A stretch of 64,000 bases of DNA from Cyclobacteriaceae bacterium (GTDB lineage Bacteria; Bacteroidota; Bacteroidia; Cytophagales; Cyclobacteriaceae): positions 62,001 through 126,000 of the forward strand of contig JAHBTX010000003.1 of assembly GCA_019638395.1 (NCBI GenBank), given 5' to 3'. How positions within the stretch are numbered: the first letter of the stretch is position 1; every line of letters begins with the position of its first letter. Positions 1 to 64,000 of this stretch are shown in pieces. The translations under genes and the position numbers were made by a program. Under the pieces are notes generated by a model. The model had not been told where the DNA came from, searched no databases, and saw only the letters and a program-made list of their open reading frames with translations.

Positions 1-2
1 AA

Positions 3-65
3 GAGTACCAGCGAATGGTGAGTGCTCCCGAGCGCAAATCAAAGGAGAGGGAATTGCAAGACTAA
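3..65 (+). CDS. rpoC: C-terminal tail of upstream gene, probably rpoC
   Basis: This is an open frame entering from the left edge and ending at a TAA, about 20 residues long, beginning EYQRMVSAPE and rich in charged residues. In Bacteroidota the gene before the DUF3467-rpsL-rpsG-fusA block is normally rpoC, whose product ends in a short charged tail after a REYQ/EEYxxM-like stretch. The assignment rests on this context and the weak tail resemblance only; no catalytic part is visible. Confidence 0.5.
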   Translation, partial: EYQRMVSAPERKSKERELQD

Positions 66-89
66 ATTGAATTACCAATAGCCTATTTA

Positions 90-123
90 TCAATTAGCCG
101 ATGGAAAACCATTGGCTAATTGA
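90..123 (+). terminator. Long hairpin between the rpoC end and the DUF3467 gene
   Basis: A 15-bp stem (TCAATTAGCCGATGG with CCATTGGCTAATTGA, one G-U pair) closes on an AAAA loop and is followed by TTTTAT. The shape fits an intrinsic terminator, though the T-run is short. It would end the rpoB-rpoC transcript or act as a partial terminator or processing site before the DUF3467 gene. Confidence 0.6.
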
Positions 124-153
124 TTTTATCGGCCGACCGAAAATTAAAATTTT

Positions 154-477
154 ATGGCAGAGCAAAAGAACAACCCACCCCAGAATCAGATTAATATTGA
201 GCTTTCCGAAGAAGTGGCGGAAGGAATCTATTCCAACCTGGCTATGATTGCCCACTCCAATAGCGAATTTGTAATTGATTTTATCCGGCTAATGCCCGGT
301 GTGCCCAAGGCTCGGGTAAAATCAAGAATTATTATTACACCCGAACATGCCAAAAGACTTTTGGCAGCCCTAAAGGATAACATCAGCAAATACGAGGCTA
401 CATTTGGCCCGATTAAACAAACCAACGATGCCCCTCAGTTTCCTATGAATTTTGGCGGTACGATGGGTGAGGCTTAG
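154..477 (+). CDS. DUF3467 domain protein
   Basis: A 107-residue soluble protein with no signal peptide or membrane segment. The core (about residues 12-88) has the DUF3467 pattern: an EEVAEGIYSNLAMIAHS opening, an FVIDF strand, a PGVPKARVKSRIIITPEHAKRLL segment and a closing helix that continues into a Gly/Met-rich tail. The biochemical role of DUF3467 is not established. The gene lies between the rpoC end and rpsL, a position common in Bacteroidota, which suggests coupling to RNA polymerase or ribosome synthesis (inference). A hairpin lies upstream and a separate rpsL promoter lies downstream. Confidence 0.85.
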   Translation: MAEQKNNPPQNQINIELSEEVAEGIYSNLAMIAHSNSEFVIDFIRLMPGVPKARVKSRIIITPEHAKRLLAALKDNISKYEATFGPIKQTNDAPQFPMNFGGTMGEA

Positions 478-530
478 TCCGAAAATAAGTGGATTTAGCC
501 AAATAGATAGGAAAAATCTTAAGTAAGGGT

Positions 531-561
531 TTTGCATCCTATCGTACTTTAAATACCTTTG
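531..561 (+). promoter_or_regulatory. Bacteroidota sigma-A type promoter for rpsL cluster
   Basis: TTTG at 531-534 is followed after exactly 19 bases by TACCTTTG at 554-561. This matches the phylum consensus TTTG-N19-TAnnTTTG. The predicted start lies near 567, giving a leader of about 33 bases before rpsL. It is one of the clearest promoters in the window and lets the ribosomal genes be transcribed independently of rpoC. Confidence 0.75.
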
Positions 562-599
562 CAGTCCTTATTTTTTAAGGGTTATAAAACGAAATATAA

Positions 600-1022
600 A
601 TGCCTACCATTCAGCAACTTGTAAGAAAAGGCAGAAAGAAATTGACTTTTAAGTCAAAGTCTCCAGCCCTCGATTCTTGCCCTCAGCGTAGGGGAGTTTG
701 TACCCGTGTGTACACAACAACCCCAAAAAAACCGAATTCGGCCATGCGTAAAGTGGCCCGTGTACGCCTAACCAACCACAGGGAGGTGAACGCCTACATT
801 CCGGGCGAGGGGCACAATCTTCAAGAACACTCTATTGTGTTAATCCGCGGAGGCCGGGTTAAAGATTTGCCGGGTGTTCGTTACCACATTGTAAGGGGTG
901 CATTGGATACCTCAGGTGTAAACGGACGTCTGCAAAGCCGTTCTAAGTATGGTGCAAAACGCCCTAAAGCTGGTGCCGCAGCTTCTGCTGCCAAAGGTGC
1001 TCCTGCAAAAGGCAAAAAATAG
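600..1022 (+). CDS. rpsL: 30S ribosomal protein S12
   Basis: A 140-residue S12 of the decoding centre. The hallmark loop [18 protein letters not shown] (about residues 40-57) and the second loop [13 protein letters not shown] (about 84-96) are intact. Lys43 and Lys88, the usual sites of streptomycin-resistance changes, are both present. The C-terminus carries an Ala/Lys-rich extension of about 15-20 residues beyond the E. coli length, as is common in this phylum. It is the first gene of the rpsL-rpsG-fusA-rpsJ run, with a strong promoter directly upstream and 10 bases to rpsG. Confidence 0.98.
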
Positions 1023-1032
1023 TAATTAGATT

Positions 1033-1503
1033 ATGAGAAAGGCTAAACCCAAGAAAAGATACCTGCTGCCCGATCCTAAGTTTGGTGACACACTGGTTAC
1101 CAAATTTGTGAACTACATGATGGAGCAAGGCAAGAAAAGTGTTGCATACAATATTTTCTACGATGCCATAGCGCAGGTGGAAAAGAAAACCGGTGGCGAA
1201 CCAGGGCTTGAAGTTTGGAAGCGCGCCATGAACAATGTGATGCCTTCTGTAGAAGTGAAGAGCCGTAGAGTTGGTGGAGCAACTTTTCAGGTGCCGGTAG
1301 AAATCAGACCAGAGCGTAAAATCAACTTAAGCATTAAGTGGCTGATTGATTATGCTCGCGCCCGTGGTGAAAAAACCATGATGGATAAATTGGCGGCAGA
1401 AATCATCGCAGCATCGAAAGGTGAAGGAGCGGCTATCAAAAAGAAAGATGATACGCACCGGATGGCAGAGGCGAACAAGGCGTTTTCACATTTCAGATTA
1501 TAA
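1033..1503 (+). CDS. rpsG: 30S ribosomal protein S7
   Basis: A 156-residue S7, which nucleates assembly of the 30S head. The N-terminal basic arm (MRKAKPKKR), the segment [15 protein letters not shown] and the conserved [18 protein letters not shown] motif (about residues 75-92) are all present, as is the basic C-terminal helix with [13 protein letters not shown]. Length matches the bacterial family. Ten bases separate it from rpsL and six from fusA, so the genes are co-transcribed and probably translationally coupled. Confidence 0.98.
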
Positions 1504-1509
1504 TCCTAC

Positions 1510-3624
1510 ATGGCAAGAGATCTTAAATACACCCGTAATATTGGTATTGCTGCGCACATTGATGCCGGCAAAACCACCACCACCGAACGTATTCTCTACT
1601 ATGCAGGTGTAAACCACAAAATTGGCGAGGTGCACGAAGGTGCCGCTACCATGGACTGGATGGCACAAGAGCAAGAGCGTGGTATTACCATTACCTCTGC
1701 AGCTACTACCGTGCATTGGAAATACCGCAATCAAGAGTACCACGTCAACATTATCGATACTCCTGGGCACGTTGACTTTACCGTAGAGGTAAACCGTTCC
1801 CTTCGTGTGTTAGATGGTTTGGTGTTTTTGTTCAGTTCTGTTGATGGCGTTGAACCACAATCAGAAACCAACTGGCGTTTGGCCGACAATTATAAAGTTG
1901 CCCGCATCGGATTTGTTAACAAAATGGACCGTTCAGGTGCTGACTTTTTGGGTGTTTGTAAACAGGTAAAAGAAAAATTAGGTAGCAAGGCGGTGGCATT
2001 ACAGTTACCGATTGGTGCCGAAGATAATTTCAAAGGCGTGGTTGACTTGATTAACAACCGCGGCATTATCTGGAATGAGGCTGACAAGGGAATGACCTTC
2101 CAGGAAGTTCCGATTCCGGATGATATGAAGGAAGAAGCACACGAGTATCGTGAAAAACTGCTCGAAGCTGTTGCTGAGTATGACGAAACCTTGATTGAGA
2201 AGTTCTTTGAAGATCCTAATTCAATCACTGAAAAAGAAATTCTAACAGCTTTGCGCAAAGCTGTTATTGATATGAAGATTGTACCTATGGTGTGCGGATC
2301 TTCTTTCAAGAACAAAGGTGTACAAACCATGCTTGACTATGTGATGGAATTACTTCCTTCACCATTAGATAAGGATGTGATTGTAGGTACGAATCCTGAC
2401 ACCGAAGAAGAAGTTGAAATTCGTCCAACAGAAAGCGAACCGTTTGTAGGTCTTGCATTTAAAATTGCAACTGATCCATTCGTAGGGCGCCTTTGCTTTG
2501 TTCGTGCTTATTCGGGTGTGTTGGATTCGGGTTCATACATTAAGAATACCCGCTCCGGACAGAAGGAGCGTATCTCGCGTGTGTTCCAGATGCACGCTAA
2601 TAAGCAGAACCAGATTGAAAGACTTCAGGCGGGTGATATCGGTGCCGTTGTAGGCTTCAAAGACATTAAGACTGGCGATACACTTTGCGATGAAAAACGT
2701 CCGGTGGTATTAGAGTCCATGATCTTCCCCGAGCCGGTTATTGGATATGCTATTGAACCGAAGAAGCAAGCTGATGCCGATAAGTTAGGTATGGCTATTG
2801 CCAAACTGGTAGAAGAAGATCCTACACTGCGTGTCAATACCGATCAGGAAACTGGTCAGACCATTCTACGCGGTATGGGTGAATTGCACCTTGAAATTAT
2901 CATTGATCGCTTAAAGCGCGAATTTAAAGTTGAAATCAATCAAGGCGCGCCTCAGGTTGCTTACAAAGAAGCGCTTACCAAGTCGGTTGAACATAAAGAA
3001 GTTTATAAGAAGCAGACCGGTGGCCGTGGTAAGTTTGCCGATATTGTATTCGAAATCGGGCCACGCGAACTTGGACCAGAAGATAAGCCAGGGCTTGAAT
3101 TTGTGAACGACATCGTAGGTGGTGTTATTCCGCGCGAATTCATTCCTGCTGTTCAAAAAGGTTTTGATCAGGCAATGGTTAACGGACCTTTGGCTGGTTA
3201 TCCGATCGACTCGATGAAAGTAAGATTGTTTCACGGTTCATACCACGATGTGGACTCTGACTCATTATCGTTTGAATTGGCAGCCCGCATTGGCTTTAAA
3301 GAAGCAGCTTCCAAGTGTGCCCCCCAGTTGTTAGAACCGATTATGGGTGTAGAAGTAATTCTACCAGATGAATATACCGGTTCTGTAACGGGCGACTTAA
3401 ACAGAAGACGTGGTATCATGAAAGGTATGGATACCCGTGGTGGTGCACAGGTTATCAAAGCCGATGTGCCATTGGCAGAATTGTTCGGATACATTACTGA
3501 TTTAAGAACCCTTACATCAGGTCGTGCATCTGCAACACTTACATTCTCGCACTATGCACCAGTACCAAAGAACCTGGCCGATAAAGTAATTGAAGAAGTT
3601 AAAGGCGCAGTAGCCGCTAAATAA
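1510..3624 (+). CDS. fusA: Elongation factor G
   Basis: A 704-residue translational GTPase that drives translocation of tRNA and mRNA. The G domain shows P-loop [14 protein letters not shown] (from about residue 15), switch [10 protein letters not shown] and the G4 motif NKMD. Domains II-V follow, with the domain IV segment GGRGKFADI and C-terminal [19 protein letters not shown]. Length is normal. It starts six bases after rpsG and is followed by rpsJ; no tuf gene is interposed, unlike the E. coli str operon. Confidence 0.98.
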
Positions 3625-3645
3625 AATCTAAAAGACGTTTAGATC

Positions 3646-3951
3646 ATGAATCAGAAAATCAGAATTAAACTTAAGTCTTACGACCACAATCTGGTTGATA
3701 AGTCATCTGAAAAAATTGTGCGTGCTGTAAAAGCTACTGGTGCTGTGGTTAGCGGACCAATTCCGTTGCCAACTGAGAAGGAAAAATTCACCGTCCTTCG
3801 CTCGCCTCACGTAAACAAGAAATCGCGCGAGCAGTTTCAGCTTTGCACTTACAAGCGTTTGGTTGATATTTACAGCAACAGTGCCAAAACAGTTGATGCG
3901 TTGATGAAACTGGAATTACCAAGTGGTGTGGACGTTGAAATAAAAGTGTAG
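3646..3951 (+). CDS. rpsJ: 30S ribosomal protein S10
   Basis: A 101-residue S10 (NusE), a 30S head protein that also takes part in transcription antitermination complexes. The signature [27 protein letters not shown] spans about residues 38-64, and the C-terminus GVDVEIKV is typical. It follows fusA by 21 bases. The usual S10-operon successor rplC is absent; a terminator follows directly, so the cluster ends here. Confidence 0.98.
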
Positions 3952-3976
3952 TACAAATCTTTTAGTTAAGAGTTAC

Positions 3977-4003
3977 AAAAAAGCACCTTCGGGTGCTTTT
4001 TTT
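3977..4003 (+). terminator. Intrinsic terminator after rpsJ
   Basis: A perfect 11-bp stem (AAAAAAGCACC with GGTGCTTTTTT) closes on a TTCG tetraloop and ends in a run of seven T. This is a textbook intrinsic terminator, 25 bases after the rpsJ stop codon. Confidence 0.93.
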
Positions 4004-4014
4004 ATTGGCTCATA

Positions 4015-4044
4015 TTTGGGTATAAATTAAAATCATTACTTTTG
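4015..4044 (+). promoter_or_regulatory. Promoter for TonB receptor operon
   Basis: TTTG at 4015-4018 is followed after 18 bases by TACTTTTG at 4037-4044, matching the Bacteroidota promoter form. It lies between the rpsJ terminator and the ATG at 4079, leaving a leader of about 30 bases. Confidence 0.65.
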
Positions 4045-4078
4045 AACTCTACTAAATCTATAGACTTTAAGTACATTT

Positions 4079-6652
4079 ATGAAAAAAATTTTACATTGGC
4101 TTTTTGTAGTTATACTAACTACCTCTGCTGTGCACGGTCAGAGTACTGTTACAGGTATAATTAAAGATAGCGAAGGTGTGGCACTGGAAGCTGCAACCGT
4201 GGTGATACGCGGCACCAACACCTATGCTGTTACCAATGCAAAGGGTGAGTTCTCTTTACAAACAACACAAAAAGTTCCTTTTATTATACGGATCAGCTCG
4301 GTAGGTTTTAAACCTCAGGATTTTCAAATAATTGAGCTTGGTGCTAAACCGTTAGAGATAGTACTAATTAATGATGGGGAATTAGAAGAAGTAGTAGTAA
4401 CCGCACGCAGGCGTACTGAAACGGTTCAGGAAGTTCCAATTCCAATCTCGGTAGTGGACGGGCTTCTGATAGAAGATGCCGGTGCATTTAATGTTAACCG
4501 ACTTAAAGAGTTTGTTCCCTCTGTTCAGCTCTATACATCTAATCCTCGAAATACAGGAATTAATATTCGGGGACTTGGTTCCCCCTTTGGGCTAACCAAC
4601 GATGGTCTCGATCCGGGTGTAGGTTTCTATGTAGATGGTGTGTATTATGCCCGACCAGCCGCGGCAACTTTTGATTTTATAGACATCGAACAAATAGAAG
4701 TTTTACGCGGGCCGCAGGGTACTTTGTTTGGTAAGAACACGACCTCGGGTGCATTTAATATCACTTCGCGCAAAGCGAGTTTCACACCAGGTGCAGATTT
4801 TGAAGTGAGTTATGGAAACTATGGATATGTGCAGGCTAAGAGTTCAATTACAGGCCCACTGAGTAAAAAAATAGCAGGACGGTTATCGTTCTCAGGCACA
4901 CAACGCGATGGAGTGATTGAAAATGTGCGCACAGGAAAATATACGAACGATATTAATAACCTTGGATTTAGAGCTCAACTGCTATTTACTCCGTCCAGCA
5001 ATACATCTATTACATTCGCAGCAGATGCTTCGCGCCAGCGACCGGATGGATATGCGCAGGTGGTGGCAGGTATAGTTGAAACAAAACGGCCAGCGTATCG
5101 TCAATTTAATGCGATTATCACAGAATTAAATTATACCCTTCCCAGTACAAATGCGTTCGATCGTAAAATTGACCATGACACTCCCTGGAACTCGGGTAAT
5201 GATTTAGGTGGAGTATCGATCAACATTGATTCAAAACTAGGCCCCGGCACTTTAACTTCCACTTCTGCTTGGCGCTATTGGAATTGGGATCCATCGAATG
5301 ATCGCGACTTTACAGGGTTACAGGCATTGGCGAAATCACAAAACCCAGCGGAGCACAGAAACTGGTCGCAGGAAGTTCGGTATGCGGGTGAATTCTCGCC
5401 TCGCTTAAGCGGAGTAGTAGGTCTGTTTTTTATAGATCAGGAAGTGAAAATAAATGGAACGGAAGAATCGGGTTCGGCTCAATGGCGATTCTCTAAAAGT
5501 TCTACCAGTGCGTTGTGGGAAACCCCCGGGCTTTTTGAAGGCTATGGAATTCGAACACAGTCGTCAATTAAATCGTTAAGTGCCGCTACCTTTGCCAATG
5601 TGGATTGGGAAGTGGTGGAACGATTACATGTGTTGCCAGGTATTCGATTTAATTACGATCAAAAAGATGTAGTGTATAATCGAACAGCTTATGGTGGGTT
5701 AGATACAGCCACCTACAATGGTACGCAATCCGAAAAAGTAGCTTTACAGAATTTAAAAAATGGAGTTTACAGTAGTCAAGCTTACGTGGCGGATGCGGAA
5801 GAAAACAATTTCACCTATCAACTTACGGTGGCTTACAGATTGAATAAACGCTTCAATGCATTTGGTACTTATTCAACCAGTTTTAAACCTGTGGGCGTAA
5901 ATGTTGCGGGCTTGCCAACTATTAATGGCCAACCGGCAACAGATCTTGCTGTGATAAAACCTGAAGATGTAAAGCATATTGAATTCGGAATTAAAACTTC
6001 TCCCACAACCAACTCAACTTTAAACTTAACTTTTCATAATACCGATATAAATAATTATCAAACCAATGTGCAATCGCCCGAGTTAGGTGTTAACCGTGGC
6101 TATATCGCCAATGCTGAAAAAGTGAATGTGCTGGGCGTTGAATTAGATGCCAACATTAAAGTGAATAAACACTTGTCGTTTTACGGTGCCATTGCTTATA
6201 CCGAAGGTAAATACGTGAGGTTTACCAATGCCCCTCTGCCGCTTGAGTTAACAGGCCAGGTAATTGACGGGGTGCAGGTTGCGTTTCAGGACATCTCAGG
6301 TGGCGTTATTCCAGGATTATCAAAGTGGGCCGGATCTTTTGGTGGTGAGTTTAGTACGCCTGTTAACTCGTTAAACGGTAAATTCTTTGTTGCATTTGAT
6401 ACTTATTACCGCTCGGAATTTTCTTCTAGTCCATCTCCATCTGCTTACTTAAATATTGATGGGTATGCGTTATTAAATGCCAGGGCTGGTGTAAGAGTTT
6501 CAACTGGAATCTCGGCTTCCATCTGGGCTCGCAACCTCTTCAACAAAGATTATTATGAACAATTGTTACCAGCAGGAGGCAATGCCGGGCATTATGCAGG
6601 TGTATTGGGCGATCCGGCCACTTATGGTATTACATTACGTTATTCCTATTAA
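4079..6652 (+). CDS. TonB-dependent outer-membrane receptor with carboxypeptidase-regulatory-like domain
   Basis: An 857-residue receptor with a signal peptide ending near VHGQ, then a CarboxypepD_reg-like beta-sandwich (about 22-95; TVTGIIKDSEGVALEAATV), a plug domain (about 105-235; EEVVVTARRR, INIRGLG, IEVLRGPQGTLFGKNTTSGAFNI) and a 22-strand-type barrel ending in the aromatic signal YGITLRYSY. At 857 residues it is shorter than SusC-type glycan transporters and no SusD partner follows, so a siderophore, vitamin or small-ligand receptor is more likely. It is the first gene of an operon with a DUF2490 protein and a TauE/SafE exporter. The substrate cannot be told from sequence alone. Confidence 0.93.
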   Translation: MKKILHWLFVVILTTSAVHGQSTVTGIIKDSEGVALEAATVVIRGTNTYAVTNAKGEFSLQTTQKVPFIIRISSVGFKPQDFQIIELGAKPLEIVLINDGELEEVVVTARRRTETVQEVPIPISVVDGLLIEDAGAFNVNRLKEFVPSVQLYTSNPRNTGINIRGLGSPFGLTNDGLDPGVGFYVDGVYYARPAAATFDFIDIEQIEVLRGPQGTLFGKNTTSGAFNITSRKASFTPGADFEVSYGNYGYVQAKSSITGPLSKKIAGRLSFSGTQRDGVIENVRTGKYTNDINNLGFRAQLLFTPSSNTSITFAADASRQRPDGYAQVVAGIVETKRPAYRQFNAIITELNYTLPSTNAFDRKIDHDTPWNSGNDLGGVSINIDSKLGPGTLTSTSAWRYWNWDPSNDRDFTGLQALAKSQNPAEHRNWSQEVRYAGEFSPRLSGVVGLFFIDQEVKINGTEESGSAQWRFSKSSTSALWETPGLFEGYGIRTQSSIKSLSAATFANVDWEVVERLHVLPGIRFNYDQKDVVYNRTAYGGLDTATYNGTQSEKVALQNLKNGVYSSQAYVADAEENNFTYQLTVAYRLNKRFNAFGTYSTSFKPVGVNVAGLPTINGQPATDLAVIKPEDVKHIEFGIKTSPTTNSTLNLTFHNTDINNYQTNVQSPELGVNRGYIANAEKVNVLGVELDANIKVNKHLSFYGAIAYTEGKYVRFTNAPLPLELTGQVIDGVQVAFQDISGGVIPGLSKWAGSFGGEFSTPVNSLNGKFFVAFDTYYRSEFSSSPSPSAYLNIDGYALLNARAGVRVSTGISASIWARNLFNKDYYEQLLPAGGNAGHYAGVLGDPATYGITLRYSY

Positions 6653-6675
6653 GTTTGTAGGAATAACTACTTGTC

Positions 6676-7416
6676 ATGAGAAGATTGTTGATTACTGTTT
6701 TATGCTTAGGTTTTTGTTGTTCGATAGCAATAGCCCAGAATAAGAATAAAGAATTTCGTCAACAAACCTGGACCGGCTATTTTAATCAAACCCGGCTTTC
6801 GAATAAATGGGGTCTTTGGGCTGATGTTCATTTTCGTTTAACAGAAGATTTTACGAACCGACTCGGCTTGAGCATTTTTCGTATTGCACCTGTTTATTAT
6901 GTAACAGATCAAACCAGAATATCTTCAGGCTATGCCTACATCACAAACCACAATGTTGATCCGATACCAGATTTGCCTGAACACAGGCTATGGCAGCAGG
7001 TACAATGGTTTGATAAAAAGCAGCGACTTAGTCTGGCACAATACTTTAGGGTAGAAGAGCGCTTTCGCAGAACACTGGAAGCTGGCGAATTGAGTGATGA
7101 TTATACATTCAGCTGGCGATTTCGGTATAATTTTGCAATTACTATTCCGCTTACACGAAAAACAATAGCGCCTAAAACACCATTCCTTTTTCTTAATGAT
7201 GAGGTTCACGTAAGTGCCGGTAAAAACATTGGCAATAATTATTTAGATCAGAACCGGTTATTTGGTGGGGTGGGCTACCAGTTTACGGCACAGCTAAATG
7301 CGCAGATCGGTTACTTATATGTGTTTCAGCAGTTAGCCGCATCCAATACGTTTGTGCATACCGATGCCATTCGGTTTTTTGTATTCCATAATCTCGATTT
7401 CAGAAACAAAGAATAG
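6676..7416 (+). CDS. DUF2490 outer-membrane beta-barrel protein
   Basis: A 246-residue exported protein with signal peptide MRRLLITVLCLGFCCSIAIA cleaved before QNKN. The mature part alternates short aromatic strands and has the DUF2490 pattern: WTGYFNQTRLSNKWGLWADVH, then RIAPVYYV, ISSGYAYI, EHRLWQQVQW and ARIN-type closing strands, ending in an aromatic C-terminus. DUF2490 members are predicted outer-membrane barrels of unknown function. It lies 23 bases after the TonB receptor, and the next start codon follows its stop codon immediately, so the three genes form an operon. Confidence 0.85.
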   Translation: MRRLLITVLCLGFCCSIAIAQNKNKEFRQQTWTGYFNQTRLSNKWGLWADVHFRLTEDFTNRLGLSIFRIAPVYYVTDQTRISSGYAYITNHNVDPIPDLPEHRLWQQVQWFDKKQRLSLAQYFRVEERFRRTLEAGELSDDYTFSWRFRYNFAITIPLTRKTIAPKTPFLFLNDEVHVSAGKNIGNNYLDQNRLFGGVGYQFTAQLNAQIGYLYVFQQLAASNTFVHTDAIRFFVFHNLDFRNKE

Positions 7417-8355
7417 ATGCGTCCGGAAAACATAGAAGAAGACGAGAAACTCATCTATGATGAGAAGCCAGAGCCACCTGAGCCACGCAGCAAACCGCGG
7501 CACATCTGGATATTACTCGGAGTGCTTACTTCTATAGTACTTATACTAATTGCTTTTTTTGGTTCCGACACACTCTCGCAATATGATTGGCGATCGGTAG
7601 TGGGGCCTGACTTTTTGTTGTTTGTGCTGGGAGGATTTATCGCCCAAATGATTGATGGCTCGTTAGGAATGGCTTATGGTGTAAGTGCCACTTCATTCTT
7701 GTTGTCGTTTGGAGTATCACCGGCTGCTTCCAGTGCCAGTGTGCATACGGCAGAAATATTTACCAGCGGAGTTTCCGGGTTAACGCATCTTCGCTTTCAG
7801 AACGTAAACAAAAAACTGTTTAAGAGTTTATTGATACCCGGCATGCTGGGTGCTATTGCCGGTGCGTACATCTTATCTTCCTTAGATGAGTATAACTATA
7901 TTATAAGGCCGCTTGTAGCAGCATATACGCTTATTCTGGGGTTGGCCATTATTCGTAAAGCAGTACTGATGCAAATCCGCAAACGGAGGAAAACCAAAAA
8001 CGTTCCGGCACTTGCAAGCTTTGGTGGCTTTATGGATTCGATAGGTGGAGGTGGTTGGGGGCCGATTGTTTCTACAACTTTGATTGCACGCGGTCGGCAT
8101 CCGCGTTATACTATTGGTTCGGTAAACCTGGCTGAGTTCTTTGTGTCATTTGCAAGTTCACTCACATTCTTTGCTACCATCGGCCTTAGCCATATTCAGA
8201 TTATTGTAGGCCTGATATTAGGGGGTATTATCGCGGCTCCTATCGCGGCAACCATCACCCGAAAGTTACCCGTTAAGCGGATGATGATTCTGGTTGGGGT
8301 AGTGGTTATCTTAGTTAGTATTCGATTGTTGGTTAAATCCATTGCTGCAATTTGA
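7417..8355 (+). CDS. TauE/SafE (TSUP) family membrane exporter
   Basis: A 312-residue integral membrane protein. A charged cytoplasmic N-terminus of about 28 residues (EPPEPRSKPRH) precedes an isolated membrane segment, followed by the TSUP core with the hallmark GGFIAQMIDGSLGMAYGVSATS (about residues 68-90) and the repeat GGFMDSIGGGGWGPIVSTTL (about 205-224). Family members move sulfite, sulfoacetate or other organosulfur anions. The ATG abuts the stop of the DUF2490 gene, so translation is probably coupled. The operon pairs an outer-membrane receptor with an inner-membrane exporter; whether they share a substrate is unknown. Confidence 0.88.
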   Translation: MRPENIEEDEKLIYDEKPEPPEPRSKPRHIWILLGVLTSIVLILIAFFGSDTLSQYDWRSVVGPDFLLFVLGGFIAQMIDGSLGMAYGVSATSFLLSFGVSPAASSASVHTAEIFTSGVSGLTHLRFQNVNKKLFKSLLIPGMLGAIAGAYILSSLDEYNYIIRPLVAAYTLILGLAIIRKAVLMQIRKRRKTKNVPALASFGGFMDSIGGGGWGPIVSTTLIARGRHPRYTIGSVNLAEFFVSFASSLTFFATIGLSHIQIIVGLILGGIIAAPIAATITRKLPVKRMMILVGVVVILVSIRLLVKSIAAI

Positions 8356-8383
8356 TGAGTGCTTTCAACTAACAAATTTCATT

Positions 8384-8391
8384 TATCTTCG
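8384..8391 (+). promoter_or_regulatory. Minus-7 element just before SET gene
   Basis: TATCTTCG fits the TAnnTTTG/TAnnTTCG form of Bacteroidota minus-7 elements. A start about six bases downstream would fall at or next to the ATG at 8399, implying a nearly leaderless mRNA. No convincing TTTG lies at the usual upstream distance, so the call is tentative. Confidence 0.4.
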
Positions 8392-8398
8392 CGCCCCT

Positions 8399-8905
8399 AT
8401 GGCATTGTTAGAAAAGAAGATGATGATCAAGAAGTCAACTTTACCCGGAGCCGGTAAAGGACTTTTTACAAAAGTGTTTATACCTAAAGGTACCCGTATT
8501 GTAGAATACAAGGGCGAGATTGTTACCTGGAAGGAAGTTCAGAAAATGGCAGACGACCGCAACGGATATGTTTTTTTCTTTAATAATCAATATTGTATTG
8601 ATGCCTGGAAAACAAAAAAAGGAATTGCCCATTATGCCAACGATGCCCGCGGTATTGTGCGCGTGGAGGGCGTGAAGAATAATTCGGAGTACGTTACTGA
8701 AAAAAAGCGATGTTACATTGAAGCTTCACGCGATATACCTGCCGGTGCAGAAATTCTGGTAGGCTATGGTGGTGAATATTGGCAAGCCATTCGATACAAT
8801 ATCAGGTTAGAACAACGCAACAAGGAGAAGGAAGGGAAGAAAGCGAGTAAGAAAGTAGAGCTGCCGCATCATGTGGCAACTAAACGTACCAGCAAAAAGA
8901 AATAG
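8399..8905 (+). CDS. SET domain protein, probable lysine methyltransferase
   Basis: A 168-residue protein. The start at 8399 (MALLEKKMMIKKSTLPG) is preferred over an ATG 57 bases upstream, because that one overlaps the preceding gene and lacks conserved sequence. The SET fold spans about residues 8-135: STLPGAGKGLFTK (cofactor-side G-x-G-like loop), IPKGTRIVEYKGEIV, then AHYANDARG in place of the usual RFINHSCxPN, and IPAGAEILVGYGGEYW closing the pseudoknot. A basic tail (KKASKKVELPHHVATKRTSKKK) could bind nucleic acid. The substrate is unknown. A second SET gene faces it on the opposite strand two bases away. Confidence 0.85.
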   Translation: MALLEKKMMIKKSTLPGAGKGLFTKVFIPKGTRIVEYKGEIVTWKEVQKMADDRNGYVFFFNNQYCIDAWKTKKGIAHYANDARGIVRVEGVKNNSEYVTEKKRCYIEASRDIPAGAEILVGYGGEYWQAIRYNIRLEQRNKEKEGKKASKKVELPHHVATKRTSKKK

Positions 8906-8907
8906 TT

Positions 8908-9318
8908 TTAGTCAGGCACTATCTCGCCATAATCCAGAAACAATTCTTCGCCTTCTTCAATGTCACGTAATGCTTCGAAGTAGTCGCCATCATTTACTGA
9001 TCGGATGTTAGGTGTATCGCTGTGGTTGATAAATAAGGAAAGATCCATTTTTTTAAACCCTTGTTCCGGCACAAAGTAATTCAACGATTCATCAAACAGA
9101 CAATAATTCTCAACAACGTACCGGGCATAATTGGGTAAAGCTTCCACTTCTTGCCGGGTTAACGTTATCCATTTTTCATCCGGATCGGGCGGACTAAACA
9201 TTTCGCGGCAACCTTTGGGAATTAAGGTGATAGCAAATACGCCTACTCCGGCTACACCCGGCTTCAGCATCACAAACGTGGATTTACTAAGTTCTGCAAT
9301 CAGTTGGTCTTTGTTCAT
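8908..9318 (-). CDS. SET domain protein, second convergent copy
   Basis: A 136-residue protein; the start MNKDQLIAEL is preferred over an ATG 15 bases further upstream. The SET features are more canonical than in the neighbour: a GVAGVGVFAI loop, LSLFINHSDTPNI (Asn98-His99) and GEELFLDYG (Asp-Tyr-Gly at about 129-131). It is a likely S-adenosylmethionine-dependent lysine methyltransferase of unknown target. Its end lies two bases from the end of the first SET gene. It sits 21 bases downstream of a lipoprotein gene on the same strand and is probably co-transcribed with it. Confidence 0.85.
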   Translation of the reverse strand: MNKDQLIAELSKSTFVMLKPGVAGVGVFAITLIPKGCREMFSPPDPDEKWITLTRQEVEALPNYARYVVENYCLFDESLNYFVPEQGFKKMDLSLFINHSDTPNIRSVNDGDYFEALRDIEEGEELFLDYGEIVPD

Positions 9319-9339
9319 GCAAATAGGCAGCAAGCAAGT

Positions 9340-9777
9340 CTATTCGTTGTTGGCTTCTTGTTTAGCTTTTTCAATACTTTCGAGCATTAAGTTTTTTACA
9401 TTTTTAACACGTTCCATTTCTCCTTCCAGGTAGGCGCGCGCTTTTTCCTGATCGACCGTATCGGGTAGTGGATTAAACCTATGCATCCAGTCCATCATGG
9501 CATTACTGGCGGAGTCCAGGTTGCTGATGATTTTTTCTAATTGTTGTTTGCGCTCCACCACCATATCGGGGGTGTTGGCAATTTGTTCCTGCAACTCGCG
9601 CTTCAGTTTCATGATCTCATCCATCTTAGGCATTACCTCATCGTGCACGTCCATCACCTGATCGTACAATACCTGGTTGGGGTTATCGCTGGTATCGGTT
9701 TCGGATGTTGCGGGTTTATTCTTTTCGCAGCTGGTTAAAAGTAAGGTCATAACCAGAACGGGCAAAAGGATTTTCAT
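9340..9777 (-). CDS. Small lipoprotein with helical, coiled-coil-like body
   Basis: A 145-residue protein. The start at 9777 gives MKILLPVLVMTLLLTSCEK, a clean lipoprotein signal with lipobox LLTSC; a longer reading frame upstream has no signal sequence. The mature part has a short Ser/Thr/Asp linker and then two or three long charged helices (DVHDEVMPKMDEIMKLKREL and so on). Similar Bacteroidota lipoproteins are sometimes labelled viral A-type inclusion protein, a label that says nothing about function. It precedes a SET gene in the same direction. Confidence 0.75.
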   Translation of the reverse strand: MKILLPVLVMTLLLTSCEKNKPATSETDTSDNPNQVLYDQVMDVHDEVMPKMDEIMKLKRELQEQIANTPDMVVERKQQLEKIISNLDSASNAMMDWMHRFNPLPDTVDQEKARAYLEGEMERVKNVKNLMLESIEKAKQEANNE

Positions 9778-9797
9778 ACGTTTAATTTTTTGGTTTG

Positions 9798-9805
9798 TAA
9801 AGGTA
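9798..9805 (-). promoter_or_regulatory. Possible minus-7 element for the lipoprotein gene
   Basis: Read on the minus strand the bases are TACCTTTA, one mismatch from TAnnTTTG, and lie 20 bases before the ATG. No clear TTTG sits at the expected upstream spacing. Confidence 0.35.
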
Positions 9806-9889
9806 TGATTTACCAGGCACACATGCTCGTTTTGAGCGACTAACAAGGGTTAGTTAAAATTAAAATTTTAAAGATTTTTTTGAGCCAGT

Positions 9890-9917
9890 TTTGCACAAAC
9901 AGATTTTTTCATCTTTC
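9890..9917 (+). promoter_or_regulatory. Candidate promoter of the Phe/Tyr operon leader
   Basis: TTTG at 9890-9893 is followed after 16 bases by CATCTTTC (9910-9917), a partial match to TAnnTTTG. A start near 9923 would place the leader-peptide ATG about 16 bases into the transcript. Position relative to the leader supports it more than the sequence does. Confidence 0.35.
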
Positions 9918-9938
9918 TTAGAACCAGAATTGAGACAA

Positions 9939-10016
9939 ATGATCACCAACCGATTTTACTTCTTTTACTTTTTTTATCAATCCCGGATGGGACTTGAAAG
10001 AGAATCGGTTTGTTAA
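9939..10016 (+). CDS. Phe/Tyr-rich leader peptide of the pheA operon
   Basis: A 25-codon frame, ATG at 9939 to TAA at 10014-10016. It opens M-I-T-N-R and then has eight consecutive aromatic codons, F-Y-F-F-Y-F-F-Y (9954-9977), five for Phe and three for Tyr, before a charged end. It lies about 65 bases before prephenate dehydratase, the entry to the Phe branch, and just before a terminator hairpin. This is the architecture of an attenuation leader: ribosome stalling on Phe/Tyr codons would report scarcity of both end products. The peptide itself need have no other function. Confidence comes from the codon run, the location and the RNA pairings together. Confidence 0.88.
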   Translation: MITNRFYFFYFFYQSRMGLERESVC

Positions 10017-10053
10017 GAAATAATAAAACGAAAGAAACTCAGAAAGTCCCTCC
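9948..10053 (+). promoter_or_regulatory. Attenuator: leader stem and antiterminator
   Basis: Two alternative pairings are visible. AACCGATT (9948-9955), at the start of the aromatic codon run, is perfectly complementary to AATCGGTT (10003-10010), with further CTTTT/GAAAG pairing inside (9962-9966 with 9996-10000). GGATGGGACTT (9985-9995) can pair with AAGTCCCTCC (10044-10053), 10 bp with one bulged T, and this removes the left arm of the terminator. A ribosome stalled on the Phe/Tyr codons would block the first stem and free the second segment for antitermination. A small TCCC/GGGA hairpin (9981-9992) could also hold that segment. Confidence 0.8.
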
Positions 10054-10073
10054 GAAAGAGGGACTTTCTTTTT
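10041..10073 (+). terminator. Attenuator terminator before pheA
   Basis: A perfect 12-bp stem, AGAAAGTCCCTC (10041-10052) with GAGGGACTTTCT (10058-10069), has loop CGAAA and a run of five T at 10069-10073. It lies directly before the pheA start codon, so it can only regulate that operon and cannot serve an upstream plus-strand gene; the neighbouring upstream gene is on the other strand. Confidence 0.9.
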
Positions 10074-10080
10074 GATGTAT

Positions 10081-10923
10081 ATGAGCAAAAGGAAAAAACT
10101 GAAGATCGCCATTCAAGGCATAGCCACCAGCTTCCACGAGGTGGCGGCACTAACGTACTTTCATGAACCCATACAAACCGTGGAGTGTTTGAGTTTTTAT
10201 GCACTGTGCGAATCGTTGAAGAAAGGTGAATCTGACTATGCGGTAATGGCGATTGAAAACTCTATCGCGGGGAGTATTTTGCCCAACTACTTTTTACTAC
10301 AAGAATATCACTTCTCCATTATTGGTGAGGTATATCTACCCATACACATGCACCTGCTTGCATTGCCCGGTGTTAAACTAAATGACCTCACCAGTATCGA
10401 GTCGCACCCGATGGCCATTCGCCAATGTACCGATTTTCTTTACCGGTTAAATGGTGTGCAGATTTCAGAAAGTGAGGACACGGCACTATCGGCACGCAAA
10501 GTAAAAGAGCAAAAGTTAAAAACTACTGCGGCCATTGCTAACGAGTATGCTGCCAAAAAATTCGGGTTAAATATTTTAGAGAAACGCATCGAAACGCATA
10601 AGAAAAATTTTACCCGCTTTTTGATTCTTACCCGCAAAATTAAAACATCATCCGACAGCAATAAGGCTTCGCTGTATTTTGAAGTGGCCAACGAAGTTGG
10701 CAGCCTGGCGGAAGCGCTGATGACGTTTAAGAATAACAGTATTAACCTTTCCAAAATCCAATCAATACCCATTATTGGTAAGCCAAGCGAATACTCAATT
10801 CACATTGACGTAGAATGGAAGAAACGCAAGAGCTATGATGTGGCCATAGGGGAAGTATTGCGGCAGGTAAAAAACCTCAACATTTTGGGCGAATACAAAA
10901 AAGCAAAAATCGAATACAAGTAA
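10081..10923 (+). CDS. pheA: Prephenate dehydratase
   Basis: A 280-residue enzyme converting prephenate to phenylpyruvate. The PDT domain (about 6-185) shows a variant opening IAIQGIATSFHEVAAL, VMAIENSIAGSI (about 55-66), SIESHPMAIRQC (about 105-116) and the catalytic TRF motif at 178-180. A C-terminal ACT domain (about 197-270) begins LYFEVANEVGSLAEAL, but the usual ESRP phenylalanine-binding motif reads QSIP, so feedback binding may differ. ATG 10081 is preferred; ATG 10075 in the same frame is possible. It is monofunctional: chorismate mutase is fused to DAHP synthase three genes downstream. A leader-peptide attenuator lies directly upstream. Confidence 0.93.
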   Translation: MSKRKKLKIAIQGIATSFHEVAALTYFHEPIQTVECLSFYALCESLKKGESDYAVMAIENSIAGSILPNYFLLQEYHFSIIGEVYLPIHMHLLALPGVKLNDLTSIESHPMAIRQCTDFLYRLNGVQISESEDTALSARKVKEQKLKTTAAIANEYAAKKFGLNILEKRIETHKKNFTRFLILTRKIKTSSDSNKASLYFEVANEVGSLAEALMTFKNNSINLSKIQSIPIIGKPSEYSIHIDVEWKKRKSYDVAIGEVLRQVKNLNILGEYKKAKIEYK

Positions 10924-10924
10924 C

Positions 10925-12121
10925 ATGATAAAGACTGCAAACCGGATTGCCAACGTAGAAGAATATTACTTCAGCAAAAAGTTAGCGGAAGTGCGTGGGT
11001 TGGATACACCGGCACATCCGGTAATTAACCTGGGTATTGGTAGCCCCGATCTGGCTCCGGCTGCTTCGGCTATTGAAGCTCTGAACGTAACGGCCCAGAA
11101 AGTCAACAGCCACGGATACCAGAATTACAAAGGCATTCCTGCCTTGCGACAAGGTGTGCAAGCATTTTATAAAAGTACTTACGGTGTTAATCTGAATGCT
11201 GAAACAGAAATCCTTCCGCTCATGGGTTCGAAGGAAGGTATCATGCACATTGCTATGGCTTTTGTAAATGAAGGTGAAGAAGTTTTAATTCCTGATCCTG
11301 GCTATCCAACGTATTCATCAGTAGCTAAACTGGTGGGGGCAAAAGTAAGAACCTATAAACTACAGGAATCCTTAGATTGGGGAATTGATGTAGCAGCCTT
11401 GCAAAGATCCGATTTATCGAAAGTAAAAGTTATGTGGGTTAATTTTCCACACATGCCAACGGGGCGCGTTGCATCCAAAGAAGAATTGAAAGCGTTGGTT
11501 GATCTTGCACGCAAGAATAATTTTTTGATTGTGAATGATAATCCGTATTCATTAATCTTAAATGACAATCCGCAGAGCATTCTTGCCATAGAAGGAGCTG
11601 CCGATGTAGCGTTAGAGCTTAACTCGTTGAGTAAATCGCACAACATGGCTGGCTGGCGAATTGGTTGGGTAGCGGGTAACAAAGATTTGGTTGATGCCGT
11701 GCTGCGTGTGAAGAGCAATATGGATAGCGGCATGTTTCTGGGTTTGCAACAGGCTGCTGCTGAAGCTTTGAAGAATGGAAAGGAATGGTTTACCGAATTA
11801 AACGCAGTCTATAAAAAAAGAAGAACGGCTGCGCGGAAGATTTTAGATGTTTTAGGTTGTTCCTATTCTGAAAAGCAGTCGGGGTTGTTTGTGTGGGCCA
11901 AAGCACCCGATCATGTTGTTGATATAGAAAAATGGATTGATGAAGTGTTGTATGCCACACATGTATTTATAACACCTGGTTTTATTTTTGGTGAAGGCGG
12001 TTCGCGTTTTATCCGCATCTCGCTTTGCGCTACCGAAGAAAAACTGCAAGAAGCGCTAGTCCGGATTCAAAAGTTTGTGGCTGAAAATACTACCGTCTCA
12101 AATCTAACCTCTCAAGTTTAA
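10925..12121 (+). CDS. Pyridoxal-phosphate aminotransferase, probably aromatic
   Basis: A 398-residue fold-type I (class I/II) aminotransferase. Visible features are INLGIGSPDLAP, the YQNYKGIPALR substrate loop, DPGYPTYSS, the cofactor region VNFPHMPTGR and NDNPYS, and the PLP lysine Lys237 in LNSLSKSHNMAGWRIG, with arginine in FIRISL near the C-terminus. Family sequence alone does not fix the substrate, since the group includes aspartate, LL-diaminopimelate and aromatic enzymes. The position between prephenate dehydratase and prephenate dehydrogenase argues for transamination of phenylpyruvate and hydroxyphenylpyruvate. One base separates it from pheA. Confidence 0.9.
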   Translation: MIKTANRIANVEEYYFSKKLAEVRGLDTPAHPVINLGIGSPDLAPAASAIEALNVTAQKVNSHGYQNYKGIPALRQGVQAFYKSTYGVNLNAETEILPLMGSKEGIMHIAMAFVNEGEEVLIPDPGYPTYSSVAKLVGAKVRTYKLQESLDWGIDVAALQRSDLSKVKVMWVNFPHMPTGRVASKEELKALVDLARKNNFLIVNDNPYSLILNDNPQSILAIEGAADVALELNSLSKSHNMAGWRIGWVAGNKDLVDAVLRVKSNMDSGMFLGLQQAAAEALKNGKEWFTELNAVYKKRRTAARKILDVLGCSYSEKQSGLFVWAKAPDHVVDIEKWIDEVLYATHVFITPGFIFGEGGSRFIRISLCATEEKLQEALVRIQKFVAENTTVSNLTSQV

Positions 12122-12124
12122 ATA

Positions 12125-12988
12125 ATGAAAACAACTATTGTTGGATTAGGATTGATTGGAGGCTCGGTTGCGCTGGGTTTGCGCAGGGCGGGCATTGCTA
12201 CTGAGTTGATGGGTGTAGATGCGAATGCTGCCAATGGATTGAAAGCTGTTGAGCTTGGCTTGGTAGATAAAATCTTAACAGAAGATAAAGCACTTTCAAC
12301 AGCCGATTTGATTGTGTTGGCTATTCCGGTAAATGCGCTGAATGCATTTTTGCCAGCGGTATTGGATATTGTAAAGAAGGGGGCTGTGGTTATTGATGGT
12401 GGATCAACCAAAACATCCATTTGCAAGTCGGTGGCCAACCATCCCAAGCGAAATCAGTTTGTAGCAGCTCATCCTATTGCCGGAACTGAAAACTCAGGAC
12501 CAACAGCAGCTTTTGATGGTTTGTTTAAAGGCAAAACCAACATTATTTGCGAAGCAGGGAAATCTTCGGTAGAAGCGTTGAACACAGCTATGAAAGTTTT
12601 TGATGCATTGGAAATGAAAACCATTTTTATGGAAGCCGATGAACACGACCGGCATGTAGCGTATGTCTCACATCTCTCGCACGTGAGTTCCTTTTTATTA
12701 GGTCAAACTGTGCTGGATATAGAGAAAGACGAAAAGAATATTTTTGATCTGGCAGGTAGTGGTTTTGCCTCTACGGTACGGTTAGCCAAAAGTTCGCCCG
12801 ATATGTGGGCACCCATCTTTGAACAAAATGTAGAGTACCTGAGCCAGGCACTACTGGAATATATTATGCACCTGCAAAAATTTCATTACCACTTAATGAA
12901 GCGCGACACCAAAGAGTTGCACCGCATTATGAGCAAGGCGAATGAGATTCGCAGGGTGCTGGATCAAAGCGATAAACCCAAAACGTAA
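12125..12988 (+). CDS. tyrA: Prephenate dehydrogenase
   Basis: A 287-residue enzyme of the tyrosine branch that oxidatively decarboxylates prephenate to 4-hydroxyphenylpyruvate. The N-terminal Rossmann motif is VGLGLIGGSVALG (about 6-18), followed by an acidic VDAN at the end of beta-2 that suggests NAD preference. The family signature AAHPIAGTENSGP carries the catalytic histidine (His116), and the all-helical C-terminal dimerisation domain includes HVAYVSHLSHVSS and DLAGSGFASTVRLA. There is no fused chorismate mutase or ACT domain. It lies three bases after the aminotransferase gene. Confidence 0.93.
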   Translation: MKTTIVGLGLIGGSVALGLRRAGIATELMGVDANAANGLKAVELGLVDKILTEDKALSTADLIVLAIPVNALNAFLPAVLDIVKKGAVVIDGGSTKTSICKSVANHPKRNQFVAAHPIAGTENSGPTAAFDGLFKGKTNIICEAGKSSVEALNTAMKVFDALEMKTIFMEADEHDRHVAYVSHLSHVSSFLLGQTVLDIEKDEKNIFDLAGSGFASTVRLAKSSPDMWAPIFEQNVEYLSQALLEYIMHLQKFHYHLMKRDTKELHRIMSKANEIRRVLDQSDKPKT

Positions 12989-13047
12989 CTTTATTGTTTT
13001 AGTAATACTTAAATCTAAACCCGAAATCTATTTAACTTTATTGCATC

Positions 13048-14151
13048 ATGACAAAGAAAGGATTACAACTCGAACCCATATCATCGTGGATGAAGACCAG
13101 CAGACCCGTTATCATTAGCGGGCCATGCAGTGCAGAGACAGAAGAGCAAACCATCGCCACAGCTAAACAAGTTGCCGCAACAGGCAAAGTGCATGCCCTA
13201 CGTGCCGGTATCTGGAAGCCGCGCACAAGGCCTGGCCAATACGAAGGTGCTGGTGATGTAGGTTTAAAATGGTTGGTGCAAGCGGGTAAAGAGACGGGTT
13301 TACCTGTAACAACGGAAGTAGCCAATGCCGCCCACGTAGAGGCAGCCTTAAAAGCTGGTGTAAATTTTTTATGGGTAGGTGCACGCACCACGGTAAATCC
13401 ATTCTCGGTTCAGGAAGTTGCCGATGCTTTAAAAGGTGTTGACATTCCGGTGTTGGTAAAAAATCCGATCAATCCGGATGTAGAGTTGTGGTTAGGTGCG
13501 CTGGAGCGTTTGAACAAAGCAGGCATCACCAAGTTGGCTGCCATTCATCGCGGGTTCTCCTCATTCGAGAAAGGTCCTTTCCGCAACGCACCGATGTGGG
13601 ATCTTGCCATTGAATTAAAGACCCGGGTACCGGAGTTAGATATGATTTGCGATCCAAGTCACATTGCCGGTAACCGCGATCTTATTGCATTCATTTCGCA
13701 GAAGGCGCTTGATCTGGATATGGCTGGTTTGATGATTGAAAGTCATATTAACCCTGATGCTGCGTGGAGCGATGCCAAGCAACAGGTTACTCCGGCTGTG
13801 CTGGGTAAGATCATTAGCGAACTGGTTGTGCGCACGGCTTCTGTTGAGAACAAAACATTCAAAGACACACTCAGTATTCTGCGTGAGCAGATTGATCAGT
13901 TAGATGATGAGATCATGCAACGGTTATCGCAACGCATGAAGATATCAGAGAAGATAGGCCAGTACAAGAAAGAAAATAACGTAACCATCCTGCAGGTAAA
14001 CCGCTGGGAAGAAATTGTACAAACCCGTATTGCTTTATGTAAGGCAATGGGATTGAACGAAGAGTTTACAAACGATTTACTGAAGTTGATTCACCATGAG
14101 TCGATTCAGGTGCAAACCAAGGTGATGAATCAGGTTGCAGAGCGAGTGTGA
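13048..14151 (+). CDS. Bifunctional DAHP synthase / chorismate mutase
   Basis: A 367-residue fusion. Residues 1 to about 258 form a type I, KDO8P-synthase-like DAHP synthase: ISGPCSAETEEQ, LRAGIWKPRTRPG, EVANAAHVEAAL, VLVKNPINPD, IHRGFSSFEK, CDPSHIAG and GLMIESHINP. Residues about 270-360 form an AroQ-type helical chorismate mutase (LREQIDQLDDEIMQRLSQRMKI, then QYKKENNVTILQ and RWEEI). The pair supplies both the first shikimate-pathway step and prephenate. In related fusions the mutase domain mediates prephenate inhibition of the synthase. A 59-base gap follows tyrA with no clear terminator, so it is probably the last gene of the attenuated operon. Confidence 0.93.
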   Translation: MTKKGLQLEPISSWMKTSRPVIISGPCSAETEEQTIATAKQVAATGKVHALRAGIWKPRTRPGQYEGAGDVGLKWLVQAGKETGLPVTTEVANAAHVEAALKAGVNFLWVGARTTVNPFSVQEVADALKGVDIPVLVKNPINPDVELWLGALERLNKAGITKLAAIHRGFSSFEKGPFRNAPMWDLAIELKTRVPELDMICDPSHIAGNRDLIAFISQKALDLDMAGLMIESHINPDAAWSDAKQQVTPAVLGKIISELVVRTASVENKTFKDTLSILREQIDQLDDEIMQRLSQRMKISEKIGQYKKENNVTILQVNRWEEIVQTRIALCKAMGLNEEFTNDLLKLIHHESIQVQTKVMNQVAERV

Positions 14152-14163
14152 CCTCACCCCCAG

Positions 14164-14184
14164 CCCCTCTCCAAAGGAGAGGGG
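14164..14184 (+). repeat. Palindromic intergenic repeat
   Basis: CCCCTCTCC and GGAGAGGGG flank an AAA loop, a perfect 9-bp stem preceded by CCTCACCCCCAG. The same CCCTC/GAGGG palindrome, with a CCCTCACCC start, recurs diverged at 42131-42193. It resembles REP-like palindromes scattered between genes of many bacteria. It lacks a T-run but may stabilise the 3' end of the aromatic operon. Confidence 0.7.
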
Positions 14185-14209
14185 AGTAGAACGGATTAAA
14201 TTTGAGAGA

Positions 14210-14923
14210 ATGAGAGTTTTATTTTTTTTTATGGTGTGTACACTTTCCCTTCAAGCCCAACCGGTTGATAAAAATTATCTACTGGGAAAGTTTGATCCGG
14301 CAACACATCCTCAGTTTGTAAAGCTGGCCGATAAACACACGAGGGGCAGTGGGCGCGGGGCTTACCTGAGAAAAGAAACCTACGAAGCTTTTGTTAAGAT
14401 GAGCGATGCTGCTCGTAAGGAAGGTGTTGAACTAACCATCATTTCAGCCACCCGTAATTTTGATTCACAAAAACGTATTTGGGAAAACAAGTGGAATGGC
14501 AAAGTACAGGTAGAAGGAAAAGACCTTACTACCGTTAACGACCTGAAAGAACGTGCACGACTCATTTTATTATACAGTTCCATGCCGTCCACCTCGCGCC
14601 ACCATTGGGGAACGGATATGGATTTGAATGCACTCAACAATAGCTTCTTTGATTCGGGCGAAGGATTAAAAATTTATACCTGGCTTAAAGCCCATGCTGC
14701 TGAATTTGGTTTCTGTCAACCTTATACAGCTAAAGACAATGGCCGCACCGGCTACGAAGAGGAGCGGTGGCATTGGAGTTACCTGCCCTTATCTGGCGAA
14801 TTTTTAGATCAATACCAAAAGCAAGTTAATTACGAAGATATTACCGGATTTGAAGGCAGTACGGTTGCTGAACAGATGAGTGTAATCAAGAATTATGTAG
14901 AAGGAGTAGCGTGTAAGAAATAG
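14210..14923 (+). CDS. M15 family D-Ala-D-Ala carboxypeptidase (VanY-like)
   Basis: A 237-residue exported zinc peptidase. Start 14210 gives signal peptide MRVLFFFMVCTLSLQAQ; a longer upstream frame reads through the intergenic repeat and is unlikely. The M15B core shows SATRNFDSQKRIWENKW, the zinc motif STSRHHWGTDMDL (SxHxxGxxxD) and the second metal/catalytic motif EERWHWSYLPL. It would trim D-Ala-D-Ala from peptidoglycan stem peptides in the periplasm. The N-terminal region before about residue 60 is family-specific. It lies after the aromatic operon across a palindromic repeat, and its end faces a broken endonuclease gene 10 bases away. Confidence 0.88.
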   Translation: MRVLFFFMVCTLSLQAQPVDKNYLLGKFDPATHPQFVKLADKHTRGSGRGAYLRKETYEAFVKMSDAARKEGVELTIISATRNFDSQKRIWENKWNGKVQVEGKDLTTVNDLKERARLILLYSSMPSTSRHHWGTDMDLNALNNSFFDSGEGLKIYTWLKAHAAEFGFCQPYTAKDNGRTGYEEERWHWSYLPLSGEFLDQYQKQVNYEDITGFEGSTVAEQMSVIKNYVEGVACKK

Positions 14924-14933
14924 AACTAATTTA

Positions 14934-15368
14934 TTATTTAGGATAGTTTCCTTTGTTCTTTATCCAGTCAATGGCCCTCTGCAGAATTTCAGTATCATCA
15001 TAGAATTTACCAATGCTGGTATTGCAACTGCTGCAAATCCACCTCGAACAGAGCCATCAAGGTGGCTATGATCTAAAACCACATCGTTCTTAAATTTCCT
15101 TATAATGTTACGACCGCATATCGGGCAGATAAACCTATCGCCAATTTGTGGTTGTGGAAATTTGGCTTCATAGATTTTCTTCTGTAGGATTGATTTTTAC
15201 TTTTTTTGAATAGCAGTCTTTACAAATAGGCCTTCGTAAAACTCGGTTGTCTTTACCGTATTGATTTTTGGCAAATGCTTCGATTGGTTTTTCAACACCG
15301 CAAGTCGTGCAGATTTTGGAATACGGTTCTTCCAATGGATTAGTGCTGGAACTCTTTAGGGTTGACAT
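14934..15368 (-). pseudogene. HNH endonuclease VII-like gene, broken by two frameshifts
   Basis: Read on the minus strand from MSTLKSSS, the first frame has a zinc ribbon (CTTCGVEKP ... CKDCY) and stops at 15168. Shifting frame near 15174-15184 restores IYEAKFPQPQIGDRFICPICGRN and the DVVLDHSHLDGSVRGG catalytic core. A second shift near 15037-15043 restores ICSSCNTSIGKF and a tail ending at TAA 14934. Both breaks are cured by adding one base. The CPxC...DHSHxxGxVRG...CxxCN pattern is that of recombination endonuclease VII/HNH nucleases. It overlaps the end of the methyltransferase by 29 bases, as in a paired restriction-modification unit. Confidence 0.75.
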
Positions 15369-16205
15369 AAACTTGATTAGTAGAATTAACCACGCTTGCA
15401 ATCCTCTTATTAGCAATTTTACAGTACTCTTTATTTATTTCGCTGCCAATAAATTTTCTTCCTTCAAGAATACACATTTTTGCTACCGTTCCGCTTCCCA
15501 TCATAGGATCATAAACAACATCTCCCGGCTTGCTCCATGTTGTTATATGGTCTTGCGCTAGTTTTTCTGGAAATATAGCAGGGTGACCATACGCAAACTC
15601 ATCGCTTGCCGAATGACCTTTACCCACCCGGTATTCCCATACATTAGTTCTTCTTCCAAACTCACCATACCACCACGTTTTAATTGCAGAAGATTTCCAT
15701 TCTGAAGTCTCTTTGTGCCATTATCTCCTTTTCTTGCTTCTTTATTTTCTCTGTCTTTGATAAGGTTTATTGTTTTTGGTTTCCCTTTGCACAATACAAA
15801 CATGTATTCAAAAGATTGCCAATAGGTGTTATTGTTACCAACAGCACCCCGTGGGGGCTTTAAATAAATCATAGTGTCGAACAAATTAAAGCCACACTCT
15901 TTAAAAAAAAGGGCCTGTCTGAAACTTGTGCCAGTCTCACTTCCGGCTATAGTAGCATCGCCAACAATCCAAACAACAACACCCCCATCTTTGGTAATGC
16001 GGTAGAGCTCGCTGGCTATCTTCTCGAAGTGGAATGTGTAACCATTGAATTCCGTTTTAATGCCCTTTATTTTGTTGTTGTAAGTTCTTAACTCATCGTA
16101 AGGTGGAGAAGTGATGGTTAGGTCGATATAATTATCCGGCATGGAAGCCATGGTTGCCAGGCAATCTTCTTGATAGATTCTGTTGTTAAGAATTTCTCTT
16201 TTCAT
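15340..16205 (-). pseudogene. DNA methyltransferase (SPPY type), frameshifted
   Basis: Starts at 16205 with MKREILNNRIYQEDCLATMAS. The catalytic motif TSPPYDELRTY (about residues 33-43) suggests N4-cytosine or N6-adenine methylation. The frame breaks near 15690-15698; adding one base restores SAIKTWWYGEFGRRTNVWEY, HPAIFPEKLAQDHI and the cofactor motif VVYDPMMGSGT, ending at 15340. Catalytic motif before cofactor motif indicates the beta class. With the overlapping HNH gene it forms a probable restriction-modification cassette. The break may be genuine decay or an assembly error, because every lost frame in the cassette is a single missing base. Confidence 0.8.
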
Positions 16206-16366
16206 GCTTAACCAAGGTTCATCCTTTAAAAATAAGATGGATGTAGTTCATTTTCAAATTATTCCGGCAGGTCACGCTTTATCTGAATAAAAAGGATGTT
16301 TATGTCGCAATATCTCTATCACTTTAGCGATATTTAGATTCCCGCTTAAACCCCAATCCCTCTGGT

Positions 16367-19300
16367 ATGAAAAAAGCTCTTATTGGCCTGTTAGCAGTTG
16401 GCGTAGCAGCCGCAGGTATTTACTACTTCGCCTTCCGTAAAACGGAACAACCCGTTAACTCAACGATTAACCCCGCCTTTGGTCAGTACATTACTTCTTA
16501 TACTGCCGGTGTTATCGGGTCGGGCTCACCCATCCGGGTAGTGCTTTCGCATGATGTAGCGGAAGAAACAGCGGTTGGAACCGAAACCACCCTTAAATTA
16601 TTTGATCTCAATCCATCCGTTAAGGGTACTACCGTTTGGGTTGACAAACGCACCCTTGAGTTTAAGCCCGAGGCCCGTCTTATTTCGGGTCAGATTTATA
16701 AAGTAAACTTTAGCTTGCACCGGTTGGTTGAAGTGCCAGCCGATCTGAAAACATTTGAATTCTCGCTGCAGGTAATTCCACAAAACTTTGAAGTGTCGAT
16801 TGACAATGTAAAGCCTTATGTTAAAACCGATTTGAAACGGCAAAAAATTGAGGGGACACTTTACACAGCCGATTATGCGGAAACTGAGGCTGTAGAAAAA
16901 ATGCTTGCCGCTACACAAGAAGGTTCATCCTTAAAAGTAAACTGGACGCATACAGGCGAAGGAAAAACCCACGCGTTTATAGTAGAAGATGTTGCGCGTA
17001 AAGATGCAGCCAGTAAAGTTACATTGGCATTTGCTGGTGCTTCTCTTAATGTAGAACATCAGGAAGAGCGCGAAGTGGAAATTCCAGCGCTTGGTGATTT
17101 TAAAGTGGTGAACGTGCGGGTGGAGCAAGGCACCAGTCAACAGGTAGTGGTTCAGTTTTCCGATCCGCTCAACGAAACACAAAATCTGGACGGGCTTATT
17201 CGCATTTCAGAATTGGGCAGTCTTGATTTTGAAGTAAAGGACAATGAAATCAAAGTATTTCCGCCCGTGCGGCAAACCGGCTCGCGTACCATTACCATCG
17301 AAGCCGGAGTAAAAAATATTCTCAACTATAAAATGAAAGAAGCGGCTACGTTCGATGTAGCCTTTGAACAAACATTACCGGCTGTGCGATTTGTGGGAAA
17401 AGGAAGTATTCTTCCTTCAACAGATGGTTTGGTTATGCCATTCGAAGCCGTTAACCTTAAGTCGGTAGATGTAAAAGTGATTAAGATTTATGAAGATAAC
17501 GTACTTCAGTTTTTGCAGGTAAATGATTTTGATGGTAGTCAGGAACTGAGACGCGTAGGTCGCCCTGTATTGAGTAAAACCATCTCCCTTGAAAATGCGG
17601 GTGTATCGGATTTAGGAAAGTGGAATCGTTTTACACTTGATCTCACCACATTGATACAAGCCGAACCGGGTGCTATTTACCAGGTGCGACTTAGTTTTAA
17701 GAAAACGTACCTGGCCTATGTATGCGAAGGTGGTGAAGAAATCACCACCACCGAAGGGACCTTTGAACAATGGGATGGTGCAGAAGCAGGAGGCGAAGAA
17801 AGTTATTGGGATTCGTACGATGATTATTATTACTACGATGATTACGATTGGTCGCAGCGCGATAATCCATGCCACTCTTCTTATTACACCGGCAACCGAA
17901 ATATTAAGCGTAATGTGTTGGCTTCCGATCTTGGGTTGTTGGCTAAACGCGGTGGCGATGATAACACATTGGTAGTAGTGAATGATTTGAAAACAACTCT
18001 GCCATTGTCAGGGGTGGAAGTTGAGCTGTATGATTTTCAGCAACAAGTAATTGCCACCGGCAAAACAGATCGCGATGGCAAAGCCATCTTGAATACTAGC
18101 AAAAAACCATTCGCGCTGGTAGCTAAGTATGGAGCCCAGCGGGGTTTTTTAAAAGTACAAGGTGGCGAATCGCTTTCGCTAAGTAATTTTAATGTGGCTG
18201 GTGAAACAGTTCAAAACGGACTAAAAGGATTTTTGTATGGCGAACGCGGTGTATGGCGCCCAGGCGATTCACTTTATCTCAGTTTTATTCTCGAGGATAA
18301 GAACAAGTTGTTACCGCCATCACATCCGGTTGTGTTTGAGTTACAAAATCCACAAGGCCAGGTTACATCGCGTCTGGTTCGTTCTTCATCAGAGAATGGT
18401 TTTTACAAATTCGCTACGGCAACCGCCAGCGATGCGCCCACCGGTAATTGGCTGGGCCGAGTAAAAGTTGGCGGCACCGAGTTTCAACAGTTTCTTAAAG
18501 TTGAAATGGTGAAACCTAATCGTTTAAAAATCAATCTCGACTTTGGTGTAGATAAACTTACCGCGGGTAATAACAATGTTTCGGGTAACCTGAAAGTAAA
18601 CTGGTTGCACGGTGCACCTGGAAAAAACCTGCGCGCGCAATTTGATGTGTTGCTTACCAAAGGCACAACCAAATTCGATCAGTATAAGGATTATGTATTT
18701 GATGATCCGTCCATCGATTTCTACAGCGAAGTACAAACTATTTTTGATGGCTATACCAATACAAATGGCGAGGCCCAGGTAAGTGCAAACCTGGAGGTGA
18801 ATGGCGATGCCCCCGGCACATTGAATGCCGTATTCAGAGGCAAAGTTTTTGAAGAAAGTGGTAACTTCAGCATCGATCGTTTCAGCATTCCATTCTATCC
18901 CTACAAAACACTAACCGGAATTAAGCTACCAAAGGGCGACAAAGCTCGTGGTATGTTGCGCACCGATACCACGCAGCGTGTGGATGTAGTTACGGTAGGT
19001 GCAAACGGAAATCCGCTCTCGCGAACAGTTGAACTTTCTATTTATAAAATCAATTGGCGCTGGTGGTGGGATGGTTCCGAAGGTTCAGTCAATTTTATGT
19101 CGGGTAATTATTCGCAACCCATTGCTACCGGCCGGGTAAGCACCGTTAATGGCAAGGGCGCATGGAACTTTGAAATTAAATATCCCGAGTGGGGTCGCTT
19201 CTTTGTGAAGGCTTACGATCCGCAAAGCGGACACAGTACGGGCAAAGTTGTTTACATCGATTGGCCTGGTTGGGCTGGTCGTGCCCGCAACGAAGGCGAA

Positions 19301-21919
19301 GGTGCTACCATGCTTTCATTTTCATCCGACAAGCAAGTTTATAATGTAGGTGAGAAAGCCATGTTGGTAATACCCGGTAGCGAAAAGGGTCGCGCGCTAA
19401 TCAGCATCGAAAACGGAAGCAAAGTATTGCAAACCTATTGGCTCGAAACCCAGAAAGGCGACAACCAATTTACATTCGATGTAACCAAAGAGATGACACC
19501 CAATGTTTTTGTTAACATTACCTTATTGCAACCACATGCACAAACTACTAACGATTTACCCATTCGTTTGTATGGTGTTATTCCTATTCAGGTAGAAGAT
19601 CCAAACACACATCTGGAACCCATCATTGCCATGCCCGATGTGTTGGAACCTGGTAAAGAAGTGGTTATTAAAGTAAGTGAAAAATCAAAACGCAAGATGA
19701 CCTATACGCTTGCAATTGTTGATGAGGGTTTACTCGATCTCACGCGCTTCACTACTCCCGATGCCTGGAATAAATTTTATGCGCGTGAAGCGTTAGGTGT
19801 AACCACCTGGGATTTATACGATCAGGTAATGGGTGCATTGGGCGGAAGAGTTGAGCGGTTGCTTGCATTAGGTGGTGATGGCGAACTGGCTGCCAAAGAA
19901 GATGATGCAAAAGCAAATCGGTTTAAACCTGTTGTAAAATATTTCGGTCCGATTACGCTTTCTGGCGGAAGCAACGAGCATAAGTTTATCATGCCACAAT
20001 ACATCGGCTCTGTTAAAACGATGTTGGTGGCGGGCTATGACGGTGCTTACGGTAAAACCGAAAAAGCAACACCGGTGCGCAAGCCATTGATGGTGCTCGC
20101 TACCTTGCCGCGTGTACTTGGCCCCGAAGAACAAGTAAAGCTGCCGATCACATTGTTTAAGAGTGAGAACAATATCAAGAATGTAAAAGTGGATATTAAA
20201 GTAAGTGGGCCGCTCGGTATTGTAGATGAATCCTCGCGCACGGTGGCAATGAATGAAAGCGATCTTACCTTAGACTTTGCCTTGAATGTGAAGAGCGAAA
20301 CCGGTGTTGCTAAAGTTCAGGTAACAGCAACTTCCGGAAGCTATTCAGCAACCGATGAGATTGAAATTGAAGTTCGAAATCCCAATCCACCAGTTACACA
20401 AGTGCAGGATGTGGTGCTTGAAGCGGGCAAAACCTGGAATGCTACGGTTACACCATTTGGTGTGGCAGGAACAAATACGGTAACGCTGGAAATCTCCAGT
20501 TTACCTCCGGTTAACCTCGGCCAACGCATGCGCTACCTGTTGCAATATCCTTATGGCTGTATTGAACAAACTACCTCGGCTGTGTTTCCGCAATTGTATC
20601 TCGATAAAGTCAAAGCGTTAACAGATGCTGAGAAGACGGCTATTCAAAAGAATGTAACAGCAGGAGTTGAGCGACTGAAAACATTTGTGAACACCGATGG
20701 TGGTTTTGCCTACTGGCCGGGCAGTGGCGATTCTGATAGTTGGGGCAGTACCTATGCCGGTCATTTCTTAATTGAAGCGGAAGCAAAAGGATATTATGTG
20801 CCTAACGATATGATTAAACGTTGGAAAAAATATCAGAAGAATAAAGCACAAGGTTGGCGCAAAGCACAGGAGTATGGTAGCAGCGAATTGATTCAAGCCT
20901 ACCGACTTTATACACTTGCTCTTGCAGGCGATGCAGAGTTGGGTGCGATGAACCGCTTGCGCGAGCAAGGTAATCTTCCCTCTACCGCAGCGTGGATGTT
21001 GGCTGCAGCATATGTAAAAGCAGGGCAGCCTGAAGCCGCTAAAAAATTGATTGAAAAATTGCCCACACAAGTTAAACCGTATCAGGAGTTGGCATATTCC
21101 TATGGCTCCGACTTGCGCGATAAGGCAATTATTTTGGAAACACTGGTGTTGTTGAATGATCGCACCAGAGCATTTGAGATTGTGAAAGAACTTTCGATTG
21201 CGTTAAGTGATTTTAATTATTGGATGAACACGCAAACTTTGGCGTGGAGTTTAAAATCGGTGGGTTCATTTGCCAGTGGCGAGAAAGGCGATCTCAAATT
21301 CGCATACACGTATAATGGTGGAAAAGAAGTAACAACTGGCACAGACTTACCAGTTGCCTCGTTAACGTTACCAGCCGGAACAAAACCGGCTAACCTGAAA
21401 GTAGTAAGTTCCAGCAAAGGAGTTTTGTTTGCTCGGGTAATACAAGAAGGTGTACCGGCACGGGGCACAGAAGAGGACAGTGAGAAAAACTTAACGCTAA
21501 CGGTTGCCTACACCAAAACCGATGGAACACCAATCGATCCAACTACGCTGGAGCAAGGTACTGAGTTTGTGGCCACGGTTACGGTATTCAATCCGGGTAT
21601 GCGCGGGTTGTATAAAAACCTGGCACTCAACCAGATTTTTCCTTCAGGTTGGGAGATTAATAATTTACGATTAACAGGCGATGATGCAGCCAAAATTACA
21701 GGCGATGTACCGACCTACCAAGACATCCGCGATGATCGGGTATATACTTACTTCGATATAAACGCGCGCCAGTATAAAACGTTTAAAGTTATGCTCACGG
21801 CCAGTTATGCCGGTTCGTATTATTTACCGGCTGTAAGTTGCGAAGCCATGTACGATAACAGTATTTATGCACGGAAGAAGGGTAAGGTAGTGGAAGTTGT
21901 GAAGCGAGTGATTCAATAG
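16367..21919 (+). CDS. Alpha-2-macroglobulin family protein
   Basis: An 1850-residue periplasmic protein anchored by an N-terminal membrane segment (LIGLLAVGVAAAGIYYFAF) rather than a lipobox. A series of MG-type beta-sandwich domains includes FLYGERGVWRPGDSLYLSF and the bait/MG region. The thioester motif GCIEQ (Cys1398) opens the alpha-helical TED domain (MRYLLQYPYGCIEQTTS). Such proteins trap attacking proteases covalently. A very Tyr/Asp-rich insert (about residues 479-497, YDDYYYYDDYDW) lies between cysteines. PBP1C, the classic partner of bacterial alpha-2-macroglobulins, lies seven genes downstream. Confidence 0.95.
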   Translation: MKKALIGLLAVGVAAAGIYYFAFRKTEQPVNSTINPAFGQYITSYTAGVIGSGSPIRVVLSHDVAEETAVGTETTLKLFDLNPSVKGTTVWVDKRTLEFKPEARLISGQIYKVNFSLHRLVEVPADLKTFEFSLQVIPQNFEVSIDNVKPYVKTDLKRQKIEGTLYTADYAETEAVEKMLAATQEGSSLKVNWTHTGEGKTHAFIVEDVARKDAASKVTLAFAGASLNVEHQEEREVEIPALGDFKVVNVRVEQGTSQQVVVQFSDPLNETQNLDGLIRISELGSLDFEVKDNEIKVFPPVRQTGSRTITIEAGVKNILNYKMKEAATFDVAFEQTLPAVRFVGKGSILPSTDGLVMPFEAVNLKSVDVKVIKIYEDNVLQFLQVNDFDGSQELRRVGRPVLSKTISLENAGVSDLGKWNRFTLDLTTLIQAEPGAIYQVRLSFKKTYLAYVCEGGEEITTTEGTFEQWDGAEAGGEESYWDSYDDYYYYDDYDWSQRDNPCHSSYYTGNRNIKRNVLASDLGLLAKRGGDDNTLVVVNDLKTTLPLSGVEVELYDFQQQVIATGKTDRDGKAILNTSKKPFALVAKYGAQRGFLKVQGGESLSLSNFNVAGETVQNGLKGFLYGERGVWRPGDSLYLSFILEDKNKLLPPSHPVVFELQNPQGQVTSRLVRSSSENGFYKFATATASDAPTGNWLGRVKVGGTEFQQFLKVEMVKPNRLKINLDFGVDKLTAGNNNVSGNLKVNWLHGAPGKNLRAQFDVLLTKGTTKFDQYKDYVFDDPSIDFYSEVQTIFDGYTNTNGEAQVSANLEVNGDAPGTLNAVFRGKVFEESGNFSIDRFSIPFYPYKTLTGIKLPKGDKARGMLRTDTTQRVDVVTVGANGNPLSRTVELSIYKINWRWWWDGSEGSVNFMSGNYSQPIATGRVSTVNGKGAWNFEIKYPEWGRFFVKAYDPQSGHSTGKVVYIDWPGWAGRARNEGEGATMLSFSSDKQVYNVGEKAMLVIPGSEKGRALISIENGSKVLQTYWLETQKGDNQFTFDVTKEMTPNVFVNITLLQPHAQTTNDLPIRLYGVIPIQVEDPNTHLEPIIAMPDVLEPGKEVVIKVSEKSKRKMTYTLAIVDEGLLDLTRFTTPDAWNKFYAREALGVTTWDLYDQVMGALGGRVERLLALGGDGELAAKEDDAKANRFKPVVKYFGPITLSGGSNEHKFIMPQYIGSVKTMLVAGYDGAYGKTEKATPVRKPLMVLATLPRVLGPEEQVKLPITLFKSENNIKNVKVDIKVSGPLGIVDESSRTVAMNESDLTLDFALNVKSETGVAKVQVTATSGSYSATDEIEIEVRNPNPPVTQVQDVVLEAGKTWNATVTPFGVAGTNTVTLEISSLPPVNLGQRMRYLLQYPYGCIEQTTSAVFPQLYLDKVKALTDAEKTAIQKNVTAGVERLKTFVNTDGGFAYWPGSGDSDSWGSTYAGHFLIEAEAKGYYVPNDMIKRWKKYQKNKAQGWRKAQEYGSSELIQAYRLYTLALAGDAELGAMNRLREQGNLPSTAAWMLAAAYVKAGQPEAAKKLIEKLPTQVKPYQELAYSYGSDLRDKAIILETLVLLNDRTRAFEIVKELSIALSDFNYWMNTQTLAWSLKSVGSFASGEKGDLKFAYTYNGGKEVTTGTDLPVASLTLPAGTKPANLKVVSSSKGVLFARVIQEGVPARGTEEDSEKNLTLTVAYTKTDGTPIDPTTLEQGTEFVATVTVFNPGMRGLYKNLALNQIFPSGWEINNLRLTGDDAAKITGDVPTYQDIRDDRVYTYFDINARQYKTFKVMLTASYAGSYYLPAVSCEAMYDNSIYARKKGKVVEVVKRVIQ

Positions 21920-21935
21920 TTTATCATTTGAATAG

Positions 21936-22250
21936 ATGTCTCAGAATAAGGATATTGTTTTACTTGTTACTTGTTTAATGGTAGGCAGCATTTTACCAAT
22001 GTTCATATTTGGTATTGACTATTACAATGGGCTGCAAGACATTCAGTTTCACGATACATATATTGTATTTAATTCATTTGAGTTTGGGCTCGTCCCAATA
22101 GGTTTTGTTATATTTTTAAGCTTTACAGTTCGGGGAATAATTACAAGGTTCAAACATAAATTAACTATAATTTTTTGGGGGAGTGGTTTAATAGTAGTTG
22201 CACTTACTTTTGGGAAGGTTTATAAGATTATTCTCCTAGTAAACCAATGA
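21936..22250 (+). CDS. Small three-helix membrane protein with HDTY motif
   Basis: A 104-residue protein with three predicted membrane segments (about 7-28, 49-70, 78-100). Between the first two lies IQFHDTYIVFNSF, which resembles the HDTYxVxAHFH signature of cytochrome c oxidase subunit I, but without the HFH histidines. There are no partner oxidase genes nearby, and the protein is far too short to be an oxidase. I do not recognise an established function. It follows the alpha-2-macroglobulin gene by 16 bases, and its stop overlaps the next start (ATGA), so it is probably expressed with the nitrilase-family gene. Confidence 0.75.
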   Translation: MSQNKDIVLLVTCLMVGSILPMFIFGIDYYNGLQDIQFHDTYIVFNSFEFGLVPIGFVIFLSFTVRGIITRFKHKLTIIFWGSGLIVVALTFGKVYKIILLVNQ

Positions 22251-22963
22251 AACTCGCCCTTGCGCAAACCAAACCTGTAACGGGCAATGTCAATGCCAAC
22301 TTGGCTATGCATGAACAATTTATTGTAAACGCAGTTACGCTTGGCGCTGATGCTATTTTCTTTTCCGAACTTTCTTTAACAGGATACGAACCAGCCCAAG
22401 CCGAAGCATTGGCTATAGCACCAACTGATGTGCAGTTAAAATTATTCCAGGAGTTGAGCAACCAGTACACAATTACCATTGCGGTGGGCGCTCCGTTAAA
22501 AACACCAGCTGGTACTATAATCTCATTGCTGATTTTTCAACCGGGTAAATCAGTGCTTGTTTATGGCAAGCAATATCTTCACCCCGATGAAGAACCGTGG
22601 TTCATTCCCGGAAAAAATATTCCGCCCATACTGATTAAAGGCTGTTGGGTGCAACTGGCCATTTGTTATGAGCTCTCTGTCGAAGAACATTTCAACACTA
22701 CGATGTCTGCAAAGCCAGATGTTTATATAGCCAGCGTAGCCAAGTTCAGCAAAGGAATTGAGCCATCCTATAAACGGTTGGTGTCCATTGCAAGTACCCG
22801 AATTCATGCATTATTTGTAAATGCTGTGGGTGCAGCTGATAATGGTGTTTGTGCAGGAGGCTCAGCTGTTTGGAATAAGAAAGGTGAATTATTGGCTTCA
22901 CTGGGCGTTGCAGAAGAGGGACTTTTAATTTTTGATACGACTACTGAATCAATAACGAGATGA
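22247..22963 (+). CDS. Carbon-nitrogen hydrolase (nitrilase superfamily)
   Basis: A 238-residue enzyme with the Glu-Lys-Cys triad: Glu41 in FFSELSLTGYEP, Lys108 in YGKQYLHPDEE and Cys140 in LAICYELS. No signal peptide, so cytosolic. The superfamily hydrolyses amides or nitriles; the substrate cannot be deduced, and omega-amidase-like or carbamoylputrescine-amidase-like activities are both possible. The start overlaps the preceding stop by four bases (ATGA), and its own end overlaps the next gene by four bases, so this is a tightly packed operon. Confidence 0.9.
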   Translation: MKLALAQTKPVTGNVNANLAMHEQFIVNAVTLGADAIFFSELSLTGYEPAQAEALAIAPTDVQLKLFQELSNQYTITIAVGAPLKTPAGTIISLLIFQPGKSVLVYGKQYLHPDEEPWFIPGKNIPPILIKGCWVQLAICYELSVEEHFNTTMSAKPDVYIASVAKFSKGIEPSYKRLVSIASTRIHALFVNAVGAADNGVCAGGSAVWNKKGELLASLGVAEEGLLIFDTTTESITR

Positions 22964-23730
22964 AACAAATACTACTGATTGGTTTAATGTGTATGCTGGC
23001 TATGCGTTGCGGCAAAAGTGATAAATCAGAAACTGTATCGACAACGTTTGATGGTACTATTTTCGAAACCGAAAACCTGATCATAAAAAAAGTAACAGAT
23101 CATGTTTACCAACACATCAGTTTTTTAAATACGGAAAGTTTTGGTCGCGTGGAGTGTAATGGTATGATTGTAACCAATGGAAATGAAGCAATTGTTTTTG
23201 ATACACCCACAGATGACTTAGGTTCTGTTGAATTGCTAGACTATTTAGCAAAACAAAATGCAAAGGTAACAGCAATTATAGCTACACACTTTCATGCTGA
23301 TTGCGTTGGCGGCCTTCAAGAATTTCATACGCGTGGTATTCCATCCTATGCAAATAACCTCACCATTCAACTCATAAAAGAAAAAGCTGAAGGTATTGCT
23401 CCCCAAAATGGTTTTGATCAGGAATTGGAACTGCACGTAGGGGGTAAGCCTGTAACTACAACATTCTATGGCAGCGGACACACACGCGATAACGTAGTGG
23501 CTTATTTTCCAGACGAACAGACTTTGTTTGGAGGATGTTTGGTAAAAGAAATAAAGGCAAGCAAAGGTTACCTGGGCGATGCCGATACGGTAGCATGGTC
23601 TGATACCATGCTGAAAATAAGAATGAAATATCCGGATTTGAAAATTGTTATACCCGGCCACGGAAAACCGGGTGGTGCTGAACTATTGGACTATACCGCA
23701 CAACTTTTTCAGGTTAAGAACCATCCTTAG
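22960..23730 (+). CDS. Subclass B1 metallo-beta-lactamase
   Basis: A 256-residue exported protein with a hydrophobic N-terminus and a Cys at 17 whose lipobox (LAMRC) is imperfect. All six zinc ligands of B1 enzymes can be placed: His110, His112 and Asp114 (THFHADC), His174 (GSGHTRDN), Cys193 (LFGGCLVKE) and His234 (IPGHGKPGG). Lys196 matches the substrate-binding lysine after the zinc cysteine. The usual Asn of the GNLGDAN loop is Asp209 here (GYLGDAD). B1 folds are nearly always beta-lactamases, often carbapenemases in this phylum, but activity is not proven. It overlaps the amidase gene by four bases; no mobile element is nearby. Confidence 0.88.
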   Translation: MKQILLIGLMCMLAMRCGKSDKSETVSTTFDGTIFETENLIIKKVTDHVYQHISFLNTESFGRVECNGMIVTNGNEAIVFDTPTDDLGSVELLDYLAKQNAKVTAIIATHFHADCVGGLQEFHTRGIPSYANNLTIQLIKEKAEGIAPQNGFDQELELHVGGKPVTTTFYGSGHTRDNVVAYFPDEQTLFGGCLVKEIKASKGYLGDADTVAWSDTMLKIRMKYPDLKIVIPGHGKPGGAELLDYTAQLFQVKNHP

Positions 23731-23783
23731 GATACGCTGCCGATTGCGGAGATAACATAAGTAGTATTTTAAATCCGATTATA

Positions 23784-25817
23784 TTGAACAAGGCTGGTTT
23801 CTTTCTTTTGATAGCCCACTTCGTGAGCGTATCATCCTATGCACAAGTTATTGTTAGTGGAAAAGTTCTCAATCAAACAGATGGTTCGCTTATACCTTAC
23901 GCCAACATTGGTATTAGGCGAAGTAGTGTGGGTACTATCTCCAATACTGATGGAACTTTTTCAATTCGTATTCCGGAAAAACTAAAAGGCGACACCCTTC
24001 TCTTTTCGGCACTGGGTTATAGCAAGAAGCTAATACCGGTTCGGTTTCTTAATCCTGATCTTTCGCATACCATTTTGCTTCACGAACAACCTGCCATGCT
24101 TAACGATGTTGTTGTATCTGCAAAGCGCGAGAAGAACAAGGTCTATCAAATGGGCAACAGAGATGTAAGTGGTGGTGTGCTGGAAACGGATACGTTATAT
24201 GCAGGTTACTCCACAGCATTGCTAATCGAAAATACACAAGAACTAATGAAACATGGTCTGCAGTTTCCGGTGTATCTGGAGCAGGCAAGATTACGTATCC
24301 TGAGAAATAATTTGCCTTCCTTTAAGTTCAGGGTTCGGTTAAATGAAGTAGACAGCACAAATGGTCAGCCAGGTGCTGATCTGTTGCGTGAGAGTATGGT
24401 TGTGGAGTCAACTATGCGAAAAGGATGGTTGGAGTTTGATCTTTCGCATTTAAAGATTCTCATTACAAAACCATTCTTTGTTACGTTCGAACAAATTCTG
24501 GATAAGCATGACAGAACGGTGATTGCCGATGGTTATCGCGAGTTTATGCAGGCACACCCCGACCGATTAGTAATTGACACCATCGAGTTTGAAGGAAAGA
24601 AAGAACCACACCTGATGATTAAAAGAGGGGGCATTGATTTACCGGGTACATTCATTGCCATTACTTCCAAAGATTGGGCTGCCAAAGAGTTTACATGCTT
24701 TACACGACAAACCAGTTTTGCCGAGTGGGTGAAAGTGCGCGGTATTGTAACCGCCACGGTTTCGGTGAGCAACCAACCCGTTACGCGAAGCGAACAACTC
24801 AAGCCTTGTGCCGACAAGGATGTAACCTGTAAGGCAACGAAACTTTGTCAGGACTTCATAGACGAGACCGGTGTAAACGGTATGCAGGTGTGTGTAAGTA
24901 AAAATGGTGAGACAAAATGGTTAGGCTTATTTGGAGATTCCAATTCTCAACTACAAACACCCGTAACAGCTCAAACCAAATTCCGGATCAATAGTATTTC
25001 CAAATCCATTACATCTTTGGCGTTAATTAAATTAGTTTCAGAAGGCAAACTGGATTTGGACGCGCCCATTCAAAATTACTTGCCTGAGTTTCCTGCAAAG
25101 AAATACCCGATTACAGCCCGGCAGTTGGCTGGTCATTTAGCAGGCATTCGCGATTATCAGGAAGATAACCTTAATGATTTTATTCGCACCGAACATTACA
25201 ATAACTCAATCGATGCATTGAATATTTTTAAAGACGATACATTGTTGTTTAAACCAGGTACTCGGTTTCACTATTCCACATACGGATGGAATTTGTTGGG
25301 CGCACTAGTCGAAAAACTAACCGGTAAACATTACCTCGATTATATGGCTGAAGCAGTATTTAATCCAATAGGAATGCAATCGACTATGGGTGATGATGTA
25401 ACAATGACTTTACCCAACCGGAGTATTTTTTATGATTTAACCGGCCAACCAAATAATCTGGGCGACCTGAGTTATAAGTATGCAGGTGGCGGATTACTAT
25501 CCACCGTTCAGGATTTGGTGAAATTCGGAAATGAGATGTTGAATGATAAAAATGTTTCACCAAAGCAACGTGAAGTGCTATTTCAAACTCAGAAAACAAC
25601 AGATGGAAAGGCAACCGGATACGGTTTGGGTTGGTATGTGGGTGTAGATCGCAACGGTCACCGCATCTGGTACCATGCAGGCGATTCGTTTAGCAGCAGT
25701 TCGTGGCTGGTTATTTATCCTGATAAAAATCTTGTGATTGCATTATTAGCAAACACTCAACATGCAGCCGCATTTGATATTTATGAAATTGGTGAATTGT
25801 TTTACGGAAACGATTAA
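23784..25817 (+). CDS. Serine beta-lactamase-like hydrolase fused to carboxypeptidase-regulatory-like domain
   Basis: A 677-residue exported protein that begins at TTG, the only start giving the signal peptide (NKAGFFLLIAHFVSVSSYAQ). Residues about 22-105 are a CarboxypepD_reg-like sandwich; 110-320 is a region I do not recognise. Residues about 340-677 are a class C/LACTB-like serine hydrolase with Ser404-I-S-Lys407 (NSISKSITS), YSTYGWN (YxN) and WYHAGDS (HxG). The SISK form is like LACTB peptidases rather than classical AmpC. Probably a periplasmic or surface peptidase/esterase. It follows the B1 enzyme after 53 bases. Confidence 0.85.
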   Translation: MNKAGFFLLIAHFVSVSSYAQVIVSGKVLNQTDGSLIPYANIGIRRSSVGTISNTDGTFSIRIPEKLKGDTLLFSALGYSKKLIPVRFLNPDLSHTILLHEQPAMLNDVVVSAKREKNKVYQMGNRDVSGGVLETDTLYAGYSTALLIENTQELMKHGLQFPVYLEQARLRILRNNLPSFKFRVRLNEVDSTNGQPGADLLRESMVVESTMRKGWLEFDLSHLKILITKPFFVTFEQILDKHDRTVIADGYREFMQAHPDRLVIDTIEFEGKKEPHLMIKRGGIDLPGTFIAITSKDWAAKEFTCFTRQTSFAEWVKVRGIVTATVSVSNQPVTRSEQLKPCADKDVTCKATKLCQDFIDETGVNGMQVCVSKNGETKWLGLFGDSNSQLQTPVTAQTKFRINSISKSITSLALIKLVSEGKLDLDAPIQNYLPEFPAKKYPITARQLAGHLAGIRDYQEDNLNDFIRTEHYNNSIDALNIFKDDTLLFKPGTRFHYSTYGWNLLGALVEKLTGKHYLDYMAEAVFNPIGMQSTMGDDVTMTLPNRSIFYDLTGQPNNLGDLSYKYAGGGLLSTVQDLVKFGNEMLNDKNVSPKQREVLFQTQKTTDGKATGYGLGWYVGVDRNGHRIWYHAGDSFSSSSWLVIYPDKNLVIALLANTQHAAAFDIYEIGELFYGND

Positions 25818-25843
25818 TTTTCGGAACTAAAAAGGAAAAGACC

Positions 25844-26191
25844 ATGATCGTTTACGGAATTAAAAACTGCAACACGGTAAAATCTGCACTGGATTGGCTG
25901 AAGAAAAACAAAGTAGAGTTTGAGTTTCATGATTATAAGAAGTCGGGGATTACAACAAGCAAGCTGACCGAGTGGAGTAAACAAGTAGGTTGGGAAAGTC
26001 TGCTGAATAAACGTGGTACCACCTGGCGCCAGTTAGATGAAGAAGTTCAAAAGAAAATCACGACCGAAAAGGCGGCCATTGCTTTGATGATGGAGAAGAC
26101 TAGCGTAATTAAGCGTCCGCTTATCGAGTTAAAGAACAAAGTGGTGGTGCTGGGGTTTGATGAATCAGAATACAAAACGAAGCTAAAATAA
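25844..26191 (+). CDS. ArsC/Spx family protein, YffB-like
   Basis: A 115-residue thioredoxin-fold protein. The active-site stretch is VYGIKNCNTVKSALDWL: one cysteine (Cys9) with no CxxC partner. FHDYKKSGIT, LLNKRGTTWRQL and VIKRPLIEL match the YffB/ArsC family. YffB-type proteins are poorly characterised and are probably glutathione- or thiol-dependent reductases; arsenate reduction is not implied. A recognisable AAGGA Shine-Dalgarno-like stretch (25831-25840) precedes the ATG, unusual in this window. The next gene starts one base after its stop. Confidence 0.88.
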   Translation: MIVYGIKNCNTVKSALDWLKKNKVEFEFHDYKKSGITTSKLTEWSKQVGWESLLNKRGTTWRQLDEEVQKKITTEKAAIALMMEKTSVIKRPLIELKNKVVVLGFDESEYKTKLK

Positions 26192-26192
26192 T

Positions 26193-26816
26193 ATGGGTTT
26201 ATTCTCTTTTTTAACATCCAGCAAACCAGCTTATACCGACCGTGTTTGGAGAACGGCTGATAAAGCTTTACGCGGAATAATTACCGATGCTATGTTGGCC
26301 ATTACGCGCAAGCAGGTACCAGTTGTTCTGTGTTTTTTTGAAGATGAGTTTACACAAATCACACAATTTCTGACGGAGAAGGGGGTGCCTGCCGTTGCTT
26401 TAAAAAATTTCAAGACTGAAAAACAAGCAGGTGTTGTGTGGTTTGCGCCTGCATTAGCGGCTCAAGAGTTTATAACCGCAATGGCTAATGAACCAGTTAC
26501 CATTCTTTTCTTTGGCCACTACCCACTTCCTTCAAAAGAGAATGCTTTGCTCCAGAAAATTCAGGCGAGCATTCCGGCTGCTCCAATAACATTTTACTCA
26601 TCTTTTGATGAACCAGCTTTCAAAATTTTTGGTGGTGAACGATTAACAAGGTTGTTAGACAATATGGGCATGAAAGAAGATGAGGCCATTGAACACCGCA
26701 TGGTTACGGCTTCGATGAAACGCGCCCGGGAAAAAGTGGAGAGCATGGTGCGCAACGAAATACCAGCTACCTCGGAAGCAGAATGGTTCTCGAAAAATAA
26801 TGTTAAAGCGAAGTAA
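26193..26816 (+). CDS. SecA-like fragment protein
   Basis: A 207-residue soluble protein. The C-terminal part, FKIFGGERLTRLLDNMGMKEDEAIEHRMVTASMKRAREKVE (about 145-190), closely follows the end of the SecA second nucleotide-binding domain, where SecA has RxFGxxRxxxxxxxLGxxxxxxIEHxMVxxxIxxAQxKVE. The first part (DRVWRTADKALRGIITDAM, VVLCFFEDEF) also looks like that domain but carries no Walker motif. True SecA is above 800 residues, so this is a stand-alone partial paralogue. It could bind translocon components or SecA itself, or be a relic; function unknown. It lies between a YffB-like gene and pbpC. Confidence 0.7.
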   Translation: MGLFSFLTSSKPAYTDRVWRTADKALRGIITDAMLAITRKQVPVVLCFFEDEFTQITQFLTEKGVPAVALKNFKTEKQAGVVWFAPALAAQEFITAMANEPVTILFFGHYPLPSKENALLQKIQASIPAAPITFYSSFDEPAFKIFGGERLTRLLDNMGMKEDEAIEHRMVTASMKRAREKVESMVRNEIPATSEAEWFSKNNVKAK

Positions 26817-26825
26817 TCGATCACG

Positions 26826-29183
26826 ATGCGAGCCCTCATCCGAAAATACCGGTACGTGTGGCTTGCGCTTTTTTTACTTTTACTGGGGTATTACTTTTCA
26901 CTCCCTCAAACGCTCTTCCTTGATGCTTACTCCACCGTTATTGAAGACCGCAATAATAAGTTGTTAGGCGCAACCATCGCTCCCGATGGACAATGGCGTT
27001 TCCCGGAAGGGAATGCAGTACCAGAAAAATTTAAAACTGCATTGGTGTTATTTGAAGACAAACGATTTTACACACATCCCGGTGTAGACATTCGTTCGCT
27101 GGCTCGCGCCACCCGACAGAATTTTGCAGCCGGAAAAATTATAAGTGGTGGCAGTACACTTTCCATGCAAGTGATTCGCCTATCCCGTAAGGGTGAGGCG
27201 AGAACGTTTTTAGAGAAGGTAATCGAAATAGTTTTAGCTACACGATTGGAGCTTCGGTATTCAAAGGATGAAATATTGGCGTTGTATGCCGAGCATGCTC
27301 CTTTTGGTGGTAATGTAGTTGGTATAGAAGCTGCCTGTTGGCGATATTTTGGTCGCGATGCAACTGAGTTAAGTTGGGCCGAAGCTGCATTACTGGCTGT
27401 GTTACCCAACAATCCGGCACTCATTCATCCGGGAAAAAACAGGCAACAACTTAAGTCGAAACGCGATCGGTTATTGGAAAGATTAATGGCTGCAGGCACG
27501 TTCGATTCGCTTACTTATGAGCTTGCCATCGCGGAATCTATTCCTGAAAATCCGGTAGCCCTGCCTCGCCTGGCGCCTCATCTTTTGGGTCGGGTTATGA
27601 AAGAAGGCTATAATGGTAAGCGAGTAGTTACTACCATTGATAAATCCTCACAGGAGCGACTCAATGAACTTGTTCATTATCATCATGAAAAGTTAAAAGG
27701 TAATCGGGTATTCAATGCAGCAGCTTTGGTGGTTGATGTGAAAACTGGTAGAGCATTGGCTTATGTTGGTAATACGGCTGCTGGTTCAGCACATGGCGAT
27801 GCGGTTGATATTGTAATGGCGCGCAGAAGTACCGGTAGTATTTTAAAGCCTATACTTTATGCTGCCCTGTTGGATGAAGGTAAAATGTTGCCTGCCACGC
27901 TCCAACCCGATGTACCTACCTTGATAAACGGATTCTCACCTCAGAACTTTACGAAAGAGTACGATGGAGCGGTTCCCGCGAATCAGGCACTTATTCGTTC
28001 ACTAAACGTTCCGGCCGTACATCAACTTCGCGATTATCGTTATGAGAAATTTTATGAGTTGCTAAAAAGTACAGGAATTAGTTCACTCAATCAACCAGCC
28101 GACCATTACGGGTTATCCATGATCTTGGGTGGAGCTGAGGCTTCTCTTTGGGAAATAACCGGTGTGTATGCTTCTATGGCTCGCACCCTCAATAATTTTT
28201 TTGAAGTACCGGGCAGCAATCGTTACAGCAAAAATGATTTTCATGCGCCAACTTATTTACTACATGATTCAGTGGCACAAAGAAATCTCGAAGCTTCATC
28301 CTGGCTATCCGCTTCGGCAATCTACTTAACGGTTGATGCGCTACAAGAAGTTTACCGGCCTGGTGAGCAAACCGGGTGGCGCATGTTTAGCAATTCAAAA
28401 AAGATTGCCTGGAAAACCGGTACCAGTCATGGCTTGCGCGATGCATGGGCTATAGGTGTGAATGGCGATTATGCCGTTGGGGTTTGGGTTGGTAATGCTG
28501 ATGGTGAAGGTCGCCCGGGACTTACCGGTACTGAATCTGCATCGCCCATGATGTTTGATATCTTCGGTCAACTTTCAGGAAACAAATGGTTTTCTGTTCC
28601 GCAAAGCGAACTACATCAAGTTGAAATTTGTGCCCGCAGTGGTATGCGTGCTACCGATCTATGCGAAGCAAGAATAACACAACTGGTAACAGTAAATGGA
28701 TTGCAAAGCACTGCATGCAGGTATCATCAACGCGTGCATCTTTCACTTGATAAAAAGTTTAGGGTGCATACTGCGTGCGAATCGATAACCCGCTTGCTTA
28801 CGGAGTCGTGGTTTGTGTTGCCTCCTATACAGGAGTATTACTATAAGACCAAAAACATCAGTTATAAAAGTTTACCTCCGCTACGAAGCGATTGCGCCAA
28901 TCCGGCAAACGTTATTACAATGGATGTAATTTATCCACGCGCCAATGCCCGCATTTTTATTCCACGCCAGTTAGATGGAAACCCCGGAAGTGCCTTGTTC
29001 GAAGCTACCCATCGCCAACCCGGAGTGGTAATTTATTGGCATCTGGATGGTAACTTTCTTGCATCCACCCGGGGTACCCATCGGGTGGCAGTTGCCCCCA
29101 GTGCGGGTAAACATAAACTCACGCTGGTAGATGATGCCGGCAATATCATGGAGCAGGGGTTTAGTGTTTTATCAGGGAACTAA
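26826..29183 (+). CDS. pbpC: Penicillin-binding protein 1C
   Basis: A 785-residue bifunctional peptidoglycan synthase of the PBP1C type. After an N-terminal anchor (YVWLALFLLLLGYYFSL) comes a GT51 transglycosylase domain with FEDKRFYTHPGVD and SGGSTLSMQVIRL. The transpeptidase domain has RRSTGSILKPILYA (SxxK) and WKTGTSHGLRDAWAIG (KTG). A C-terminal BiPBP_C sandwich (about 695-785; RIFIPRQLDGNPG) is diagnostic for PBP1C. In many bacteria pbpC is next to an alpha-2-macroglobulin gene; here the two are 5 kb apart in the same direction. It follows the SecA-like gene by nine bases. Confidence 0.95.
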   Translation: MRALIRKYRYVWLALFLLLLGYYFSLPQTLFLDAYSTVIEDRNNKLLGATIAPDGQWRFPEGNAVPEKFKTALVLFEDKRFYTHPGVDIRSLARATRQNFAAGKIISGGSTLSMQVIRLSRKGEARTFLEKVIEIVLATRLELRYSKDEILALYAEHAPFGGNVVGIEAACWRYFGRDATELSWAEAALLAVLPNNPALIHPGKNRQQLKSKRDRLLERLMAAGTFDSLTYELAIAESIPENPVALPRLAPHLLGRVMKEGYNGKRVVTTIDKSSQERLNELVHYHHEKLKGNRVFNAAALVVDVKTGRALAYVGNTAAGSAHGDAVDIVMARRSTGSILKPILYAALLDEGKMLPATLQPDVPTLINGFSPQNFTKEYDGAVPANQALIRSLNVPAVHQLRDYRYEKFYELLKSTGISSLNQPADHYGLSMILGGAEASLWEITGVYASMARTLNNFFEVPGSNRYSKNDFHAPTYLLHDSVAQRNLEASSWLSASAIYLTVDALQEVYRPGEQTGWRMFSNSKKIAWKTGTSHGLRDAWAIGVNGDYAVGVWVGNADGEGRPGLTGTESASPMMFDIFGQLSGNKWFSVPQSELHQVEICARSGMRATDLCEARITQLVTVNGLQSTACRYHQRVHLSLDKKFRVHTACESITRLLTESWFVLPPIQEYYYKTKNISYKSLPPLRSDCANPANVITMDVIYPRANARIFIPRQLDGNPGSALFEATHRQPGVVIYWHLDGNFLASTRGTHRVAVAPSAGKHKLTLVDDAGNIMEQGFSVLSGN

Positions 29184-29184
29184 G

Positions 29185-29192
29185 TATCTTTG
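29185..29192 (+). promoter_or_regulatory. Minus-7 element for SPOR-OmpA gene
   Basis: TATCTTTG is an exact TAnnTTTG match, beginning at the pbpC stop. The upstream TTTG is degenerate. A start near 29198 would leave an 80-base leader to ATG 29278. Confidence 0.5.
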
Positions 29193-29277
29193 AAGCAGTA
29201 ACTTTGTGAATTGTATTACATCGCGCACGGGTAGAGTTACTGATTTTTTAAACTTGTTTTATCTAACCCCAATTGCT

Positions 29278-30498
29278 ATGCGCTCATTTTTTAATCTACT
29301 GCTAATCATTTGCAGCCAGTTACAAGTAGTTGCACAGGAGCAACCTCATACCGATCAATCGATGTATGTTGTTATTGGAGCCTTTGGTATTCCCCGTAAT
29401 GCAATCGAGTTTACGGAGAATGCCAAAAAGTACGGCTATCCGGCACAGTTCGAAATGAATCCAAAACGAAAACTTTTTTATGTGTATGTTTTACACACAG
29501 ACGCCCGGGAGGCAGCCATTACAGAGGCGGTAAGGTTGCAGAAAAATTCGCCCTACCCGGATACCTGGGTTTACAAAGGGTTGTTGGGCGATAATCCGCA
29601 GGTAGTGAAGATAAGCGAAAACGAACGCAAAGCCATTATTGAAACGTTGGTACAGGAAAAGAAAATCAATTCAGTTGATACGGTTAAACAGATTCCAACA
29701 ACTTCAACTGCCAAAACCAACGAGCCAGCAACCGAAATCAAACCGGATGAAAAGACTGAGACTAAGATTGCAGCACCATTAGCCCCGGCTGATAACCGCG
29801 CTTTCGTATTTCGTATTACTGCATTGGCCGATCGAGATACGTTAGCCGGTGATGTGGACATTTACGATCCGGACTCAAACAACAAACGTAAAATGGCAAC
29901 CTATCGGGGCAATGATGTGGTTAAGGTTAAACCAATAAATAAATCGGGTAACATGTGGTTGCATTGCGAAGTGTTTGGTTACCGCAAGTTGGAGTTGCCC
30001 CTTAACTTTAACAACCCTGAAAGTACCGATGGAGTTACTATTCAAGATAATGTAATAACGGTTCCGTTTGAGTTAGCCCGATTACAAAAGGGAGATAAGG
30101 CCATTATGTTTAATGTGTATTTCTATAAAGATGCTGCGGTTATGCGGCCGGAGTCGCGCTATGAAGTGAACAGCTTGTTGGAAATGATGAATGAAAACCC
30201 CGACTACAAGATTATGATTCATGGGCATACCAATGGAAACGCAGCCGGAAGAATTATCTCCATGGGAAGCAGTAAAAACTTTTTTCAACTAAATGCAGAT
30301 AATAAGGAGGGCCGGGGTTCTGCTAAGAAACTTTCGGAGGAGCGCGCATTATTGTTAAAACAATTTTTAGTTGCCAATAAGGTAAGCCCTGATCGTATCC
30401 AGGTAAAAGCCTGGGGTGGTAATCAGCCTATTTACGATGTAGATCATCCATCGGCCCATGCCAATGTGCGGGTGGAGATTGAGATTCTGGAAGACTAA
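29278..30498 (+). CDS. SPOR-OmpA family outer-membrane protein, copy 1
   Basis: A 406-residue protein. Start 29278 gives the signal peptide MRSFFNLLLIICSQLQVVAQ; the frame extends 72 bases upstream without conserved sequence. Residues about 28-100 look like a SPOR-type peptidoglycan-binding domain (MYVVIGAFGIPRNAIEF ... YVYVLHT). A variable linker follows, then a beta-sandwich (about 175-250) and an OmpA C-terminal domain with NVYFYKDAAVMRPES, IMIHGHTNGN and ERALLLKQFLVANKVSPDRI. It probably tethers the outer membrane to the wall. It is paralogous to the next gene. Confidence 0.88.
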   Translation: MRSFFNLLLIICSQLQVVAQEQPHTDQSMYVVIGAFGIPRNAIEFTENAKKYGYPAQFEMNPKRKLFYVYVLHTDAREAAITEAVRLQKNSPYPDTWVYKGLLGDNPQVVKISENERKAIIETLVQEKKINSVDTVKQIPTTSTAKTNEPATEIKPDEKTETKIAAPLAPADNRAFVFRITALADRDTLAGDVDIYDPDSNNKRKMATYRGNDVVKVKPINKSGNMWLHCEVFGYRKLELPLNFNNPESTDGVTIQDNVITVPFELARLQKGDKAIMFNVYFYKDAAVMRPESRYEVNSLLEMMNENPDYKIMIHGHTNGNAAGRIISMGSSKNFFQLNADNKEGRGSAKKLSEERALLLKQFLVANKVSPDRIQVKAWGGNQPIYDVDHPSAHANVRVEIEILED

Positions 30499-30526
30499 GC
30501 CTACTTTAGGCGGTAAACACGCAAAA

Positions 30527-30558
30527 TTTGCGGTTTACTTGCATAAATTACTAACTTG
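30527..30558 (+). promoter_or_regulatory. Candidate promoter for second SPOR-OmpA gene
   Basis: TTTG at 30527-30530 and TAACTTG at 30552-30558 are 21 bases apart; the downstream element lacks one T of the consensus. It lies 25 bases before ATG 30584. Confidence 0.4.
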
Positions 30559-30583
30559 TAGGCTATTCAAATCTTCAGAAGGT

Positions 30584-31771
30584 ATGCAAAAATCTTTACG
30601 GGTGCTTTTAATTGTACTTTTGATTGCTAGCGGAAGTCAATTGGCTAAAGCTCAGGGTGAGCCTAATTATTATGTGATTATAGGCGTTTTCGCAAGGCAG
30701 GATTATGCTTTACGCTTTACCGATAAAGCAAATCAGCATGGGTTTAACGCCCAATATGCCATTATAAATCCAAGCAGACCGAATTGGTACTATGTATCGG
30801 TATTTCAATCAACTGAAAAGCGGAAGGCCTATGCATTTTTAATTCGGTTGCGTGCCGAATCAGAACATAAACAAGCCTGGATTTATACCGGCCAGGTTGG
30901 TGATGGCCAACCCACAGAACAACAAAAGCCGGTTGTAGAAAAGCCGGTAGAGGAGAAACCAATAGTGGAGAAACCGGTGGAAAAGCCAGTTGAAATTCCC
31001 CCTGTAACTGATCCGGTGGTTCAAAATCCCGTTGAAGAAAAACCGATTGAAGAGAAACCAATCGTTAAAAAACCTGCGGGTAAGCCTTTTATTTTTAAAC
31101 TACAAACTGCCGATGGACAACCTGTAACTGGCGAGGTACATGTGCAGGAATCAGCCAATGCAACCCGGTACCAGGCATTTAAAGGAAACGAATTAGTGTA
31201 TATAGAAGCACCAAAGAATGCACGTGGCAATTATGTAGTGGTTACACAAGCACCCGGGTACCAACCGGTAAGTTTAATTTTGAGTTATCGTGAACCAAGC
31301 CCTGAAACAGGGGCTGAAGGTGAAGCTATTATTCCGATTGAGGTTAGCAAGGTGAAACGTGGTGATTACATTGACTTTACCAATGTGCGCTTTTTCCGTA
31401 ACTCTGCTATTCTGGAGCCAGCCGCTCAAAATGAGTTAGATGGTTTGGTTGATTTGATGAAGGAATCAACCGGCTATAAAATCAGGGTACACGGACATTG
31501 CAATGGCAACCAGGATAAGGAAGGCTCAATCCTCGGTTCAAGTACCAACTTCTTTGCATTGGAGCCAGGTAAAAATAAGATTGGTAAATTCTCCGCTAAA
31601 GAATTAACTACCGAGCGTGCGGCTACTGTTAAAGCTTATCTGGTAAGCCAGGGTATAGCTGCATCGCGTATTGATATTAAAGGCGAAGGCGGAAAAATTC
31701 CGTTGTATCCGGAAGGTGGTACATTGGGCCAATACAACGATCGTATAGAAATAGAAATTACCAAACGGTAA
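30584..31771 (+). CDS. SPOR-OmpA family outer-membrane protein, copy 2
   Basis: A 395-residue paralogue of the preceding protein, with the same order of parts. Start 30584 gives MQKSLRVLLIVLLIASGSQLAKAQ; the frame is open 126 bases further back, overlapping copy 1, and is not used. The SPOR-like part begins YYVIIGVFARQDYALRF. The linker (about residues 112-168) is a Lys-Pro-Val-Glu-Glu repeat (KPVEEKPIVEKPVEKPVE), likely an extended periplasmic spacer. The OmpA domain shows VRFFRNSAILEPAAQ, IRVHGHCNGN and ERAATVKAYLVSQGI. It ends before a bidirectional terminator. Confidence 0.88.
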   Translation: MQKSLRVLLIVLLIASGSQLAKAQGEPNYYVIIGVFARQDYALRFTDKANQHGFNAQYAIINPSRPNWYYVSVFQSTEKRKAYAFLIRLRAESEHKQAWIYTGQVGDGQPTEQQKPVVEKPVEEKPIVEKPVEKPVEIPPVTDPVVQNPVEEKPIEEKPIVKKPAGKPFIFKLQTADGQPVTGEVHVQESANATRYQAFKGNELVYIEAPKNARGNYVVVTQAPGYQPVSLILSYREPSPETGAEGEAIIPIEVSKVKRGDYIDFTNVRFFRNSAILEPAAQNELDGLVDLMKESTGYKIRVHGHCNGNQDKEGSILGSSTNFFALEPGKNKIGKFSAKELTTERAATVKAYLVSQGIAASRIDIKGEGGKIPLYPEGGTLGQYNDRIEIEITKR

Positions 31772-31792
31772 AAAGCTGTTAAATGTAAAACC

Positions 31793-31823
31793 AAACGCCT
31801 CAACTAACTTTGAGGCGTTTTTT
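31793..31823. terminator. Bidirectional terminator between convergent genes
   Basis: AAACGCCTCAA (31793-31803) pairs perfectly with TTGAGGCGTTT (31810-31820), flanked by A-rich bases on the left and a T-run on the right. It serves the SPOR-OmpA gene on the plus strand and the CBS-like gene on the minus strand. Confidence 0.9.
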
Positions 31824-31844
31824 GTTTTATTGAAATTGTAGCTT

Positions 31845-33215
31845 CTACACCGTCATCGCTTTTAAAATATCATGCTGGGTAATAATGTGCGCTTTCTCCT
31901 GCTCATCGCGTACCAGTAAAGCCTTGTTGTTTTTGTTTAGCATAGAGGTGAGTACATCAAGCGTACTATCTAAAGCTACTACCTGCATGGGTTTATCCAT
32001 AATCTCGCCCACCGCTTTATCTTTAATGGTGGGGTCTTGAATTATTTTTTCTATTAAGGAAGATGTTGTAACACTGCCCACAAATTCATCGCCTTCCAGT
32101 ACGGGCATTTGATCTACACCTTCGGTATTCATAATACGGATAGCTTCACCAATGCTTGCATTTTTGGTTACGGTAAGCAGCGTATCTTTTCCGTTACGCC
32201 TGCGAATAATTTCGCGCGCAGTAGCGTAAGCACGTTCTTCCAGAAAGCCGTGGTCTTTCATCCACATATCGTTATACACTTTGTTGAGGTAGCGTGTGCC
32301 ATGATCGGGCAACAGAATTACCATTACATCATCCTTCTTCAGATTGTCTCTGGCATATTCCAAGGCACCGTGCAAAGCCGAGCCGCTACTCCAACCCACA
32401 AACAAACCTTCTTCGCGGGCTAACCTGCGGGCGGCAATAGCACCATCTTTATCGGTAACTTTTATAAACTGATCAATCGCATCGAAGTCCACATTCTTGG
32501 GTAAAATGTCTTCGCCAAAACCTTCGGTGAGGTATGGATAAATTTCATTCTTATCGAAGATACCCGTTTCCTTGTATTTTTTAAACACCGATCCATACGT
32601 ATCAATCCCAAGGGCAATCAACTTTGGATTTTGTTGTTTCAAATACCGGGCGGTGCCGCACATAGAACCACCGGTTCCTACTGTAGCCACATAGTGTGTA
32701 ATCTTCCCTGCTGTTTGTGTCCAGATTTCCGGGCCTGTAGTTTCAAAATGTGCCTTCGCGTTGGAAGGGTTATCGTATTGGTTGGGGTAAATGGAGTTAG
32801 GAATTTCTTTGTTGAGTTTACGTGCTACAGAATAATAGGAACGTGGATCTTCCGGCTCCACATTAGTAGGGCAAACAATTACTTCAGCACCAACGGCCCG
32901 TAAAATGTTAATCTTTTCCTGGGATTGTTTATCGGCCATAGTAAAAATACACTTGTAACCTTTTGCCACTGCTGTAAGCGCAAGGCCCATACCGGTATTA
33001 CCGCTGGTACCTTCAATAATGGTTCCGCCTGGTTTTAGCAGACCAGTTTTTTCAGCATCTTCAATCATCTTTAACGCCATCCGGTCTTTAGTAGAATTTC
33101 CCGGATTAAAATACTCCACTTTTGCCAATACGGTGCCGGCAATTCCTTTTACTACGTTGTTCAGGCGTACCATGGGTGTATTTCCAATGGTTTCAATAAT
33201 TGAATTGTAGATCAT
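31845..33215 (-). CDS. Cystathionine beta-synthase-like PLP enzyme with CBS domains
   Basis: A 456-residue protein. Residues 1 to about 325 are a fold-type II PLP enzyme: IGNTPMVRL, the PLP lysine Lys43 in NPGNSTKDRM, the phosphate loop EGTSGNTGMGLAL, GTGGSMCGTARYL and SSGSA. Residues about 335-456 hold a CBS pair (ITV-type repeats with ASIGEAIRIMNTEGVDQMPVLEG and MDKPMQVVALDSTLDVLTSML). This layout matches cystathionine beta-synthase, which condenses serine and homocysteine; cysteine synthase activity is an alternative. The CBS pair is the usual allosteric, adenosyl-ligand sensing part. It is monocistronic, facing a terminator. Confidence 0.92.
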   Translation of the reverse strand: MIYNSIIETIGNTPMVRLNNVVKGIAGTVLAKVEYFNPGNSTKDRMALKMIEDAEKTGLLKPGGTIIEGTSGNTGMGLALTAVAKGYKCIFTMADKQSQEKINILRAVGAEVIVCPTNVEPEDPRSYYSVARKLNKEIPNSIYPNQYDNPSNAKAHFETTGPEIWTQTAGKITHYVATVGTGGSMCGTARYLKQQNPKLIALGIDTYGSVFKKYKETGIFDKNEIYPYLTEGFGEDILPKNVDFDAIDQFIKVTDKDGAIAARRLAREEGLFVGWSSGSALHGALEYARDNLKKDDVMVILLPDHGTRYLNKVYNDMWMKDHGFLEERAYATAREIIRRRNGKDTLLTVTKNASIGEAIRIMNTEGVDQMPVLEGDEFVGSVTTSSLIEKIIQDPTIKDKAVGEIMDKPMQVVALDSTLDVLTSMLNKNNKALLVRDEQEKAHIITQHDILKAMTV

Positions 33216-33238
33216 AAAAGCTCAGTTAAATGCTGGTG

Positions 33239-33246
33239 TAAAAGTA
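33239..33246 (-). promoter_or_regulatory. Possible minus-7 element for CBS-like gene
   Basis: On the minus strand the bases read TACTTTTA, one mismatch from TAnnTTTG, 24 bases before the ATG at 33215. No clear upstream TTTG is seen. Confidence 0.35.
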
Positions 33247-33308
33247 CAAATTAACAGGCTAACACGAGTTAGCAGCTTGTTAAATGGAGAACTTGATTTT
33301 AAATCTTC

Positions 33309-33348
33309 CAGGTTTTTATTCTTCGTATTAAAAACCTGCAAGGTTTTT
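33309..33348 (-). terminator. Overlapping hairpins downstream of pyrB
   Basis: CAGGTTTTTA (33309-33318) pairs with TAAAAACCTG (33329-33338), and the second arm can instead pair with AGGTTTTT (33330-33337 with 33341-33348, loop GCA). The two stems exclude each other. Position just after the pyrB stop suggests a terminator; the AACCTGCAAGGTT palindrome is also of a kind scattered through Bacteroidota intergenic DNA. Confidence 0.6.
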
Positions 33349-33351
33349 GAA

Positions 33352-34278
33352 TCAGGCTGTAGCTCCAGCCAATAGGTAAAGTACAGCCATGCGCACGGCT
33401 ACTCCGTTTTCAACCTGATCCAAAATTATAGAATGCGCTGAATCGGCTGCATCGCTACTTAGTTCAACCCCGCGGTTAATGGGGCCGGGGTGCATAATTA
33501 CAATTTGTTTTTTCAGATTATCGAGCATTTTTTTGGTGATGCCGTAATACAAAGCATATTCCCGTAAGGAAGGAAAGTATTTGATTTGTTGCCGCTCTAA
33601 TTGAATGCGTAATACATTGGCTACATCGCACCACTCCAATGCTTTTTTTACGTCCAGTTCAATTTGTACACCCAGCGAGCCAATGTATTTTGGAAGCAGG
33701 GTAGGTGGCCCACACACCATTACTTTAGCTCCTAATTTTTGTAGCGCAAAAATGTTGGAAAGTGCTACGCGCGAGTGAAGGATATCGCCAATAATGGCTA
33801 CTTTTTTACCTTGTACATCGCCCAGTTTTTCGCGAATGGAGAAAGTATCCAGTAAAGCCTGCGTAGGATGCTCGTGGGTACCATCACCTGCATTTACAAT
33901 GTTGGCTTTGATGTGGCGCGATAGATAATGCGGAGCGCCCACACTGGCATGGCGCATAACCACCATATCCACCTTCATGGCTAAAATATTATGGACAGTA
34001 TCCAGTAATGTTTCACCTTTTTTAACAGAGCTGTTGGAGGCTGAAAAATTTACTACATCGGCCGAAAGGCGCTTCTCGGCTAACTCAAACGAAAGACGGG
34101 TGCGGGTGGAGTTTTCAAAAAAGATATTGGCAATGGTAACATCGCGCAGAGACGGAACCTTTTTAATCGGGCGGTTGATTACTTCTTTAAAATTATCAGC
34201 AGTTTCAAAAATCAGTTCAATGTCCTTGGCGGTAATGTTCTTTATTCCGAGCAGGTGGCGTTGACTGAGTGAAGACAT
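33352..34278 (-). CDS. pyrB: Aspartate carbamoyltransferase catalytic chain
   Basis: A 308-residue enzyme condensing carbamoyl phosphate and aspartate in pyrimidine synthesis. The carbamoyl phosphate motif FFENSTRTRLSFE (about 53-65), the loop SSVKKGETLLDT, GDGTHEHPTQALLDTF (about 130-145), GDILHSRVALSN and the C-terminal MHPGPINRGVEL are intact. No pyrI regulatory chain is nearby, as in other class B/C systems. It follows pyrR by three bases and is surely co-transcribed with it. Confidence 0.97.
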   Translation of the reverse strand: MSSLSQRHLLGIKNITAKDIELIFETADNFKEVINRPIKKVPSLRDVTIANIFFENSTRTRLSFELAEKRLSADVVNFSASNSSVKKGETLLDTVHNILAMKVDMVVMRHASVGAPHYLSRHIKANIVNAGDGTHEHPTQALLDTFSIREKLGDVQGKKVAIIGDILHSRVALSNIFALQKLGAKVMVCGPPTLLPKYIGSLGVQIELDVKKALEWCDVANVLRIQLERQQIKYFPSLREYALYYGITKKMLDNLKKQIVIMHPGPINRGVELSSDAADSAHSIILDQVENGVAVRMAVLYLLAGATA

Positions 34279-34281
34279 CGT

Positions 34282-34827
34282 TTATACCTTATTGTTGATT
34301 AACCAGATTCTGTTTTGTTTATGACCTTGCGCTACCAGTTCTACCAGCACCCGCTGCGACTCTAACGTGTTTACATATTTGCCCACGTAGTCGGCAGCAA
34401 TGGGAAGATCGCGTGTGTGAGTTCTGTCAACCAATACCAGCAATTCTACCTTTTCGGGGCGCCCGAAGGCAATCATGGCATCCAAGGCAGCCCGTACGGT
34501 GCGGCCTGTAAATAAAACATCATCTACCAGAATAACCCGCTTGCCTTCAATTACAAATGATACGCGGGTTTCGCTGGCTTTGGCCGGGGTATCGCGTCTG
34601 CGAAAATCATCGCGGTAAAAAGTTGCGTCCAGATAGCCCAGCGGTACTTCTTTTTTAGCTAAGGTTCTGATTTTTTGTTGAATAAGTTCGGCTAGAAATA
34701 TGCCACGCGGTTGCAGCCCCAAAATTACACTTTCATTAAAACTGCCATGATTTTCGATTAATTGCTCGCATAAACGGCTTAAAGTAATATCGAGCAGGTC
34801 TGAATCGAGGATGAGTTTTTTCTGCAT
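34282..34827 (-). CDS. pyrR: PyrR, uracil phosphoribosyltransferase / pyr regulator
   Basis: A 181-residue PRTase-fold protein. Start at 34827 (MQKKLILDSDLLDITL) is preferred over an ATG 18 bases upstream. The PRPP motif VILVDDVLFTGRTVRAALDA (about 98-117) and the PyrR-typical LGYLDATFYRDDFRRR are present. PyrR proteins bind pyr mRNA at UMP excess to cause termination and have some uracil phosphoribosyltransferase activity. I see no attenuator hairpins in the 28 bases upstream, so any PyrR target must lie elsewhere. It is directly followed by pyrB. Confidence 0.93.
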   Translation of the reverse strand: MQKKLILDSDLLDITLSRLCEQLIENHGSFNESVILGLQPRGIFLAELIQQKIRTLAKKEVPLGYLDATFYRDDFRRRDTPAKASETRVSFVIEGKRVILVDDVLFTGRTVRAALDAMIAFGRPEKVELLVLVDRTHTRDLPIAADYVGKYVNTLESQRVLVELVAQGHKQNRIWLINNKV

Positions 34828-34855
34828 GCCTGCGCGAAAATACAAAAAACTACGG

Positions 34856-36352
34856 CTATTGATATTTTAGTTTGTTGATAAAAAATACTTTGCGGAAGGC
34901 CAATTCGCGATTTTGGTTTCGAACAGTTTGAATTCCGGAAGCAAAAAAGTGGTTGGGGTACCAATAATCTAACTTACTTTTTTCAGTATCGCGTTCTTTT
35001 ACCACATCAAAATCAAATCGGGTTTTCATGGGGTCGGCCGATTTACCTTCTACTACCCGATTACCTTGTATGGTTTTAGAACGGATCAGGTTGTTGTGCA
35101 GGTAGAGCAAGGTTATCCGATCCTGGTCGGGTGCAATTTTTACAAATTGCTGTAGTTCAAATGTTTTCACATCATTAATTTCAAAACTATTATCCCATAT
35201 TAGTTTACCGTTTTCATCAAAGCCAATGATTACCGCGTGGGTGTATTGGTAGCCATCAAAAATACGGTCGTTTCTAAACATGGAGTTTCCATAATAACCA
35301 AAACTTCCATCGCGGCTCATGTAGGTGTAGCGTGGATAAAACGCTTCGCCCAGCATAAGGTATTGGTTACCATAGGGCACCACTTCATGCACCATAAACC
35401 GGTAACTAAACCGGATTTTTTTTCCTTTAATTCTTCTGCGTTCTATCCGTTCTTTTGTTCTGCGCTCGCGGTTGGCTTTCATGTAGCTGAAAAAATTCTG
35501 CAAGTCGCCAAAATTATAATACATGGTTTTGTATTCTCCGGCAGGGTTAATTTCGGCAACAAATATTCCGCGCGAGTATTCTGAATCGCGGCTACCATAT
35601 ACACCGGCAACCACCTGCTCGTTGTTGGGCATTTTGGCCGATCGTCCAAAAATCAGATGTTTGTTGTCTTCCGGTTCCAATACGGTTGTCTTAATTAATT
35701 CTCCCGCATCGCTGTAATTACGAATCCATAAACTTTTTTTGCGTTCGTAATTTTTCGAACAAACCACTACGTCTATAGTGCCATCTGTATTTTTCTTAAT
35801 CTGATTAAGTTCGCCTGGTTCGTTAAAAAAACCGGGTAGCACACGGGCTCGGGTAGTTGTAAAGTCAAAAAACAAAACCAATGGCCGGTAATTAAAATAG
35901 CCACCCAGCATAGCTCCCTTATCGGTTATAATTAACTCGGTAGGATTAAAAGGAATAAAATTTTGAATGTTGTAAATCTGATAGCTGCCGTTACTTACGC
36001 TGGACGCCAATAACTGGAAATTGCCACTTACAAATTTGGACGACTTGAACAAAGTATAAACCACCTGATTGTGCAACCGGATTTGTGCAATGCTTAGATT
36101 TTTGGCCAAACCGATGTAACCTTGCCACGATTGTTGCAGCGAAGTATCTACCTTTATTAAATGTAAACGGTCTTCATCGCCAATTTCCACTTTACGGTAA
36201 ATCAGCAATCCGTCTTCTTCCAGCGAAGCAACCTGAAAGTTTCCGGATTCATCGGCCTGGCTTAGCACTAATTCAAACCGGTTCAATTGCTCAACCTGAG
36301 CAATGCCCGATAAACTTATTAGTATTAGTAGTATGGTTTTAATGAATCTCAA
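34856..36352 (-). CDS. Exported protein of unknown function, tandem paralogue B
   Basis: A 498-residue protein with signal peptide MRFIKTILLILISLSGIAQ. The body looks all-beta, with repeating strand-turn segments (FELVLSQADESGNFQVASLEEDGLLIYRK; LHLIKVDTSLQQSWQGYIGL; TRARVLPGFFNEPGEL), perhaps a propeller. It shares order and local motifs with the following upstream gene, including a VPGFF segment and a C-terminal NHFFASGIQTVRNQNRELAFRKVFFINK. I do not recognise the family. Its start overlaps that gene by 14 bases, and pyrR follows after 28, so all may be one transcript. Confidence 0.75.
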   Translation of the reverse strand: MRFIKTILLILISLSGIAQVEQLNRFELVLSQADESGNFQVASLEEDGLLIYRKVEIGDEDRLHLIKVDTSLQQSWQGYIGLAKNLSIAQIRLHNQVVYTLFKSSKFVSGNFQLLASSVSNGSYQIYNIQNFIPFNPTELIITDKGAMLGGYFNYRPLVLFFDFTTTRARVLPGFFNEPGELNQIKKNTDGTIDVVVCSKNYERKKSLWIRNYSDAGELIKTTVLEPEDNKHLIFGRSAKMPNNEQVVAGVYGSRDSEYSRGIFVAEINPAGEYKTMYYNFGDLQNFFSYMKANRERRTKERIERRRIKGKKIRFSYRFMVHEVVPYGNQYLMLGEAFYPRYTYMSRDGSFGYYGNSMFRNDRIFDGYQYTHAVIIGFDENGKLIWDNSFEINDVKTFELQQFVKIAPDQDRITLLYLHNNLIRSKTIQGNRVVEGKSADPMKTRFDFDVVKERDTEKSKLDYWYPNHFFASGIQTVRNQNRELAFRKVFFINKLKYQ

Positions 36353-37898
36353 TTTTATGAATATAAAAAACCTGGCGGCCGGCTTCTAAGGCACCTTTGG
36401 TAGCATCGCGCAGTGTTTGGTAACCCCACACATAAAATACATTTTTATACCAGTTGCGGATGTAACTGGCCGTAGTTGATTCATGTCGGATTGTTTCAGT
36501 AGGATTATTCAATTGTGCGGCAACAGTATCTAACTCAACCTCATCGCCAATGCTTTTGAGTAGTCGAATCTCTTTTTCTTTTTTAAAAGCCAGAGCTACT
36601 TCGTTTTTGTAAAAGATAAAGTCAGCGGTTTGTTCCAGCGAACTGGTTTTTAATTCACCAAGTTTTAATCCGAAATCGCGTTTGGGCTTACCGGTTGCAT
36701 CTAAGATTGTTAACGAAGCATGTAGCATTTTTGAATCGGCCGGTGCGGGTTGATTATATTGGTAGGGCGAATTGTAATAGCGATTCATAAATGGATTGTA
36801 TCCATACGGTGAATAAGCATACATGGGTGGGCCAAAATTACCATAGTATGGGTATGGGCTAAAGTTGGATGCTGGTTGATAAACTTCAACCAATAAACCA
36901 AATCCACCGGCTTGTTCTTCCAGGCGCATGGGCACAGCATAGGTTTTATAATCTGGTATGGTGCCGGTGCGGGCGGCTTCTACCGATCGGGATTTTATTT
37001 TAGCTGCACGCTTGGTGCCCATGTAATCCAAAAAATGATTTAACCGGCCAAAGTCATAATAGTTTAAAGTTTGCTTGGTGAAGGGATCGATAAGTGAGGT
37101 AAAAATACCACTGGCTTGTTTTGAGTTGCCGAGTGTCCAGGTGCCGGCAACCAGCAGTTCATCATTGATGAGTGTACTGGTAATACCGGATAAGATGGTG
37201 CGATCGTTTTCAATCTCCATTTCATCTTCCAGTAACAGTGCCCCGGTGGCATCAAAGGTTTTAAGAATTAATTTTTTTTGTTGCTTATTGGTGCGATCGA
37301 TGATCAGCGCATTAAAAGTATTGTTGGTATTTACGCGCAAGTCCAGCAGTTCCGAATTACTTACAAAGAACCCAGGCACTAACTTGGTTTTTTCGGTTTG
37401 AAGGTCGTGCAGCAAAATGGCCGGCTCGTTCGAAACGTATCCTCCCAGCACGGCCACTTTATCCAACGCACTAAAGTGTGTAATCTTAAATATTATTTCC
37501 TGCTTAATGGAGTACCGGCCTGTAACCTGAGATTGGGTATGGATGGTGAACAACGTAAGGTTGCTGGCTTCGTGGTCGCCTTCGCGGAAGAGTAAAAATA
37601 TATGATTATCGCGATAGTCATAACCAACTAAACGAAACCGGGCTTCAATTTCTATTTCCTGCAACCAAACTTCTTGCAAGGTGGTATCAACCCGAATGAG
37701 TTCCCATAATTTTTTACCTTCTTTAAATTTGTCTTTATCGCGTATCAAAGCCAATCCTTCCTGCTGCAGCGAGATAACAATAAACTCGTTATCGCTATTT
37801 TTATAGTCGCGTTCAAAACGGGCAGTTTGCATCTGCGAAAAAAGTTGCTCGGTACAAAACCAAAAACTTATCAATAAAAACAATCGCTTCAGCATCAT
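36339..37898 (-). CDS. Exported protein of unknown function, tandem paralogue A
   Basis: A 519-residue protein with signal peptide MMLKRLFLLISFWFCTEQLFSQ. Like its neighbour it starts ARFERDYKNSDNEFIVISLQQEGLALIRD and contains LWELIRVDTTLQEVWL, VAVLGGYVSNEP, KLVPGFFVSNSELL and a C-terminal NVFYVWGYQTLRDATKGALEAGRQVFYIHK. A Tyr/Pro-rich insert (YPYYGNFGPPMYAYSPYGYNP, about residues 345-385) is specific to this copy. The fold is probably all-beta; function unknown. It begins inside the last bases of the EVE gene (4-base overlap) and overlaps the next gene, so the three are translationally coupled. Confidence 0.75.
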   Translation of the reverse strand: MMLKRLFLLISFWFCTEQLFSQMQTARFERDYKNSDNEFIVISLQQEGLALIRDKDKFKEGKKLWELIRVDTTLQEVWLQEIEIEARFRLVGYDYRDNHIFLLFREGDHEASNLTLFTIHTQSQVTGRYSIKQEIIFKITHFSALDKVAVLGGYVSNEPAILLHDLQTEKTKLVPGFFVSNSELLDLRVNTNNTFNALIIDRTNKQQKKLILKTFDATGALLLEDEMEIENDRTILSGITSTLINDELLVAGTWTLGNSKQASGIFTSLIDPFTKQTLNYYDFGRLNHFLDYMGTKRAAKIKSRSVEAARTGTIPDYKTYAVPMRLEEQAGGFGLLVEVYQPASNFSPYPYYGNFGPPMYAYSPYGYNPFMNRYYNSPYQYNQPAPADSKMLHASLTILDATGKPKRDFGLKLGELKTSSLEQTADFIFYKNEVALAFKKEKEIRLLKSIGDEVELDTVAAQLNNPTETIRHESTTASYIRNWYKNVFYVWGYQTLRDATKGALEAGRQVFYIHKIEIH

Positions 37899-38299
37899 TG
37901 TTTTTCGCTCAGTTCAATTATTCTATCAAACTCTGCTTTCTTTACCGGTTGTACCGAAAGACGGGCTACTTTTACCAACACCATTTCGCCAAGGGTTTTG
38001 TCAGCTTTTACAACCGACAATGCAACCGGTAACTTAAGCTTGCGCACGGGTTTTAAATCTACTGCTACCCAATCAGCATCGTTTGGTTCAGGATATGCTT
38101 CCCGCACAACCTCTGCTATTCCTACCACCGATTTTTCATCGCCTGTATGATACACAAATGCCCAATCGCCTTTTTTCATTGCTTTTATATTACTTCTTGC
38201 TTTAAAGTTGCGCACACCATCCCAAACTGCTTTTTTATCGCGTGCCAGATCGTCCCATGAAAAAGTATCGGGTTCAGTTTTAAGTAGCCAGTAATTCAT
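37895..38299 (-). CDS. EVE domain protein
   Basis: A 134-residue protein; start MNYWLLKTEPDTFSWDDLA is the family's typical beginning, and an ATG six bases upstream is less likely. EVE hallmarks include KAVWDGVRNFKARSNIKAMKKGDWAFVYHTG (about 25-55) and VVGIAEVVREAYPEP. EVE domains are PUA-like and bind modified bases in DNA or RNA. Its role here is unknown, but it leads an operon of two exported paralogues and pyrR-pyrB. It is divergent from the GT9 gene. Confidence 0.92.
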   Translation of the reverse strand: MNYWLLKTEPDTFSWDDLARDKKAVWDGVRNFKARSNIKAMKKGDWAFVYHTGDEKSVVGIAEVVREAYPEPNDADWVAVDLKPVRKLKLPVALSVVKADKTLGEMVLVKVARLSVQPVKKAEFDRIIELSEKQ

Positions 38300-38394
38300 A
38301 AGCATTAAATTTTTGCAAAGGTTAAGTTCATCAAAGTATCTAAAATAGCAAATTGAATTCGTAATTTTCCCCCGATGGCATAACTACTGAGCGA

Positions 38395-39399
38395 ATGAAG
38401 GTTTTGGTAATCCGGTTTTCTTCTATTGGCGATATTGTACTTACCACCCCGGTGGTGCGGGTACTTAAAACCCAACTTAACAATGCCGAGGTACATTTTG
38501 CCACGAAAGACAAATTTGCTGTGTTGCTGAGATCCAATCCGTATGTTGATAAACTACAGATTCTTGACAAAAGTCTGCCTGCGTTTATTCAACAACTCAG
38601 GGCCGAACGGTATGAATATGTGATAGACCTGCATAACAACCTGCGTACACGAATAATAAAAACGGCTTTGTGGGCAAAGGCTTTCAGTTTTAATAAACTC
38701 AATTTAGAAAAGTGGTTATGGGTAAATCTGAAAATAAACAGATTGCCCAATGTACACATTGTAGATCGGTATTTAGATACGTTAAAGCCACTTGGATTAA
38801 AACCCGATGCCTTGGGGCTTGATTATTTTATTCCTGAAAAGGACGAAGTACCCTTGGATTGGTTACCGCCTGAGTTTCATAAAGGCTACGTGGCGTACGC
38901 AATGGGGGCGCAGCACAACACTAAAAAACTTCCGCTCAAGCGTATGATTGAATTGTGCGATAAAATTAATAAACCGATTGTGTTGTTGGGTGGCAAAGAA
39001 GATTTTGAAACAGCAGAAGCAATTCATGCATTTTTTGAAAAGCCTGCTCAAAGTGAATACGAAAGCGGACTGACAGAACTCGGTAAGAGAACAACTATTT
39101 TTAATGCTTGCGGTAAATTTAATATAAATCAATCGGCCAGCTTGGTTAAACAGGCACGCTATGTATTTGCCCACGATACAGGCCTGATGCACATTGCAGC
39201 CGCCCTTAAAAAGGAAGTATTTTCAATATGGGGAAATACCATGCCCGAGTTTGGTATGTATCCGTACCGTACCCGGTTTACCGTTCTTGAAAATAAAAAA
39301 GCTGCCTGCCGCCCGTGCTCAAAAATTGGATATACAGCTTGCCCCAAAGGCCATTTCAAGTGTATGAATGAAATAGTGTTTGATTTTTATCTGCCTTAA
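38395..39399 (+). CDS. Glycosyltransferase family 9 (heptosyltransferase-like)
   Basis: A 334-residue GT-B enzyme. The N-terminus MKVLVIRFSSIGDIVLTTPVVRVLK is the classic WaaF/WaaC start, and AHDTGLMHIAAAL (about 260-272) is the nucleotide-sugar binding loop. The C-terminus carries a cysteine cluster (CRPCSKIGYTACPKGHFKCM) often seen in this family. It probably adds heptose or a similar sugar to lipopolysaccharide core at the inner membrane. It stands alone, divergent from the EVE operon, with a hairpin at its stop codon. Confidence 0.92.
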   Translation: MKVLVIRFSSIGDIVLTTPVVRVLKTQLNNAEVHFATKDKFAVLLRSNPYVDKLQILDKSLPAFIQQLRAERYEYVIDLHNNLRTRIIKTALWAKAFSFNKLNLEKWLWVNLKINRLPNVHIVDRYLDTLKPLGLKPDALGLDYFIPEKDEVPLDWLPPEFHKGYVAYAMGAQHNTKKLPLKRMIELCDKINKPIVLLGGKEDFETAEAIHAFFEKPAQSEYESGLTELGKRTTIFNACGKFNINQSASLVKQARYVFAHDTGLMHIAAALKKEVFSIWGNTMPEFGMYPYRTRFTVLENKKAACRPCSKIGYTACPKGHFKCMNEIVFDFYLP

Positions 39400-39417
39400 T
39401 TCGCACGAGTTGCGAAT
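39399..39417 (+). terminator. Hairpin at the end of the GT9 gene
   Basis: ATTCGCA and TGCGAAT form a 7-bp stem with a 5-base loop, starting in the stop codon; a T-run follows 11 bases later. It is a moderate terminator candidate. The rest of 39418-39678 shows no gene or clear promoter. Confidence 0.5.
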
Positions 39418-39678
39418 GTTCAATAATTTTTTTTAAAGACGAAGCTGCCAAGAAAAATGCAAAGCTTTAAAGGGTTGCATTGCGAGTGAATTCAGATAAT
39501 TTCCATGTTATTTCAATCTCAAACGGCAAGGCTTTTCCTGCCCGTTATCACAACACCACTGTTCGATTGTGGGCAATAAATCGGATCTAAGCCAACAAAT
39601 TCAATAAAAAAACCAGAAGTTGGCGACTGGTATTGTTCTTGTAATTAGCGGCAACGTTACTGCAATAACCAATCGTTT

Positions 39679-42096
39679 ATGTTCAAAACGCATCTTAAGT
39701 TTTTCGTTCGGGTATTCTTAAAAGATAAATTTTTTTCGGTGCTCAACATAGCCGGCCTGGCTTTGGGTATTGCCGTAAGCATCATCCTGCTGCTGATACT
39801 ACAACACGATCTCACATACGATAAACATTTTGCCAACCACGAGCGCATCTATCGCCTCGGTGGTCACTTAAAAGCTACGGGTATTGATGTGCGCGTGGCC
39901 CGGGCAGCCCGTGAACTGGGCAGCATTTTAAAAGAAGAATTTCCGGAAGTGCAAGCCGTAACCCGCGCCAACAGTTGGGCTCATACCTTAGTACGGTACG
40001 AGCACAACGGCACCGAAGTAACCAATTACGAAGAAGATGTAGTGCGTACCGATTCAACTTATCTACAGGTATTCGATCATAAATTTATTGCTGGTAATCC
40101 TGCTACCTGTTTAAACGATTTGCATGCAGTTGTAATTACTGAATCAACCGCAGCACGGTATTTTGGCTCAGACAATCCGTTGGATAAGACATTAAACATT
40201 GATGGTGAAGATTGGAAAGTAACAGCAGTAATTGAAAACCTGCCCGGCAACACGCACCTTAAGTTTGATTTCCTGTTATCGGGCTTAAGTAAAAGTCGTG
40301 AGTGGGTACTTGACCAGGGTATTGTAAAGTCGGAAGCATTCTGGAACCCCGATGTATATACCTATTTACTGATGACGGAAAACTATAACCCGCAAAATTT
40401 TTATGATAAGTTTCCGGCTATTTATACTAAATATTTTAAATCGTTTGGCGATCAGGTAGGTGGCCAGTATGATGCCATTCTCCAACCACTGGCTGCAGTG
40501 CACTTCGAAAACGATTTACGCTCAGACGAACCCACCGGCAATAAAGCGTATTTGTATGCTTTTACCGGTATTGGCGTGTTTATCATTTTATTGGCGTGTA
40601 TCAACTACATGAATTTATCCACAGCTAAATCGGTAAAGCGTGCTGCTGAAATTGCCATGAAAAAAACATTAGGTGGTAGCAAGAAGTCGCTCGTGTTCTC
40701 ATTTTTAGGCGAGTCGGTATTTCTTTCTTTTATTTCGTTGGTAGTGGCGATAGCGTTGGTGCAAATTGTGTTAAACTTTTCATCGTTCAACAGTTTGGTA
40801 GAAAAGGACCTTGTTCCGGATTTTTTCAATAACCCGATATTATTAGTTGGTTCTATTGGTATTGCGTTGGCAATTGGAATTATTTCAGGTTTGTATCCTG
40901 CATTTTATTTGCCGGCTATTCCCACCATCAGTGCACTGAAGGGTTCGTTCAAGAATAGAAAGTCGAGTCACCACTTGCGCAAAGCTTTGATTACCGTGCA
41001 ATTTGCCATCTCTATTTTCGTGGTAGTGTGTACGTTCTTTATGCGCGATCAGATCAGTTTTATGCGCAATCGCGATCTGGGCTTTAATCAGGATAACGTA
41101 TTAGTACTCCCTATACAAGATACCCTGGTGCAACATCAGATCAAATCCATCAAGAATGAGTTTTTACAACATCCAAAAATTTCGGCTGCTGCAACTTCGT
41201 ATCATGTGTTGGGCATGGGCATAGGCGGGCCGGTAATGATGGCCGAAACGGAAGAAGGCATGAAGCAGCAGCAGTTTAACTTGATTGTAGCGGGCGATGA
41301 TTATTTTAAAACCATGGGTATTCAACTACTTGCCGGGCGCGAGTTTCAACCCGGTCCCAATGTAGATGTTGACAATGTGTTTATCTGTAACCAGGCTGCT
41401 GCTAAACTATTAGGCTGGGGCGATGATCCGGTAGGGAAGAAGGTGCGCTGGTTTCATGGAGAGCAAGACGGGCAGGTAATTGGCATGGTAGAAGATTTTA
41501 ATTATCAATCGTTGCACAATGTGGTAGAGCCACTGCTGATTATCAAAAGTCAGGAAGAGGGAGGGTTTTTGCATTTACGAGTAGCCGGTGGCGAATTACC
41601 CGCCACACTCGATTATATCAAAACCAAATGGACAGGGTACGATCCGAACCATCCGTATGAATATTTCTTTTTAGACGCACGGTTTAACGAACAATATCGG
41701 GCCGATGAAATTCAGTTTAAGTTATTATCGGGTCTTTCTTATATCTGTATTTTTATTTCATTGCTTGGTTTGTTAGGCCTATCGGCTTTTACGGCCGCAC
41801 AGCGCACCAAAGAAATTGGTATTCGCAAAGTGCACGGTGCCAGCGTGCCCCATATCATTTACCTGTTGTTTAAAGATGTAATGTATCTGGTGCTGATTGC
41901 CGGTGTGCTGATTATACCGGCCGCCTATTACATGATTCAGGGTTGGATGGGCAACTTCGCGTATCAAACTAACATGAACTTCATAACGTTTGGAGTGGTT
42001 ACGCTGCTGGCATTGCTGTTTGCATTTTTAACAGTAGCGTTTCACTCGTTGAAAACTGCACATACCAATCCGGTGGAGTCGTTGAAGTATGAGTAG
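39679..42096 (+). CDS. FtsX/MacB-type ABC transporter permease
   Basis: An 805-residue permease of the large two-module Bacteroidota type. The N-terminus FFVRVFLKDKFFSVLNIAGLALGIAVSI is the first membrane segment, followed by a MacB-like periplasmic domain (about 45-245), three segments near 290-400, a second periplasmic domain with YHVLGMGIGGPVMM, and a terminal FtsX block with TKEIGIRKVHGASVPHIIYLLF. Such proteins act with separate ATPases in export or stress signalling; no ATPase gene is adjacent. The 3' end precedes a diverged palindromic repeat. Confidence 0.92.
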   Translation: MFKTHLKFFVRVFLKDKFFSVLNIAGLALGIAVSIILLLILQHDLTYDKHFANHERIYRLGGHLKATGIDVRVARAARELGSILKEEFPEVQAVTRANSWAHTLVRYEHNGTEVTNYEEDVVRTDSTYLQVFDHKFIAGNPATCLNDLHAVVITESTAARYFGSDNPLDKTLNIDGEDWKVTAVIENLPGNTHLKFDFLLSGLSKSREWVLDQGIVKSEAFWNPDVYTYLLMTENYNPQNFYDKFPAIYTKYFKSFGDQVGGQYDAILQPLAAVHFENDLRSDEPTGNKAYLYAFTGIGVFIILLACINYMNLSTAKSVKRAAEIAMKKTLGGSKKSLVFSFLGESVFLSFISLVVAIALVQIVLNFSSFNSLVEKDLVPDFFNNPILLVGSIGIALAIGIISGLYPAFYLPAIPTISALKGSFKNRKSSHHLRKALITVQFAISIFVVVCTFFMRDQISFMRNRDLGFNQDNVLVLPIQDTLVQHQIKSIKNEFLQHPKISAAATSYHVLGMGIGGPVMMAETEEGMKQQQFNLIVAGDDYFKTMGIQLLAGREFQPGPNVDVDNVFICNQAAAKLLGWGDDPVGKKVRWFHGEQDGQVIGMVEDFNYQSLHNVVEPLLIIKSQEEGGFLHLRVAGGELPATLDYIKTKWTGYDPNHPYEYFFLDARFNEQYRADEIQFKLLSGLSYICIFISLLGLLGLSAFTAAQRTKEIGIRKVHGASVPHIIYLLFKDVMYLVLIAGVLIIPAAYYMIQGWMGNFAYQTNMNFITFGVVTLLALLFAFLTVAFHSLKTAHTNPVESLKYE

Positions 42097-42173
42097 AGTG
42101 GTTGCAGTAAACAAGGAATTCAATTGTTATACCCTCACCCAACCAAATTTATCAAATAGCACAATTTATCTAA

Positions 42174-42193
42174 CCCTCTCTCTGGGGAGAGGG
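42174..42193 (+). repeat. Diverged palindromic intergenic repeat
   Basis: CCCTCTC and GAGAGGG form a 7-bp stem with a 6-base loop, preceded at 42131 by CCCTCACCCAACC. It matches the palindrome at 14164-14184 in type, with an insertion between the CCCTCACCC start and the hairpin. The remaining 42097-42338 shows no gene. Confidence 0.55.
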
Positions 42194-42338
42194 AACGCAG
42201 CCACTGCGTTGAAAGATGAATCAGTAGGGAGGGATTATTTGCGTAAGTGTATATAAAGTAAGGCTATTTTTTTAATAACGGGGTCCATATAGCAGGAGTG
42301 AAATTCTACTATTTTGCGTGGTAGAATCTATTCCAAAA

Positions 42339-43571
42339 ATGACTCCCTCTCGCACCCCCGCCCTCACATTCATTTTCATTACTTTATTAATCGATGTAAT
42401 CGGCCTCGGCATCATCATTCCTATTATGCCCGATCTGATTATGGAACTGGCTGGTCTTGATCCACAGGCGAGTGAATCTATGGGTTATGCCAGTAAGATG
42501 GGTGCGTGGTTGCTTTTTGCTTATGCGTTTATTCAATTTTTATTGGCACCGGTTATAGGCGCATTAAGCGATCGGTATGGAAGGCGACCTGTCTTGTTAG
42601 GTTCACTCATTGGATTTACTATTGATTACTTGTTTTTATCATTCGCACCTACCATTGCATGGCTTTTTGTAGGTCGGGTAGTAGCTGGAATAATGGGTGC
42701 AAGCTTTACCACAGGTGGGGCCTACATTGCCGACATCAGCGCACCAGAAGAACGCGCCAAAAATTTTGGTTTAATCGGTGCTGCTTTTGGATTGGGTTTT
42801 ATCATCGGTCCTGTGTTGGGTGGATTTTTGGGTAGTGCCGGACTTCGTGTTCCGTTTATGTTCTCTGCGGGATTAACTTTTGTGAATTTCCTTTTTGGTT
42901 TTTTTATTCTTCCCGAATCGCTTAAGCCTGAAAACAGAAGAACGTTTGATTGGAAACGTGCTAATCCCATTGGCACTTTGATTTCATTGAAACGATACCC
43001 GCTTATTTTTGGATTGATGGGTTCGCTTACATTTTTATACATCGCATCGCACGCGGTTCAAAGCAACTGGACATTCTACACCAAAGAGAAATTTGGTTGG
43101 GATTTGAAGGAAGTTGGAATTTCGTTAGCTGTGGTGGGAATAGCGTTTGCCATTATTCAGGGGGCGCTTATTCGGGTGATTATTCCAAAGTTGGGCCAAA
43201 GAAGAAGTGTAAACGTGGGTATGACGTTGTACCTGATGAGTTTTGTACTGTATGCATTTGCCACCCAAGGTTGGATGATGTATTCAATTATAGTTGTGTA
43301 TTGTTTGGGTAGTATTGCCATGACCGGGCTGCAAGGAATTATGTCGGGCATTGTACCACCCAATGAGCAAGGCGAGTTGCAAGGTGGCTTTACCAGTTTG
43401 ATGAGTATTACGGCCATCATTGGCCCATTGTTGATGAGTTATGTGTTCTCTTACTTTATTTCGCCCGAGGCTCCTGTTTACTTTCCGGGTTCGGCCATGA
43501 TGTTGGGGGCTTTGCTCACGCTGATCAGTTTTGTATTCATCAGTTTAACGTTGAAGAAACGATTGATTTGA
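42339..43571 (+). CDS. TCR/Tet-family MFS transporter
   Basis: A 410-residue protein with 12 membrane segments. ATG 42339 ([11 protein letters not shown]) is chosen over an upstream GTG. The MFS motif [17 protein letters not shown] (about residues 67-82) and the motif C-like [19 protein letters not shown] are typical of the Tet/TCR drug-proton antiporters. The sequence group includes tetracycline exporters and many general transporters, so drug resistance is not implied. No tetR-type regulator is adjacent. Confidence 0.92.
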
Positions 43572-43768
43572 TAGTAACCATTTTTTGTAGCTCACCTTTA
43601 GGTTCGATTTTTTACTCTGATTCAGATTTCCTTTTGCTGAAATAAGTGGGACGAACTCCCCAAAAACGCCAAATTCTCAAATGACGGGCAAGTGGCGGGT
43701 AAAATGCGTGGTTGTTTCGTGGTCTCAGCTCAATCTATGCCGTAAACTTGCAACATAATTTTATACCC

Positions 43769-44587
43769 ATGCAACAACCCGAACTCGGCAAGCGCCTTAC
43801 CGCCCTGCGCAAAGAAAAAAATCTAACCCAGGAAGAACTGGTGCAACTAAGTCATGTAAGCGTGCGCACCATTCAACGTATAGAAGCAGGTGAAGTACTA
43901 CCCCGACTATCCACCATAAAAATATTAGTTACGGCCCTCGGGCAGGATTACGAATCATTCATCAAACAAAATTCAATTCAAATGGAAACTTCGTCCAAAC
44001 CACCCATTTTTAATCAGAGTGCCTTGCTAACATCCGTTTTTGCAGGGGCTGTTTACCTGGTTGTAGAAATAATTTTAAATGCGATGGATCTGGCCTGGTT
44101 CACCAAAGAAAACGATTGGGCGCCATGGATTAATTTTATTTACATTGGGCTTACAGCCACCATGATTACAGCCTACACTTTTTTTATTCGCGGCTTCATC
44201 ATACTCAGTAAAATTTTTGAAAACGGATTGCTTAAAATAGGAAGTTACCTGATGATAGGTGCGGTGGTAGCAATCGGTATTCTGGATGTTTCAACCTTAT
44301 GGGCTGGCAATGCAGATACTTTATGGATACCATACGCGGCTGCCAGTGTGGTGATTGGAGCACTCACGTTGATTTTCGGCATTGCGTTAATGCGGTTACA
44401 AGATGGCATGGGCGAGCTTTCGCGTGCAGCCGGAGTACTGGAGATTATAACCGGAGCAGCATTTATAACTGTAATTTTATTTTTTATAGGCTATGTGGTA
44501 ATGGTGCCGGCTGTGATAGTAGAGATATTGTTGTTGTATCGGGGATATGAGTATTTGTCTAAATCGGGTGGGGTAGTAGCAGGTTAA
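43769..44587 (+). CDS. HTH (XRE) regulator with membrane domain
   Basis: A 272-residue protein. Start 43769 (MQQPELGKRLTALRKEK) places the XRE HTH at about 6-60: LTQEELVQLSHVSVRTIQRIEAGEVLPRLSTIKILVTAL. A linker leads to about six hydrophobic segments (from residue 87). A DNA-binding domain directly joined to a polytopic membrane domain suggests a one-component membrane-located regulator, ligand unknown. It begins a run with a hydrolase (six bases after the stop) and a DUF998 protein, its likely target genes or partners (inference). Confidence 0.88.
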   Translation: MQQPELGKRLTALRKEKNLTQEELVQLSHVSVRTIQRIEAGEVLPRLSTIKILVTALGQDYESFIKQNSIQMETSSKPPIFNQSALLTSVFAGAVYLVVEIILNAMDLAWFTKENDWAPWINFIYIGLTATMITAYTFFIRGFIILSKIFENGLLKIGSYLMIGAVVAIGILDVSTLWAGNADTLWIPYAAASVVIGALTLIFGIALMRLQDGMGELSRAAGVLEIITGAAFITVILFFIGYVVMVPAVIVEILLLYRGYEYLSKSGGVVAG

Positions 44588-44593
44588 TACACG

Positions 44594-45442
44594 ATGCGGA
44601 AAAGAATTATTGTACTGGGATGCTTACTGGTAGTAAGCATTCTGGCTTACCTTGTATTGGCTACCCCATCCATTTCATCAAATCATGGCGGCCTGGATAC
44701 ACATCTTTATTTGAATGAAAATTCCAATCAACCCTTGGTGGTTGCATTCGGTGGCGGATCGGGTGGTAATGATTGGGAGCGCAGGTATTTGAAAGATAAG
44801 CGCGATACGTTGTTGGCGCATGGCTTTGCTGTATTAGCTATTGGTTATTTCAAAACTGAAAATTCACCCGATGCATTAGATAGAATTTCACTTAATGCCA
44901 TTGCCGATACCATTCTGAACATCGCCAAACGTACACCGCAAATTGATACCACACGAATTATTTTAATGGGTGCTTCCAAAGGCGGAGAATTGGTATTGAA
45001 TCTCGCAAGCCGATATACTTGTTTTAAAGGTGTGGTTGCACTTTCTACATCGCATGTTAGTTTTCCGGCACTTACCATTTCTGCCAATACTTCATCGTGG
45101 TTATTTAATAACGAAGAAGTGGCGTATGTGCCGGCTCCGTTTAAAACTATTGGACCAGCCATTAAAGGCGATCTGCACACCGCTTTTTCAATGATGTTGG
45201 AAGATACAACTGCTGCAGCGCAAGCTGAAATTCCGGTTGAACGCATCAACGGCCCGGTTCTGATTGTATCAGCCGATGAAGATGAACAATGGCCGGCAAC
45301 TAAAATGTCGGAACGGTTAATGGCGCGATTAGCCTCGAAAAATTTTCCACATCTGTATCAACATCTTATTGTATCGGGTAACCACATTGAACCCTTAAAC
45401 CACTTTGATAAAGTAGTATCTTTCCTTGATCAACTGAAGTAA
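44594..45442 (+). CDS. Alpha/beta hydrolase, BAAT-like
   Basis: A 282-residue protein with an N-terminal membrane segment or uncleaved signal (VLGCLLVVSILAYLVLA). The catalytic triad is placed: Ser128 in the elbow ILMGASKGGEL, Asp in SADEDEQWPA (about 223-227) and His in SGNHIEPLNHF (about 263). The fold and elbow match the BAAT C-terminal/dienelactone-hydrolase-like acyl-CoA thioesterase group. The substrate is unknown. It is followed one base later by the DUF998 gene. Confidence 0.85.
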   Translation: MRKRIIVLGCLLVVSILAYLVLATPSISSNHGGLDTHLYLNENSNQPLVVAFGGGSGGNDWERRYLKDKRDTLLAHGFAVLAIGYFKTENSPDALDRISLNAIADTILNIAKRTPQIDTTRIILMGASKGGELVLNLASRYTCFKGVVALSTSHVSFPALTISANTSSWLFNNEEVAYVPAPFKTIGPAIKGDLHTAFSMMLEDTTAAAQAEIPVERINGPVLIVSADEDEQWPATKMSERLMARLASKNFPHLYQHLIVSGNHIEPLNHFDKVVSFLDQLK

Positions 45443-45443
45443 T

Positions 45444-46055
45444 ATGACATCCCGGCATTATGCACTTATTGGAATGGTTGCACCCATTCTTTTTTGGAGT
45501 ACCTATTTTATAATGGCAGGTTTAAGACCAGAATATAGTTTCTACACGAAAGCGATCAGCGAACTTGGGTCGGTGGATGCTCCCAACAAATGGGTTTGGA
45601 ACAGTTTGGGTTATGGATTTATCGGTTTATGCATTTTAGTTTATGCGTATGGTTTGTTCAGGTCGGTAGCGGGCAAGAGCGCCAGTAAGCTTCCGTTAAT
45701 TGGGCTGTTTCTTAGTGGATTCTTCATGTCGCTTGCCGGAATTTTTCCTGGTGATTTTGATAACAAGCAATCCACCACCATGCTGCTTCATACCCTTGGT
45801 AGTTTTGGTAGCTACTTGTTTTTTCTGCTGGCTGCATTCACGTACCCAAAGCACATGAATGCAAACACCTATTGGCAACAGGCATCAAGCCCAACGTTAC
45901 TATTTACATGGCTTACCATTCTGTTTGGAGCGTGGCCATTTTTGTTTCCCTCCATGCCGGCTGTTGGGCAGCGTTTTGTTTTCCTGTTTTATTTTGTTTG
46001 GATTTTTTATACAGCCCAGAAACTTTATCGGCAACCACTGAAACCAATTGAATGA
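45444..46055 (+). CDS. DUF998 membrane protein
   Basis: A 203-residue protein with six membrane segments. The DUF998 signature YSFYTKAISELGSVDAPNKWVWN (about 32-54), a GIFPGDFDN loop and a Trp/Phe-rich end are present. Function of DUF998 is not established. It is the third gene of the HTH-hydrolase-DUF998 run and its start is immediately after the hydrolase stop. Confidence 0.88.
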   Translation: MTSRHYALIGMVAPILFWSTYFIMAGLRPEYSFYTKAISELGSVDAPNKWVWNSLGYGFIGLCILVYAYGLFRSVAGKSASKLPLIGLFLSGFFMSLAGIFPGDFDNKQSTTMLLHTLGSFGSYLFFLLAAFTYPKHMNANTYWQQASSPTLLFTWLTILFGAWPFLFPSMPAVGQRFVFLFYFVWIFYTAQKLYRQPLKPIE

Positions 46056-46103
46056 ACTTTTCATGAGTTGAGCTGAATTTCAGTTTCTATTATATTAGAG
46101 TCC

Positions 46104-46709
46104 ATGAAATTAATCCCCGAAGCCCGTACCCTTCCGGAAGGATTTGAGTGGGGCACACCTTTTATCATAAGAGGATTAAACTTGCCCTGTGATCTGAATA
46201 CATGTGTGCAACGCGCCATGCAAAGAGACATGGAACTGTTTGGTTACGGTAAGGGCGGAACGGAGTTGTGGATGTGGGCGAGCGAAGCATTTCAACAGTT
46301 CAAAGCAGAAACACTCAGCATGAATATAGTGGATGCACCATTCCCGGTGTTGTTGGATACCGAGTTGCCCGATGATTTATTGAAGGCCGTAAAAAAATCG
46401 CGCAAGAAAATTTGTTTAACGCTTACTCGGAATGGATCGTACACACCCCTTCATGTTGATCCCAATCATGGAGGTGGCTGGATGTATCTGCAACAAGGAA
46501 TTAAAAAGTGGCAACTGATTGATGTGTATAACAATCCGTTGAAGCCTGATAAAGCAGGCAACTATCCGGATCCACCACTTGACCTGGATGCAGATTACAT
46601 GTATGAAGCAACTATCAATCCCGGAGACTTTCTATACTTTCCACCATTAACACCACACCGCGTATGGACGTACGCACATAGTTTTGGTGTAAGTGGGTAC
46701 GCGAAGTGA
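46104..46709 (+). CDS. JmjC/cupin-like oxygenase
   Basis: A 201-residue protein with a cupin-8/JmjC pattern. Metal ligands are His117 and Asp119 (SYTPLHVDPNHGGGWMYLQQ) and His185 (YFPPLTPHRVWTY), with Lys/Trp in GIKKWQL likely binding 2-oxoglutarate. Such enzymes hydroxylate proteins or tRNA. The protein is small for the family, about the core only. It begins 48 bases after the DUF998 gene, and a separate transcript is possible. Confidence 0.85.
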   Translation: MKLIPEARTLPEGFEWGTPFIIRGLNLPCDLNTCVQRAMQRDMELFGYGKGGTELWMWASEAFQQFKAETLSMNIVDAPFPVLLDTELPDDLLKAVKKSRKKICLTLTRNGSYTPLHVDPNHGGGWMYLQQGIKKWQLIDVYNNPLKPDKAGNYPDPPLDLDADYMYEATINPGDFLYFPPLTPHRVWTYAHSFGVSGYAK

Positions 46710-46738
46710 TGAGTTTTTTGATTTATTGATCTTCCTTC

Positions 46739-46762
46739 ATGGTTCGTGTCCTCACGAACCAT
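46739..46762. repeat. Palindrome, possible terminator or REP-like element
   Basis: ATGGTTCGTG pairs perfectly with CACGAACCAT over 10 bp with a TCCT loop. There is no T-run, so its role as a terminator for the JmjC gene is uncertain. The rest of 46763-46900 holds a TTG and TATTTTC/CATTTTTG minus-7-like elements that could drive the peptidase gene. Confidence 0.65.
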
Positions 46763-46925
46763 TATGCCTCCAACTTTCATTGGGGGGTCTTGGGCTTTCG
46801 GGAAAATTCATACTTCTAATCGCCTCATTAATGCAGCCAACCCACATTATCAAAAACCGACTTGCAAATTAAATGGCATAGGCCTATTTTCATTTTTGCA
46901 ACAATCATTAACTAATTTCTAAAAC

Positions 46926-49722
46926 ATGAAACAATCTATTTTATCGGGGTTGATTCTTTTGCTGTTGGTAAGCAGTAGCTACGCGCAGAAGAAGAAAACT
47001 ACCAATCAGAAACCGGAAACACCCAAGGTGGAAGTAAAAATGACGCCACCACCACCGGTTAAGGTAACTTCTGTTGAAGGCATTACGGAATATCGGTTAG
47101 CCAATGGTTTGCGCGTATTATTATTTCCAGATCAATCCAAGCAAACGTTTACTGTAAATGTGACTTACCTGGTGGGTTCCAAGCATGAGAATTATGGCGA
47201 AACAGGAATGGCGCACTTGCTGGAGCATTTGGTGTTTAAAGGAACGCCAAAATATCCCATGAATATTATGAAAGAGTTGGAAGATCGGGGAGGAAATTTT
47301 AATGGTACTACTTCATTCGATAGAACCAACTATTTCGAAGTGTTATCAGCCACAGATGAAAACATGAAGTGGGCGTTGGATATGGAGGCCGACCGCATGG
47401 TAAATTCATTCATCGCCAAGAAAGACCTTGAAAGTGAAATGACGGTGGTGCGAAATGAATTTGAATCGGGTGAAAAACAACCCGATACGCGTGTTGTGGC
47501 AACGTACGATGGCTACCGCGTTTGAATGGCATAACTATGGTAAGTCAACCATCGGTTCGCGTGAAGATATTGAAAATGTATCAATCGAAAAATTGCAGGC
47601 GTTTTACAAGAAGTATTATCAACCCGATAATGCCGTGCTGGTAGTGGCCGGTAAATTTGAAGAAGCCAAAACACTGAGCATGATTAACGATTACTTTGGA
47701 GTTATACCCAAGCCAATACGCGAAATAAGTGAGTTCTATACCCGCGATCCAATTCAGGATGGTGAGCGCTCGGTTACTGTAAAACGTGTGGGCGATGTGC
47801 AATGGCTTTCGGTATTACATAAAATATCATCAGGTACGCATCCTGATTATGCGCCTACCAGTGTGTTGATGGAAATTCTCTCCAATGCACCATCAGGTAG
47901 AATTTATAAAGCTTTGGTTGACACTAAGAAAGCAACAGCCATATTTTCAATTCCATTTCAATTGAAAGAGCCCAGTGCCACACTTGTATTTGCACAAGTA
48001 CCAAAAGATAAGTCGATTGAAGATGCGAAGAAAGCCATGTTGCAAACCTTTAACGAACTTACCACTAATCCACCAACCAAAGAGGAAGTGGAGCGGGCTA
48101 AGGCCTCATTGTTAAAACAAATCGAATTAAATTTTAATAACCCCGATCGGGTTGGGATATTAATGAGCGAGTTTATTTCGATGGGCGATTGGCGTTTGTT
48201 TTTTCTCTACCGCGATCAGTTGGAAAAAGTAACTCCGGAAGATGTGTTGAAAGTTGCCAAAAATTATTTTAAGGAAGATAACCGGGTAGTGGGGCAGTTT
48301 ATTCCGGTAAATGAACCAAACCGAGCCGAGATTCCGGCTGAACCCAATGTGGAAGCTTTGGTAAAAGATTACAAAGGCAAAGCGGCTGTAAGCGAAGGCG
48401 AGGCGTTCGATCCGTCTCCGGCAAATATTGAAGCTCGTACTGTTAGAAGCACGTTGCCGAATGGTATGAAAACAGCTTTGTTATATAAGAAAACCTGGGG
48501 CGAATCAGTTCAGGCCCGGCTAACCTTGCGCTTTGGCGATGAAAAGAATTTGGTAAACAAAGGTACGGCTGGCCAATATGCTGCCCGCATGTTGGATAAG
48601 GGTACGACCAAACTTTCACGGCAACAAATTAAAGATGAATTCGACAGATTGAAAGCCCGGGTGAATTTCTTTGGTGGCGCAACATCGGTTTCTGTAAACA
48701 TAGAAACAACTAAACCCAACCTGGCCGAAGTTGTGAAGCTGGTAGAGCAAATATTGAAAGACCCTGCATTCCCGGCCGATGAATTTGAGAAACTCAAGAG
48801 TGAATCAATTGCGGGTATTGAATCGCAGCGCAGAGAGCCAACGGCTGTCGCTTCGGTACGACTATCGAAATATACTTCGCCTTATCCTAAAGGCGACCCC
48901 CGCTATGCCGAAAGTTTTGACGAATCCATCGAATCTATAAAAAATCTGAAACTGGAAGATGTAAAAAAATTTCACAAGGATTTTTACGGTACCAACAATG
49001 CAACCTTATCGCTGGTAGGTGATTTTGATGCAACAGAAATGAGTGGGTTGATTACACAGGCATTTGGTTCGTGGAAAAGCGCTGCAAACTTTAAACGCCT
49101 GGAAGCAAAAATAAAACAAGTGCAGCCCATTAACGAAAAGTTGGAAACACCCGACAAAGCGAATGCATTTATGACAGCGCAATACAGTTGGGAGTATAAA
49201 GACTCAAATCCCGATTACCCCGCACTGGTACTTGGGCATTATATGTTAGGTGGTGGTACCGCATCCCGACTCTTTTCAAGAATCAGAGGTAAAGAAGGGT
49301 TGAGTTATGGAGTAGGTTCTAACTTTTTTGCGGGCACACTTGATAATGTAGGTAGCTTTAGCGCCTATGCGATTTATGCACCGGAAAACGGAACTAAGCT
49401 GGAAGAAGTATTCAAAGAAGAGATCATGAAAGTGATCAACGAAGGGTTTACCGAAGAAGAACTAACAGCAGCGAAGTCGGGGTGGGTACAAGGCAACGCC
49501 ATTAATCGTGCACAAGATGGCTCCATAGCTGCAGTATTAAATAATTACCTGTACAACGGCCGCGACTTTAAGTGGGATGAAGCCCTTGAAAAGAAAGTGC
49601 AGGCGTTAACGCTTGCTGAAGTAAATGCAGCCATGAAAAAATCACTTCGCTACGAAGATATTTCGATTGTAATGGCCGGAGATTTTGCAAAAGCGAAAGC
49701 AAAAGAAGCAGAGAAGAAATAA
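46926..49722 (+). pseudogene. M16 zinc peptidase, frame broken by one extra A
   Basis: A signal peptide ([21 protein letters not shown]) precedes the peptidase domain with zinc motif HLLEH (residues 97-101) in [14 protein letters not shown] and the downstream [11 protein letters not shown]. In the run of five A at 47473-47477 the frame shifts and stops at 47523-47525. Removing one A restores [24 protein letters not shown] and a 931-residue protein to 49722, with the second catalytic-like and inactive M16 halves. The downstream part alone can be read from 47455. Full length is typical for tandem-module M16B enzymes, so the break is either recent or an assembly error. Confidence 0.85.
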
Positions 49723-49737
49723 GTTGGGTTCTCAAAA

Positions 49738-49767
49738 AAAATCCTGCACGGTAACGTGCAGGATTTT
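49738..49767. terminator. Strong terminator after M16 gene
   Basis: ATCCTGCACG pairs perfectly with CGTGCAGGAT around a GTAA (GNRA) tetraloop, flanked by an A-run and TTTT, so it can act in both directions. It lies 18 bases after the M16 stop codon. Confidence 0.92.
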
Positions 49768-49791
49768 GTCTTTTTACCCTGCTTAATCTTG

Positions 49792-50001
49792 CTATAGTCT
49801 TTGAGTTTTATGGCGACTCTTGACATACGGCATTAGTATTTTAAAAAACACTTCTGGCTTTTCTTCTAAAATGGCATGGCCACACTGTTCAATAACATAA
49901 ACCTGACTATTTCGAAGCGATTCTTTTTGAACATAAAAGGTGGATTCTCCTTGATCATCCTGCCGGCCATAAATAATAAGTGCTGGAACTTTTAGTCTAT
50001 T
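49792..50001 (-). pseudogene. 3' relic of an alpha/beta hydrolase gene
   Basis: On the minus strand a 69-codon open stretch reads LKVPALIIYGRQDDQGES ... VIEQCGHAILEEKPEVFFKIL and ends at TAG. This is the end of a lid-less hydrolase fold: the Asp of GRQDD and the His of CGHAI would be the acid and base of the triad. An in-frame TAA lies just upstream, and neither a start codon nor the nucleophile elbow is present. It lies between the M16 terminator and the small outer-membrane protein gene and explains most of this 312-base gene-free stretch. Confidence 0.6.
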
Positions 50002-50034
50002 TTAGGATAACAATTTGGTATGTATCGGCAATTT

Positions 50035-50463
50035 TTATTTTTTGATTACATATCCTACACCAGCACGAATTCCAAATTCTGTTTGCCCGAAGTAAAAATC
50101 ACCTATGGCTTCAAAGCGCCACTTTTCAGTGATGGGTTTAGACCAACCACCGCCCAGCGCCACATCGTTGGCTCCAATTAATCCGCGAAAGCGTACAAAA
50201 AAATTATCAAGTGGGTAATACCGCATGCCCATGGCGAACGAACTTGCGTTGCGTGTCCATAACTCTAAACCCGCGCCAGCTGCAAAATGCCGAACTACAA
50301 AATAATTGGCTTCGGCACCAAACTGAAGTTTGTCACCAAAACGCGAATAGTCGGTCTTGATCAGATCAAAACCACTGCTAATTAAAATGTCGTTGCTACT
50401 TTGAGCGTTTAAAGTTCCGACAGTCAATATTAAAATTGATAAGATGATATATACTTTTCGCAT
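50035..50463 (-). CDS. Small outer-membrane beta-barrel protein
   Basis: A 142-residue exported protein with signal peptide MRKVYIILSILILTVGTLNAQ. The mature part alternates polar and aromatic residues in eight or so strands (FGAEANYFVVRHFAAGAGLEL, FAMGMRYYPLDNFFVRFRGLIG) and ends in an OMP-like strand GIRAGVGYVIKK. It resembles small OmpW/OmpA-like barrels, but no family signature is certain. It starts eight bases after the uvrB stop codon, so it may be transcribed with uvrB. Confidence 0.75.
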   Translation of the reverse strand: MRKVYIILSILILTVGTLNAQSSNDILISSGFDLIKTDYSRFGDKLQFGAEANYFVVRHFAAGAGLELWTRNASSFAMGMRYYPLDNFFVRFRGLIGANDVALGGGWSKPITEKWRFEAIGDFYFGQTEFGIRAGVGYVIKK

Positions 50464-50471
50464 ATAGTGAT

Positions 50472-52496
50472 TTACTTTTTTTCTTCTAATAATTTTTGAA
50501 TCGCCAGGTATTCATCGCGCAAGCGTGCGGCTTCCATAAATTCCAATTCTTTAGCAGCCTTCTCCATAGCCTTGCGGGTACGGTCAGCCATTTTTTCCAG
50601 TTCTGGTTTACTTAAGTAGGCAACCACCGGGTCGGCTGCAAGCGATTTTTCCTCTTCCTCAATATAATACCGCTTGGTTGTCTTCTTCGAATCGGCCACT
50701 TTGGTTTGACCAAGTATTGAATCTTTTGACTTAAGAACTGTTCTGGGTGTTATTCCGTGTTCAAGATTATAATCCTGTTGAATTTTTCTACGCCTGTTGG
50801 TTTCATCAATAGCCAGTTGCATGGATTCTGTAATGGTATCGGCATACATAATCACCCGGCCATTTTCGTTTCGTGCAGCACGACCAATAGTTTGTACGAG
50901 CGATCTTTGATTACGCAGAAACCCCTCTTTATCGGCATCCATAATGGCTACCAACGAAACCTCTGGTAAATCCAGGCCTTCGCGCAATAGATTTACGCCC
51001 ACCAATACATCAAATACTCCCAACCGAAGTTCGCGCAAAATTTCAACACGATCGAGCGTTGTAACTTCTGAATGGATGTACCGGCACTTGATCGCAGCCC
51101 TCGACATAAACTTGGTTAGTTCTTCGGCCATACGTTTGGTAAGCGTGGTAACCAGAACTCTTTCTTTCTTTTTTACACGCTCGTCAATTTCTTCAAACAA
51201 ATCATCTATCTGGTTGCGGCTGGGCCGCACATCAATTTGCGGATCGAGCAGTCCGGTGGGGCGAATAAGTTGTTCAATTACTACACCTTCTGATTTGCGT
51301 AATTCATACTCAGCTGGTGTAGCACTTACATAAATTACCTGGTTTACCAAACCTTCAAACTCGTTAAACGTAAGTGGCCGGTTATCCAAAGCAGAAGGTA
51401 ACCTAAAACCATAATCTACCAGGTTAACTTTTCGGGAACGATCACCACCCCACATGGCTCGCACTTGTGGTACGGTTACATGGCTTTCATCAATCACCAA
51501 TAAAAAATCATCGGGAAAATAATCAATCAAACAAAATGGTCGTGCACCGGCTGAACGCCTGTCGAAGTACCGCGAGTAATTTTCAATACCGCTGCAATAG
51601 CCAAGTTCGCGCATCATTTCCAGATCAAACTCGGTTCGTTCTTTCAGGCGCTTGGCTTCCAGGTGTTTTCGTTCTTGTTCAAACATCTCTACTTGTAACA
51701 CCATGTCGTCTTGTATTTCGCGAATGGCAGTTTGTAGTAGTTCTTTTCCGGTTACAAATAAGTTTGCTGGAAAGATTACGGCAGTCTTTTCATCGGCAAT
51801 TTTTTTTCCTGAGATCGGATCAATTAATTGAATGGCTTCAATCTCATCGCCAAAAAAATAAATGCGCAAAGCATAATCGGCATAGGCCAAAAAAATATCT
51901 ACGGTGTCGCCCTTAACGCGAAAGGTACCGCGTTTAAATTCAGCTTCCGTGCGGTGGTAAAGTATATCAACCAGTGCAAACAAAAGTTTGTTGCGCGGAA
52001 TCATTTCGCCTACACGCAACTGCACACGGTTTTTACCAAACTCTTCCGGATTGCCAATACCATAAATACACGAAACGGAAGCTACCACCAGGACATCTCT
52101 GCGGCCACTCAATAAAGATGAAGTGGCACTTAGGCGCAACTTTTCAATTTCTTCATTAATCGAAAGGTCTTTCTCGATATAAAGATTGGAGGAAGGAATG
52201 TAGGCTTCCGGCTGATAGTAGTCGTAGTATGAGATGAAATACTCCACAGCGTTTTCCGGAAAGAATTGCTTGAACTCGCCATACAATTGTGCAGCCAGCG
52301 TTTTATTATGGCTGAGTACAAGTGTAGGCCGGTTTACCTGCGCTACTACGTTGGCAACGGTAAATGTTTTGCCCGAACCGGTTACACCCAACAACGTTTG
52401 ATGGGCTTCGCCTTCATGCAGGCCCTGCACTAATTTTTTAATGGCCTGCGGTTGGTCGCCCGTAGGTAAATACTCGCTGTTGAGAATGAAATCCAT
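50472..52496 (-). CDS. uvrB: Excinuclease ABC subunit B
   Basis: A 674-residue nucleotide excision repair helicase. The Walker [15 protein letters not shown] (about 38-51), the beta-hairpin region [16 protein letters not shown] (about 90-105), DESHV, the motif GRAARN and the C-terminal UVR domain (about 630-668; [19 protein letters not shown]) are all intact. It loads UvrC at lesions marked by UvrA. A TAGATTTA element (minus strand 52509-52502) close to the ATG could be the minus-7 region of a very short leader, though no TTTG lies at the right distance. Confidence 0.97.
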
Positions 52497-52621
52497 ACAG
52501 GTAAATCTAAGGCAGTTATTTCAAAAGCCCTAACTGATTTAGCCTGTAAATAGTTGCAGTTTTAAAATCGCTACTGACATAGGGTTGTCAGTGGCTTTGT
52601 CTGTTCGCAGGAAGACTGGAA

Positions 52622-52687
52622 TAATTGACAGTTGACAATTATTCAATTGACAACCTATTGGGATTGTCAACTGCCCATTGTCAATTA
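52622..52687. repeat. Nested inverted repeats of TTGACAA units
   Basis: TAATTGACA (52622-52630) pairs with TGTCAATTA (52679-52687), and CAGTTGACAAT (52629-52639) pairs with ATTGTCAACTG (52663-52673); another TTGACAA unit lies between. The sequence lies downstream of aroE and upstream of uvrB. It could be a terminator-like cruciform or a degenerate repeat. Confidence 0.6.
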
Positions 52688-52693
52688 ATAATG

Positions 52694-53437
52694 TTAGTTA
52701 TTCCAGATTGCCCACGATTTCTCAGCCTGTATGTGCAACATTTCCAAACCATTTTTAATGTGTGCATTGCGCATTTCTGCTTTTTGCAGAAACATGGTAC
52801 GAGCCGGGTTGTAAATCAGATCATACACATAATGATTGGATGTAAGCAGATCGTAGTTGATAGGTGGAAACGTATTGGTATTGGGCGACATACCCAATGG
52901 GCTGGTATTAATAATCAGGTTTGACTTAGAGATCGGGCTACCATCTTTTTGCAGGCTTTCATATGTGTGCTGCCCTTTGGCAGCTTCGCGCGAAACCATT
53001 TCGTAGGGAATATTCAATTTAATAAGTGCTTGTTGTACGGCTTTGGCCGAGCCCCCCGTTCCAAGAATTAATGCCTTTGAATTTTCCGTGCGCGGATACC
53101 ATTTTTCAAGCGACTCATAAAATGCTCCGCTATCGGTATTAAAACCTTTCAGTTTACCGCCTTCAATCTTAATAACGTTTACGGCCCCGATTTTTTTTGC
53201 ATCGGTATCTATATCGCTCAAAAATTTTAATACCTGCTCTTTATAGGGAATCGTTACATTCAGGCCTGCTAACTCCGGGTTTTCTTCCAGCAGTTTTTTC
53301 AGATCGTCAATAGTAGGTAGCGAGTATAAATCATAATGATAATCGCGCAGGCCCTCACGAAAAAATTTTTCATCGAAATACGATTTCGAAAATGAATGAC
53401 TTACGGTTGCGCCTATCAGGCCAAATTTCTTTTCCAT
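52694..53437 (-). CDS. aroE: Shikimate dehydrogenase
   Basis: A 247-residue enzyme reducing 3-dehydroshikimate to shikimate. The shikimate-binding opening GLIGATVSHSFSKSY, catalytic Lys66 in NVTIPYKEQV and Asp102 in GFNTDSGAF, the nucleotide motif ILGTGGSAKAV and the closing MLHIQAEKSWAIW are present. It supplies the same aromatic pathway as the operon at 10-14 kb but is not clustered with it. It starts six bases after the DUF368 gene and ends an apparent minus-strand run that begins with the TPR gene. Confidence 0.95.
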   Translation of the reverse strand: MEKKFGLIGATVSHSFSKSYFDEKFFREGLRDYHYDLYSLPTIDDLKKLLEENPELAGLNVTIPYKEQVLKFLSDIDTDAKKIGAVNVIKIEGGKLKGFNTDSGAFYESLEKWYPRTENSKALILGTGGSAKAVQQALIKLNIPYEMVSREAAKGQHTYESLQKDGSPISKSNLIINTSPLGMSPNTNTFPPINYDLLTSNHYVYDLIYNPARTMFLQKAEMRNAHIKNGLEMLHIQAEKSWAIWNN

Positions 53438-53443
53438 GGTGGG

Positions 53444-54382
53444 TTATGATTTTGTCTTTAAGTAAGATGCTGTTTTTTCTATTCCGATTACGAGTATAAT
53501 TCCCAGCATCGCAAATAAAACAGCTTTAAGTATTTGTGGATCTTGTCCGGTAAGTGTCAGGTAATCCCACGGGGCAATACTTCTGTCAAAAGCGGGTACT
53601 TGCTGGCCGGCATGGTTTAACCGATAAGATACTACTTCTTTCCAGGGCCAAACTTTATTTAATGAACCTAACATAAAACCTGCTAACAAGGCAAGAGTAA
53701 TAAATCTGAAATTTTTTAGTATCCAGTTTAACAGGTGTGAAAATCCAAGCAAACCTATTATACAACCTGCAATAAATACAAGTACTATCGGAAGGTTGAA
53801 ATTAGTTAGGGCGGTTATCATGTACTCATATTTGCCTAACAACAACAAAATAAATGCACCTGAAATACCGGGTAATATCATAGCACAAATGGCAACTGCG
53901 CCACAACAAAAAATAAAAAACGGATGCGATGGAGTTTCTGCAGGCGATACGATGGAGATCCAATAGGCCAGGGCAGCCCCGGTTAAAAATGCAAATACCG
54001 GTGCTATACTCCATTTCTTAATATCGCGTAGTATAAGCGGTGTGGAAATAAGAATAAGTCCGAAAAAGAATGACCAGATAATAATGGGGTGCTGCGCTAA
54101 CAGATAGATCATTAGTTTAGCGATGGAGAGCAGGCTTACAAAAATTCCGGCTATGAGGGTAACGAGGAAATTTCCATTGATCAGTTTCCAGAATTCGGCA
54201 ATTTGAAATTTTAGCAATAGCCGGAGCGCTGCAACATTAATTGATTTGATTGACTGAATCAGTTCTTCGTAAATACCGGTAATAAAAGCAACTGTTCCTC
54301 CGGATACACCCGGTACCACATCGGCCGCACCCATGCAAATGCCTTTAACGAAAAGTAAGAGGTAGTCTTTCGTAGTTCTCAA
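53444..54382 (-). CDS. DUF368 membrane protein (undecaprenyl phosphate transporter family)
   Basis: A 312-residue polytopic protein with about eight or nine membrane segments. The signature GAADVVPGVSGGTVAFITGIYEELI (about residues 17-42) and the second GAVAICAMILPGISGAFILLLLGKYEYM (about 165-192) are internal repeats of the DUF368 fold. Recent work places DUF368/PopT proteins as recyclers of undecaprenyl phosphate across the membrane. That would fit the capsule and wall genes nearby. It follows the phosphosulfolactate synthase gene by nine bases. Confidence 0.9.
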   Translation of the reverse strand: MRTTKDYLLLFVKGICMGAADVVPGVSGGTVAFITGIYEELIQSIKSINVAALRLLLKFQIAEFWKLINGNFLVTLIAGIFVSLLSIAKLMIYLLAQHPIIIWSFFFGLILISTPLILRDIKKWSIAPVFAFLTGAALAYWISIVSPAETPSHPFFIFCCGAVAICAMILPGISGAFILLLLGKYEYMITALTNFNLPIVLVFIAGCIIGLLGFSHLLNWILKNFRFITLALLAGFMLGSLNKVWPWKEVVSYRLNHAGQQVPAFDRSIAPWDYLTLTGQDPQILKAVLFAMLGIILVIGIEKTASYLKTKS

Positions 54383-54391
54383 AGTCCTTAA

Positions 54392-55195
54392 TTAATCTGC
54401 ATAGAAAGGTGGGGCGGTATTATCTTTTCTACGCTCCAGGCCCAAAAAATGTAAAAACGTATCGCCACGTAACCCCAATCGGATTGTTTCCAATGGTATG
54501 ATTTCGTTAGGGGCAATGTTACCCAGGTTTACATTGGCACCCAACAGTTTGATAAACCAAACTTGTTGTGCTTTTTGAGGTGCCTCCCAGATAATTTTTT
54601 CGAATGGAATTTTGGTGAGAATTTCCTGCACCAACCCACTGCGTACTTCTCCGCTGCTGCGGAACAAGCCTACGTTTCCACCTTCGCGTGCTTCGCCAAT
54701 TACTTTCCACGCACCGGCATCTAATTCCGATTGCATCAAATCAATCCACTGGTAGGGTGGAATAATTTTGTCGGCATCTTTTGAGCCTACTTCTGATAAT
54801 ACTGTAACCTGCTCGGATAGTTTCTTGATGTAATCTAATTTTTTGTCGTGATCCAGATCAATTGAGCCATCTGAAACTTCAGCAAACGACATATTAAATT
54901 TATCTAATACTTTCCGGTAATCGTCAAACTGATCTCGAATTATAAATGCTTCGAACAGGGTGCCACCAAAATAGCACGGTATGCCAGCATCTTTATAAAC
55001 TTTAAGCTTGTCTTTCAGATTGGGCGTTACATACGAAGTAGCCCAGCCTAGTTTTACAATATCAACGTGATCGGCCGCAATACTTACAAAGTCTTCGGCT
55101 TCGCGCACACTCAGGCCTTTGTCCATAGCCATGGTAAAACCCATTTGGCGGGGTTTGGTAGTGCGCTCGGGTAAATTTTTAATGGTGTAATTCAT
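54392..55195 (-). CDS. Phosphosulfolactate synthase (ComA family)
   Basis: A 267-residue TIM-barrel enzyme. Motifs include GFTMAMDKGLSVREAEDFV, DIVKLGWATSYV, IPCYFGGTLFEAF, FAEVSDGSIDL, LSEVGSKD and VIGEAREGGNVGLF. The family adds sulfite to phosphoenolpyruvate, first step of coenzyme M synthesis in archaea. Outside methanogens it may feed sulfolactate, sulfopyruvate or cysteate; in this phylum cysteate is the precursor of sulfonolipids, so that use is plausible but not shown. Its start overlaps the TPR gene stop by one base. Confidence 0.88.
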   Translation of the reverse strand: MNYTIKNLPERTTKPRQMGFTMAMDKGLSVREAEDFVSIAADHVDIVKLGWATSYVTPNLKDKLKVYKDAGIPCYFGGTLFEAFIIRDQFDDYRKVLDKFNMSFAEVSDGSIDLDHDKKLDYIKKLSEQVTVLSEVGSKDADKIIPPYQWIDLMQSELDAGAWKVIGEAREGGNVGLFRSSGEVRSGLVQEILTKIPFEKIIWEAPQKAQQVWFIKLLGANVNLGNIAPNEIIPLETIRLGLRGDTFLHFLGLERRKDNTAPPFYAD

Positions 55196-56604
55196 TAAGG
55201 GTTTTCCTTTCTAAACTGGTCGATAATTTTTTGAAGTGCCTTCTGAGTTTCAAGTTTCGGAAAAAAATCGAACAACACTTCATGTCCTTTAAAATCGAGT
55301 ATCAAAGCATTTTCAAGGTAGTTCATGGCTTCCTTAAATTGCCCGGCCTCAATCAGGTAAATAGTCATGCGATAGAAAAACTCCGGTTCGTCCGGAAGTT
55401 CATCCATTCCTTGCAGCAATATTTCGATGGCTTTCTGATGTTCGCCTTGTTCGTAATAAATAAAGGACCAGTTCAACCAGACTTCCTTATCGTCCGGACC
55501 TAACAAACTGGCTTCTTCGTATGCGCTTATGCTTGAAATGGTATTGCCGATTTTAAATTCAGCGTGGGCAGCAGCTTTCCAGTATTCAGGATTATGGCTA
55601 TTAATTTTAATCGACTTGTTAAAAAAATGCAAGGCTTGATACCACTTCTCTTGTTTCTCCAGGCAACTGCCCGCACCAAACCACGCTTCATCGTATAACG
55701 GATCGAGCTTGCAGGCCTTCTGAAAGTATTTAAGGCCCAGTTCGTATTGCTGCATGTTTTCATAAGCGGCACCAATACAGCAGTAAACTTCGGGGCTGGG
55801 GCCTTCTATTTCAATGGTCTTTCTGAATTCTTCCAGAGCTTTTTCATAAAGCTCCAGGTTCATAAACGAGTTGCCCATATTAAAATGAGCCGAAGCAAAA
55901 TTTTCGTCTATCGCAATGGCAAACTCATAAGCTTCAATGGCTTCTTCAAACCTTTCTAACTTGTTGCATACAATGCCCAGGTTATACCAGGCGGCTGCGG
56001 AATACGGATCTTCATCTATAAACTTCTTGTAGTAGGAGAGGCTGCCTTCTAATTGACCCACAACATCCAGGCAGAAAGCCAATTCATAAAGCGAACCTTC
56101 ATGGCTCAGGTTTATCTCAATGGACTGCTTATACATTTCAATGGCCTGTTCGTATTTTTCCATGCTTTGATAAGCCAGCCCGATGTTATAGTAAATCTCA
56201 TCTTTTTCGTCTTCTGCAAAGGCTAATGTTTCTTCATAAAGCGCAATGGCAGCATCGTACTTTCCCTGAAGTGATAAAATCGAACCGATGGAGAGATAGA
56301 TTTCAAGATCGAAAGGATGAAGGTTGCGCGAACGTTCTAACAAGTCAAGTGCTTCATCGTAGCGCTCCAGGTTAGTTAAAACCTGTGCCTTTACAGTAAA
56401 AAGCTCGGTTGAGTAAGGATATTGATCGATGGCACGTTCAACGGCTGTAAGTGCCCGTTTAAATTTGCTCTTTTCTAAGTAATAGCCAATAATTGTTTCG
56501 TAGGAATCTACATCAAAGAACTCGCTTTGATTGTGTTTTAGATTTTCTTCGTATCGCCTGATTAACTCCTCCTCTTCCTGTCGCTTTCTGAATTCCTGGG
56601 CCAT
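55195..56604 (-). CDS. TPR-repeat protein
   Basis: A 469-residue soluble protein built of about 11-12 tetratricopeptide repeats from residue 35 to 450, each with the W/L-G-Y-A-F-A-P spacing (for example EKYEQAIEMYKQSIEINLSHEGSLYELAFCLDVVGQ). No signal peptide or enzymatic part is visible, so it probably acts as a cytoplasmic scaffold. It leads a run with phosphosulfolactate synthase (1-base overlap), DUF368 and aroE. The 84-base gap to the epimerase gene contains a CGGGTAAT/ATTATCCCG-like element. Confidence 0.9.
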   Translation of the reverse strand: MAQEFRKRQEEEELIRRYEENLKHNQSEFFDVDSYETIIGYYLEKSKFKRALTAVERAIDQYPYSTELFTVKAQVLTNLERYDEALDLLERSRNLHPFDLEIYLSIGSILSLQGKYDAAIALYEETLAFAEDEKDEIYYNIGLAYQSMEKYEQAIEMYKQSIEINLSHEGSLYELAFCLDVVGQLEGSLSYYKKFIDEDPYSAAAWYNLGIVCNKLERFEEAIEAYEFAIAIDENFASAHFNMGNSFMNLELYEKALEEFRKTIEIEGPSPEVYCCIGAAYENMQQYELGLKYFQKACKLDPLYDEAWFGAGSCLEKQEKWYQALHFFNKSIKINSHNPEYWKAAAHAEFKIGNTISSISAYEEASLLGPDDKEVWLNWSFIYYEQGEHQKAIEILLQGMDELPDEPEFFYRMTIYLIEAGQFKEAMNYLENALILDFKGHEVLFDFFPKLETQKALQKIIDQFRKENP

Positions 56605-56688
56605 CCGCTAAAAGGTTTTTCTAAGGTAGAAAAATTTAGGTTTTCCTAAAATTCTAAAGGTCAAATTTCGGGTAATAATTATCCCGGG

Positions 56689-57687
56689 TCAACCTTGTAG
56701 GTCTTGATTGTTTGTGTTATATGCGTACAAATACTGCTGGCAGCACCATGCAATGGTTTCTTCTGCGGTGCTAAAGGAAATTCCCAGTTCGTGCTTCACT
56801 TTATCGTTGGCAAAAAAGAAATTCTCTTTGGTAACGCGGGCCGATTGCCGGGTAATCATCGGTTCGCTTCCGGTTATTCTACTTCGCAACTCATCGGCCC
56901 AGGCAAGCCATTTTACCCAGCCAGTTGAAACTTTTATAGAAGGTGCTTTACGCTTAAAGTTAAGGGCCATCAGGTCGAAAAGATTTTTTACCGAAGCACT
57001 GCCGGCATTTACTATAAATTGCTGATGGCTGATTTTATGTTCAAGTAATTTCCAGATTACGGCAACCACATCGCGCACATCCACATAGTTAATATGGGTA
57101 TCGGTGTAAAATTTTTTTTCTTGCCACACATATTGAAATAAGCGAGCACTGCTTTTCTCCCAATCGGCAGGAGCCAGAATAACCGATGGATTAATAACAT
57201 TTACTGCAAGTCCTTCTTCGGCTCCGCGCCATACCTCCAGTTCGGCTAATCTTTTTGATATAGCATAATCCGTATTCAGGTTGCTATCTACCCAGTGTGT
57301 GTTTTCATCGATGCGCGGTACACCGCTTTTACGCCCCAATGCGGCTACCGAACTGATGTGAATCAAATTAGGGATTTTTAATGCAAGACAGGCATCTACC
57401 ACATGGCGCGTACCTCCGATGTTTACCTGCATCATTTTATCGCGCAAGCGTGGATTGAATGTTACCAGTGCGGCCGTATGTATTACAGTAGTTGCGCCCT
57501 GCAGTGCGTCTTCTAACGAAACCGGATCGGTTACATCGGCATTGCGCCAGGTAATATCTTTAATATCAGTTACCAATTTGCGATCGCTATTGTTTCTACA
57601 CAATGCAATAACCGGTACTTTTTCAGCTACCAGTTTGCGCAGTATATAACTGCCCAATAATCCGTTTGCACCGGTAATGGCAATCAT
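56689..57687 (-). CDS. NAD-dependent epimerase/dehydratase family protein
   Basis: A 332-residue extended short-chain dehydrogenase. The cofactor motif ITGANGLLGSYILRKL (TGxxGxxG, about residues 4-19), a DVTDP acidic turn, HTAALVT and the YAISK catalytic motif (about 141-145) are present. No clear sugar-specific motif, so the substrate is open; NDP-sugar or 3-beta-hydroxysteroid-like members look alike. Its first bases overlap the PHP phosphatase gene by four, which ties it to the polysaccharide operon. Confidence 0.9.
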   Translation of the reverse strand: MIAITGANGLLGSYILRKLVAEKVPVIALCRNNSDRKLVTDIKDITWRNADVTDPVSLEDALQGATTVIHTAALVTFNPRLRDKMMQVNIGGTRHVVDACLALKIPNLIHISSVAALGRKSGVPRIDENTHWVDSNLNTDYAISKRLAELEVWRGAEEGLAVNVINPSVILAPADWEKSSARLFQYVWQEKKFYTDTHINYVDVRDVVAVIWKLLEHKISHQQFIVNAGSASVKNLFDLMALNFKRKAPSIKVSTGWVKWLAWADELRSRITGSEPMITRQSARVTKENFFFANDKVKHELGISFSTAEETIAWCCQQYLYAYNTNNQDLQG

Positions 57688-58430
57688 AGTTGGTTATTCA
57701 GCAATGGTAAATCTAATGCTTTTCGGTAGTACTTGTTTTGCATAAGTTCGGTTTGCAGTTGAACCTGCAACAGGTTATGGCAATCGCTGCCTACTAAATG
57801 CACCCACTTTTGTTCGATTAGTTTTTGAGCAAGTTTTTGAATGGGTTTACCATAAAAACCAATCAGCGAAAGCGAATTGATTTGCAGTAATACCCCGCGA
57901 TGATACAGTTCTTCTGCTTTTTCAAGGGTCATGTACGCGTAGCGCTCCGGGTGGGCTAATACTGGTTTGTAGCCTTTGGTAAGACTTTTAAAAATAAAAT
58001 CGTTTAGCTGAAAGGGCTCAGAGTAAAAATTAGTTTCGAACAAAAAATATGAACCAGAAAAAGTAAGAAGTGGTAAATCTGAATCGATTAACGCTAATAC
58101 GCTTTCGTCTAAATAGTACTCAGCAGCCGCTTCCACTTGTATCGGTATGCCGGCTTCAGTTACTTCCTGCTGTAATTCTTGTAATTTTTCAGTTATGCCT
58201 GTGGGTGTGTTGCGGTATGTATCGCTCATGATGTGCGGTGTTGTAATCAATCGCGTATAGCCTAATTGGTAAAACCGACTAATAATTTCTATTGCTTCGG
58301 TATGCGATTTTACACCATCGTCCAGTGCAGCCAACAGGTGCGAGTGTATATCGACCTTTAGTGGATTTAAAATTGGGGCAGGTTTTGCTCTGAAAAATGA
58401 AATCACTTTAACCCTACTATTTTTGTCCAA
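57684..58430 (-). CDS. CpsB/CapC-type PHP tyrosine phosphatase
   Basis: A 248-residue PHP-fold phosphatase. The metal-binding opening VDIHSHLLAALDDGVKSHTEAIEI (about 25-50), TTPHIMSDTYRNT, PVLAHPERYAYM and VGSDCHN (about 233-239) define the CpsB family. It removes phosphate from the Tyr tail of the Wzc-type kinase, so the two genes form a control pair. Its start overlaps the kinase gene by 28 bases, and its end overlaps the epimerase gene. Confidence 0.93.
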   Translation of the reverse strand: MDKNSRVKVISFFRAKPAPILNPLKVDIHSHLLAALDDGVKSHTEAIEIISRFYQLGYTRLITTPHIMSDTYRNTPTGITEKLQELQQEVTEAGIPIQVEAAAEYYLDESVLALIDSDLPLLTFSGSYFLFETNFYSEPFQLNDFIFKSLTKGYKPVLAHPERYAYMTLEKAEELYHRGVLLQINSLSLIGFYGKPIQKLAQKLIEQKWVHLVGSDCHNLLQVQLQTELMQNKYYRKALDLPLLNNQL

Positions 58431-60727
58431 CGCCTCATTCTCGGGGTCTTGTCTTCATAATAGCCGTAACCATAATATTTACCATTTAGCGGAATGGCAT
58501 TTAATACAGACGACACGTGTGTTAATTTATTCAATGTAACTATGCGCACCAGGTTTTGCATAAAATCTTTACGCGAATAGTTAGCCCTAAAAACATAAAT
58601 GGATAGGTCGGAACGCTTCATGGCCATTACCCCGTCTGTTACAAGGCCAACCGGTGGTGTATCAATTACTACATAATCATAGGCGGCACGAAGTTCTTCC
58701 AGAAAATCTGAGAACTCACCATTTAACAAAAGCTCGGAAGGATTAGGTGGGTGTGGACCGGAAGGTATAAAATCGAAATTTTCGAGCGATGTTTTTACTA
58801 CGCATTCCTGCCACTTGTTTTTCTTAATCAGAATGGTACTCATACCCATAGGCGAATCGTTGCCGGTTGGATACTTTTCTGATTTGGGTTTGCGCATGTC
58901 CAGGTCAACTAAAACCACCCGCTTACGCGATAATGCCAGAACACCACCCAGATTCATAGCCAGAAAAGATTTTCCTTCGCCCGATATGGTGGAAGTAATG
59001 GTGATCACTTTGCTTTTCTCGCCAGTGTTAAAAAACTCCAGATTGGTGCGAAGGGTGCGAATGGCCTCGCTAACAATTGACTTGGGATTATCGATTACAT
59101 GAAAGAGCGATTGAGCAATATGGTTGGATGCGGGAATGGCTCCGAGCATTGGCAGGTTAATGCCACGCTCTACTTCTTTTATACTTGTAATTTTATTGTT
59201 GACTACATACACCACCCCGATAAAAAAGATACTTAACACAATGCCTGCTACAAAACCGATACCCAACACCATAATTTTACTTGGCGAAATGGGTGTAACC
59301 GGTAAGGTGGCTGGTGATAGAATTTTAAAATCGGGTGTACTGCCGGCTTGTGCAATTTCAAACTCAGCTTTGGATTGCATCATGGTTAAATAAAACTCTT
59401 CGTAAAGTTTATAATAGCGTTGATTTTTTGAGAACTGCGTGTTTTTGTCGGGCATTTCGGCAAAAGCACGTTCCAGTTTTTCTTTTCGTTTACTTAGTTC
59501 GGCCATATCGGCAAGCCATTCTTTCTTGAGTGCACTTAATTGCTTGTACAATTCATCTTTTAAAAGTGAAACCTCCTTCTCCTTCTGCCGGAAGGCAAAC
59601 GTATTTTCATTGTAGGCAAGGGCAAGCTTGTCGCGCTCGCGCGCCAGTTTGAAAAGGTCTTCCAACCGTTGGCTTACAGTGTTTGGTAACTTGTGGCCTC
59701 TGTTGCCTGCTGTAAAATCATCTGTTGCCACCAAATCCATTAGCGTATTCAGGTCGGTTAACTGCTTGCTTAAACTGTAGCGTTGCGAATCAATTACATG
59801 AATAGACGCGATTGTTTTTTTAAGATCAAGAGTAAGGTCGCTGCTTTTATTTTGAAGTGTAAAGTTTTCGAAGTAATCCTCGTAACCTTCCATCTTTTTT
59901 TCTACCTGAACCAATTCATTGTTAAGCCAATCTATTTTTTGTTTGTTAGCCAGATTTTTTTGCTGGTTGCTGTAGCTGATGTAAAGTGAATCAATCTTAT
60001 TTACGACATCAAATGCTTTCAGGGCATTATGATCGCGAAAGGAAACCCGGATGGTATTGGCATTGTAGTTAAGTGGATCAACCTGGATATTTTTAGAAAG
60101 ATAATTGATCAGACTTTTGCGGCTGTTTAAAGTAAAATAATAGGTATTACCATCGTTTTCGATAAAGTAAGGTGTTTTAAATATGGTTACAACAGATTTG
60201 TGAAGTTCAACCGGTTGGCCAAATGTTCCATTAACCGAGGGCCCCGAATCGCCCACGCGCAGGGTAAACTCGTTGTTGGTTTTAAAATCGATAAAAATGG
60301 GTTGATCGTAATGATCGGGATGGATGTGAGCGGGTTTGACTTCAAATGATGAACGTTTATACATTTCATCGGTAAGTACTTTGCCCAAACTGTAGTAGCT
60401 AACCGAAAGATCAAGCGAATCGAGTACTTTGTTAAAAAATAGTTTGGATTTGATTTGTTCGATCTCACCGGAAACTACATTCATGTTTTGATCTTCGATA
60501 TACGTTTTAATTCCTAGTTCGGAGGCATCGCGCTTAATGTCGAGTTTCATTTCCGACTCCGACTCAAACAGGTCTTTTGTATAACGGATGGTTAGGTATG
60601 CTGCAAGGTTGGCGGCAACAAAAATCAGGATTACCCAAATCAGGTTTTTACGAAATACAGCTGCTAACTTTTCAGTGTCTATCGATTGAACTTCGGTAAG
60701 CGTTATGTCTTTTGGAATTTGTTGCAT
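58403..60727 (-). CDS. Polysaccharide co-polymerase / BY-kinase (Wzc-like)
   Basis: A 774-residue inner-membrane protein. TM1 (about 29-49, LIWVILIFVAANLAAYLTIRY) and TM2 (about 482-505) flank a long coiled-coil periplasmic part (GNVR-type). The cytoplasmic kinase has Walker A TSTISGEGKSFLAMN, Walker A' VVLVDLDMRKPK and YDYVVIDTPPVG. The C-terminus has a Tyr-rich cluster (KYYGYGYYED) typical for autophosphorylation. It would control chain length with the outer-membrane Wza-like exporter upstream, whose stop shares one base with its start. Confidence 0.95.
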   Translation of the reverse strand: MQQIPKDITLTEVQSIDTEKLAAVFRKNLIWVILIFVAANLAAYLTIRYTKDLFESESEMKLDIKRDASELGIKTYIEDQNMNVVSGEIEQIKSKLFFNKVLDSLDLSVSYYSLGKVLTDEMYKRSSFEVKPAHIHPDHYDQPIFIDFKTNNEFTLRVGDSGPSVNGTFGQPVELHKSVVTIFKTPYFIENDGNTYYFTLNSRKSLINYLSKNIQVDPLNYNANTIRVSFRDHNALKAFDVVNKIDSLYISYSNQQKNLANKQKIDWLNNELVQVEKKMEGYEDYFENFTLQNKSSDLTLDLKKTIASIHVIDSQRYSLSKQLTDLNTLMDLVATDDFTAGNRGHKLPNTVSQRLEDLFKLARERDKLALAYNENTFAFRQKEKEVSLLKDELYKQLSALKKEWLADMAELSKRKEKLERAFAEMPDKNTQFSKNQRYYKLYEEFYLTMMQSKAEFEIAQAGSTPDFKILSPATLPVTPISPSKIMVLGIGFVAGIVLSIFFIGVVYVVNNKITSIKEVERGINLPMLGAIPASNHIAQSLFHVIDNPKSIVSEAIRTLRTNLEFFNTGEKSKVITITSTISGEGKSFLAMNLGGVLALSRKRVVLVDLDMRKPKSEKYPTGNDSPMGMSTILIKKNKWQECVVKTSLENFDFIPSGPHPPNPSELLLNGEFSDFLEELRAAYDYVVIDTPPVGLVTDGVMAMKRSDLSIYVFRANYSRKDFMQNLVRIVTLNKLTHVSSVLNAIPLNGKYYGYGYYEDKTPRMRRWTKIVGLK

Positions 60728-61479
60728 TAACGACTGTTATAAATAACAACAACCAATGTGGCCAGGCTAACCAGCAAACTTAAGATGGCACCGTTATCGC
60801 GTAAGCCCTCGGTAAATGGTCTGCGAACGGGCTCTACATACACTACATCACCCGATACAACTGTCAGGTTGCCATCTTTTACACCTTGTATAGTGCTTAA
60901 ATCAACTTCAAAAATTTGTTCGCCTCTTATAATTTTTATGTTTCCGGCTTTGGCATCGTTTGTCAATCCTTTCGCTAATGCCAGCACTTCCAGCAGTTTC
61001 ATGTTATCGTTTTCCAGGGGCACTACCTGGCCACCTACTGCTCCTAATAATACAACGCGCTTATTCACACAAGTAAGGTGCACATAAGGGCCCTTAAAAA
61101 AGCGAGCGTATTCTTTTTGTAAAACTTCTTCGGCCTGGCGCAAGGTTAGGTTCTCCAGGTTTATTTCACCTACCATGGGTAATCGAACCACACCGGCGAT
61201 ATCTACAACATAAATGGGCCCGTTTGAAGTTGTTTTTTCTGATGTGGTGTTGGTAGAAGTTAACTCTGGGTTTGGATCAATCAACTTTTCGCCATCGTTT
61301 GAAAAAAGTGTAAGGGTGAGTTGATCGTTTCTGCGGATTTTGTAATTCAATTCGGCAACAGCCATTTCATGTTTTACCTGTTCAGGCACCTGCCCATTAG
61401 TGGATTTAAACATGATGTTTTGCTTGTATGAACCGCAGGCTATTAGCAAAACGCTGAAAACAAGGATCAGAAACCGCAC
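60727..61479 (-). CDS. Polysaccharide export lipoprotein (Wza-like)
   Basis: A 250-residue protein with lipobox signal MRFLILVFSVLLIACG. The Poly_export domain (about 44-150) shows NYKIRRNDQLTLTLFS and IYVVDIAGVVRLPMVGEINLENLTLRQAEEVL, followed by a SLBB domain (VVLLGAVGGQVVPLENDNMKLLEVLALAKGL). A final hydrophobic stretch (LLVSLATLVVVIYN) could be an outer-membrane helix. It forms the outer-membrane channel for capsule or exopolysaccharide. Expressed with Wzc, PHP phosphatase and the GT4 upstream (60-base gap). Confidence 0.93.
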   Translation of the reverse strand: MRFLILVFSVLLIACGSYKQNIMFKSTNGQVPEQVKHEMAVAELNYKIRRNDQLTLTLFSNDGEKLIDPNPELTSTNTTSEKTTSNGPIYVVDIAGVVRLPMVGEINLENLTLRQAEEVLQKEYARFFKGPYVHLTCVNKRVVLLGAVGGQVVPLENDNMKLLEVLALAKGLTNDAKAGNIKIIRGEQIFEVDLSTIQGVKDGNLTVVSGDVVYVEPVRRPFTEGLRDNGAILSLLVSLATLVVVIYNSR

Positions 61480-61538
61480 AACTATAAGTTTGAACCGGTG
61501 AAATTACAGATTTTATCAATATGCAGCGCGTGGGCCGG

Positions 61539-62648
61539 TTAGGCGGGCTGCAATTGTTCTATCTCCTGTAAGTATTTGGTAATCACAATTTTTTCATCGA
61601 ATTCAATCTCGATTTTCTTGCGACCGTTTTCGCCAAATTTTTTAAGGGTGGTATTATCGAGCGTAAGCATGGTTTCCATCTTCAGCGCCAGGTCGTCAGC
61701 ACTTTTTATTTTGCAAAGCAGCCCGTTGTAATTGTCTTGTACAACATGGTGGCAACCGGGCACATCAGTAGTTACAATGGGTTTAGCTGAACTGGCGGCT
61801 TCCAATAGTGTGCGTGGCGTTCCTTCGCGGTAGGAGGGTAGAACCACGCAATCGGCCTGGTTTATAAAGTTGCGAACATCATCAGAGGTGCCCAGGTATT
61901 CAATGGTTCCGGATTTTATCCAGTGGTCAATTACAGAAAGTTTAATGCCGCGTGCATGTTCCGGATCTTTGGCTCCCAAAATCTGAAAGCGGGCTGCAAC
62001 ACCTTTTTGTTTTAGTTTCTTAACGGCCTCCACAAATTCCATCACGCCTTTATCCGTTATCAGGCGCGAGATTAACAGAAAAGTAAAAGTTTCGTTTCGT
62101 TTAAATGCAGCAGGTGTAAAATGACTCAGATCAATACCAGACCCCGGAATTAAATCGGCCGACTTAGCCGGAATCAGGTTCTTGTTAAGAAATAAGGCCA
62201 GATCATCGGGGTTTTGAAAAAATACTTTTCGCGGAAAGCGAAAGGCCAACTTGTACAGCATCATGGCAAATGCCGAAACAAGGTTACTCTTGAGGAAAAC
62301 GGTACCCAATCCACACACATTATTAACGGTAGGAATGCGCAGCAGAGTTGCAGCCAGTGTGCCGTAAACATTAGGTTTGATAGTATAGTGAAGGATAATA
62401 TCCGGGCGTATTTTCCGGTAAATCGCCCACAGTTCAAACATCAGCCCCAGGTCTTTAATTGGATTGGCACCACGGCTATCCATTTTTACATCGTGATGAA
62501 TACAGCCTAATTCCTGCAGATAGTGGGTATAATTATCATGCGGGGCAATGGTATGTACACTATAACCTTTAGCAAGTAGGGCGCGAACAAAATTCAACCG
62601 GAAATTGTAGATGTTCCAGGATGTGTTTAATACTATTGCAACTTTCAT
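61539..62648 (-). CDS. Glycosyltransferase family 4
   Basis: A 369-residue GT-B enzyme. MKVAIVLNTSWNIYNFRLNFVRALL (start at 62648) is the acceptor domain; FLLISRLITDKGVMEFVEAV and the donor-binding PSYREGTPRTLLEAASSAKPIVTTDVPGC (about 270-298, E-x7-E motif) define GT4. The exact sugar is unknown; related enzymes act in O-antigen or capsule repeat unit synthesis. It is divergent from hflX, with a 162-base AT-rich gap, and is the first gene of the polysaccharide run. Confidence 0.92.
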   Translation of the reverse strand: MKVAIVLNTSWNIYNFRLNFVRALLAKGYSVHTIAPHDNYTHYLQELGCIHHDVKMDSRGANPIKDLGLMFELWAIYRKIRPDIILHYTIKPNVYGTLAATLLRIPTVNNVCGLGTVFLKSNLVSAFAMMLYKLAFRFPRKVFFQNPDDLALFLNKNLIPAKSADLIPGSGIDLSHFTPAAFKRNETFTFLLISRLITDKGVMEFVEAVKKLKQKGVAARFQILGAKDPEHARGIKLSVIDHWIKSGTIEYLGTSDDVRNFINQADCVVLPSYREGTPRTLLEAASSAKPIVTTDVPGCHHVVQDNYNGLLCKIKSADDLALKMETMLTLDNTTLKKFGENGRKKIEIEFDEKIVITKYLQEIEQLQPA

Positions 62649-62810
62649 AACCAATTTCCGGCTAACATCCGGTATCAGATTGTGGCTTAGGCTTTAAATT
62701 GTGCTAAATTCTTAAAAATATTACAAATATCTTACATCAGATTCTGAAAAAGCTTGGAAAGTAACCGGGGCTTGAGGAAGTAAATTTTTTAAACAGTTTA
62801 ACGATAAAGT

Positions 62811-63974
62811 ATGACGAAAGCAGTTTTGGTAGCATTGGCCGATAAAGATTCTGAAATAACACGCGAGCATTTAGATGAATTAGCCTTTTTAGCTGAAACA
62901 GCCGGTATTGAAACCCTGCAACAGTTTATACAAAAACTGCCGCAACCCGAAGTGCGCACATTTGTGGGCAAAGGAAAACTGGCCGAAATAAAGGATTTTG
63001 TAGTTGCACACCAGGTAGTAAATGTAATTTTTGATGATGATTTGAGCCCCTCGCAACTTCGTAACATCGAAAAAGAACTGAACACACCCGAACGGGAAGT
63101 AAAATGCAGGGTGTACGACCGGAGTTTACTTATACTCGATATTTTTTCTATGCGAGCACAAACAGCTCAATCGCGGGCGCAGGTAGAATTGGCGATGAAT
63201 CAATATTTGCTACCCCGGCTTACCCGCATGTGGACGCACTTAGAACGGCAACGTGGAGGAACCGGAACCCGGGGTGGTGCCGGTGAACGCGAGATTGAAA
63301 CCGACCGTAGAAATATCCGGTATCGCATTTCATTGCTAAAGGATGAATTGGATAAAATCGATAAGCAACGTAAAACGCAGCGCAAGTCGCGCAGCAACGT
63401 GGTGCGGGTAGCTTTAGTGGGCTATACCAACGTGGGCAAGTCCACGCTTATGAATCTGCTTTCAAAATCGGAGGTTAAAGCCGAGAATAAATTGTTTGCT
63501 ACCGTAGATGCTACGGTACGCAAGGTTGTGTTGGGCGATATTCCGTTTTTGCTTTCGGATACGGTTGGGTTCATTCGTAAACTTCCGCATCATTTAATTG
63601 AATCATTCAAATCCACATTAGATGAAGTGCGCGAAGCAGACCTTTTGCTTCACGTGGTAGATGCGGCCCACCCTTACCACGATAATCAGATTGAAGTGGT
63701 AAAGAATACACTTGCCGAGTTAGGAGCGGGCAATATTCCCTCTATTCTGGTATTGAATAAAATAGACTTACTGCAAAACGCAGAAGTAAATACCGATGAG
63801 CTAAAGGGGTATTACCGGCAACATGGATTCGAACACGTGGTTTTTATTTCTGCTACCAGTAAGAAAAATCTGAACGAACTACGGCAACTGCTATTTGAAA
63901 CCGTTCGGAAAAAGCATCTTACCATTTACCCCCATTATAAAAGCATCGAAAATTTAGTTTTAACCGAATTCTGA
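62811..63974 (+). CDS. hflX: GTPase HflX
   Basis: A 387-residue ribosome-associated GTPase. The HflX N-domain (about 1-185) contains TFVGKGKLAEIKDFV and FDDDLSPSQLRNIEKEL, the glycine-rich linker RQRGGTGTRGGAGEREIE (about 144-160) and the G domain with ALVGYTNVGKSTLMNLL (G1), DTVGFIRKLPHHLIESFKSTL (G3) and LNKIDLL (G4). HflX splits stalled ribosomes after heat or antibiotic stress. Length is normal, and the C-terminal extension is short. An ATG at 63983 could begin the next gene but too little is visible. Confidence 0.96.
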   Translation: MTKAVLVALADKDSEITREHLDELAFLAETAGIETLQQFIQKLPQPEVRTFVGKGKLAEIKDFVVAHQVVNVIFDDDLSPSQLRNIEKELNTPEREVKCRVYDRSLLILDIFSMRAQTAQSRAQVELAMNQYLLPRLTRMWTHLERQRGGTGTRGGAGEREIETDRRNIRYRISLLKDELDKIDKQRKTQRKSRSNVVRVALVGYTNVGKSTLMNLLSKSEVKAENKLFATVDATVRKVVLGDIPFLLSDTVGFIRKLPHHLIESFKSTLDEVREADLLLHVVDAAHPYHDNQIEVVKNTLAELGAGNIPSILVLNKIDLLQNAEVNTDELKGYYRQHGFEHVVFISATSKKNLNELRQLLFETVRKKHLTIYPHYKSIENLVLTEF

Positions 63975-64000
63975 TCAGTAGCATGAATGAACCAAGCTGC

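Follow-up and report, generated by a model that had tools for sequence, protein, structure and literature searches.

A putative Phe/Tyr leader-peptide attenuator ahead of the aromatic operon of a Cyclobacteriaceae bacterium and its conservation among relatives in the Bacteroidota

What would a 25-codon reading frame containing eight consecutive Phe and Tyr codons be doing immediately ahead of a hairpin terminator and of the genes that make phenylalanine and tyrosine? The question is raised by a locus in the window, by which we mean the whole stretch of 64,000 nucleotides analyzed here (positions 62,001 to 126,000 of contig JAHBTX010000003.1, from a Cyclobacteriaceae bacterium). We suggest that transcription of the operon for pheA, an aminotransferase, tyrA and a DAHP synthase/chorismate mutase is, very probably, controlled here by a ribosome-mediated attenuator of the trp/his/phe kind, and that a stalled ribosome most likely keeps the aromatic genes on.

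The leader and the aromatic operon

The features of the locus are collected in Table 1. An initial annotation, made from the letters of the window, had described the frame and its eight aromatic codons, two rival RNA pairings and a 12-bp terminator; direct reading and string search recover the frame and its run exactly, and, together with folding, place the pairings and the terminator where they had been proposed. We note that two further elements had been overlooked, namely S1, a local hairpin that would tie up the antiterminator arm, and the GAG/CTC extension of the antiterminator. The predicted architecture hence comprises a protector hairpin that overlaps the codon run and could be broken by a stalled ribosome, an antiterminator that competes for the 5' arm of the terminator, and a predicted intrinsic terminator between the leader frame and the first structural gene. 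The stretch from 9985 to 10057 folds at -21.5 kcal/mol (z -4.37), and the longer stretch from 9920 to 10080 at -40.1 kcal/mol (z -3.01).

Table 1. Predicted leader elements and operon genes in the window (coordinates count from the first letter of the window)
Feature	Coordinates	Strand	Remarks
Leader peptide ORF	9939..10016	+	Encodes MITNRFYFFYFFYQSRMGLERESVC; 25 codons, ATG start, TAA stop
Regulatory codon run F-Y-F-F-Y-F-F-Y	9954..9977	+	Eight consecutive Phe/Tyr codons; exact string search
Protector helix S0, 5' arm	9948..9955	+	AACCGATT; pairs with 10003-10010
Protector helix S0, 3' arm	10003..10010	+	AATCGGTT; pairs with 9948-9955
Local hairpin S1, 5' arm	9978..9984	+	CAATCCC; pairs with 9989-9996, one bulge; in minimum-energy fold
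Local hairpin S1, 3' arm	9989..9996	+	GGGACTTG; overlaps antiterminator 5' arm; in minimum-energy fold
Antiterminator S2, 5' arm	9985..9995	+	GGATGGGACTT; pairs with 10044-10053, one bulged base
Antiterminator extension GAG	10000..10002	+	Pairs with CTC 10038-10040
Antiterminator S2, 3' side	10038..10053	+	CTC extension 10038-10040 and arm AAGTCCCTCC 10044-10053; overlaps terminator 5' arm
Intrinsic terminator S3	10041..10073	+	Arms 10041-10052/10058-10069, 12-bp stem, loop of 5, then T run
pheA, prephenate dehydratase	10081..10923	+	PF00800, E 9.8e-55; in-frame ATG at 10075 also possible
Class I/II aminotransferase	10925..12121	+	PF00155, E 6.1e-68
tyrA, prephenate dehydrogenase	12125..12988	+	PF02153 and PF20463
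DAHP synthase fused to chorismate mutase	13048..14151	+	PF00793 and PF01817

The codon run is the only run of at least six Phe/Tyr codons in the six frames of the window, and 40 dinucleotide shuffles of the window produced four runs of at least six codons and none of at least eight, so that the run is not a product of chance. The leader is thus a short predicted ORF with a run of codons for amino acids that its operon makes. The antiterminator arm sits inside this frame, and the stop codon lies 18 nt beyond the arm, which means that a ribosome standing on the stop codon would not cover it. No Shine-Dalgarno-like 4-mer precedes the leader ORF of the window or any of the 51 genus leaders checked.

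Downstream, the four genes lie on one strand with gaps of 1, 3 and 59 nt. The mixed run of Phe and Tyr codons had been taken to suit an operon that makes both amino acids, and the Pfam matches for both pheA and tyrA bear this out. An aminotransferase homolog stands beside pheA in 50 of 52 loci of the genus, the other two (L051 and L054) being short pieces. The gene upstream of the leader (9340-9783) is on the opposite strand, and the hairpin at 10041-10069 is therefore not its terminator. A loose pattern for a Bacteroidota-type promoter, built on a motif that we take to be characteristic of such promoters, fits the region before the leader in 20/52 genus loci and in 517/5200 base-composition shuffles; since the pattern is in some excess but misses most loci, we claim no promoter.

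Conservation and covariation within the genus

The search for PheA covered 96 genomes. Of these, 58, the window's own included, belong to the same genus; 52 of the 58 carried a match, and all 52 loci were read. In every one of them an ORF rich in Phe and Tyr precedes pheA and is followed by a predicted terminator. The initial annotation had staked its reading on the codon run and the paired arms being kept in close relatives, and on neither count do the 52 loci refute it. Locus L007 has a one-base frameshift inside the run, which is probably an assembly error because the pheA of that genome shows stops as well, and locus L042 deviates in the pairing region. The start of the leader lies between 124 and 317 nt before pheA across the genus, and in L041 and L045 more than 100 nt of unexplained sequence separates the terminator from pheA. 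It is also observed that in several loci (for instance L012, L018, L024, L038, L041, L044 and L045) the leader stop falls inside or just past the antiterminator arm, an arrangement different from that of the window, with the RNA arms conserved.

With L007, L010 and L042 left out beforehand, 49 loci yielded 33 distinct runs, whose 264 codons comprise 239 for Phe or Tyr, 8 for Trp and 17 others, and whose pN/pS is 0.185. Phe and Tyr interchange freely in these runs, the aromatic class being kept while the codons change, as would be expected if the demand for tRNA, and not the function of a peptide, were under selection.

Covariation was scored in an alignment of the 52 genus loci (A1; 51 distinct rows, MAFFT) against 500 column shuffles. 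The scores, in a comparison where related sequences can exceed column shuffles and where the structures had been read from the window's own sequence, are 0.159 for S0 (0.080 in shuffles), 0.170 for S2 with its extension (0.117) and 0.347 for S3 (0.169), none of which was reached in any of the 500 shuffles; the same holds for the numbers of cells paired and of cells changed on both sides. Weaker measures are less clear-cut: the number of pairs changed on both sides was reached by 19, 60 and 27 of the 500 shuffles for S0, S2 and S3, and the number of further pair types by 131, 7 and 148. The two pairings of the initial annotation thus prove conserved with compensatory changes by the covariation score, the other measures being weaker. 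For S1 there is no covariation excess (0.168 vs 0.157, with 75 of 500 shuffles as high), and the expectation that this hairpin would covary was dropped; it is conserved, with 86.3% of its cells paired.

Paired cells make up 84.6, 87.5 and 94.9% in S0, S2 and S3, and with the partner displaced by 1-3 columns no more than 47.8, 53.6, 57.2 and 68.4% of the cells pair in S0, S1, S2 and S3, in an alignment of which MAFFT misplaces a few rows. Both sides have changed in two of the three pairs of the GAG/CTC extension, and one pair of S0 is G-C in 23 sequences, C-G in 14 and unpaired in 13. Because the 5' arm of S0 also encodes part of the leader peptide, its conservation has two possible causes. RNAalifold, applied to A1, recovers S3 and part of S1 and neither S0 nor S2, which is to be expected of mutually exclusive pairings. 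Compared across the genus, the predicted ORF, its codon run and the putative helices S0, S2 and S3 have been kept, with compensatory changes, and A1 could serve as the basis for an Rfam-type model of the leader.

The proposed switch and its alternatives

We propose that, while the leader is being transcribed, S0 and the S1 hairpin that it encloses would sequester the GGGACTT arm. When charged Phe-tRNA and Tyr-tRNA are both at hand, the ribosome would clear the run and leave, the arm would stay or become sequestered or blocked, and S3 would then halt transcription ahead of pheA. When either aminoacyl-tRNA is scarce, the ribosome would stall on the run and keep the 5' arms of both S0 and S1 covered. 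GGGACTT, thus freed, would pair with AAGTCCC to form S2, which would capture the 5' side of the terminator stem while the 3' side has still to be transcribed, and so allow read-through. In the arrangement of the window, termination would presumably follow from a re-formed S1 or from a ribosome standing inside the S2 loop. We infer that the ORF is translated, that ribosomes stall on it, that capture is kinetic and that both tRNAs are sensed, and the same standing would apply to any role of S0 or S1 in pausing.

The folding of growing transcripts was followed in 51 genus sequences (L042 was left out), with the stalled ribosome represented as a mask on the run that excludes S0 by construction. 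Before the 3' arm of S2 is transcribed, S0 exceeds a probability of 0.5 in 41 of the 51 sequences and S1 is formed in 39. Once that arm is out, S2 is favored in 35/51 sequences with free RNA, in 43/51 with a stalled ribosome and in 30/51 with a ribosome at the stop codon; a separate count gives S2 a median probability of 0.93 in free and 0.97 in stalled transcripts. With the full terminator present, S3 wins in 47 free, 46 stalled and 47 stop-ribosome cases out of 51. Equilibrium folding was rejected as proof of switching, because S3 wins in every ribosome state; and since S2 is favored even without a ribosome, the model has to rely on kinetic folding. When a ribosome stands at the stop codon, the probability of S2 stays above 0.5 in 67% of the 52 sequences from the genus and in 25% of 76 others, and in most relatives outside the genus, unlike in the window, such a ribosome covers the antiterminator arm.

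Other roles for these elements can be imagined. The stem at 10041-10069 might act mainly on translation, blocking the binding of ribosomes at pheA until the leader ribosome relieves it, with termination a minor matter; its end at 10069 does lie 5-11 nt before the two possible pheA starts (ATG at 10075 and at 10081), but this spacing is not conserved, as the variable position of the leader start and the long gaps in L041 and L045 make plain, and T-rich tails after the stem recur in relatives, albeit in scans that required such tails. We regard this explanation as improbable. A metabolite- or protein-sensing element (a riboswitch, a T-box or a TRAP-like system) governing the terminator, with the Phe/Tyr frame incidental, seems more improbable still: a structured 5' region with a terminator ahead of a biosynthetic operon is what one would look for in such a case, but no Rfam family, RF01859, the T-box and the riboswitch families included, is matched at its gathering score in the window or in 20 loci, and the run is selected as a peptide and recurs beyond the genus amid different surrounding sequence.

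We would give the least credence of all, close to none, to the possibility that the frame encodes a functional aromatic-rich small protein to which the terminator is unrelated. The ORF is conserved and mostly starts with ATG, and many members of the genus share the C-terminus GLERESVC or GLDRESLC, as such a protein might; in other members, however, the stop shifts (for instance to the ends RGLK and SSGA) while the RNA arms persist, so that the shared C-terminus fits RNA pairing, and outside the genus both the length and the C-terminus of the peptide vary. Transcription attenuation by a leader ribosome is hence the explanation that we retain.

Distribution, doubled leaders and known systems

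Beyond the genus, a class-wide survey of 197 genomes found a PheA match to the window query in 58, from which 53 new loci were read (a fragment, from genome G117, was left out); with 10 of 27 order-level matches (the 17 weakest were left out) they make a set of 63 non-genus loci. A leader with at least 6 Phe/Tyr codons in 9 is present in 38 of the 63, vs 20 of 1260 dinucleotide shuffles and 2 of 63 reverse complements. The other 25 have no such leader directly before pheA, among them all seven loci of one family, f33 (L067, L071, L073, L074, L077, L079 and L081), and, in the window's own family, two of the four loci (L091 and L105) that belong to other genera; absences can be clade-wide. Among the best 80 of a larger number of loci from named records, at least 8 of which are on the same contigs as genus loci, 52 carry a leader-like ORF, followed in 51 by a terminator. 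The carriers include Pedobacter, Mucilaginibacter, Sphingobacterium and some records labelled Bacteroidales, and the 28 loci of these 80 without a leader before pheA include all four records labelled Prolixibacteraceae.

To recognize an antiterminator, the stretch after the run was scanned against the 5' arm of the terminator, and a match was passed if at most 10 of 200 shuffles equalled it. By this measure 52/52 genus loci, 27/39 class loci and 49/51 named rows with a terminator pass, and in the non-genus rows listed the match lies 3-15 nt after the last aromatic codon. We consider the set as a whole strong comparative evidence that many Bacteroidota would use the same attenuation logic for their phe/tyr operon. 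Two loci under other labels, L186 (candidate division KSB1) and L135 (Legionellaceae), show this leader anatomy ahead of a pheA of Bacteroidota type, possibly through transfer or misbinning.

In one family of the order all 29 loci carry the leader, and eight of them (L284, L285, L287, L288, L290, L293, L295 and L304) carry two leaders in series, both ORFs lying within about 310 nt before pheA. Two scans combined find two terminators in seven of the eight and one in L295. The antiterminator match passes in 4/8 second units and in 0/7 first units, the scan finding no terminator for the first unit of L295 and the first unit of L304 having been left out of the evaluation; L290 and L295 coincide with L057 and L059, whose second units were matched by 1 and 10 of 200 shuffles. 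In other families of the class, L106 and L108 also have two aromatic leader ORFs before pheA, and their sequences suggest a terminator after each.

Other amino-acid operons of the genus were read in 25 genomes. A leader with a His run precedes hisG in 24 of 25 loci and a Trp leader precedes trpE in 23 of 24 (in 22 with WWW; L225 was unreadable upstream), both counts coming from ORF scans without a shuffle control. An ungapped antiterminator scan passes 5 of the 12 His leaders and none of the 9 Trp leaders tested, out of 24 and 23 found, so that these putative leaders are suggested by codon run and terminator only. The window's own genome has, outside the window, a His-run leader (MKNTQNIHGHHHHVTNMGGNALF) with a terminator before hisG (L199, contig C21, near 803.2 kb) and a Trp leader with WWW, a TTG start and a terminator before trpE (L233, contig C1, near 641.0 kb). 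Before ilvD (24 loci, one per genome, from 24 of the 25 genomes), an Ile/Leu/Val-rich stretch appears in three loci (L252, L259 and L265), in none of them convincingly.

The initial annotation knew of no example of leader-peptide attenuation in the Bacteroidota, and in this it must be corrected. Work on Flavobacterium psychrophilum from 2021 reported strong clues to such attenuation before operons for amino-acid biosynthesis; it also described structured 5' elements that lie ahead of pheA and hisG, are present in other Flavobacteriaceae and have no Rfam matches (PMC9723704). These elements come from the same phylum as the window and stand before the same genes; for that of pheA the section reporting it gives neither a codon run nor a pairing model, and the present analysis goes beyond that section in testing covariation, and conservation in Cytophagales and Sphingobacteriales. 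Elsewhere in the phylum, short ORFs reminiscent of leader peptides have been noted in 5' UTRs of Bacteroides thetaiotaomicron (PMC7366714), and short leader genes 11-14 bp before structural genes have been ascribed to reinitiation (PMC4833913). The authors of a survey published in 2010 knew of demonstrated leader-peptide systems only from Proteobacteria and Actinobacteria, to which they added Firmicutes (PMC2965389); in a survey of his genes across the superphylum, the one mention of attenuation concerns S. enterica and E. coli (PMC8305728). The literature searched, whose coverage excludes most subscription papers, held no pheA leader of the Bacteroidota described by its codon run and pairing model and, in searches mostly aimed elsewhere, no tandem Phe/Tyr leaders. 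The leader in the window would hence represent a known mechanism already hinted at for the phylum, and what appears to be new is the comparative support, the wider range and the tandem variant in relatives.

Members of the Bacteroidota do not use Shine-Dalgarno initiation, and the coupling of transcription to translation is not universal, B. subtilis being an example (PMC10931766); on both counts, these leaders offer a natural reporter for ribosome-polymerase coupling in the phylum. A more far-reaching proposal, for which we see the case as evenly balanced, would be that leader-peptide control of aromatic, His and Trp operons is old and phylum-wide, and that in one Cytophagales family the Phe/Tyr gate has been doubled; with ribosomes that do not rely on Shine-Dalgarno pairing, RNA polymerase and the leader ribosome would then have to synchronize in a way not yet described. 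If this is true, two successive Phe/Tyr leader-terminator units would gate expression in two steps, and more sharply. These leaders would also account for a group of small ORFs and structured leaders beyond the reach of Rfam thresholds.

The pheA, trp and his attenuators of E. coli are leader-peptide transcription attenuators of the Proteobacteria. With these the locus in the window has in common a short ORF with many codons for the regulated amino acid before a biosynthetic operon, and a protector hairpin, an antiterminator and a terminator as mutually exclusive pairings. The Rfam model Phe_leader (RF01859) aligns over its full length at 9938-10073; the score of 38.8 bits (E 3.2e-05) is below its curated gathering score of 55, and many non-standard pairs are marked in the alignment. 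In contrast to the proteobacterial systems, the run in the window mixes Phe and Tyr codons (in relatives sometimes Trp), the operon also makes Tyr and holds the DAHP synthase, the leader has no Shine-Dalgarno-like sequence, and the antiterminator arm sits within the leader ORF, upstream of its stop. We would make a similar distinction for the tandem units. The mgtCBR leader of Salmonella has been described as holding tandem attenuators, with two short ORFs in one leader that are thought to control transcription (PMC3641672), whereas both units ahead of pheA carry aromatic runs and seven of the eight doubled loci have two predicted terminators.
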